Part shown: positions 1-35,530 of the stretch, one piece after another
Numbering within the stretch: position 1 is the first letter of the stretch
Layout: every line of letters begins with the position of its first letter
Origin: Candidatus Muproteobacteria bacterium
Lineage (GTDB): Bacteria; Pseudomonadota; Gammaproteobacteria; Acidiferrobacterales; SPGG2
Direction of reading: 5' to 3'
Assembly: GCA_003251795.1 (NCBI GenBank)
Contig: QKEI01000049.1
Coordinates: 1-35,530 of the forward strand
DNA: 35,530 bases
Translations under genes and position numbers: made by a program
Notes under the pieces: model-generated
What the model was told of the DNA's origin: nothing
The model's input: the letters and a program-made list of their open reading frames with translations, nothing else
Database searches by the model: none

Positions 1-1
1 G

Positions 2-334
2 CGTGGTCTACGGGAGCGTGCGCGGCAGTTTTATGTTGATATCCTCGGCTGTAAGGCGTTGGAGCAGCATCCTTACGCGGATCTGGATCTTTACGAGTTC
101 AAAGACGGCTTCGTCGTCGGATTGTTCTTCGTCGAAGATGAAAACGTCCTGAGTGAGGAGGACCAGCTGAAGGCAGCATGGATGGAGATCAAGACTACCG
201 ATCCCGTGTCGCTCGAACGCCGGTTGCGTCAGTTCGGTGTAACGCAGGTGGAGTTCGCCAATACGTCAAGGTTCTACTTCCAAGCCCCCGGCGGTCAGGT
301 GTTCCGCGTGGCACCGATGGATGGTGGACTTTAG
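2..334 (+). CDS. VOC-family (glyoxalase/bleomycin-resistance fold) protein, 3' part
   Basis: The reading frame is open from base 2 and runs off the left edge, so the N-terminus is missing; the in-frame TTG at 59 is probably not the start, because the residues before it (RARQFYVDILG) are the family's typical first helix. The visible 110 residues have the VOC pattern: a helix ending in FYVDILG, a strand with LYEFKDG, and a closing FYFQAPGGQVFRV, which resembles the strand carrying the last metal-ligand region. VOC proteins bind a metal or act as dioxygenases, isomerases or resistance proteins, and the substrate cannot be told from this. The gene converges on the minus-strand hydrolase with about 27 bases between stops. 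It does not look like methylmalonyl-CoA epimerase, despite the acyl-CoA mutase elsewhere in the window. Confidence 0.75.
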   Translation, partial: RGLRERARQFYVDILGCKALEQHPYADLDLYEFKDGFVVGLFFVEDENVLSEEDQLKAAWMEIKTTDPVSLERRLRQFGVTQVEFANTSRFYFQAPGGQVFRVAPMDGGL

Positions 335-361
335 TATCTTCGGCTGAGGCGTTGGTGTGCG

Positions 362-1129
362 TCAGCGTAGCTGTTTAATGAAATCCACCATCGCTTTTGC
401 TACCCGCGTTTGTTGATCGCGATGCGGTGTATGGCCACAGTTGGGTAACATCACCAGCTCTACCGATCCCGACACCTGCGAGGCGATTGCCTCGACCTGC
501 TTCTTGCTCCCGTATTCGTCGTCTTCCCCCTGCAGGATGAGCACCGGGCAGCTCACGCCGGGTAGGCAGGCCTCGATGTTCCAGGTTCGGAACGCGGGGC
601 TCAACCAAGTGTCGTACCAACCCCAGAACACCGCGTTCGTCTGATCACCGTGATAGCGGGTGAGTCTTTCCGCCAAGTCGGTACTGCGGTAGAGCTCGCC
701 CGTGCGCTTGATACCTTCGATGGTGATGTCTTCGACGAATACGTGGGGCGCCTCGAGGACGAGCCCGAGCGTACCAGAAGTCGCGCTGCTGCTGGCGTAA
801 AGCAGGGCAATTGACGCACCGTCGCTGTGACCGATGAGGATGAAGCGCTCGATGTCCATCGCCCGTAGCACGGCCGGTAACAGCCGCGCCTCGTCATGCA
901 CATAGGACGGCGTACGTGCTTGCTCAAGCGGTGCCGAATCGCCGTAGCCCGCTCGGCTGTAGACGAAGGCACCGCATCCCGTGGCGCTCGCCACGCGCGC
1001 GGGAAAATCTCGCCACATCGTCGAACAACCGAGACCTTCATGCAAGAACACCAGCGTCGGCGCGGCGTTGGCGGAGGGCCCGACCCATGTGTACTCGAGA
1101 TGCTGGCCGTCGGCGGTGAGATGCGGCAT
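362..1129 (-). CDS. alpha/beta-fold hydrolase
   Basis: 255-residue protein with a complete alpha/beta hydrolase layout. An HEGLG oxyanion-hole loop lies near residue 30, the nucleophile elbow GHSDG puts the catalytic serine at about 102, an acid follows in QGEDDEYG (about 203-204), and the histidine is in NCGHTPH (about 233). The length fits the single-domain esterase/lactonase/C-C hydrolase group, and there is no signal peptide, so it is probably cytoplasmic. It is the last gene of a minus-strand run that starts with an SDR and an acyl-CoA dehydrogenase, so hydrolysis of an ester, lactone or thioester in the same pathway is a reasonable inference. The exact substrate is unknown. Confidence 0.85.
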   Translation of the reverse strand: MPHLTADGQHLEYTWVGPSANAAPTLVFLHEGLGCSTMWRDFPARVASATGCGAFVYSRAGYGDSAPLEQARTPSYVHDEARLLPAVLRAMDIERFILIGHSDGASIALLYASSSATSGTLGLVLEAPHVFVEDITIEGIKRTGELYRSTDLAERLTRYHGDQTNAVFWGWYDTWLSPAFRTWNIEACLPGVSCPVLILQGEDDEYGSKKQVEAIASQVSGSVELVMLPNCGHTPHRDQQTRVAKAMVDFIKQLR

Positions 1130-1134
1130 TAGTG

Positions 1135-1224
1135 CTAGTGGATACGACTGGCGTACTTGCGAGACACAATGACCACTTGATCAGCGATGTAGACCGATCC
1201 GAGATCCTTCTTGCGGGTGCCCAT
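1135..1224 (-). CDS. possible 29-residue small ORF (unproven)
   Basis: A short ATG-initiated frame fills most of the 110-base gap between the broken synthetase and the hydrolase. It could be extended to a GTG at 1239 directly after the synthetase stop. The product starts MGTRKKDLGSVYIADQ and ends in a basic tail. I do not recognise it, and no clear ribosome binding site precedes it. It is listed because the gap is otherwise unexplained and the frame continues that of the synthetase stop codon; it may equally be non-coding. Confidence 0.15.
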   Translation of the reverse strand: MGTRKKDLGSVYIADQVVIVSRKYASRIH

Positions 1225-1239
1225 GCGTAGCGACTGCAC

Positions 1240-2851
1240 CTATTCGCTCAGCGCCCGCGCACGTTCCCGCAGTACGGTTTTTTGGATCTTTCCCGTTGCT
1301 GTTTTCGGCAACTCACCGAAGACCACTTTCTTCGGTACCTTGAAGTGGGCCATGTGGTCCCGGCAGAACTCGATCAATTGTTGCTCGGTTACGCTTTCTG
1401 CATCCGCCTTAAGTGCCACGAAGGCGCACGGTGTCTCGCCCCATTTCTCGTCGGCACGTGCGACGACAGCTGCTTCGAGCACGCCGGGGTGCCTGTACAA
1501 CACTTCCTCGATCTCGAGGCTCGATATGTTTTCACCACCGGAGATGATGATGTCCTTGGCGCGGTCCTTGATTTCGATGTACCCGTCGGCGTGCATCACC
1601 GCTAGATCACCCGTATGAAACCAGCCGTCGGCCAGCGCCTGGTCGGTAGCGCGCGGATTCTTCAGATAGCCTTTCATCACGGTGTTACCGCGCAGCATCA
1701 GTTCACCGATGGTCACGCCGTCGGCAGGCACTTCGACGAGTGTCTGCGGATCCATGATGCACAGATCATCAAGCGTCGGGTAACGTACGCCCTGGCGCGC
1801 CACACGAGCAGCCTGATCAGTCGGCCCGAGTACGTCCCACGCGGATTGCCAGGCACACAAGGTCGCTGGCCCGAAGCTCTCGGTGAGCCCGTAAAGATGG
1901 GTGACGTGGAAGCCCATATCCTCCATCTTGCGGATCACCCGTGGCGACCTCGACGGTTTGGGCAAAACGCCGCTGCGCCGATTGTGGGGCGTGGATCAGC
2001 GTGTTCAGCACGATCGGTGCGCCGCACAGATGGGTGACGCCCTGGCGCGCAATGAGATCGAAGATGAGGGTCGGTTCAACTCTGCGCAGGCACACGTGGG
2101 TCGCGCCCATCGCTGTTACCGCCCAGGTGTAGGTCCAGCCGTTGCAATGGAACATCGGCAGGGTCCAAAGATAGACCGAGTCAGGACGCAACCCCAGCGC
2201 CAGGCAATTGCCGAGCGCGTTTAGGTAGGCGCCACGATGGTGGTAAACCACGCCCTTGGGGTCACCGGTCGTGCCGGAAGTGTAGTTGAGCGTAATCGCC
2301 TGCCACTCATCGGCCGGGCGCTGCCATGAGTAATTCGGATCGCCTTCGGCGAGCAGAGCCTCGTAATCCTTTTCACCAAACGACGCGCCGCCTTCACCCA
2401 ACGGGTCATCGATCTCGATCACCATCGGCGCACGTTTCAGCTTGGCGAGCGCTTTCCGAATGACCTCCGAAAAAATGCGATCGGCGATCAGGAGTTTCGC
2501 TTCACCGTGCTCGAGGATGACGGCGACGGTGTCGGCGTCGAGACGGACATTGATCGCGTTCAGCACCGCACCGCACATAGGCACTCCGTAGTGTGCCTCC
2601 AGCAGTGCCGGTACGTTCGGCGCCATGACCGCTACTGTGTCGCCGAGACCGATGCCACGCCCGGCAAGCGCCGACGCAAGCCGGCGACAGCGCGCATAAA
2701 AGGTGGCGTAGTCGAATTGCTGCTCGCCATGAATCACGGCGGGTTTCGTCGGATAGACCGCTGCCGAGCGTGCGAGAAAGCTCAGCGGCGTCAGCGAACT
2801 GAAGTTGGCCGCTGTCTTATCGAGATGGTTGTCATACTTGTTCGCGGTCAA
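1240..2851 (-). pseudogene. acyl-CoA synthetase (AMP-dependent), interrupted by a frameshift/deletion
   Basis: Two overlapping frames together make one medium/long-chain acyl-CoA synthetase. The first (TTG start at 2851) carries the N-domain and the ATP-binding P-loop YTSGTTGDPKG, followed by PMFHCNGWTYTW, and stays family-like to VEVATG. The second frame picks up at SPRVIRKMEDMGF and has YGLTESFGP, the hinge region GWFHTGD, SGGENISSLEIEEVL and the C-terminal lysine motif PKTATGKIQK. The family loop GGAPP expected between VATG and SPRV is missing, and the frame changes exactly there, near 1940. An intact protein would be about 545 residues. It lies 24 bases after the acyl-CoA dehydrogenase gene and is probably co-transcribed. 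Either the gene is inactivated or the sequence has an indel error; the loss of a conserved loop, rather than one base, favours a real deletion. Confidence 0.85.
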
Positions 2852-2875
2852 GGCGTAGTACCTCGCAGTTGGGCG

Positions 2876-4075
2876 TTAATCCCATGACCAGAAATCCAGG
2901 CCTTGATCCAGGAGGTTGCGCGACAACACCATCTTGTGCACCTCGGAGGCGCCGTCAACCAGTCGCGCCTGGCGGGCGTAGCGATACATCCACTGCAGTA
3001 CCGTGTCCTTGGAATAACCACGCGCGCCACAGAGCTGAATGGCGGTGTCGATCGCCTTGTGCAGCAGATCGGCCACCGCGATTTTCGCCATGGACACCTC
3101 TTTGCGCGCGAAGTCGCCTTGTTCGAGCTTCCAGGCGGCGTGCATGGTGAGCAAGCGTCCGCTATGCACCTCCATGGCAGCCTCGCCCAACATCCACTGT
3201 ACACCTTCGTGCTCAGCGAGTCGGCTGCCGAAGGCCTCACGCTCTCGTACATAGTCCGCGGCGATCTCGAGCGCACGCTTGGCCATGCCGAGCCAACGCA
3301 TGCAATGGGTGAGACGCGCGGTACCGAGACGGATCTGTGTCACCTTGAGCCCGTCGCCGATCTCTAGCAAGCGGTTTTCATCGGGGATCTCGAGACCGTT
3401 AAATTTCAGCTCGCAATGCCCGCCGTGCTCTTCTGGTCCGAGAATTGGGATGCGCCGCACGATCTCCCACCCGGGATCGTCGCGATGATACAGGAATGCG
3501 CTGAGCCCCTTGCGCGGGTCATCCGAGGTACGCGCAATGAGGATGAAATGCTCGGCGACGCCGGCACCGGTAATGAACCACTTGCGTCCCTCGATGACCC
3601 ACTTTTTGCCCTTGCGCGTGGCGGTAGTGCGCATCATGCCGGCCGGATCGGAACCAGAACCAGGGTGCGGTTCGGTCATGACAAAGGCCGAGCGTACCTT
3701 GCCGTCGATGATCGGCTGCAACCAACGGTCCTGCTGCGCCTCGCTGCCGACTTTATGCAAAAGCATCATATTGCCGTCGTCCGGGGCGGCGCAGTTAAAC
3801 GCCACGGGCCCGAAGATCGAGCGGTTCATTTCCTCATAACAGGCTGCCATGCCGATCGTGCCCAAACCTTGGCCACCGCGTTCCCTCGGCATCTGCAAAC
3901 ACCAGAGTCCGGCGGCGCGTGTCTGCGCGCGCAGTGCCTCGAGATACGCGGGCGCGAGATTCTCGCCTTCGTCATAGGCATCGGCCTTTGTCTCAAGCGG
4001 TATGATCTGTTCTTCGACGAAGGCGCGAACGCGCCGTCGATAATCGTCAATTTCAGGGCTTAGCGTGAAATCCAT
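2876..4075 (-). CDS. acyl-CoA dehydrogenase family protein
   Basis: 399-residue FAD-dependent acyl-CoA dehydrogenase. The ATG at 4075 (MDFTLSPEIDDYR) is preferred to an upstream start at 4114, because the latter would overlap the preceding SDR gene and adds non-family residues. Family signatures are PRERGGQGLG in the N-terminal helical domain, FVMTEPHPGSGSDP for FAD/substrate binding, and KWFITGAG in the middle beta domain. The C-terminal region CGARGYSKDTVLQWMYR is followed by LVDGASEVH, where short-chain enzymes have YEGTSEIQ. The usual catalytic glutamate is therefore an aspartate at about residue 374. This variant belongs to the branch that also holds ACAD10/11-like proteins, and its substrate is not predictable. 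It would introduce the alpha-beta double bond in the pathway served by its neighbours. Confidence 0.92.
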   Translation of the reverse strand: MDFTLSPEIDDYRRRVRAFVEEQIIPLETKADAYDEGENLAPAYLEALRAQTRAAGLWCLQMPRERGGQGLGTIGMAACYEEMNRSIFGPVAFNCAAPDDGNMMLLHKVGSEAQQDRWLQPIIDGKVRSAFVMTEPHPGSGSDPAGMMRTTATRKGKKWVIEGRKWFITGAGVAEHFILIARTSDDPRKGLSAFLYHRDDPGWEIVRRIPILGPEEHGGHCELKFNGLEIPDENRLLEIGDGLKVTQIRLGTARLTHCMRWLGMAKRALEIAADYVREREAFGSRLAEHEGVQWMLGEAAMEVHSGRLLTMHAAWKLEQGDFARKEVSMAKIAVADLLHKAIDTAIQLCGARGYSKDTVLQWMYRYARQARLVDGASEVHKMVLSRNLLDQGLDFWSWD

Positions 4076-4088
4076 GAGTGGTACCTGA

Positions 4089-4853
4089 TCATAAGGTCGA
4101 TTGCAGCTGACCACCGTCGACGACGAGGGTAGCGCCAGTCATGTAGCGTGAAGCCTCGGACGCCAATAACAGCAACGCGCCGTCCAGATCTGCAGGTGTG
4201 CCCGGGCGCCGCTGCGGAATACGCTTGATCAATGCCTGTCCCGCAGCGCTCGCCAAGAATTCGCGGTTCAGGTCGGTTTCTATATAACCGGGGGCGATGG
4301 CGTTGACGCGGATGTTATGGCGCGCCCACTCGAGCGCGAGCACGCGCGTCAACTGCACGAGTCCAGCCTTCGACACCGCATATGGCGCTGTATGACCGGC
4401 GACGCGAAAGGCCAACACAGACGCGATATTGATGATACTGCCGCCGAGGCTGGCCGCCACCAGTCGGCGTGCCGCTTCCTGTGTCACCAGCCAGGCACCC
4501 TTCAGGTTCGTATCGATGACCGCCTCCCAATCGGCATGGAGTAACTCCAAGGCGGGGGCGGAATGGGCGACGCCGGCATTGTTGACGACGATCGTGACCG
4601 GGGCGAGCGTACGACTTGCCGCATCGAAGCCAGCGCGCACGCTGTCGGCGTCCGTCACGTCCATAGCCACCGCTAGTGTGCTGCCGCCCGCGGATCCGAT
4701 TTGGCGCGACAATGTTTGTAGGCGATCGAGTCGACGCGCCGCCAGTACGACGTTGGCGCCGGCACCGGCCAACGTACGCGCGAAGTGTTCGCCCAGGCCG
4801 CTCGAGGCGCCAGTCACCAGTGCTGTTTTGCCCGAAACGTCGAACATGCTCAT
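4089..4853 (-). CDS. SDR-family NAD(P)-dependent oxidoreductase
   Basis: 254 residues from ATG 4853 (MSMFDVSGKTALVTG). The open frame continues about 190 codons further upstream, but those residues are not family-like and overlap the opposite-strand ATPase gene. It is a classical short-chain dehydrogenase: TGASSGLG cofactor motif at residues 14-21, NNAG after the fourth strand, IINIASV with the catalytic serine, YAVSK with the catalytic Tyr and Lys, and a C-terminal GATLVVDGGQ. It probably interconverts a hydroxy- and keto-acyl compound, possibly at the beta-hydroxyacyl-CoA step, which fits the acyl-CoA dehydrogenase 13 bases downstream. It is the first gene of the minus-strand set. Confidence 0.92.
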   Translation of the reverse strand: MSMFDVSGKTALVTGASSGLGEHFARTLAGAGANVVLAARRLDRLQTLSRQIGSAGGSTLAVAMDVTDADSVRAGFDAASRTLAPVTIVVNNAGVAHSAPALELLHADWEAVIDTNLKGAWLVTQEAARRLVAASLGGSIINIASVLAFRVAGHTAPYAVSKAGLVQLTRVLALEWARHNIRVNAIAPGYIETDLNREFLASAAGQALIKRIPQRRPGTPADLDGALLLLASEASRYMTGATLVVDGGQLQSTL

Positions 4854-5067
4854 GTTTGTAATTGCCTTACGATCTGTCGCAGGGCCGCGTAGCCTTAAAC
4901 CAATCTCGGCGATGGGCGCCCGATAAACCCCTCGGGCACGCCAAGGACGTGCTTGTTGACGATAGCTCTCATCGTTTGCCAATGTTCGTTGCGGTAGACG
5001 GGCAAGCGTAACGGAAAACAGCGATGCGCGACAACGGGCGTTAGCGCACCGACGAAACACGGGACAC

Positions 5068-5096
5068 TTGCGAGGCGGTGCAAAGGTTTTCACAAT
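5068..5096 (+). promoter_or_regulatory. candidate sigma70 promoter before the PP-loop ATPase
   Basis: TTGCGA (5068-5073), 17-base spacer, CACAAT (5091-5096). Each hexamer matches consensus at 4 of 6 positions. It lies about 55 bases upstream of the ATG at 5152 in the gap between divergent genes. No experimental support. Confidence 0.3.
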
Positions 5097-5151
5097 GCCT
5101 TTATGCCCCCGCGTTTTGCGCATATATCTGCCGGTCGCGCCGATCCGCTTG

Positions 5152-5817
5152 ATGAAGAAGACACTGCTATTTTGGAGCGGCGGTAAAGACAGCGCGTACG
5201 CGCTGCATCTGCTGCGCCAGCAAAACGATGTGCAGGTAGCCGGCCTGTTGACGACCGTCAACCGGCCGGTCAGGCGCATTGCCGTGCATGCGGTGCGTGA
5301 GAAGCTGCTGACGGCGCAGGCACAAGCCTGTGGGTTGCCGGTAAAGCGAGTAGCGATTCCCGATCCCAGCAACAACGAACAATACGAAAGCGCCATTGGT
5401 ACCGCGCTCGCCGAGGGGTTGGCGAGGGGTATCAACGTCGTCGTTTTTGGTGACCTATTTCTTGAGGATATTCGCGCCTATCGGGAACGGCTACTGGCCG
5501 ACAGCGGTATCGAGCCCTTGTTTCCACTTTGGGGGCGCGACACGCGCGAGCTCGCGGCCGAGATGCTGGCCGCCGGTGTGCGTGCCCGCCTGACCTGTGT
5601 CGACCTCAAGGCGCTGTCGGCACCATTCGCCGGTCGCGAATACGATTCACAGCTATTGGCCGAGCTGCCGGACGAAGTCGACCCGTGCGGGGAAAACGGC
5701 GAATTTCATACCTTCGTCTACGCGGGCCCAATGTTTAGCAGGTCCATTGCGGTGCGCACCGGCAAGGTAACGGAGCGTGATGGTTTCGCCTATGCTGATC
5801 TTTTGCTGACCGAGTGA
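5152..5817 (+). CDS. PP-loop ATPase of the diphthine--ammonia ligase (ATP_bind_4 / DUF71) family
   Basis: 221 residues from ATG 5152 (MKKTLLFWSGGKDS). The open frame extends upstream, but the SGGKDSAYAL PP-loop sits at the very N-terminus in this family, which fixes the start. Other family marks are VVFGDLFLEDIRAYRE, PLWGRDTRELA and the C-terminal DPCGENGEFHTFVYAGP. Archaeal and eukaryotic relatives (Dph6) make diphthamide on elongation factor 2, which bacteria lack. The bacterial protein must therefore adenylate something else, and its role is unassigned as far as I know. It is followed 7 bases later by a 4Fe-4S protein gene, so the two are probably co-translated. Confidence 0.88.
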   Translation: MKKTLLFWSGGKDSAYALHLLRQQNDVQVAGLLTTVNRPVRRIAVHAVREKLLTAQAQACGLPVKRVAIPDPSNNEQYESAIGTALAEGLARGINVVVFGDLFLEDIRAYRERLLADSGIEPLFPLWGRDTRELAAEMLAAGVRARLTCVDLKALSAPFAGREYDSQLLAELPDEVDPCGENGEFHTFVYAGPMFSRSIAVRTGKVTERDGFAYADLLLTE

Positions 5818-5824
5818 CGAGGCC

Positions 5825-6508
5825 ATGGAACTATCGGTGATTGAACAAGCGTTGGCGCGGGTGGGACTCAAAGCGCGCGGCGGTTTTCATCCGCACATCG
5901 ATGATGAGGTACCGCCGTTACCCGACGGGCGTCCGGTGAAAACGGTGGTGCTCGCCGGTAACGTCGGCGATTCGGCGTGGCAACCATACCAACAAGCGCT
6001 CGTCAAAGAAGCCAAGCCGCTGTCACTGGATGAATGGAGCGAGCGCGTGCTGACAGCGGTCGCGCGTACGCTCAGAGCGCAGCCACTGTTTCCCTTCTCA
6101 GGCCCACCGTATCTGCCGTTTCAGCGCTGGGCGCAGCATGCCGAAGCCGTGGCGCCATCACCGATCGGGCCGCTGATCCATCCAGAGTACGGTTTGTGGC
6201 ACGCCTATCGCGGCGCGCTGGCCTTTGCCGAGCGCATCGAGCTGCCGGCGCCGGCTGCTCGTGCCACCCCGTGTAAGCGTTGCGCAACACGGCCATGCCT
6301 TTCCAGCTGTCCGGTGGGCGCCCTGACGCCTGGTCACTTCGATGTGGCGGCGTGCGTGACTCATATCGGCAGCGAGGCCGGTCGCGCGTGTCTCTACGAG
6401 GGCTGTCTCGCACGTCGTGCCTGCCCTGTTGGTCCCCGCTTCCAATATCCGCCAGCGCAGGCCCATTTTCACCAACAGGCCTTTCTGCGTAATGCCAGGA
6501 AAACGTGA
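5825..6508 (+). CDS. 4Fe-4S dicluster ferredoxin-like protein, QueG-related
   Basis: 227 residues. The C-terminal half holds two cysteine clusters: CKRCATRPCLSSCPVGAL (CxxCxxxxCxxxCP) and, after a spacer, CLYEGCLARRACPVG. Together these supply enough cysteines for two 4Fe-4S centres. The N-terminal half (GGFHP, VVLAGNVGDSAW, PYLPFQRWA, LIHPEYGLWHAYRGAL) matches a widespread proteobacterial family annotated only as 4Fe-4S protein. It is distantly like the C-terminal part of epoxyqueuosine reductase, but it lacks that enzyme's full cobalamin-binding domain length. It lies 7 bases after the PP-loop ATPase gene. Probably a cytoplasmic redox protein; substrate unknown. Confidence 0.82.
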   Translation: MELSVIEQALARVGLKARGGFHPHIDDEVPPLPDGRPVKTVVLAGNVGDSAWQPYQQALVKEAKPLSLDEWSERVLTAVARTLRAQPLFPFSGPPYLPFQRWAQHAEAVAPSPIGPLIHPEYGLWHAYRGALAFAERIELPAPAARATPCKRCATRPCLSSCPVGALTPGHFDVAACVTHIGSEAGRACLYEGCLARRACPVGPRFQYPPAQAHFHQQAFLRNARKT

Positions 6509-6520
6509 CGAATTCGTGTC

Positions 6521-6549
6521 GTGACTCGCAACAGAAAATTTCTTATGAT
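6521..6549 (+). promoter_or_regulatory. candidate sigma70 promoter of the HIT gene
   Basis: GTGACT (6521-6526), 17-base spacer, TATGAT (6544-6549, 5 of 6 consensus). The predicted transcript would start near 6556 and leave a leader of about 25 bases before the ATG at 6582. Confidence 0.45.
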
Positions 6550-6581
6550 GCCGTCGTTCGCTAATTACCAATCACCGAACC

Positions 6582-7007
6582 ATGCGTACTGATGCCAATT
6601 GCATTTTTTGCAAGATCGTTGCCGGTGAGATCCCTTGCTTCAAGCTCTATGAAGATGACCTCACTATCGCCTTCATGGATATCAATCCGGGAAACGAAGG
6701 CCATGCCCTGGTGATTCCCAAGGAACACTGGGAGGATATCTACGTGATTCCTTCAGCGTTGCTGGGGGCGACCATGCAGACGGTAAAAAAAATCGCCGAA
6801 GCGGTGAACAAGACCCTAAGTCCTTACGGCATGAACCTGGTGCAGGCGAATGGTAAGGGCGCCGCGCAGTCCGTGTTCCACTTTCACATGCATGTGTTGC
6901 CGCGTGCCAAAGACGACGAGCTCAAGCTCAACTGGGGACTGCGCCCGGGAGACATGGACGCCATCAAAGGCGTACATGAGCGCGTGAAAAAGAATATTCT
7001 CGCCTGA
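6582..7007 (+). CDS. HIT-family nucleotide hydrolase/transferase
   Basis: 141 residues. The N-terminal CIFCKIVAGEIPC is the zinc-type beginning of many HIT proteins, and the C-terminal catalytic histidine triad is HFHMHVLPR. HIT proteins hydrolyse nucleoside phosphoramidates or dinucleotide polyphosphates. It is longer than HinT, and a second HIT gene (22259-22615) is the closer HinT match, so the two are probably not redundant copies. It has its own candidate promoter and converges on the mutase gene with 16 bases between stops. Confidence 0.9.
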   Translation: MRTDANCIFCKIVAGEIPCFKLYEDDLTIAFMDINPGNEGHALVIPKEHWEDIYVIPSALLGATMQTVKKIAEAVNKTLSPYGMNLVQANGKGAAQSVFHFHMHVLPRAKDDELKLNWGLRPGDMDAIKGVHERVKKNILA

Positions 7008-7014
7008 AAAGGCG
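7001..7014. terminator. hairpin at the HIT/mutase convergent junction
   Basis: CGCCT-GAAA-AGGCG forms a 5-bp stem with a GNRA-type tetraloop over the HIT stop codon. A second, longer arrangement pairs GCCTGA (7002-7007) with TCAGGC (7024-7029), which contains both stop codons. No long T-run follows, so termination strength is uncertain. Confidence 0.3.
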
Positions 7015-7023
7015 TGCTTACCC

Positions 7024-8583
7024 TCAGGCAATTACCAGCGGCTGGCCGAAGCCGAGCTCGCGCCGCAGGCAGGCGACGATCTCACCGTGCGTTGCCCCTG
7101 CAATTGCCGCCTCAACCACGCCGGCAAAAACATTCTGGTCCGGGCTGTTTGCTGCTGACGCGAGCCGGTCGAGCGCCGTTTGCACCTGGCGCTGACTGCG
7201 TGCGGCCTTGAAGGCTTGCAGACGTTTCAGCTGGTTCTCAACCACGGCCGTATCGGGGCGCGCTATTGGCGCGTGCTCGATCGCTTCGTCGGCCACCGTA
7301 TAGGCGTTGACGCCGACGACTTTCTGGGCGCCGCTTTCCACCTGCTCTTGAAACGCGAGCGCAGACTCGCCGATTCTCGACTGCACTAGGCCTTTTTCGA
7401 CCGCCTGGTACATGCCGCCAGCGGCGTCGATTTGGGCGATGACGTCGGCAATCTCCTGTTCCATCGCGTCTGTCAACGACTCCATATAATAAGAACCACC
7501 CAGCGGATCGATGACATCGGCCAGGTGCGCCTCATCACGAAGAATGTTTTGCGTATTGACGGCCACACGCGCGGCTTGTTCTGCCGGTGTGCTGAATACT
7601 TCGTCATACGCGTCTGTGTGCAAAGATTGCGGCCCGCCGAACAGTGCCGCCATCGCCTGGATCGTAACACGGGCAATGTTATTGAGCGGTTGCTGGCGTG
7701 TAAGGTCGACGCCGGAGGTTTGCGCGTGAAACTTGAAGCGCCAGGAACGCGGGTCTTTCGCGCCCAGGCGCTCGCGTACGATACGCGGCCACAACCGGCG
7801 CCCCGCGCGCAGCTTGGCGATTTCTTCGAAGAAGCTGATCGAGACATCGAAGAAAAAGGTGAAGCGAGGCAGGAAGCTGTCCGGATCGAGGCCGCGTGCG
7901 ATACAGTCCTCGGCGTACTGGATGGCCGTGCACAAGGTATAGCCCATGGCCTGCGCCGGTGTCGCCCCGGCCTGCTGCATATGCTGTCCAACGACCGACA
8001 CCGGGTTCCATCCCGGCACGTGCCGGTTGGTGAACTCGATGTGATCGACCAGCACGCGCCGCGAGCCCGCCAGCGACAGGCGGAAAAACATGTGATTGGC
8101 AACAAAGTGCGAGATAAAGTCACTCTGGTTGGAGGTGCCGGTGATCTTCGACCAGGGGATGTCACGGCGTTTTGCGACACCGAGTAGTAGGGCAAGCAGC
8201 GTGAAGGGCAGGGGATCATTCAAAGCCGTGGAGATCCGGTCGATAGGAATGCCCCGCAGGCACACGTCCATGTCATCGACCGTATTCACCATGGTGCCGC
8301 AGGTGCCGAGCAGCAGCGGGTCCACTTGGTCGATATCGTAACCCCGGTAGACGGAGTTGCACGGAATCAAGCTCACCGCCGATGCACCGGCCTGCAGGAT
8401 GGTTTGCAAGCGCTTGTTGTAGTCCTCGGGTGCGCCAAGGCCGATCAATTGCCGCTGACTCCACGCTCGCCCGCGATACATACTGGCATAAATACCGCGC
8501 GTCATCGGTAACTGGCCGGGGAAGCCAAGATCCGTTAGATAGCGCTCACCGTCCCAATCCAGGGGCGTATACAGGGGCTTCAC
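7024..8583 (-). CDS. adenosylcobalamin-dependent acyl-CoA mutase, large (substrate-binding) subunit, divergent
   Basis: 519 residues from GTG 8583. It is a methylmalonyl-CoA mutase-family barrel: [32 protein letters not shown] (histidine of the cobalamin face), [40 protein letters not shown] and [13 protein letters not shown]. The B12 domain is a separate gene, as in two-subunit mutases. By my alignment the residue equal to Tyr89 of methylmalonyl-CoA mutase is Leu46 (RQLIGLG), that equal to Arg207 is Asn163 (VANHMF), and the usual DLPTQ before GYDSD is CNSVY. The substrate is therefore probably not methylmalonyl-CoA. About 37 sense codons upstream (including [12 protein letters not shown]) continue the family N-terminus without any in-frame ATG, GTG or TTG. 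A good RBS plus ATG at 8698 lies one frame off, so a 5' frameshift is likely and the true N-terminus longer. No G-protein chaperone gene (MeaB/ArgK) lies in the window. Confidence 0.88.
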
Positions 8584-8695
8584 CGAGATGCCGGAGCGAT
8601 TGCAAATCGCTTGTTCCTGCCCGAGCTGGGCGGTGTACTCGCGTTCCCAGGCAGCGTTCGAAACCGGGCAGCGGGAGCTGTAAGGGTTGCCGGCT

Positions 8696-8710
8696 CATAT
8701 CGCTCTCCTT
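8696..8710 (-). promoter_or_regulatory. strong ribosome binding site and ATG out of frame with the mutase
   Basis: On the minus strand AAGGAG (8710-8705) sits 6 bases before an ATG (8698-8696), and it overlaps the stop of the B12-binding subunit gene. This is where the mutase should start, but the ATG frame is one off from the mutase frame and soon loses any family similarity. It decides that the annotated GTG 8583 start is a fallback. Confidence 0.6.
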
Positions 8711-9138
8711 CAAGCGCTTTGCATTGACCGCGCCGCGGCAGCCAAGCGCGTGACCTCACTGATGATCTCGTGACGCGCGGCGCCGGGGTGAAACACCCGG
8801 CTGACGCCCGCCGCAAGCAAGCCCGGTTCGTCTTCGGCCGGAACGATGCCGCCGACCACGACCTTGATATGCGCCAGCCCGGCGTCGCGCAGTGCCGCGA
8901 TGAGCTTCGGCACCAGCCGATGATCAGTAGCGAGTGTGCTCACGCCGATGATGTCTACGTCTTCTTCCAGCGCCAGCTTCACGATCACCGGTATTTCCTG
9001 CCACGGTCCCGTGTAGACTACCTCCATGCCGGCGTCGCGCAGGAATGCGGCGACGATGCGACTACCGCGGTCGTGGCCGTCGAGCCCTACCTTGGTGACC
9101 AGTATCTTGGGTGGGCGTGCGTGTGCGGGCGTGGTCAT
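8710..9138 (-). CDS. B12-binding small subunit of acyl-CoA mutase
   Basis: 142 residues from ATG 9138. The adjacent TetR stop overlaps this ATG (ATGA), which favours it over upstream starts. It is a complete cobalamin-binding Rossmann domain: KILVTKVGLDGHDRG contains the DxHxxG motif whose histidine replaces the lower ligand of the cofactor, followed by GVSTLATDH (the SxL segment) and KVVVGGIVPAED (the GG segment). It is equivalent to the C-terminal domain of methylmalonyl-CoA mutase or to the small subunits of isobutyryl- and 2-hydroxyisobutyryl-CoA mutases. It should pair with the large subunit encoded next. Translational coupling to the regulator upstream suggests one transcript. Confidence 0.93.
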   Translation of the reverse strand: MTTPAHARPPKILVTKVGLDGHDRGSRIVAAFLRDAGMEVVYTGPWQEIPVIVKLALEEDVDIIGVSTLATDHRLVPKLIAALRDAGLAHIKVVVGGIVPAEDEPGLLAAGVSRVFHPGAARHEIISEVTRLAAAARSMQSA

Positions 9139-9722
9139 GTTTGGTTTTCCCCGCCATACAACGCGCGCAAGAGTTCCATAGCGATGATGCGCGGCGGATC
9201 TCCCCCCGGCCGGTACCATGTCTGCGCCCAGTTAAGCGCGCCTAGCAGCAGCAGGCGGAAATAATGTCGATCCACCTCAGGCGGCAACTCGAGCTCAGCA
9301 ACCAGTTGCTTGAAGCGCACTTCATATTGGTCGCGCAAGGCGATCAGGCGCCGCTGCGACGGGCCCGTGTTATCCGGGACTACGCGCAGAACCACCTGCG
9401 CATAGTCGCTTTGATCGAGCAGCATTTCCAAGTGGGCGATGCACGCCGCCTGCAGACGCTGCTGCGGCTGTCGCTGCGCCTGCACCGCCGCATCGACTCT
9501 TTCGGCGATGCGACGTACGCCTTCTTCGTATACCGTCAGCAACAGCTCGTCTTTGGACGGAAAGTGGTAATAGATTGAACCCGGCAACATGCCTACAGCG
9601 CGGGCGATGTCACGCATGGAGGTGGCATGGTAGCCGTGCGCGCGGAACAAACGGGCCGCGGCGTCGAGTAACTGTAACCGGCGGTTATCCTGCCGTGGGC
9701 CGGTAGTGGCGGTATTGGACAT
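9135..9722 (-). CDS. TetR/AcrR-family transcriptional regulator
   Basis: 195 residues from ATG 9722. The frame extends 14 codons upstream, but those codons cover the presumed operator. The N-terminal helix-turn-helix region (RRLQLLDAAARLFRAHGYHATSMRDIARAVGM split over two helices, then GSIYYHFPSKDELLLTVYEEG) is unmistakably TetR type. The C-terminal part (residues about 80-195) is helical and ligand-binding, and resembles acyl-CoA or fatty-acid responsive members. It is the first gene of the mutase operon, overlapping the small subunit by 4 bases, so it probably represses its own operon until an acyl-CoA effector binds. The effector is an inference. Confidence 0.93.
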   Translation of the reverse strand: MSNTATTGPRQDNRRLQLLDAAARLFRAHGYHATSMRDIARAVGMLPGSIYYHFPSKDELLLTVYEEGVRRIAERVDAAVQAQRQPQQRLQAACIAHLEMLLDQSDYAQVVLRVVPDNTGPSQRRLIALRDQYEVRFKQLVAELELPPEVDRHYFRLLLLGALNWAQTWYRPGGDPPRIIAMELLRALYGGENQT

Positions 9723-9738
9723 GAGATAGGGCTTTAAC

Positions 9739-9752
9739 CAAACGGCCGTTTG
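9739..9752. promoter_or_regulatory. TetR-type operator palindrome
   Basis: Perfect 14-bp palindrome CAAACGGCCGTTTG, 17 bases upstream of the TetR ATG. AT-rich flanks add two matching pairs beyond one mismatch. AAACG-type half sites are common in TetR regulators of fatty-acid and acyl-CoA genes, so autoregulation is likely. Confidence 0.6.
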
Positions 9753-9815
9753 TTTTTCTAACACCCTGCATCGCCACTGTCAACGCTACGGCGACCCGCT
9801 AGTATCGATGGGGCA

Positions 9816-9835
9816 CTGAAACAGCGTCGTTTCAG
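9816..9835. promoter_or_regulatory. inverted repeat in the tetR/acyl-CoA synthetase divergent region
   Basis: CTGAAAC (9816-9822), 6-base gap, GTTTCAG (9829-9835). The GAAAC/GTTTC half sites resemble operators of PsrA-like TetR regulators of fatty-acid genes. It is about 190 bases before the synthetase start and about 100 before tetR. The binding protein is unknown; the local TetR could use it, but its half site differs from the palindrome at 9739. Confidence 0.35.
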
Positions 9836-9982
9836 CAACGCACGGCTGCTCAAGTTCGCACCGGCGTCGATGCAGGAAGGTGAGCGGTCGACTGGCAGGG
9901 TCCCAGGCGGCACAAACGCCCGCACGTCCGTCGAGTGCTATTGCAAACTCTTATTAGATCGGACAGAGTTAATTGCTTTAGC

Positions 9983-9997
9983 GTTGCCTCCGGCAAC
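9983..9997 (+). promoter_or_regulatory. leader hairpin before the acyl-CoA synthetase
   Basis: GTTGCC-TCC-GGCAAC, a 6-bp stem with a 3-base loop, about 24 bases before the ATG at 10021. The rest of 9765-10020 shows no gene and no convincing promoter hexamer pair. Confidence 0.25.
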
Positions 9998-10020
9998 CTG
10001 GTGATGTCGAGAGCAAGAAT

Positions 10021-12015
10021 ATGAATGATGCCGGCAGCAGTTACGCCACGAGTCCGGTTATGAGCGACGGATCCGGGCAGCTGGACACATTCCCCAAGTT
10101 GTTGCTGGATCGGGCCAAGAACTTAGGCTCGAAACCGGCGATTCGCGAGAAAGATTACGGGATTTGGCAGACTTGGACCTGGAGCCAAGTGGCCGATGAG
10201 GTGCGCGCGTTTGCTTGCGGGCTCGCTGCCAAGGGCTTCGAGCGCGGCGACAAGATCGCCATCATCGGTGACAATCGGCCGCGATTGTACTGGGCCATGT
10301 GCGCCGCCCAGTCCCTGGGCGGTATTCCGGTACCCATGTACCAGGATTCGGTCGCGCAGGAGCTGCAATATGTCGTGGAACATGCCGAGGTGCGTTTTGC
10401 CGTCGCCGAGGATCAGGAGCAGGTCGACAAGCTGATCGAGATCAGGGAGCGTTACCCGAATCTCGAGCTCATTATCTACGATGATGCCCGTGGCCTGCGA
10501 AGCTACTCGCAGGAGTACCTCTACGCTTTCGAAGACATCCTGGAGCTTGGCCGCCGCTTCGACGCCGATCACCCCGGGTTCTTCCTGGATCAGGTGCACA
10601 CCGGTCGCGGCGCCGACACTTCCGTCATTCTCTACACCTCGGGCACGACCGGTACGCCCAAGGGCGTGGTGCTGACGCACGATAATGTCTTAATCAGCGC
10701 CCGCAACGGCATCGAGCGTGACCAGCTCGGTCAGGACGAAGACGTGCTCGCATACCTGCCTATGGCCTGGGTGGGCGACCATGTGTATTCCTACGCGGAG
10801 TCATATGTCGCCGGCTTTTGCGTCAGCTGTCCGGAGAGCAGCGCGACCGTGCTGAACGACTTGCGCGAGGTCGGGCCGACCTTTTTCTTCGCGCCGCCAC
10901 GCATCTACGAGAACATACTCACGACCGTGATGATTCGCATGGAGGACGCCGGCTGGCTGAAGCGCAAAGTCTTTCACTACTTCATGGCTCTTGCGCGACG
11001 CGTCGGCAGCCGGATTCTCGATCGCAAGCCGGTCGCGCTCAAGGACCGGCTGCTTTACAAGCTAGGTAACTTGCTGGTCTATGGGCCGCTGAAGAACACC
11101 CTCGGTTTCTCGCGCATTCGTCTGGGTTATACGGCGGGGGAAGCCATTGGCCCGGATATCTTTGATTTTTACCGCTCGCTGGGTATCAACATCAAGCAGC
11201 TGTACGGGCAGACGGAGGCGTCGGTGTTTGTCACCATGCACCCGGACGGCGAGGTGAGACTCGACACCGTCGGCACCGCGGCTCCGCAGGTGGAAATCAA
11301 GATCGCGGACAATGGCGAGGTGATGTACCGCAGCCCGGGCGTATTTCAGTGCTATTACAAGAATCCCGAGGCCACCGCCGAGACCAAGACGGAAGACGGC
11401 TGGGTGCACACGGGGGACGCCGGTTACCTCGACGCGGATGGACACCTGAAGATCATTGACCGTGCCAAGGACGTGGGCAAGCTCAACGACGGTTCGATAT
11501 TTGCCCCGAAATACATCGAGAACAAGCTCAAGTTCTTTCCCTATATTAAGGAAGCGGTCGCCTTCGGCGATGGACGCGATTACACCGTCGCCTTTCTCAA
11601 CATCGACCTCGAGGCCGTCGGTAACTGGGCCGAGCGTCGCAACATACCGTACGCCAGTTACCAGGATCTGGCCGCTCGCAAGGAGGTTTACGATCTACTG
11701 CAGGGCTGCGTAGAGCAGGTCAACCGCGACCTTGCCGCAGATCCGCATGTCGCTTCATCGCAAATCAGGCGTTTTCTGATATTGCATAAGGAGCTCGACG
11801 CCGACGATGGCGAGCTCACACGCACACGCAAGGTACGCCGACGCTTCGTTGCCGATCGCTACGACAAGCTGGTTGAGGCACTCTACTCGGGCGACACGCA
11901 TTGCGAGATCGCGAGCGAGGTCACCTTCGAGGACGGGCGCAAGGGCTCGCTGCGTGCCGATCTGGCTATTCGTGACGTGAGCCCGGTCGAGCGGTTATCA
12001 GACGCCGCCGATTAG
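10021..12015 (+). CDS. long-chain-type acyl-CoA synthetase (AMP-binding)
   Basis: 664 residues, the length of the large FadD15/long-chain ACS type. Motifs in order: P-loop YTSGTTGTPKGV (about residue 205), LPMAWVGDHVYSYAESY, LGYTAGEAIGPDIFDFYRS, YGQTEAS (A5), GWVHTGDAGYLDADGHLKIIDRAKD (A7-A8), and a C-terminal GELTRTRKVRR that supplies the late lysine. It activates a carboxylic acid to its CoA thioester through an acyl-adenylate. It is the first gene of a long plus-strand run and stops 13 bases before livG. Synthetases of this kind often precede LIV-type transporters in proteobacteria, which suggests that it activates the imported compound. Confidence 0.92.
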   Translation: MNDAGSSYATSPVMSDGSGQLDTFPKLLLDRAKNLGSKPAIREKDYGIWQTWTWSQVADEVRAFACGLAAKGFERGDKIAIIGDNRPRLYWAMCAAQSLGGIPVPMYQDSVAQELQYVVEHAEVRFAVAEDQEQVDKLIEIRERYPNLELIIYDDARGLRSYSQEYLYAFEDILELGRRFDADHPGFFLDQVHTGRGADTSVILYTSGTTGTPKGVVLTHDNVLISARNGIERDQLGQDEDVLAYLPMAWVGDHVYSYAESYVAGFCVSCPESSATVLNDLREVGPTFFFAPPRIYENILTTVMIRMEDAGWLKRKVFHYFMALARRVGSRILDRKPVALKDRLLYKLGNLLVYGPLKNTLGFSRIRLGYTAGEAIGPDIFDFYRSLGINIKQLYGQTEASVFVTMHPDGEVRLDTVGTAAPQVEIKIADNGEVMYRSPGVFQCYYKNPEATAETKTEDGWVHTGDAGYLDADGHLKIIDRAKDVGKLNDGSIFAPKYIENKLKFFPYIKEAVAFGDGRDYTVAFLNIDLEAVGNWAERRNIPYASYQDLAARKEVYDLLQGCVEQVNRDLAADPHVASSQIRRFLILHKELDADDGELTRTRKVRRRFVADRYDKLVEALYSGDTHCEIASEVTFEDGRKGSLRADLAIRDVSPVERLSDAAD

Positions 12016-12028
12016 AAGAGAGGCGATC

Positions 12029-12817
12029 TTGACCAGCGCCAGGCAACTCGGAGATATCCTGCTCAAGGTCGAGGATGTCAGTCTGTCATTCGGCGGCGTC
12101 AAGGCGCTCGAGCACGTCAGCTTTGACGTGCGCGAACGCGAGATCCGGGCGATCATCGGACCCAACGGTGCCGGCAAGAGCTCGATGCTCAATGTGATCA
12201 ACGGCTTCTACCAGCCGCAGGAAGGCACGATCATGTATCGGGGGCGATCACACAGACACATGCGCCCGCACGAGGCAGCCTCCGAGGGAATCGCACGCAC
12301 ATTCCAGAACATCGCGCTGTTCAGGGGCATGAGTACGCTCGATAATCTCATGACCGGGCGTAACCTCAAGATGAAGAAGAACCTCCTATGGCAAGCGCTC
12401 TACCTTGGGCCGGCACGGCGCGAGGAAATCGAGCACCGCGAGTTCGTCGAACATATCATCGATTTTCTCGAGATCCAGGCGATTCGCAAAACGCCTGTCG
12501 GCCGACTGCCCTACGGGTTGCAAAAACGCGTCGAGCTCGGCCGCGCGCTGGCGGCCGAGCCGAGTTTGCTGTTGCTTGACGAACCCATGGCGGGAATGAA
12601 CACAGAAGAGAAAGAGGATATGTGCCGCTTCGTGCTCGATGTTAACGATGAGTTCGGTACGACCATCATATTGATTGAGCACGATATGGGTGTGGTGATG
12701 GATATCTCGGACCGCGTGGTGGTGCTGGACTACGGGCGCAAGATCGCCGACGGCATGCCGGATGATGTGCGCACGAACTCGGAAGTCATCGAGGCCTATC
12801 TCGGTGTAATGCACTAG
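12029..12817 (+). CDS. LIV-type ABC transporter ATPase (LivG-like)
   Basis: 262 residues from TTG 12029, supported by AGAGAGG a few bases upstream. Walker A is GPNGAGKSS (about 44-52), the Q-loop region TFQNIALF, the signature LPYGLQKRVELGRAL (about 160-174, with PYG in place of LSGGQ), Walker B LLLLDEP (about 179-185), and the switch histidine in LIEHDMGVVMDISD. The long insertion between Q-loop and signature and the C-terminal EVIEAYLG are LivG traits. It pairs with the LivF-like ATPase at 16333 to drive the importer formed by the next two genes. Confidence 0.93.
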   Translation: MTSARQLGDILLKVEDVSLSFGGVKALEHVSFDVREREIRAIIGPNGAGKSSMLNVINGFYQPQEGTIMYRGRSHRHMRPHEAASEGIARTFQNIALFRGMSTLDNLMTGRNLKMKKNLLWQALYLGPARREEIEHREFVEHIIDFLEIQAIRKTPVGRLPYGLQKRVELGRALAAEPSLLLLDEPMAGMNTEEKEDMCRFVLDVNDEFGTTIILIEHDMGVVMDISDRVVVLDYGRKIADGMPDDVRTNSEVIEAYLGVMH

Positions 12818-12831
12818 CAGGTACTCAGACG

Positions 12832-13767
12832 ATGCAGGTCTTATATGCTTTTCTTGTCGGGCCGTTCGTGCAGATGGGGCAGGCACCGGTGTTTTTTGCT
12901 GAGGTTGTAATCAATGGCTTGTTGACCGGAGTGATGTACTCACTGGTGGCGCTTGGGTTTGTGTTGATCTACAAGGCCTCCGGCACCTTCAACTTCGCTC
13001 AGGGCGTGATGGTGTTGTTTGCCGCGCTCACACTGGTTGGCCTCATGGAACATGGCGTGCCCGTGTGGCTCGCGCTGATCCTGACGGTCGCGGTGATGGT
13101 CGTGCTCGCCTTCGCGATCGAGCGGCTGATGTTACGCCCACTGATAAACCAGGAGCAGATCATCTTGTTCATGGCGACCATCGGCCTGACTTTCTTTCTT
13201 GAAGGCTTCGGCGAGTTGCTCTGGGGCAGTAATGTCAAGAGACTGGACATCGGCGTCCCCGATCGATCGTTTGAAGTGGGCGGCATGCTGTTGAATCAAT
13301 TCGACTTGTTTGCCGCGGCCATCGGCGCTGCGCTAGTCGCCGGGCTCGCGGTGTTCTTTCAGAAGACGCCGATCGGCCGTGCTTTGCGCGCGGTGGCCGA
13401 TGACCATCAGGCGGCGCTCTCCGTCGGTATTCCACTGAAGACCATCTGGGTGGTCGTCTGGTCGGTAGCCGGCATTGTCGCCATGGTCGCCGGTATCATG
13501 TGGGGCGCGAAAAGCGGCGTGCAGTTCTCTCTGTCGTTGATTGCGTTGAAGGCGCTGCCGGTGCTGATCCTCGGCGGTTTCACCTCTGTGCCGGGCGCGA
13601 TTATCGGCGGGTTGATTATCGGCGTCGGCGAAAAGGTCGCGGAGGTTTACTGGGGACCGCTCGTCGGTGGTGCCATCGAGAACTGGTTCGCTTATGTGCT
13701 GGCGCTCGTGTTTCTGCTATTTCGCCCGCAAGGGTTGTTCGGCGAGCGCATCATCGAGAGAGTGTGA
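12832..13767 (+). CDS. LIV-type ABC transporter permease (LivH-like)
   Basis: 311 residues, strongly hydrophobic with about eight membrane segments. The LivH signature regions are present: GVMYSLVALGFVLIYKASG near residue 35, FNFAQGVMVLFAA, RALRAVADDHQAALSVGI (the cytoplasmic coupling loop facing an ATPase), and the C-terminal LVFLLFRPQGLFGERI. It forms the inner-membrane channel with LivM. The gene is 14 bases after livG. Confidence 0.93.
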   Translation: MQVLYAFLVGPFVQMGQAPVFFAEVVINGLLTGVMYSLVALGFVLIYKASGTFNFAQGVMVLFAALTLVGLMEHGVPVWLALILTVAVMVVLAFAIERLMLRPLINQEQIILFMATIGLTFFLEGFGELLWGSNVKRLDIGVPDRSFEVGGMLLNQFDLFAAAIGAALVAGLAVFFQKTPIGRALRAVADDHQAALSVGIPLKTIWVVVWSVAGIVAMVAGIMWGAKSGVQFSLSLIALKALPVLILGGFTSVPGAIIGGLIIGVGEKVAEVYWGPLVGGAIENWFAYVLALVFLLFRPQGLFGERIIERV

Positions 13768-13815
13768 GGCGTTAGGTGTGAGGAGAAACTCCATGATAGT
13801 GATCACCTCACTCCT
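13763..13815. repeat. GTGTGAGG direct repeat and imperfect hairpin between livH and livM
   Basis: GTGTGAGG occurs at 13763-13770 and 13777-13784. AGGTGTGAGG (13774-13783) pairs 9 of 10 with CCTCACTCCT (13806-13815), giving a stem-loop in the 63-base gap between the permease genes. It resembles the small extragenic repeats of some proteobacteria and could stabilise the upstream mRNA. Confidence 0.4.
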
Positions 13816-13830
13816 TACGTAGAGGCAGAC

Positions 13831-14907
13831 ATGCTGTACAGAGAAGCCGGACAATTCAAGACGAGCTACGCCGCCGATCAAGCCCTGCTACCGATCGTGC
13901 AGGATCGTTGGTTTCTGGCGGTGTTGTTGGCAATCGCCTATCTGGTAGTCCCGTTCGTTGCCGACGAGTACTGGTTGCAGGCGGTGCTGATCCCGTTCCT
14001 GGTGTTCTCCATGGCCGCGCTCGGGCTCAATCTGCTGACCGGCTATGCGGGGCAGGTAAGTCTTGGCACCGGCGGTTTCATGGCGGTCGGGGCCTACGCT
14101 ACTTACAAGATGGCTACGACCTTTCCGGATCTAAATATTCTTGTGATCTTCTTGCTTGCCGGGCTGATTGCGGCCGCGGTCGGTCTCATCTTCGGTATCC
14201 CGAGCCTGCGCATCAAAGGGTTCTATCTTGCGGTGGCAACGTTGGCAGCACAGTTTTTCCTCGGCTGGATGTTCAATAAGATCGGTTGGTTTTATAACGA
14301 CAATCCTTCAGGCACGATCACGGCACCGCCACGTTTGGTGATGGATTTCATGGTAACAGGTCCGCGGGCGACGGCTGAGGTGCGCTACATAGTGGCGCTG
14401 GTACTGGTCACGGTGTTTGCGCTGGCGGCGAAAAACCTCGTGCGCGGCCGCATCGGCCGCGCATGGATGGCGGTGCGCGACCGCGACATCGCCGCGGAGA
14501 TCATCGGCATTCGTCCATTCCAGACCAAGTTGCTGGCGTTCGCGATTTCTTCGTTCTATTGTGGGCTCGCGGGTGCCATGAGTCTGTTTCTGTGGCTCGG
14601 CAGCGCTGAGACCGAGGCCTGGGACATCAACGTGTCGTTTCAGGTGCTATTCATGGTTATCATCGGCGGACTGGGGAGCATACTGGGGTCGTTTCTCGGA
14701 GCGGCGTTCATCACGCTGGTGCCGATCTTCCTCACCAATGCCCCACAGATGTTCGGTGTGAACATGGCGACGGATCTGCAGAAGCATCTGGAGGTCATGA
14801 TTTTCGGCGGCCTGATCGTTTATTTCCTGATTGTCGAGCCTAACGGCTTTGCGCGGCTCTGGCAGATCACCAAGGAGAAGTTGCGCCGCTGGCCATTCCC
14901 GTACTGA
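13831..14907 (+). CDS. LIV-type ABC transporter permease (LivM-like)
   Basis: 358 residues with about nine membrane segments. LivM traits: the AALGLNLLTGYAGQVSLGTGGFMAVGAYA block near residue 65 (given here as AALGLNLLTGYAGQ then VSLGTGGFMAVGAY), IKGFYLAVATLAAQF, the coupling loop GRAWMAVRDRDIAAEIIGI, and the late MVIIGGLGSILGSFLGAAF. The N-terminal 30 residues (LYREAGQFKTSYAAD) are a cytoplasmic extension often seen in this subtype. It partners the LivH-like protein. Confidence 0.93.
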   Translation: MLYREAGQFKTSYAADQALLPIVQDRWFLAVLLAIAYLVVPFVADEYWLQAVLIPFLVFSMAALGLNLLTGYAGQVSLGTGGFMAVGAYATYKMATTFPDLNILVIFLLAGLIAAAVGLIFGIPSLRIKGFYLAVATLAAQFFLGWMFNKIGWFYNDNPSGTITAPPRLVMDFMVTGPRATAEVRYIVALVLVTVFALAAKNLVRGRIGRAWMAVRDRDIAAEIIGIRPFQTKLLAFAISSFYCGLAGAMSLFLWLGSAETEAWDINVSFQVLFMVIIGGLGSILGSFLGAAFITLVPIFLTNAPQMFGVNMATDLQKHLEVMIFGGLIVYFLIVEPNGFARLWQITKEKLRRWPFPY

Positions 14908-14999
14908 TGTGAGGTCCTTTGCGGCTGTGGTCAGGCGTGTTACAGTTTTCGGCCCCTAACAAGATATCGACCATCACGTCCCTTTCGTAGGAGGAGAAC

Positions 15000-16328
15000 A
15001 TGCTTAAGAAACTTGCGTTTACCGGGCTGGGTGCGCTCACGGCGCTCGTGGGGTTCTTGGCTCCCGCGGCCTACGCGCAGAACGAGCAGTTCATTCCCAT
15101 GCTGGTGTACCGCACCGGTCCGTACGCCCCCAGCGGCATACCGGTCGCTAACGGCTTTCGCGACTACTATACCCTCGTTAACAAGCGCGACGGCGGTATC
15201 AACGGCGTCAAAATCTCCTTCGAGGAGTGCGAGACGCAGTACAACACCAAGCTCGGCGTGGAGTGCTACGAGAAGCTGAAGAACAAGGGTCCTACCGGAG
15301 CGGCGTTGTTCAACCCGTACAGCACCGGTATTACCTACCAGCTCATTCCCAAGGCACCGGTCGACAAGATTCCGATCCTGTCCATGGGCTACGGCATGAC
15401 CGCGGCCGCCGACGGCACGGTATTTCCATACGTCTTCAATTTTCCGATGACCTACTGGGGTCAGGCGTCTGCATTCGTACGCTACGTGGCCAAGCAGGAA
15501 GGAGGATTTGAGAACCTCCGAGGCAGAAAGATTGCCCTGATCTACCACAACAGCGCCTACGGCAAGGAGCCAATCCCGACACTGGAGGTGCTATCCCAGA
15601 AGTACGGTTATAACCTCAAGCTCCTGGCGGTCGATCATCCCGGACAGGAGCAGGGCGCTACCTGGCTGCAGATCCGCCAGTATCGGCCCGACTGGATCTT
15701 CATGTGGGGCTGGGGCGTGATGAACCAGGTGGCCGTGAAGGAGGCCGCTTCCATCCGCTATCCCATGGATCATTTCATCGGCGTATGGTGGTCGGGTAGT
15801 GAGGCGGATGTGGTCCCCGCCGGCAAGGGCGCTATCGGTTACAAGGCCGGTGACTTTCATGGTACGGGTGCCGGTTTTCCAGTGCACAAGGACATCATCA
15901 AGTACGTGTACAACGGCAACGCGCAAGAGGCCAAGAACAACAATATCGGCGAGGTGCTCTACAACCGCGGTGTTGTCAACGCCATGTTTAGCGTCGAGGC
16001 GATCCGCACAGCCATGCAGAAGTACGGCAATAAGCCGCTCACCGGAGAGCAGGTGCGTTGGGGTCTGGAACATCTGCGAGTCACTGATAGTCACCTCAAG
16101 GCGCTCGGTATGGCCGACTTTACCCAACCGATTGAAGTGACCTGCTCGCGCCATAATGGTGTCGGCGGCCGTGTATACATCCAGCAGTGGGACGGCAACG
16201 GCTGGAAGAAAGCGAGCGACTGGCTAGAGCCGATCGAAGAGGTTGTATGGGAGCAGGTAAAACAGGCCTCAAAGAATTACGCTTTCGAGAATCGCATTAC
16301 GCCGCGCGTCTGCAGCGGGCAGAGTTGA
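15000..16328 (+). CDS. periplasmic substrate-binding protein of the LIV-type transporter
   Basis: 442 residues. A Sec signal peptide is clear: KK, a hydrophobic core, then a likely cleavage after AAYA before QNEQF (about residue 26). The mature protein has the periplasmic-binding type 1 fold: a YRTGPYAPSG N-terminal lobe loop, GYGMTAAADG, and the second-lobe ALIYHNSAYGKEPI and YRPDWIFMWGWGVMNQVA. An AGGAGG 5 bases before the ATG is the best ribosome binding site in the run, in keeping with the excess of binding protein that importers need. The subtype (QFIPMLVYRTGPYAPSGIP) is common next to acyl-CoA synthetases, not next to amino-acid genes, so the ligand is probably a carboxylate. No lipobox is seen. 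Confidence 0.92.
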   Translation: MLKKLAFTGLGALTALVGFLAPAAYAQNEQFIPMLVYRTGPYAPSGIPVANGFRDYYTLVNKRDGGINGVKISFEECETQYNTKLGVECYEKLKNKGPTGAALFNPYSTGITYQLIPKAPVDKIPILSMGYGMTAAADGTVFPYVFNFPMTYWGQASAFVRYVAKQEGGFENLRGRKIALIYHNSAYGKEPIPTLEVLSQKYGYNLKLLAVDHPGQEQGATWLQIRQYRPDWIFMWGWGVMNQVAVKEAASIRYPMDHFIGVWWSGSEADVVPAGKGAIGYKAGDFHGTGAGFPVHKDIIKYVYNGNAQEAKNNNIGEVLYNRGVVNAMFSVEAIRTAMQKYGNKPLTGEQVRWGLEHLRVTDSHLKALGMADFTQPIEVTCSRHNGVGGRVYIQQWDGNGWKKASDWLEPIEEVVWEQVKQASKNYAFENRITPRVCSGQS

Positions 16329-16332
16329 TCGC

Positions 16333-17181
16333 GTGCAGGCTCATGCAGCACAGACGGCCGAGTTAGCTGAGGGCGGCACTCGACCGCTGCTGCGGGTCAA
16401 CAATATCGAGGTCATCTACGACCACGTCATCCTGGTGCTGAAGGGCGTTTCGCTCGAGGTTCCCGAGGGGGGTATCGTCGCCCTCCTCGGGGCCAACGGC
16501 GCTGGCAAGACCACCACTCTCAAGGCCATCTCCAACCTTTTGAAGGCCGAGCGCGGCGAGGTCACCAAGGGCGCGATCGAGCTCAACGGCGAGCGCATCG
16601 ACAAGCTCACCCCTGCTGATCTCGTGAAGCGCGGTGTCATCCAGGTGATGGAGGGGCGTCATGTGTTTGAGCATCTTACGATCGAGGAGAACCTGCTGAC
16701 CGGCGCATACTCGCGCAGCGACGGCCGCGTCGCGATTCAGCAAGACCTCGAACGCGTCTACAGCTACTTTCCGCGCATCAAGGAGCGCCGCAACGGGCTG
16801 GCAGGTTACGTGTCCGGCGGCGAGCAGCAGATGACCGCCCTAGGCAGGGCATTGATGTCGCGACCCAAGATGATCCTGTTGGATGAACCCTCCATGGGGC
16901 TTGCGCCGCAGTTGGTCGAGGAGATCTTCGAGATCGTCAAGCGGCTCAACGAGCAGGAAAAGGTGAGCTTCCTGCTTGCCGAGCAAAATACCAACATGGC
17001 GCTGCACTATGCGCATTACGGGTACATCCTGGAGAACGGGCGCGTGGTCTTGGACGGCGACTCTGCAACGTTGGCGGAAAACGAGGACGTAAAAGAGTTT
17101 TACCTCGGTGTGAGCGGACACGAGCGTAAGAGCTTTCGCGAGTTCAAGCACTACCGGCGACGCAAGCGTTGGCTGGCTTAG
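16333..17181 (+). CDS. LIV-type ABC transporter ATPase (LivF-like)
   Basis: 282 residues from GTG 16333, 4 bases after the binding-protein stop. Walker A is GANGAGKTT (about 53-61), then VMEGRHVFEHLTIEENLLTGA, the signature YVSGGEQQMTALGRAL, Walker B MILLDEPSMGL and the switch region LLAEQNTNMALHYAHYGYIL. The C-terminus carries about 20 residues (GHERKSFREFKHYRRRKRW) beyond the usual LivF end, strongly basic. It completes the five-component importer. Confidence 0.93.
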   Translation: MQAHAAQTAELAEGGTRPLLRVNNIEVIYDHVILVLKGVSLEVPEGGIVALLGANGAGKTTTLKAISNLLKAERGEVTKGAIELNGERIDKLTPADLVKRGVIQVMEGRHVFEHLTIEENLLTGAYSRSDGRVAIQQDLERVYSYFPRIKERRNGLAGYVSGGEQQMTALGRALMSRPKMILLDEPSMGLAPQLVEEIFEIVKRLNEQEKVSFLLAEQNTNMALHYAHYGYILENGRVVLDGDSATLAENEDVKEFYLGVSGHERKSFREFKHYRRRKRWLA

Positions 17182-17190
17182 CTTCAATAG

Positions 17191-17218
17191 CGAGTAGCAG
17201 GTAGCAAGCACAAAGTAG
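17191..17218. repeat. AGTAGCAAG-type intergenic repeat, copy 1
   Basis: The livF to PaaK-like gap holds CGAGTAGCAGGTAGCAAGCA followed by CAAAGTAG. The same degenerate unit (GAGTAGC, AGCAAGTG, GAAGTAG) recurs around 20411-20529. No protein is read from it here. Confidence 0.45.
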
Positions 17219-17253
17219 TTAAGACCTCCAAGGGAGGGCTCGAGGCGCCGGGC

Positions 17254-18501
17254 ATGAGCGTAAGCGGAAACTACTACGACGAGCTCGAGACGCGGGACCC
17301 GGAACAACGGCGACGAGCCCAGTTCGCGGCATTGCCGGCACATATCGCCCACGCGCAGCAGCTTTCCCCCGCCTTTGCGCGCATCCTGCAAGACATCAAT
17401 AGCGCCGACATCACCGACGCGGCGGCGCTCGCGCAGCTGCCGGTAACGCGCAAGTCCGAGCTCGCGGAACTACAGCGCCGCGAGCCGCCGTTCGGCGGGT
17501 TCGCCACCGTGCACCCCTCCGAAATGGCAAAGATCTTTTCATCCCCGGGACCGATCTACGAGCCAGAGACCCACCGCAAGGACTATTGGCGATTGGCGCG
17601 GGCGCTTTTTGCCGCTGGCTTTCGCAGGGGCGAGCTGGTGCACAATACCTTTGCCTATCATCTGACCCCCGCCGGCTCGATGGTCGAGACGGCTGCACAT
17701 GCCATCGGCTGTGCCGTGTTCCCGGGCGGCGTCGGTCAGACCGAGCTGCAGGTGCAGGCGATCAGGGATCTGCGGCCGGCCGGTTATGTCGGCACACCGT
17801 CTTTTCTCAAGATCCTGCTCGATAAAGGCGTCGAGCTGCACGCGGATACGACGAGCCTGCGCAAAGCGGCGGTATCGGGTGAGGCGTTCCTACCGAGCAT
17901 GCGCAAGGAGTTCAAGGGCCGGGGCATCGAGGCGCTGCAATGCTACGTGACCGCGGACCTCGGCTTGATCGCATATGAATCAGCGGCGCAGGAGGGCATG
18001 ATCATCGACGAAGGTGTGCTGGTGGAAATTGTCCGGCCCGGAACCGGTGACGTCGTACCAGAAGGCGAGACCGGCGAAGTCGTCGTCACCAGCTTCAACC
18101 CCGATTATCCGTTGATTCGCTTTGCCACCGGCGATCTATCGGCGGTTTTGCCAGGCATCAGTCCCTGCGGGCGCACCAACATGCGCATCAAGGGCTGGCT
18201 GGGTCGGGCGGACCAGACCACCAAGGTGCGCGGTATGTTCGTCACGCCGTCGCAGGTGGCCGAAGTTGTAAAACGCCATCCGCAGATCAAGAAGGCAAGG
18301 CTGGTCGTCGACCGTCAGGGCGCCAATGACATCATGACTCTGCACTGCGAGCTCGCCGGTGGTGGTGACCGTGATCTGTCCCAAGCCATCGCTGCCAGCG
18401 TGCGCGAGGTCTGTAAGTTGCGCGGTGAGGTTGTATTCGCAGCACTGGCGAGCTTGGCCAATGACGGCAAGGTCATCGACGATGTCCGCAAATATGAGTA
18501 G
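17254..18501 (+). CDS. PaaK-like (phenylacetate-CoA ligase family) protein with altered P-loop
   Basis: 415 residues from ATG 17254. The fold resembles phenylacetate-CoA ligase: the N-terminal LPAHIAHAQQLSPAFARIL and LPVTRKSEL, later YVGTPSFLKILLDKG, then EGETGEVVVTSFNPDYPLIRFATGDLS (hinge), and the C-terminal lid MRIKGWLGRADQTTKVRGMFV. Where PaaK has the ATP-binding SSGTTGKPT, this protein reads SSPGPIYEPE (residues 96-105). It may use ATP differently or not adenylate at all. The type recurs beside LIV-type transporters, so it probably belongs functionally with the importer. No aromatic-degradation genes are adjacent. Confidence 0.85.
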   Translation: MSVSGNYYDELETRDPEQRRRAQFAALPAHIAHAQQLSPAFARILQDINSADITDAAALAQLPVTRKSELAELQRREPPFGGFATVHPSEMAKIFSSPGPIYEPETHRKDYWRLARALFAAGFRRGELVHNTFAYHLTPAGSMVETAAHAIGCAVFPGGVGQTELQVQAIRDLRPAGYVGTPSFLKILLDKGVELHADTTSLRKAAVSGEAFLPSMRKEFKGRGIEALQCYVTADLGLIAYESAAQEGMIIDEGVLVEIVRPGTGDVVPEGETGEVVVTSFNPDYPLIRFATGDLSAVLPGISPCGRTNMRIKGWLGRADQTTKVRGMFVTPSQVAEVVKRHPQIKKARLVVDRQGANDIMTLHCELAGGGDRDLSQAIAASVREVCKLRGEVVFAALASLANDGKVIDDVRKYE

Positions 18502-18536
18502 AGTTGTGGTGCACACGCGGTAACGGCGGAAAGCAC

Positions 18537-19049
18537 ATGGCAATGGAACCAGCATCCTGTTCTCTTAAGACTGAGATCGTCATCGATATCCCAACGCTGC
18601 GGCGGATTCTGTTGGAAACCCGCGTCATCGCCTCCGTGGGGCTGTCTGCCAACTGGTATCGCCCGAGTTATTTCGCAGCCAAGTACCTGCAGGAGCACGG
18701 TTACCGGGTCATCCCGGTCAATCCCAAGTACAAGGAAATCCTCGGGGAAAAGTGTTACGCGACCCTGCTCGATATCCCCGAACGGGTGGACGTGGTGCAG
18801 TTGTTCCAGCGTGCCGAGCGCGTGCCGCCGTTTGTCGAGGACGCGATCAAGATCAGCGCCAAGGTAGTGTGGATGCAACTGGGCGTTATCAATGAAGAGG
18901 CTGCCGCACGGGCCCGCGACGCGGGGTTGGAGGTGGTCATGGACCGCTGTATGAAGATCGAGCATGCGCGTCTGTTCGGCGGACTCAATTTCATCGGCGT
19001 CAACACGCGCGTCATTTCTTCAAAAAGGAAAAAGGTCATTACCAATTGA
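18537..19049 (+). CDS. CoA-binding protein (YccU-like)
   Basis: 170 residues from ATG 18537 (a second ATG lies 6 bases on). It is a single CoA-binding Rossmann domain like the N-terminal part of succinyl-CoA synthetase alpha: VIASVGLSANWYRPSYFAAKYLQEHGYRVIPVNPKY, then the CYATLLDIPERVDVVQLFQR and VWMQLGVINEEAAARARDAG blocks, and MDRCMKIEH. No catalytic histidine domain follows, so it is a binding protein, not a synthetase. It lies 76 bases before metY. Confidence 0.88.
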   Translation: MAMEPASCSLKTEIVIDIPTLRRILLETRVIASVGLSANWYRPSYFAAKYLQEHGYRVIPVNPKYKEILGEKCYATLLDIPERVDVVQLFQRAERVPPFVEDAIKISAKVVWMQLGVINEEAAARARDAGLEVVMDRCMKIEHARLFGGLNFIGVNTRVISSKRKKVITN

Positions 19050-19110
19050 TCAGCGGTGACATAGACAACACTGGTGCCCGGGATTGCTGAGTCGCCAGAG
19101 GGGTCTCTAG

Positions 19111-20529
<1,419 letters not shown>

Positions 20530-20535
20530 CGGGTT

Positions 20536-22182
20536 ATGACGATGAACCTCATCGATCCCAGGGCCCGTGATTTCGATGCGATCTGCCGCTCGTTCAAATG
20601 GAACGTGCCGCGGTATTACAACATCGCCCACGAGGTATGCGACCGGCATGTCCGCCATCAGAGCGAGGTGGCGCTTTATTGCGAAAGCGCGGGTTGCGAC
20701 CAGTCCTTTACCTTCGGCCAGATCAAGTCTTTATCCAATCGTTTTGCCAACGCGTTGATTGGCCTCGGTATCGGCAGCGGCGATCGGGTGGCGATCATTC
20801 TGCCGCAACGGGTCGAGACCGCAGTCACGCATCTGGCGGTCTACAAGATCGGTGCAGTGGCCCTGCCGTTATCGATCCTGTTCGGGCCCGACGCGGTAGA
20901 GTATCGGTTGCGCGATAGCGGCGCCAAAGCAGTGGTCACCGATCAAGCACATAGCACCATGCTGCAGGACTTGCGACCCAAGTTGCCGGAGCTGCAGATC
21001 GCCATTAGCTGTGACGGCGAGAGTGGGTTCGACTTCTGGGATTTGGCGGAGAAGGCATCAGAGTCCATGCAACCGGCGCGCACCCGCGCCGATGATCCGG
21101 CACTACTGATCTACACCTCCGGAACGACCGGGCCACCTAAGGGTGCGTTGATCGCGCACCGCTCGCTACTCGGCAATCTGACCGGTTTCGAGCTCTCGCA
21201 AAACTTCTATCCGCAGAAGGGCGACTGTTTCTGGACGCCAGCGGACTGGGCCTGGACTGGCGGGCTGATGGATGCGTTGCTACCGACGTGGTACTACGCC
21301 AAGCCGATCGTCGCGCAACCGGGCGGCAAGTTCGATCCCGAGCAGGCGTGCCGGCGTCTCGCCAAGTATGGCGTGAGCAACGCCTTCATTCCGCCGACGG
21401 CGCTGAAGATGATTCGCCAGGTCGGCGACGACGTCCGGCAGCGCTTCAAGTTGCGGCTGCGCGCCGTCATGTCAGCCGGCGAGGCGGTCGGGGCCGAGCT
21501 CTATCATTGGGCGCGCGAGGCACTCGCGGTCGAGCTAAACGAGATGTGGGGTCAGACTGAGTTCAACTATCTAGTCGGCAATTGTTCAGCCATCATGCCC
21601 GTGCGCCCGGGCTCCATGGGCAAGTCGTTCCCGGGGCACGAGGTCGACGCAATCGATGAGCACGGTCGGCCGATGCCGGCGGGAGAGACCGGAGAGCTCG
21701 CTGCCAGACGCGGTGACCCGGTCATGTTCCTCGGCTACTGGCGCAATGAAGACGCTACGCGCAAGAAGTTCGTCGGTGAATGGTTTTGTACTGGCGATGT
21801 CGGTTATCGCGACGCCGACGGTTACCTCTGGTTTGTGGGACGCAAGGACGATGTCATCTCCAGTGCCGGCTACCGCATCGGCCCGGGAGAGATCGAGGAC
21901 TGTCTGCTGAAGCATCCGGCGGTGGCGCAGGCGGCGGTGATAGGCAGTCCCGATGAATTGCGCGGCAGCGTCGTTAAGGCCTTCATCGTGCTGGCTCGCG
22001 GCTACGAGGGCTCAGAGGCGCTCAAGCGCGAAATCCAAGAGGCGGTACGCACCCGCCTCGCCGCCTACGAGTATCCGCGCGAGATCGAGTTCATCGACGA
22101 ACTGCCGATGACCACCACCGGCAAAGTGCGGCGCGTGGAATTGCGCGAGCGCGATCTCGCGAAGAAAAGCATGAAGCGCTGA
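20536..22182 (+). CDS. AMP-dependent acyl-CoA ligase (acetyl/medium-chain type)
   Basis: 548 residues from ATG 20536; the open frame extends upstream only through the repeat. It is similar to acetyl-CoA and medium-chain (ACSM-like) ligases: P-loop IYTSGTTGPPKGALIAHR, the WTPADWAWTGGLMDALLP block, A5 NEMWGQTEFNYLVGNCS, GEWFCTGDVGYRDADGYLWFVGRKDD, SAGYRIGPGEIE and the C-terminal lysine in TTTGKVRRVELRERD. It makes an acyl-CoA from an acid, ATP and CoA. Together with the gene at 10021 and the PaaK-like protein it makes three ligase-type genes around one importer. Chain-length specificity is not readable here. Confidence 0.92.
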   Translation: MTMNLIDPRARDFDAICRSFKWNVPRYYNIAHEVCDRHVRHQSEVALYCESAGCDQSFTFGQIKSLSNRFANALIGLGIGSGDRVAIILPQRVETAVTHLAVYKIGAVALPLSILFGPDAVEYRLRDSGAKAVVTDQAHSTMLQDLRPKLPELQIAISCDGESGFDFWDLAEKASESMQPARTRADDPALLIYTSGTTGPPKGALIAHRSLLGNLTGFELSQNFYPQKGDCFWTPADWAWTGGLMDALLPTWYYAKPIVAQPGGKFDPEQACRRLAKYGVSNAFIPPTALKMIRQVGDDVRQRFKLRLRAVMSAGEAVGAELYHWAREALAVELNEMWGQTEFNYLVGNCSAIMPVRPGSMGKSFPGHEVDAIDEHGRPMPAGETGELAARRGDPVMFLGYWRNEDATRKKFVGEWFCTGDVGYRDADGYLWFVGRKDDVISSAGYRIGPGEIEDCLLKHPAVAQAAVIGSPDELRGSVVKAFIVLARGYEGSEALKREIQEAVRTRLAAYEYPREIEFIDELPMTTTGKVRRVELRERDLAKKSMKR

Positions 22183-22194
22183 GCCCGCGGGCTC
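22181..22194. terminator. palindrome over the ligase stop codon
   Basis: GAGCCCGCGGGCTC is a perfect 14-bp palindrome that begins within the TGA stop. It can fold as a GC-rich hairpin at the end of the ligase mRNA. No T-run follows, so it is at best a weak or factor-dependent terminator before the convergent hinT. Confidence 0.3.
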
Positions 22195-22258
22195 GCTCAT
22201 CTTCGAAAGCGCGCCGGTGTCGGGGCGAGGCAACTTGTGGCGTCTTAGATGACTGCGC

Positions 22259-22615
22259 TCAGTCTCTACGCATCAGCATCGGCCCGAGCCGGCGACCGCC
22301 CAGTAAATGCATGTGCAGGTGATAGACCTCCTGTCCACCGTGGTCTCCGCAGTTGATGATCAAGCGATAGCCGTCCTCGGCGATGCCCTGTGCTCTTGCG
22401 ACCTGTGCCGCCACCACGAACATATGACCCAGGGCGGCCTCGTCCTCGGGCGTGACGTCATTCACCGTGGCAATTAGCTTGTTGGGAACGATCAGGATAT
22501 GTGTCGGTGCCTGCGGGCGTATGTCCTCGAACGCTGTTACGCGATCGTCCTGAAACAGGATGGATGCCGGAATCTCGCGTCTGATGATCTTGCTGAATAT
22601 GGTTTCTTCTGGCAT
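22259..22615 (-). CDS. HinT-like HIT nucleotide-binding protein
   Basis: 118 residues, the usual HinT length. N-terminal [12 protein letters not shown], central [18 protein letters not shown], and the histidine triad [10 protein letters not shown] with the upstream GGQEVYHLH. Purine nucleoside phosphoramidase; acts on lysyl-AMP and similar compounds in known relatives. GGGAGAG precedes the ATG. A TATAAT on the minus strand (22676-22671), about 56 bases before the ATG, could be its -10 box, but I see no good -35. Divergent from the thioesterase gene. Confidence 0.93.
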
Positions 22616-22758
22616 GTGTGCTCTCCCAACTGCTCACGATAACGTCGGCCGCGATTCCGACCCGTTGCCGATTATACCGTTTGCTGAAAGGCCCACGGTA
22701 CGTGCGGTGTGTCGGCGTCTTTTGCTATTCTGTGGCGCTCATACGGGAGAGGGGTTCG

Positions 22759-23217
22759 GTGTCGACGGCGTTCACGAAGACCCGGGCGGTTCGGGACGAC
22801 TTTCATTACTTTCTTTCCGTACCGACTCGTTGGATGGACAATGACGTATACGGCCACGTCAACAACGTGGTGTATTATGCTTATTTCGACACGGCCATCT
22901 GCCGTTACCTGATGGTCGAGGCCGAAGTGGATATCATCGGCGGCCCGGTCCTGCCTTTTACCGTTGAGAACGGTTGTCGCTATCATCGCTCACTGGCCTT
23001 CCCGCAAGTGCTAGAGGCAGGCCTGGGTGTCGCGCGCCTCGGTAGGTCGAGCGTGCGCTATGAGATCGCACTGTTTCTTCAGGACCAACGAGATGCCGCA
23101 GCCGATGGCTACTTTGTGGATGTTTTTGTGGATCGTGACACACACCGGTCAGCACCGATCCCGCCGAAAGCACGCGCGGCATTGGAAAGAATCATTCTGG
23201 ATCGGCGCCGTGGCTAG
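22759..23217 (+). CDS. hot-dog fold acyl-CoA thioesterase (YbgC/4HBT type)
   Basis: 152 residues from GTG 22759, chosen because GGGAGAGGGG lies just upstream and the family N-terminus (FHYFLSVPTRWMDND) follows soon after. Longer upstream frames are not family-like. The signature is RWMDNDVYGHVNNVVYYAYFDTA, with the catalytic aspartate in the MDND segment, then the middle strand region YHRSLAFPQVLEAGLGVARLG. It hydrolyses short acyl-CoA or 4-hydroxybenzoyl-CoA-like thioesters. It is a second such gene beside ybgC at 33983, but not in the tol operon, and may release CoA from pathway intermediates. Confidence 0.85.
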   Translation: MSTAFTKTRAVRDDFHYFLSVPTRWMDNDVYGHVNNVVYYAYFDTAICRYLMVEAEVDIIGGPVLPFTVENGCRYHRSLAFPQVLEAGLGVARLGRSSVRYEIALFLQDQRDAAADGYFVDVFVDRDTHRSAPIPPKARAALERIILDRRRG

Positions 23218-23256
23218 CTCTCGCCTGCCTCGTCTCTTCCTGCTAGCACTAATGCC

Positions 23257-23859
23257 GTGAGCCGGCTGCGAGTCATAGAGCTGGCAAATGCGTTCATCGG
23301 GCCGTTGAATTTCGAAGCGCGCGGCGCTGAGTGCATCTGCATCTCCGGGCCGTCCGGTTCAGGCAAGACCTCGTTGCTGCGCGCAATAGCCGATCTCGAC
23401 GAGCATGAGGGCAATGTGTCGCTCGATGGTATCGAGTGCAACGGTCTCAGGGCCCCGGACTGGCGTCGGCGCGTTGGTTTGTTACCGGCGGAGAGCGACT
23501 GGTGGTATGAGCATGTGGGCGAGCATTTCGCTGCCGTCAGCGAAGACGGGTTGAAGCAACTCGGGTTCGATAGCAGCATGCTTGGGCGCAAGGTACTGCG
23601 CCTCTCCAGCGGCGAACGCCAGCGCCTGGCGTTGTTGCGTCTGTTGGCAAATGAGCCGCAGGTGCTGTTACTCGATGAACCGACGGCCAGCCTCGATCCG
23701 AAAAATACGCGCCGCGCCGAGCAGCTTATTGCGAAGTATCGCAGGAAGCACGGCGCACCGGTTCTATGGGTCAGTCACGACCCGCGTCAGATCAAACGCG
23801 TATGCGACCGACATTTGCGTCTGCGTGCTGGTCGCCTGCAATCGGCAAGACGATCATGA
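23257..23859 (+). CDS. fetA: ABC transporter ATPase, FetA (YbbL)-like
   Basis: 200 residues from GTG 23257. Walker A GPSGSGKTSL (31-40), signature LSSGERQRLALLRLLA, Walker B VLLLDEPTASLD, and switch VSHDPRQIKRVCD. The short length and the immediate overlap (ATGA) with a FetB-type permease identify the pair. In E. coli FetAB contributes to iron export and peroxide tolerance. The symbol is by similarity and context. Confidence 0.82.
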   Translation: MSRLRVIELANAFIGPLNFEARGAECICISGPSGSGKTSLLRAIADLDEHEGNVSLDGIECNGLRAPDWRRRVGLLPAESDWWYEHVGEHFAAVSEDGLKQLGFDSSMLGRKVLRLSSGERQRLALLRLLANEPQVLLLDEPTASLDPKNTRRAEQLIAKYRRKHGAPVLWVSHDPRQIKRVCDRHLRLRAGRLQSARRS

Positions 23860-24659
23860 ACGTCATAGCATTGACCCCGTTCGATCTGAGCCTGGCCGCT
23901 GTGCTGGTGTTGATACTGGCGGCGTTGTCACGGCCGATGGGACTCGACATCGGTCGCCCGCTGATCATTGCCGCAGTGCGCACCGCGGTGCAACTGTTGT
24001 TGATCGGCGTCGTGCTCAAGGCGTTGTTTGAACACGCGAAGCTGGGGTGGGTAGTGCTGATAGCGGCGGTCATGCTGTTAATCGCGAGTCGCGAGGTGAT
24101 GGTGCGACAGAAGCGACGCCTGCGCGGCTGGTGGGGATTCGGTGTCGGCGCTGGCTCCATGTTTATCTCGACCTTCGGTATAACCATTCTGGTGCTGACC
24201 GTGATCATCAACACGCAGCCATGGTATGAACCGCAGTATGCGATTCCGCTGTTGGGGATGGTGCTTGGCAACGCCATGAACGGCGTGGCGGTCGCGCTCG
24301 AACGTTTGACGCACGGCGCATGGCAGCAGCGTACCGTGATTGAGGCGCGTCTGATGCTCGGTGAGACATGGCAGCAAGCGATTGGTGAGATTCGACTTGA
24401 AAGCGTACGTAGTGGCCTCATCCCGATTATTAATGCCATGGCGGTTGCCGGCGTGGTGAGCCTGCCAGGCATGATGACCGGACAGATCCTAGCGGGCAGT
24501 CCGCCGTTGGAAGCAGTAAAGTATCAAATCTTGGTTATGTTCATGATCGGCAGCAGTACCGGCTTTGGCACGCTGGCGGCAGTGTGGTTGACCTCCCGTA
24601 GGTTGTTCGATAGTCGTGAACGACTGCGCCTCGATCGTATGAAGAGTGCGGACAACTAG
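23856..24659 (+). CDS. fetB: FetB (YbbM, UPF0014)-type membrane permease
   Basis: 267 residues from ATG 23856, overlapping the fetA stop by 4 bases. About seven hydrophobic segments. The family core IPLLGMVLGNAMNGVAVALERL lies near residue 130, followed by EARLMLGETWQQA, and the GLIPIINAMAVAGVVSLPGMMTGQILAG block late. It forms the membrane part of the putative metal exporter. No iron-regulator site was recognised. Confidence 0.87.
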   Translation: MNVIALTPFDLSLAAVLVLILAALSRPMGLDIGRPLIIAAVRTAVQLLLIGVVLKALFEHAKLGWVVLIAAVMLLIASREVMVRQKRRLRGWWGFGVGAGSMFISTFGITILVLTVIINTQPWYEPQYAIPLLGMVLGNAMNGVAVALERLTHGAWQQRTVIEARLMLGETWQQAIGEIRLESVRSGLIPIINAMAVAGVVSLPGMMTGQILAGSPPLEAVKYQILVMFMIGSSTGFGTLAAVWLTSRRLFDSRERLRLDRMKSADN

Positions 24660-24675
24660 CGTCACTGACTCAGCC

Positions 24676-25338
24676 ATGTCATACATCAAACAGCGCGCGC
24701 ACATGGTGCGCGAGATCGAGGCCGAAGTCCGTAGCACCAGTCGTTGGATCGGCAAGTCGACGCTGGAGAAGCACGTCATCCAGGCCATGGGGAGTGTCCC
24801 GCGACACGAGTTCGTGCCCGCGGACATGGTCAGATTGGCTTATCAGAATGAACCGCTTCCGATCGGTTTCGGGCAAACGATCTCGCAACCTTATATCGTT
24901 GCTTTGATGACGGATCTGCTGGAGCTACATGAAGACAATGTCGTGTTGGAGGTCGGTACAGGCTGTGGCTATCAGACTGCCGTGCTAAGCGAGCTGGTCA
25001 AACAGGTTTATACCATCGAAATGATCAGACAACTTGGAGAACAGGCGAGGGAACGTCTTGTGCGACTCGGTTACAACAACATCGAGTTTCGCATCGGGGA
25101 CGGCTACGGCGGCTGGCCAGAGCATGCCCCGTTCGATGCGATCATTGTTGCGGCGGCAGCGCAAAGCATCCCGGAGCAGCTACTCGCGCAACTCAAGCCG
25201 GGAGGCCGCATGGCCATACCGGTAGGTACGTTACGTGGGGGACAGACGTTGATGGGTCTGCGCAAGGATGAGCAGGGACTGGTGCATTCCAGGGAAATAC
25301 TGCCGGTCGCGTTCGTCCCGCTAACCGGCGGACACTAA
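24676..25338 (+). CDS. pcm: protein-L-isoaspartate O-methyltransferase
   Basis: 220 residues from ATG 24676, which avoids overlap with fetB. SAM-dependent repair of damaged aspartyl residues. The substrate loop PLPIGFGQTISQPYIVALMTDLL, the SAM-binding VLEVGTGCGYQTAVLSEL, the IEMIRQLG acidic loop and the VAAAAQSIPEQLLAQLKPGGRMAIPVG block are all standard. It lies 16 bases after fetB. In other gammaproteobacteria pcm sits near surE and nlpD, which are not seen here. Confidence 0.93.
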   Translation: MSYIKQRAHMVREIEAEVRSTSRWIGKSTLEKHVIQAMGSVPRHEFVPADMVRLAYQNEPLPIGFGQTISQPYIVALMTDLLELHEDNVVLEVGTGCGYQTAVLSELVKQVYTIEMIRQLGEQARERLVRLGYNNIEFRIGDGYGGWPEHAPFDAIIVAAAAQSIPEQLLAQLKPGGRMAIPVGTLRGGQTLMGLRKDEQGLVHSREILPVAFVPLTGGH

Positions 25339-25386
25339 CGTAACGGCGCGCTGCCCGCAGACACGCACCTAGTGCGGGGCGTTACG
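25339..25386. terminator. hairpin after pcm
   Basis: CGTAACG (25339-25345) pairs with CGTTACG (25380-25386), and between them CGCAC-CTA-GTGCG (25364-25376) forms an inner stem. The structure starts immediately after the pcm stop. No T-run. Confidence 0.35.
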
Positions 25387-25456
25387 GGAAGCTAAGCGTT
25401 GCCTGCTCACTTTATCGATGCCGACCACATGCGGATCGCGCGCGCACGACACTGCG

Positions 25457-25508
25457 CGAGTCTTGAGACTCGGCGCGACAGCAATGGCAACCCGTCCCTG
25501 GGTTGCCA
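25457..25508. terminator. two hairpins at the pcm/hup convergent junction
   Basis: First stem: CGAGTC-TTGA-GACTCG (25457-25472). Second stem: TGGCAACCC, 6-base loop, GGGTTGCCA (25485-25508), 9 bp without mismatch. They lie between the convergent pcm and HU-type genes and can act on both transcripts; neither has a following T-run, so the mode of termination is uncertain. Confidence 0.45.
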
Positions 25509-25538
25509 CATGCACATTCGCTAAAACCGAAAAAGGAA

Positions 25539-25844
25539 TTAAACGAGATCCTTCAGGCCTTTGAGAGGCTGTACCTTGACGACGTTACGTGCCGGTTTGG
25601 CCTTGAAGATGGTCTCTTCCTTGGTAAAAGGGTTGATGCCCTTACGCTCGGGTACGGCGGGTTTGTGCACCATCTTAATTTTCATAAGTCCGGGTACGTT
25701 GAACACGCCGGGGCCTTTCTTCAGATCGCGTGAGATCATGTCTGTTAGGGCTTCAAAGACTGAGGTCACTTGCTTCTTCTTGAGATCAGTACGCTCGGCA
25801 ATGTAGGCATAGACCTCTGATTTGGTGGACGGTTTGTCTGCCAT
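25539..25844 (-). CDS. HU-family DNA-binding protein
   Basis: 101 residues. The N-terminal helical part (KSEVYAYIAERTDLKKKQVTSVFEALTDMI) and the beta-arm region (FNVPGLMKIKMVHKPAVPERKGINPFTKEE) match the HU/histone-like family; the proline in INPFTKEE equals the DNA-intercalating proline of HU. It is slightly longer than HU (90) and has a lysine-rich tail (ARNVVKVQPLKGLKDLV), which places it in the subfamily of HU-like proteins distinct from hupA/hupB and ihf. TAGGAGCGATAG before the ATG is a clear ribosome binding site. Confidence 0.88.
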   Translation of the reverse strand: MADKPSTKSEVYAYIAERTDLKKKQVTSVFEALTDMISRDLKKGPGVFNVPGLMKIKMVHKPAVPERKGINPFTKEETIFKAKPARNVVKVQPLKGLKDLV

Positions 25845-26852
25845 CTATCGCTCCTAAAGGGGAAGTTGGGGTTGATTTCGTGTCATTCGCGGGTAGTCGG
25901 TTTTAGTTGTCCGCATAAGTTAGCACAGACAATGGCGCGGATGGTAGCGTTGCGGGCAGAAAAATTTGCCTTTGGCACTTGACGATTGGCACATATGTTT
26001 GGTGCCGAAGCGACCATTATATCGGCTGACGATGGAAAAGTTTCTGAACCAGAACCGGCCGAGCAACTAATTGACTAATTTCAAATCGCTTTCATCCTGA
26101 TCTTGAGATCCCGACGAACTCGACAACGAAGGGTGGAAGCAAGGGTTGTGTGTGTAGATCAGCCCGTTACCCGCTCTGGTGGTTGGATGCGCCGATCCCG
26201 ATGGGCTCGCTCGGCTAACCTGAGGATTGGAGAGAAGAATCGTTGATGACCATGAGGGGAAACTCACGTTGAGTGGCGCGTGCAGCAGGCGCTGCGCCGC
26301 TTGTCCGTTGCACCGAGCCGCCCGTCGGACATGATCTGTGCCACGGGTTGCTGGATAAACCAACACAACCGATCCACTCGACGCACGACTGACGGCGCGA
26401 GTCATCGTACGCACGAGGGTCGACCGTGAGTGCTGCTGGCAGCGATCGCTGTGACGATGCATTGGGCCAGTGCATACAGCGCTGTCACCATCGCGATTGG
26501 CAAGCGCGTCGTGCGCCATGTTGGGGCAAGCGTCGATCGCCGGTGCCAGGCACCATTGTCACCTCGCCGACGTCCTCCCATGACCAAATCGTTGTCGGGG
26601 TTCTTTACAGGCCCTCCATCGGTGGCAGCAGTGGCTCAGCTGGGCACGCCGGTGGGGTCGCGAGCCGAGCTTCCAGGAAACGCTGGCGACAGACCGCCTG
26701 TTTCCAGGTTAAGAGCTCGCCCGCACCGGCGACCGACGGTCATGCCTAGGAAAGATAATGCGCTGCCGCAGGCGGCTCGTTATAATCGACTTGATTTCCG
26801 GCTGCACCGCCCACATTTGCCACGGGCGGTGTAATTTTTTGGAGCGTGGAGC
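25845..26852. other. about 1 kb without a convincing gene
   Basis: Open frames on both strands (for example 26067-26519 minus, 26430-26834 plus) give low-similarity, Ser/Arg/Pro-rich products with no recognisable motif or ribosome binding site. Near 26457-26475 a 19-base near-palindrome (ATGCATTGG/CCAGTGCAT around a central G) is present. A TATAAT lies at 26781-26786 and a minus-strand TATAAT at 26021-26016, neither with a good -35. An untranslated RNA is possible, but I recognise no known RNA family. Confidence 0.4.
26803..26840 (+). terminator. intrinsic-terminator-like hairpin just before the FmdB-type gene
   Basis: CACCGCCC (26805-26812) pairs with GGGCGGTG (26824-26831), 8 GC-rich pairs plus two weaker ones, followed by AATTTTTT (26833-26840). 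The fmdB-type ATG is only 12 bases further. It could end an upstream RNA or act as an attenuator in the leader of the downstream operon. Confidence 0.55.
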
Positions 26853-27152
26853 ATGCCCATCTATGAGTACAAGTGTGGCAACTGTGGCCATCAGTTGGAG
26901 GCGATTCAGCGCGTCAATGACCCTCCGCTCAAAGGGTGTCCGGCCTGCGGCAAACGCAAGCTCAAGAAGCTGGTATCGGCAGCCGGCTTTCAACTGAAAG
27001 GCACGGGATGGTACGTTACGGATTTCCGCGACAAGGATAAGAAGAAGGCCAAGGCGGGAGGCGCAAAAGAAGATTCGAAAACCGATTCGCAAGCTGACTC
27101 CAAAGGCGACAAGAAAAAGACGGCCAGCGCTTCTGGTAGCAGCGACGACTAA
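26853..27152 (+). CDS. FmdB-type zinc-ribbon protein
   Basis: 99 residues. Start MPIYEYKCGNCGHQLEAIQ and the second pair CPACGK give a CxxC-CxxC zinc ribbon typical of the FmdB regulatory-protein family. The C-terminal third is a low-complexity tail of Lys, Asp and Ser, which is common in the family and probably disordered. The GGAGCGTGGAGC upstream contains GGAG for ribosome binding. It comes first in the aspS gene group, 14 bases before the DUF502 gene. The function is not established. Confidence 0.9.
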   Translation: MPIYEYKCGNCGHQLEAIQRVNDPPLKGCPACGKRKLKKLVSAAGFQLKGTGWYVTDFRDKDKKKAKAGGAKEDSKTDSQADSKGDKKKTASASGSSDD

Positions 27153-27166
27153 CGGCGGCAAGTATC

Positions 27167-27811
27167 ATGATGGGCCACTTCCGGCGCTACCTCATTGCCG
27201 GTCTCCTCGTTTGGGTCCCGGTCGGCATCACCTGGTTCGTGATCAAGTTCATGATCGATCTCATGGACCAGACGGTGCTACTACTCCCCGAGAGCCTGCG
27301 CCCGGAGAATTTGTTGGGCTACAGAATCTGGGGTCTCGGTGTCGTACTGACCCTGGTCATCCTGCTGGTCACCGGCATGATCGTCGCCAACCTGATTGGC
27401 CGCAAGCTAGTCAGCATCGGCGAGCGTCTACTCGATCGTATCCCGCTGGTGCGCTCGATCTATTCCGGCGTCAAGCAGGTCATGGAGACCATGCTTGCCG
27501 GCAGTGGCAAGTCGTTTCGAAGCGTCGTGCTCGTCGAATATCCGCGCAAGGACATGTGGACGCTGGCATTTCTCACTGGCGAGCGCGGCGTGAAAGAAAT
27601 GGAGGACAAGACCGGGCGCGAGCTCAACCATATCTTTGTGCCGACGACACCCAATCCGACCTCCGGTTTTTTTCTCGTGGTACCGTCAAGCGATGTAATC
27701 GTTTTGGACATGTCGATCGATGACGGTCTGAAGATGATCATGTCGGCCGGCGTCGTCATTCCCAAGGCGCAGAAAGAGGCGTTGCTGCAACAGCGGGCGA
27801 AGCGCGCGTAG
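27167..27811 (+). CDS. DUF502 membrane protein
   Basis: 214 residues. Two membrane segments are evident: [20 protein letters not shown] near residue 20 and [20 protein letters not shown] near 65. They are followed by the family block [20 protein letters not shown] and a cytoplasmic beta-rich part ([37 protein letters not shown]-like) ending in [11 protein letters not shown]502 genes commonly precede aspS in proteobacteria, as here. The role is unknown. Confidence 0.9.
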
Positions 27812-27845
27812 TCCGCCAGCACCGCAGAATAGGCACGAGCAGACG

Positions 27846-29648
27846 ATGCGCAGCCATTTTTGTGGACAGGTCGATGAGTCTTTGATCGATCAACCAGTGT
27901 CGCTGTGCGGCTGGGCGCACAGCTACCGCGACCATGGTGGACTGATCTTCATCGATTTGCGCGATCGCGAAGGCATCGTGCAGGTGGTGTTCGATCCGGC
28001 ACAAGCGCAGGCATTCGCCACCGCGGGCGACGTGCGCAGTGAATATGTGCTGCGCATCGAGGGACGCGTGCGTCGCCGTCCCGCAGGCACTGAGAACCCG
28101 CACCTGCGAAGCGGCCAGGTGGAGGTGGTGGCCTCGGGGCTCGAGATACTTAATAGGGCGGAGGTTCTGCCGTTTCAGCTCGACGAACCTGACGTCGGCG
28201 AGGCGGTACGCCTAAAGTACCGCTACCTGGATTTGCGTCGCGATGTCATGCAGCACAACATCCGCTTGCGCCACCGCGTGACGTCGAGCCTACGCCGTTT
28301 TCTCGAGGAGCGGGGATTCCTCGAGATCGAGACGCCGATGCTGACCAAGTCTACGCCCGAAGGTGCACGCGACTACTTGGTGCCGTCGCGCGTGCAACCC
28401 GGCCATTTCTTTGCGCTGCCGCAGTCGCCGCAACTTTTCAAGCAGATCTTGATGATCGCCGGGTTCGAGCGTTACTTCCAGATCGCGCGTTGTTTCCGCG
28501 ACGAGGACCTGCGCGCCGACCGCCAGCCGGAATTTACCCAGCTCGATATCGAGACCGCGTTTCTCGACGAGCAGGACATCATGACGCTGATGGAGGCGAT
28601 GGTACGGCATCTGTTCAAGGAGGTGCTGGACGTTGACCTGCCTGACCCGTTCCCGCGCTTTACCCATGCGCAGGCAGTGGCGCGTTACGGAACCGACCGG
28701 CCCGATTTGCGCGTTGGCCTCGAGCTCGTAGATATCGCCGATCTCACGCGTGATGTGGAGTTCAAGGTATTCTCCGAGCCGGCTAAGCGACCCGGCGGGC
28801 GCGTGGCGGCGCTGCGCGTACCGGGAGGAGGCGAGCTTACGCGCAAGGCGATCGATGATTACGAGATCTATGTCAAAAAGCAGTTCGGTGCCAAGGGACT
28901 CGCCTACATCAAGGTCAACGACGCCAGCAAAGGGCGCGAGGGTTTGCAGTCGCCGATCCTGAAGTTCCTGCCCGATGCGGCGTTGAGCGCCATCATGCAG
29001 CGCGCCGGCGCGCAAACCGGGGACATGGTGTTCTTCGGGGCGGATCAAGCGAAGATCGTTAACGATACGCTCGGCGCCTTGCGCCTGCGACTTGCCGCCG
29101 ATGTGGGGCTGGTGGAGACTGGTTGGAAGCCTTTGTGGGTGTATGACTTCCCGATGTTCGAGTACGACGCCGATATCAAACGCTGGGTGGCATTGCACCA
29201 TCCGTTCACCGCGCCCAAGGAGGCCGATGCCGAGCGTCTCGATATCGATCCGGTCGGCGTGCTTTCACGCGCCTACGACATGGTGCTGAACGGCTCCGAG
29301 ATTGGTGGCGGCTCGATTCGTAACCACCGTATGGAAACGCAACAGCGCGTGTTCGCCGTGCTCGGTATCGAACCGCAGGAGGCGCAGCGGAAGTTCGGTT
29401 TCCTGCTCGATGCGCTGAAGTACGGCGCACCGCCGCACGGCGGTATCGCTTTCGGGCTCGATCGCATTGTCGCCTTGATGGTGGGGGCTAGCTCGATACG
29501 CGATGTGATCCCATTCCCGAAAACGCAGCGTGCGACCTGTCTTATGACGGAGGCGCCGAGCCCGGTCACCGAGGCACAGTTGCGCGAGCTCAACATCAAA
29601 CTGCGCAAGCCGCCGGAGGCGACGCGCGACGATTCGTCGCAGACTTGA
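27846..29648 (+). CDS. aspS: aspartyl-tRNA synthetase
   Basis: 600 residues, the bacterial-type AspRS with its extra domain between motifs 2 and 3. N-terminal OB fold ([23 protein letters not shown]), flipping loop [16 protein letters not shown], motif 2 [16 protein letters not shown], and motif 3 [13 protein letters not shown]. It charges tRNA-Asp. In the OB fold the residue after RD is His30, with a glycine in the RPAGTENP loop. Both are the residues reported for non-discriminating AspRS enzymes such as that of Pseudomonas aeruginosa, which also charge tRNA-Asn for later amidation by GatCAB. That last point is an inference. Confidence 0.95.
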
Positions 29649-29717
29649 GTTTGACGCTCTGGCAGCGACGCGGCTGCACCCCGTGGCCGGTACGATAGGA
29701 ACAGAGCCAGTAGTGTC

Positions 29718-30182
29718 GTGAAACAATACAAACGACCCGAGTCGGTGCTGGTGGTGGTCTACACGCGCGCGGGCAAGGTACTGCTTCTGCGGCGTAAAGA
29801 CCGGCCAGCTTTTTGGCAATCGGTGACCGGCAGCATGAACTGGGACGAGCACGATCGCGCAGTGACGGCGCGTCGCGAGCTCGCGGAAGAGACCGGGCTT
29901 GTCGACACGGCAGCGCTGCGAGACTGGCATCGCACCTATCGCTTTTCGATCCCGCCGCCGTGGAGTGAGCGCTTCGCGCCCGGCACGCGGGAAAACATCG
30001 AGCATATGTTTTCGCTCGAGCTCGACGACGAGACCGCGATCACTTTGAATCCGCAAGAGCACGTCGAGTTTGCCTGGCTTCCCTTCGGTGAGGCGCTCAA
30101 GCGGGTCAGCTCCTGGACCAACCGCGAGGCCATCGAGCTTGTGCAACAGGCGCAGGCCAAGCGCTCGGGCGAAACGCACTGA
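29718..30182 (+). CDS. nudB: dihydroneopterin triphosphate diphosphatase (Nudix, NudB-like)
   Basis: 154 residues from GTG 29718. It starts KQYKRPESVLVVVY, closely like NudB of E. coli, and has RKDRPAFWQSVTGSM, the acid part RELAEETGL of the Nudix box, and the late SWTNREAI. It removes pyrophosphate from dihydroneopterin triphosphate in folate synthesis. Between the first glycine and the RE of the Nudix box I count 14 residues, one more than the standard spacing. The position after aspS is the usual one in gammaproteobacteria. The next gene begins 2 bases after its stop. Confidence 0.88.
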   Translation: MKQYKRPESVLVVVYTRAGKVLLLRRKDRPAFWQSVTGSMNWDEHDRAVTARRELAEETGLVDTAALRDWHRTYRFSIPPPWSERFAPGTRENIEHMFSLELDDETAITLNPQEHVEFAWLPFGEALKRVSSWTNREAIELVQQAQAKRSGETH

Positions 30183-30184
30183 GC

Positions 30185-30865
30185 GTGCAGCTGAAATACG
30201 ACAGAGCACCAGGAATAGGTGCCAGCGACGAGCACGTTGCGGTAGTCCTGGTGCACGGTCTGTGGCTATCGGGGTGGTCTCTGTTGCTGCTGCGCCGTCA
30301 CCTGCACCGCTGCGGCTTCAGCGCTACTCACACCTTTTCCTATTCATCGGTCGGGCGCGATCTGCTGGAGAACGGTACGGCGTTGAACGCCTATCTACTC
30401 ACGCTCTCGGCAACCACGGTGCATCTGGTGGGGCACAGCCTCGGTGGCCTCGTTATCCGCGCATTGTTTCAAAAGCATCCGCAGCAACGACCGGGGCGCA
30501 TCGTCACACTTGGCTCACCGCACCGCGGCAGTCGACCGGCGAACGTGCTCGCGCGCAGCGCCTTTGGTCGGCGCATCACCGGGCGCTCGATCGCGCAGCT
30601 GGTGGCGGGGATTCCCGAGCAATGGTCGTTACCGACGCGCGACTTCGGAGTGATCGCTGGCGACATGAGCTTGGGATTGGGCAAGTTGTTTGCGCGTCTA
30701 CCCAAGCCCAATGATGGCGTTGTGACGCTCTCGGAAACGCTGCTGCCGGGTGCCACTGATCATATTATCTTGCACGTCTCCCACACAGCGCTGGTGGTGT
30801 CGCGCCGCGTTGCCGATCAGGTGTGTCACTTCCTGAAAAACGGCCGCTTTCAACCCCAGGCGTGA
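30185..30865 (+). CDS. alpha/beta hydrolase, lipase-like
   Basis: 226 residues from GTG 30185. VVLVHGLWLSGW supplies the oxyanion loop, VGHSLGGLV the nucleophile (Ser85), KPNDGVV the acid (about Asp177) and HVSHTALV the histidine (about His200). This is the arrangement of short PGAP1/EstA-like lipases. TLGSPHRGS after the nucleophile strand is typical of them. No signal peptide, so the target is likely a cytoplasmic or membrane-facing ester. Tightly linked to nudB (2 bases), which suggests co-translation without an obvious shared pathway. Confidence 0.87.
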   Translation: MQLKYDRAPGIGASDEHVAVVLVHGLWLSGWSLLLLRRHLHRCGFSATHTFSYSSVGRDLLENGTALNAYLLTLSATTVHLVGHSLGGLVIRALFQKHPQQRPGRIVTLGSPHRGSRPANVLARSAFGRRITGRSIAQLVAGIPEQWSLPTRDFGVIAGDMSLGLGKLFARLPKPNDGVVTLSETLLPGATDHIILHVSHTALVVSRRVADQVCHFLKNGRFQPQA

Positions 30866-30902
30866 GACAACGGTAGCCCGGCGCAAGGGTTTTGCCGCCC
30901 GG

Positions 30903-30931
30903 TTGGGAGAGTAACGGCCAAATGTTACACT
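30903..30931 (+). promoter_or_regulatory. candidate sigma70 promoter of yebC-ruvCAB
   Basis: TTGGGA (30903-30908), 17-base spacer, TACACT (30926-30931); each matches 4 of 6 consensus bases. About 74 bases before the yebC ATG, in the 139-base gap after the lipase gene. No LexA-type CTGT-N8-ACAG box was found there. Confidence 0.4.
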
Positions 30932-31004
30932 GCTAGCCGTCGTCGTCGCGGTATACCTCGGCCGCGACCCTTACTCGAGGACCGTTGGTGTTGCAGGCGT
31001 ACTG

Positions 31005-31748
31005 ATGGCCGGCCACAGTAAATGGGCCAACATTCGCTTCCGCAAAGGCGCCCAGGACGCGCGGCGCGGCCGGCTCTTCACCAAATTAATCCGTGAGATC
31101 ACCATCGCTGCTCGTATGGGTGGTGACGATGCCAACAGCAACCCGAGATTGCGCGCTGCTATCGACAAGGCGTATGCCAACAACATGCCCAAGGACAATG
31201 TCGAACGCGCGATCCGGCGCGGTACGGGCGATATCGAAGGCGTGAGCTATGAGGAGGTACGCTACGAGGGGTACGGACCGGGCGGCATTGCTGTTCTCGT
31301 CGAGTGCACTACGGACAATCGTAATCGCACCGTCGGCGAGGTGCGCCACGCCTTCACCAAGCATGGCGGTAATCTCGGTACCGATGGTTCGGTGGCCTAC
31401 CTCTTCGCTAAGCAGGGCACGCTCAGCTTTCCCGCCGGTAGCGACGAGGACGCCATTATGGAAGCGGCGATCGCCGCCGGCGCGGAGGATGTAGTGAAGC
31501 ACGATGACGACAACATCGAAGTGGTGACCACCCCGAACGATTTCGAAGGGGTGCGCCAGGCGATGCACGAGCGCGGTCTGGCACCGGAGTTCGCCGAGGT
31601 GAGCCAACGCGCATCGGTCAGCATACCGCTCGAGGGCGCCGATGCAGAAAAGGCCTTGCGCTTGCTGGAAGCGCTGGAGGAGCTCGATGATGTGCAGAAC
31701 GTCTATACCAATGCCGACTTTCCGGAAGAGATGGCGGCCGCGCGTTAA
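31005..31748 (+). CDS. yebC: YebC/PmpR family DNA-binding or ribosome-associated regulator
   Basis: 247 residues, full family length. [22 protein letters not shown] at the start (shown split as [10 protein letters not shown] and [12 protein letters not shown]), [36 protein letters not shown] and [19 protein letters not shown] are signature blocks. Family members have been linked to transcription control, and more recently to translation of polyproline stretches. It is first in the block leading into ruvC, an arrangement common in gammaproteobacteria. Confidence 0.95.
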
Positions 31749-31804
31749 AACACGGGGATACCCTTTGACCCAATCGCAACCGACCCGCAGCTCTCAATCG
31801 CCCC

Positions 31805-32311
31805 ATGCGCGTGCTCGGTATTGACCCGGGATCGAGGATCACCGGCTTCGGTATGGTCACGGTGGCGCCGAACGGCGGCTTGACCTACGTCGGTAGTGGC
31901 TGCGTGCGCTGTGCCAGCGGCAGTCACCTGCAACGTCTCAAGACCATTTACGACGGGGTGTCCGAGGTGATCCACTCGTACCGACCGGACGTGATCGCGA
32001 TCGAGAAGGTATTCATGGCGCGCAACGCCGACTCGGCGCTCAAGCTCGGTCAGGCGCGTGGCGCGGCCATCTGCGCCACCATGAATCACGACCTCGACGC
32101 CATGGAGTACACGGCACTGCAAATCAAGCGCGCCGTGGTCGGTAGCGGCCAGGCGCGTAAGCACCAGGTTCAACTGATGGTGCGCTCGTTGTTACGGTTG
32201 TCTGCGATGCCGCAGACGGACGCTGCCGATGCGCTGGCCTGCGCCATTTGCCACGTGCATTACACCGTTGGTCGCGCCGCACTGGCGCAAGGCATGAGAA
32301 TCATACGATGA
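31805..32311 (+). CDS. ruvC: crossover junction endodeoxyribonuclease RuvC
   Basis: 168 residues. RNase-H-like resolvase of Holliday junctions: [14 protein letters not shown] carries the first catalytic aspartate, [22 protein letters not shown] (in two parts: AIEKVF and [13 protein letters not shown]) a glutamate, and [12 protein letters not shown] the final aspartates. Overlaps ruvA by 4 bases (ATGA), so the resolvase and branch-migration genes are translationally coupled. Confidence 0.96.
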
Positions 32312-32901
32312 TCGGCCGATTATACGGCAAGCTGATGTACAAAGCCCCGCCGTCGCTGCTGATCGATGTGGCAGGTGTGGGTTACGAACTCGAAGCGCCG
32401 ATGACGACCTTCTATGACCTGCCGCCGGTCGGCGAGTCAGTCACCCTGTACACCCATATGGTGGTGCGCGACGACGCGCACCTGCTCTACGGCTTCAGTC
32501 GCGAGGGCCAGCGGCGATTGTTCCGCGCCCTGCTCAGGGTGAGCGGTATCGGCCCGCGCGTCGCGTTGGCGATCCTCTCGGGCCTGTCGGAAGAGGAATT
32601 CGCACAGTGCATAAAGAATCAGGACATCGACCGCCTGCGTCAGGCGCCCGGCATCGGCCGCAAGACGGCAGAGCGCTTGCTGGTCGAATTGCGCGACAGC
32701 GCGTTGATGCCGCCCGTTGCGAGTACGGTGGCCGAGACCCGTGGTACAGTGGAGACCGATCCGGTGAGCGAGGCGGTGCGTGCGCTGGTGGCGCTGGGGT
32801 ATAAGCCGAACGAAGCCCATCGTGCCGTGACCGATGTCTCGCCTGTGGGACTCTCGACCGAAGACATCATTCGTCAAGCTTTGAAACGCGTAGCAGGGTG
32901 A
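32308..32901 (+). CDS. ruvA: Holliday junction DNA helicase subunit RuvA
   Basis: 197 residues from ATG 32308 ([14 protein letters not shown]), chosen over an upstream in-frame ATG because of the ruvC overlap and the conserved N-terminus. Domain I ([31 protein letters not shown]), two helix-hairpin-helix motifs ([39 protein letters not shown]), a flexible linker, and domain III ([18 protein letters not shown]) that contacts RuvB. Binds four-way junctions as a tetramer. Confidence 0.96.
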
Positions 32902-32905
32902 GTAT

Positions 32906-33958
<1,053 letters not shown>

Positions 33959-33982
33959 CCCGGAATTGAGTTGCTTGCGTTT

Positions 33983-34408
33983 ATGCCTGAAGGTGCGGCG
34001 GCGGATTTTTCCATACCGGTACGTGTCTATTATGAGGACACCGACACCGCGGGTGTCGTTTACTACGCGAATTATCTTAGGTTCATGGAGCGGGCACGCA
34101 CAGAGTGGTTGCGCGCGCTCGGCTTCGAGCAGGACAAGCTATCGCGGGAGGAGCGCATCATTTTCGCCGTGCGTGCAATCAAGGTAGATTTTTTCAAGCC
34201 CGGGCATTTCAATGAGCTGCTAGAGGCGAGCGTCGGCGTGCGCCGTATCGGTGGGGCCAGCGTGACGTTCTTGCAGCAGATTCGCCGCGACACCACCACG
34301 CTGTGTCAGGCGGAAGTTAAAGTCGCCTGTCTCGATGTGCAATCGTTTGCCCCGCGGGCCATCCCCGGGCACATCATGTCACAACTGCACGAGGTGAAGC
34401 TGTCTTGA
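33983..34408 (+). CDS. ybgC: acyl-CoA thioesterase YbgC (tol-pal associated)
   Basis: 141 residues from ATG 33983. A TTG at 33971 in the same frame, with GGA six bases before it, is an alternative start. Hot-dog fold signature VYYEDTDTAGVVYYANYLRFMERARTEWLR (in parts), with the catalytic aspartate in EDTDTAG. The remaining sequence (IKVDFFKPGHFNELLEA) is typical. It is the first gene of the tol-pal operon and overlaps tolQ by 4 bases. It hydrolyses short acyl-CoA or acyl-ACP in known cases. Confidence 0.93.
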   Translation: MPEGAAADFSIPVRVYYEDTDTAGVVYYANYLRFMERARTEWLRALGFEQDKLSREERIIFAVRAIKVDFFKPGHFNELLEASVGVRRIGGASVTFLQQIRRDTTTLCQAEVKVACLDVQSFAPRAIPGHIMSQLHEVKLS

Positions 34409-35100
34409 ACGTCGTATCTCCTGAAGGCATCGCCCTGTTGACGCTGGTGAAAAACGCCAGCTGGGTGGTACAGGCGGTTATGGCCGCGCTGTTGCTGGCA
34501 TCGCTCATCTCCTGGTACTTCATCTTCAGTAAATGGTTTGCCTTCAAGGCGGCAAGTGGCGCGGCCGAGCGCTTCGAACGGCGCTTCTGGTCGGGTGGCA
34601 ATCTGAGCCAGATGTACACTGAGCTCTCGCGCGCCGACGCCGGTTCCACCGGCATGGCATCGGTATTTGTGGATGGGTTTCGCGAGTACAAACGTCTGGT
34701 GCAGGCCGGGCAGGCGAAGCCGGCGGAGATCCTCGAGGGCGTGCAGCGGGCAATGCGCGTGGCGCTCTCGCGCGAGGTCGATTTTCTCGAAACCCATCTG
34801 CCGTTTCTCGCGACCGTGGGTTCCACCAGTCCCTACGTGGGGCTCTTCGGTACGGTGTGGGGCATCATGAATTCGTTTCGTGCCCTCGGGGCCTTGCAGC
34901 AGGCCACGATCGCCCACGTGGCGCCGGGCATCGCCGAGGCCCTGATCGCCACGGCCATGGGACTGTTGGCGGCAATCCCGGCGGTGATAGCCTACAACCG
35001 CTACTCCAACAAAGTGGAACGGCTGGTGACGCGCTACGAGATATTCATGGAAGAGTTCTCCAGCATCGTCCAGCGCCAGGCGCTGGTGCCGAGGAGCTGA
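34405..35100 (+). CDS. tolQ: Tol-Pal system proton channel subunit TolQ
   Basis: 231 residues from TTG 34405, overlapping the ybgC stop (TTGA), with GAGGTGAAG just upstream as ribosome binding site. MotA/TolQ/ExbB channel family: one membrane segment near residues 18-40 (VVQAVMAALLLASLISWYFI), then a cytoplasmic loop, and two more segments in LPFLATVGSTSPYVGLFGTVWGIM and EALIATAMGLLAAIPAVIAY. Works with TolR to energise TolA during cell constriction and outer-membrane maintenance. Confidence 0.95.
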   Translation: MNVVSPEGIALLTLVKNASWVVQAVMAALLLASLISWYFIFSKWFAFKAASGAAERFERRFWSGGNLSQMYTELSRADAGSTGMASVFVDGFREYKRLVQAGQAKPAEILEGVQRAMRVALSREVDFLETHLPFLATVGSTSPYVGLFGTVWGIMNSFRALGALQQATIAHVAPGIAEALIATAMGLLAAIPAVIAYNRYSNKVERLVTRYEIFMEEFSSIVQRQALVPRS

Positions 35101-35102
35101 GC

Positions 35103-35519
35103 GTGGAACCGTATCGCTTGCGGCGTAAGAAGCTTATGAGCGAGATCAACGTAGTGCCTTACATCGACGTGATGCTGGTGTTGTTGGTGATTTTCATGAT
35201 CACGGCGCCGTTGCTGAGCCAGGGGGTGAAGGTGGATCTGCCGCAGGCGGCGGCCAGACCCGTCGACACCAAGGACACCGAAACGCTGGTCGTAACAATC
35301 ACCAGCAAGGGTGAGTACTATCTTGACGATCGCAAAATTACGCCGGGGGCGCTGAGTCAGAAGGTCGCAGGCACTCTACGGTTGCGCCCACAGACACCGG
35401 TGTTGGTGCGCGGCGATCACCGCGTGCCTTATGGCGACGTGGTCAAGGCGATGACACTGTTGCAGGGCGCCGGAGCGCCCAGTGTGGGGTTGGTGACGCA
35501 GCCGCCCAGAAACAAATAG
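35103..35519 (+). CDS. tolR: Tol-Pal system subunit TolR
   Basis: 138 residues from GTG 35103, 2 bases after the tolQ stop. An ATG at 35136 is less likely because it would remove the basic stretch YRLRRKK that precedes the membrane segment in this family. One membrane helix, with the proton-carrying aspartate in VVPYIDVMLVLLVIFMITAP, then a periplasmic ExbD-like domain (VDLPQAAARPV, LVVTITSKGEYYLDD, VLVRGDHRVPYGDVVKAMTLLQGAG). Confidence 0.95.
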   Translation: MEPYRLRRKKLMSEINVVPYIDVMLVLLVIFMITAPLLSQGVKVDLPQAAARPVDTKDTETLVVTITSKGEYYLDDRKITPGALSQKVAGTLRLRPQTPVLVRGDHRVPYGDVVKAMTLLQGAGAPSVGLVTQPPRNK

Positions 35520-35520
35520 T

Positions 35521-35530
35521 ATGGCGCGAC
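35521..35530 (+). CDS. tolA: start of a probable tolA, cut by the window edge
   Basis: ATGGCGCGAC begins 1 base after the tolR stop. Position alone (ybgC-tolQ-tolR-tolA order) suggests tolA; only three codons are visible. Confidence 0.4.

Follow-up and report, generated by a model that had tools for sequence, protein, structure and literature searches.

The stretch of DNA analysed here, referred to as the window, comprises 35,530 nt of Candidatus Muproteobacteria bacterium (GCA_003251795.1, contig QKEI01000049.1, positions 1 to 35,530, forward strand) and carries on its plus strand two genes that are separated, from the stop of the first to the start of the second, by 7 bases. The first gene (5152-5817) encodes a PP-loop ATPase of the DUF71/PF01902 family and of the DUF71-B12 type (P0001, 221 amino acids), and the second (5825-6508) an iron-sulfur protein for which a cobalamin fold of the CblC/QueG/RdhA type is predicted (P0002, 227 amino acids). 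The pair is followed, likewise on the plus strand, by a gene for a HIT-domain protein (6582-7007; PF01230, 98 bits), a neighbor of uncertain role that is found in the same position in one related locus (L013). On the minus strand, the large subunit of methylmalonyl-CoA mutase, a cobalamin enzyme (7024-8583; TIGR00641, 494.1 bits), and the B12-binding subunit of the mutase (8710-9219; TIGR00640, 123.3 bits over 8713-9144; PF02310, 81.9 bits over 8779-9108) are encoded nearby. No transport gene adjoins the pair in the window, a cobalamin riboswitch gave no Rfam match within it, and no tRNA gene lies within it.

P0001 is a member of DUF71/COG2102, as seen from its match to the Pfam family Diphthami_syn_2 (PF01902; 108.8 bits with a cut-off of 23.2, E 3.8e-31), and its nearest solved relative is 3rjz, an N-type ATP pyrophosphatase (E 1.5e-17). 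The ATP-binding PP-loop motif SGGKDS, read in the translation at 5176-5193 (+), has its residues S9, G11, K12, D13 and S14 invariant in 5/5 aligned sequences. According to the description of the family in PMC3541065, Dph6 carries the motif EGGE/D-X-E, whereas a bacterial, B12-linked group of DUF71 proteins has ENGEF/YH in its place. The motif in P0001 (5692-5709, +) and in its aligned relatives is ENGEFH (5/5), the DUF71-B12 signature, with a histidine where the Dph6 motif EGGE/D-X-E188 has a glutamate. A diphthamide role for P0001 was rejected because of this exchange; with the NCBIfam model TIGR03679, the protein scores 80.3 and the Dph6 cut-off is 197.3.

A preliminary description of the locus had assumed that nothing is known about what the bacterial Dph6-like family acts on. 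This does not hold, since B12 salvage was predicted in 2012 for the DUF71 subfamily with the ENGEF/YH motif (PMC3541065). The same paper reports that 75 of 102 DUF71-B12 proteins are encoded adjacent to B12 transporter genes, and that CbiZ and DUF71-B12 are anticorrelated. The DUF71-B12 idea itself is thus already known. As far as the sequences tell, the motif alone is weak evidence for a B12 role, because it is not specific to those DUF71 proteins that are adjacent to B12 genes: among 27 bacterial DUF71 proteins examined, ENGEF/YH is exact in 17 and the histidine is present in all 27, and several proteins of the ENGEF/YH type have neighbors of another kind, for instance genes of histidine biosynthesis (by eye).

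Some further DUF71 loci were inspected. In genomes of family f55 (L115, L116, L118, L119, L121-L123, L125), the DUF71 gene is flanked, by eye, by a TonB-dependent receptor on one side and a gene resembling glutamate racemase on the other. Two of these receptors were scanned, and the one in L116 gave a siderophore-receptor match, the one in L121 being BtuB-like; it adjoins the DUF71 gene, and its ORF, which is cut, reaches 312 of the 599.7 bits required by TIGR01779. The window's own genome (C82) has a second DUF71 gene (L001, 1435-2190, -), which carries ENGEYH and scores 110.2 bits with TIGR03679 (cut-off 197.3). There is no iron-sulfur gene on that locus, and the next gene is, by eye, D-alanyl-D-alanine carboxypeptidase-like.

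P0002 had no Pfam match up to an E value of 1, the MMACHC family PF16690 included, and only sub-threshold matches in NCBIfam, among them NapG (18.2 bits) and QueG (TIGR00276, 15.7 bits with a cut-off of 200). Eight cysteines between C150 and C200 (6272-6424, +) are invariant in all 71 aligned sequences, which fits two 4Fe-4S clusters, and P0002 shares this set of eight with the ferredoxin part of QueG and RdhA. Equally invariant (71/71) is R129, which lies in the segment GPLIHPEYGLWHAYRGALAFA (6167-6229, +). For the analysis of this protein family in named genomes, 229 loci were confirmed, the best 80 of which were analysed, and the alignment used for fold prediction (A4) consisted of P0002 and 69 of these 80 loci, L025, L029, L050, L056, L065, L067, L080, L081, L083, L084 and L090 having been omitted by hand to shorten the list.

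The AlphaFold2 model obtained from these 70 sequences has a pLDDT of 94.9 and a pTM of 0.90. When it was compared to the PDB using Foldseek, the best matches listed were QueG (E 9.8e-6) and human MMACHC (E 2.9e-5), with loose superpositions (TM about 0.5). With VIA-align, MMACHC came first among the matches listed (Z 14.0, rmsd 3.4, 188 aligned residues, model residues 1-223), and QueG (12.1), reductive dehalogenases (about 9) and the B12 chaperone CblD (5.2) came next. On the predicted model, P0002 therefore has the nitroreductase-type cobalamin fold of CblC, QueG and RdhA. Profile-profile comparison linked the P0002 family to QueG (E 7.2e-6, probability 84, residues 69-184). With a profile from which the cysteine part was removed, MMACHC was among the best PDB matches through its alignment with GPLIHPEYGLWHAYRGALAFA, at a non-significant E of 0.4, and sequence matches between P0002 and MMACHC are non-significant by themselves (E 0.29-0.62). 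In the chain sequence of 3sby, the arginine aligned with R129 is at position 161 by count, and R161 is presumably a disease position in MMACHC. A search of 150 genomes with PF16690 was uninformative, with the controls silent too, and was not used.

MMACHC, QueG and RdhA all bind cobalamin, and MMACHC, or CblC, is the eukaryotic B12 decyanase, dealkylase and chaperone. P0002 is like MMACHC in its predicted fold, which matches along almost the entire chain, in the aligned arginine of GPLIHPEYGLWHAYRGALAFA and in its link to B12 enzymes (see below). It differs from MMACHC in that it is bacterial, carries two predicted 4Fe-4S clusters with eight invariant cysteines to hold them, and is not matched by the MMACHC family of Pfam. 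Bacteria are described in PMC5070874 as being without CblC homologs, and MMACHC is described in PMC13376404 as restricted to eukaryotes. The layout of QueG, as given in PMC4646009, is a cobalamin module followed by a two-cluster ferredoxin whose second cluster touches cobalamin, and a DYH motif is named there. P0002 shares the module and the ferredoxin with QueG in the predicted model, whereas it lacks the DYH motif (D97, Y98 and H99 are invariant in 13/13 QueG rows) and the C-terminal HEAT-repeat domain, is only 227 amino acids long and falls short of the QueG cut-off by a wide margin. By its sequence, P0002 is related to QueG, but is not QueG. Reductive dehalogenases share the core fold with the model, but P0002 is much the smaller protein, 176-182 of its residues aligning with RdhA chains of 413-701. 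In the model, P0002 looks like a minimal QueG/dehalogenase core, i.e., a nitroreductase-type cobalamin module joined to a ferredoxin with two clusters, the C-terminal part that binds the substrate being absent. The preliminary description, which had a Dph6-like PP-loop ATPase followed within 7 bases by an iron-sulfur protein related to QueG, was accurate in both respects.

That description had also envisaged an ATP-dependent step combined with iron-sulfur redox chemistry on a nucleoside, a cofactor or a protein. A new pathway of this kind, acting on a tRNA nucleoside, a protein or another molecule that is not B12, would be in line with the predicted fold, which P0002 has in common with the tRNA enzyme QueG, and with a QueC-like PP-loop gene (by eye) that lies about 1.4 kb from the iron-sulfur gene in one genome (G097; L127, 955-1731, -; L104, 1492-2172, +). 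We nevertheless give a target other than B12 a very low probability. QueG is present above its cut-off elsewhere in the genome in all four genomes of the window's family (its own included), and P0002 lacks the DYH motif and the C-terminal domain, for which reasons a nucleoside is disfavored; furthermore, B12 genes recur among the neighbors, and MMACHC, QueG and RdhA, to which its model is close, bind cobalamin. Of the targets envisaged, the cofactor is the best fit. A queuosine role for P0002 was rejected in view of the separate QueG and the absence of the DYH motif.

The pair occurs in the same order in 3/3 other searched genomes of the window's family. Among the best 80 of 229 loci, DUF71 lies directly upstream of the iron-sulfur gene in the eight nearest ones (L012-L019), the two genes either overlapping, by up to 4 bases, or lying up to 10 bases apart according to the ORF starts used, with iron-sulfur protein identities of 57-62%. 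Three of these loci (L012, L013, L015) apparently represent the same three other family genomes, such that the two counts overlap; the window and L012-L019 together make up the nine paired genomes referred to below. In L019, DUF71 is reduced to a 3′ fragment (9729-9974, +), which reflects either decay or an assembly error. The remaining 72 loci of this best 80 gave no DUF71 ORF on the stretch retrieved, which in some of them ends near the gene, and the pairing therefore belongs to one lineage. When 96 genomes, the window's own included, were searched with P0002, any match was found in nine and a strong full-length match in four, all of which are of the window's own family (its own genome included). 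Another genome, G019, has a divergent match (32% identity over residues 100-221) and no DUF71 on the locus. The pairing thus is tight but restricted to one lineage, and it is kept in relatives, whereas its absence from all of them would have pointed to chance adjacency according to the preliminary description.

A tree of 70 iron-sulfur proteins places the nine paired rows together with the unpaired L033 and L082 in a group of 11, which is weakly supported (89/66; bootstrap not converged). Among 398 genomes of the phylum, 59 carry the iron-sulfur family, counted at an E value of at most 1e-33, and 22 carry DUF71 above its cut-off. Matches to the iron-sulfur family at E 0.001 or better were obtained in 114 of these genomes, but the 55 weaker ones, which mostly cover the cysteine part only, were dropped. 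In these phylum searches, the best candidates per genome were scored, namely three each for MttB and mutase and up to seven for the iron-sulfur profile. Both DUF71 and the iron-sulfur family are found in four genomes including the window's own, with 3.3 expected (ancestry uncorrected), which is at the level of chance, and outside the window's own genome the two genes are not neighbors in any of them. The count of co-occurrence and adjacency that had been suggested in the preliminary description therefore gives a split answer, with co-occurrence at the level of chance and an adjacency that is real, though in one lineage only.

These observations, i.e., a co-occurrence no higher than chance across the phylum and nine paired rows in one weakly supported tree group that also includes two unpaired ones, are what would be expected if two independent genes had become adjacent by chance and had been fixed in this state in one lineage, a situation that would be compatible with the iron-sulfur protein handling B12. 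We regard such a chance adjacency as decidedly unlikely, since the genes remain at most 10 bases apart down to 57-62% identity of the iron-sulfur protein while the flanking genes differ, and since the DUF71 and iron-sulfur families each have B12 links of their own.

To describe the company of the iron-sulfur gene, neighbors were found by greedy gene choice and by directed phmmer queries, and for those from the gene choice the naming is by eye wherever no Pfam or NCBIfam score is given. Methylmalonyl-CoA mutase ORFs lie within 5 kb of the iron-sulfur gene in eight of the nine paired genomes, the ninth (L016) being a contig of 4.2 kb. A BtuF-like gene is divergent to the pair in three of the eight named paired loci (L012, L013, L015), and the one of L012 scores 105 bits with PF01497 and 70.5 bits with the BtuF model, below the cut-off of 234. 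In the 72 unpaired loci among the best 80 of 229, most are without any queried B12 gene; MttB lies within 1.1 kb of the iron-sulfur gene in nine of them, and the nearest MttB is never farther away, while IcmF is found about 20 bp upstream of it in L037. In Sinorhizobium (pSymB) and Paracoccus aminovorans, the iron-sulfur gene follows a methyltransferase gene of the MttB type and is located beside a corrinoid protein and DUF1638, and in Methylibium it lies at the end of a cobalamin operon with cobyric acid synthase, cobT and cobS genes, the annotated frame of that copy being shortened.

In 12 of the 72 unpaired loci among the best 80 of 229 (L021-L026, L028, L029, L035, L054, L061, L085), the iron-sulfur gene has as its direct neighbor a gene that resembles, by eye, a class I glutamine amidotransferase and that in several loci overlaps it by a few bases. 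A divergent homolog of the iron-sulfur gene is located near a gene of the 2′-5′ RNA ligase type (2H phosphoesterase) in Methylibium (L099, 4189-5534) and in G019 (L007, 39-1887), this assignment being based on PF13563 (46.2 bits) in L099 and made by eye in L007.

Across the 398 genomes of the phylum, MttB is found in 41, of which 37 also have the iron-sulfur gene (6.1 expected, ancestry uncorrected) and four do not. In family f94, MttB is encoded within 200 bp of the iron-sulfur gene in 10 of the 11 genomes that bear it, and within 1.6 kb in all 11. The mutase is present in 42 of the 59 genomes with the iron-sulfur gene (27 expected, ancestry uncorrected), and in family f82 both MttB and the mutase, the only two B12 enzymes queried there, are missing from 17 genomes that have the gene. 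The presence of the iron-sulfur gene in 37/41 genomes with MttB and the adjacency in f94 would be accounted for if the protein were solely a reductive activator of corrinoid methyltransferases, doing the job of RamA or DUF1638, and DUF71 were a passenger. DUF1638, which is described as a reactivation protein (PMC12478193, PMC5764234), is in fact encoded in the same Sinorhizobium and Paracoccus loci, such that it keeps the same company (MttB type and corrinoid protein) as the iron-sulfur gene. P0002, however, is a different protein, with a predicted CblC/QueG fold, and the main text of PMC12478193 contains neither the word "ferredoxin" nor "iron-sulfur". We consider it unlikely that activation of methyltransferases is the only role of the protein, because no MttB match was found in the window's genome (three of six first-look candidates scored), where the iron-sulfur gene lies beside mutase genes, and because 22 of the 59 genomes bearing the iron-sulfur gene are without an MttB match.

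The supply of cobamides was considered in the four genomes of the window's family, all of which, the window's own included, are drafts with a completeness of 76-95%. CobS, which is needed to rebuild the nucleotide loop, was found in 0/4 of them (control genomes positive 10/14), and so was CbiZ (0/4; control genomes positive 5/14). The own genome has 11 B12-binding matches. A match to PF03186 is present in 4/4 family genomes; in the own genome, the protein concerned is the only CbiB-family match and scores 80.3 bits, below the CbiB cut-off of 165.9 and below the CobD/CbiB-family cut-off, and its gene has an AmpD-like gene (by eye) and a BtuF-like gene (PF01497) as neighbors. On account of this score and the AmpD-like neighbor, PF03186 was rejected as proof of cobinamide salvage. 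The members of the window's family look like users of imported complete cobamide, and since neither CobS nor CbiZ was found, remodelling of pseudo-B12 is unlikely in them.

This bears on the function considered for DUF71 in 2012, that of an Ado-pseudo-B12 amidohydrolase substituting for CbiZ, in which case the iron-sulfur protein would prepare the corrinoid. The ENGEFH motif of P0001 agrees with such a function, as does the failure to find CbiZ in any of the four family genomes, which is what the published anticorrelation with DUF71-B12 predicts (PMC3541065). But with CobS not found in the same four genomes, and with the sole CbiB-family match of the own genome below the cut-off for a true CbiB, cleavage of a cobamide would be a dead end, and for organisms that apparently import complete cobamide, the function considered in 2012 would lead nowhere. 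We therefore hold an amidohydrolase role to be very improbable in this family. The family resembles the published DUF71-B12 subgroup in the ENGEFH of P0001, and the failure to find CbiZ and the BtuF-like gene beside the pair in three of the eight named paired loci may be further common traits; it differs from the subgroup in that CobS was not found and in that the partner here is an iron-sulfur protein. The main text of PMC3541065 mentions neither ferredoxin nor Fe-S, MMACHC or QueG.

The common denominator of the B12-type neighbors of the iron-sulfur gene is cobalamin rather than one substrate, and a cobalamin module with two clusters and no substrate domain is how a cobalamin reductase or chaperone would be expected to look. 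For both reasons, we propose reductive processing and hand-over of the cofactor. We consider it likely, with a good measure of reserve, that the pair constitutes a cobalamin (vitamin B12) processing module, and vitamin B12 is probably its target. This is supported by computation through the conservation of the pair, the family and motif of DUF71, the predicted fold of the iron-sulfur protein and the genomic link to B12 enzymes. From these we infer the binding of cobalamin, the direction of electron flow, the chemistry of DUF71 and the action of both proteins on the same molecule.

In animals, CblC strips and reduces incoming cobalamin. In a similar manner, the iron-sulfur protein would bind imported or oxidised cobalamin in the base-off state, and electrons would pass via its two 4Fe-4S clusters to the cobalt. 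Reduction of the cobalt would strip the upper ligands and give cob(II)alamin or cob(I)alamin, and the protein would then hand the cofactor to its clients, as CblC does. The clients might be an adenosyltransferase and methylmalonyl-CoA mutase in the lineage of the window, and corrinoid methyltransferases in alphaproteobacteria. DUF71 would be an ATP-dependent partner that modifies the cobamide, e.g., by amidation or repair, or loads it.

More tentatively, and with rather less confidence than we place in the processing module, one may think of the iron-sulfur family, which is without a family name and is present in 59 of 398 sampled phylum genomes, as a widespread bacterial counterpart of CblC. 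It would use its own two 4Fe-4S clusters to reduce or de-ligate base-off cobalamin before delivery to B12 enzymes, would link CblC, QueG and the dehalogenases, and would be coupled, in one lineage of apparent cobamide auxotrophs, to a DUF71 ATPase by which the cobamide is amidated, repaired or loaded. No description of a bacterial iron-sulfur CblC was found in the literature searched (open-licence PubMed Central).

Two questions thereby become accessible to direct tests. One is the role of the bacterial Dph6-like (DUF71-B12) proteins, which was left open in 2012 (PMC3541065). The other is the stripping and reduction of incoming or oxidised cobalamin in bacteria, which would gain a candidate protein. 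If bacteria have a small protein that resembles CblC and carries its own electron wire, it would also connect CblC, QueG and the reductive dehalogenases in a natural way.
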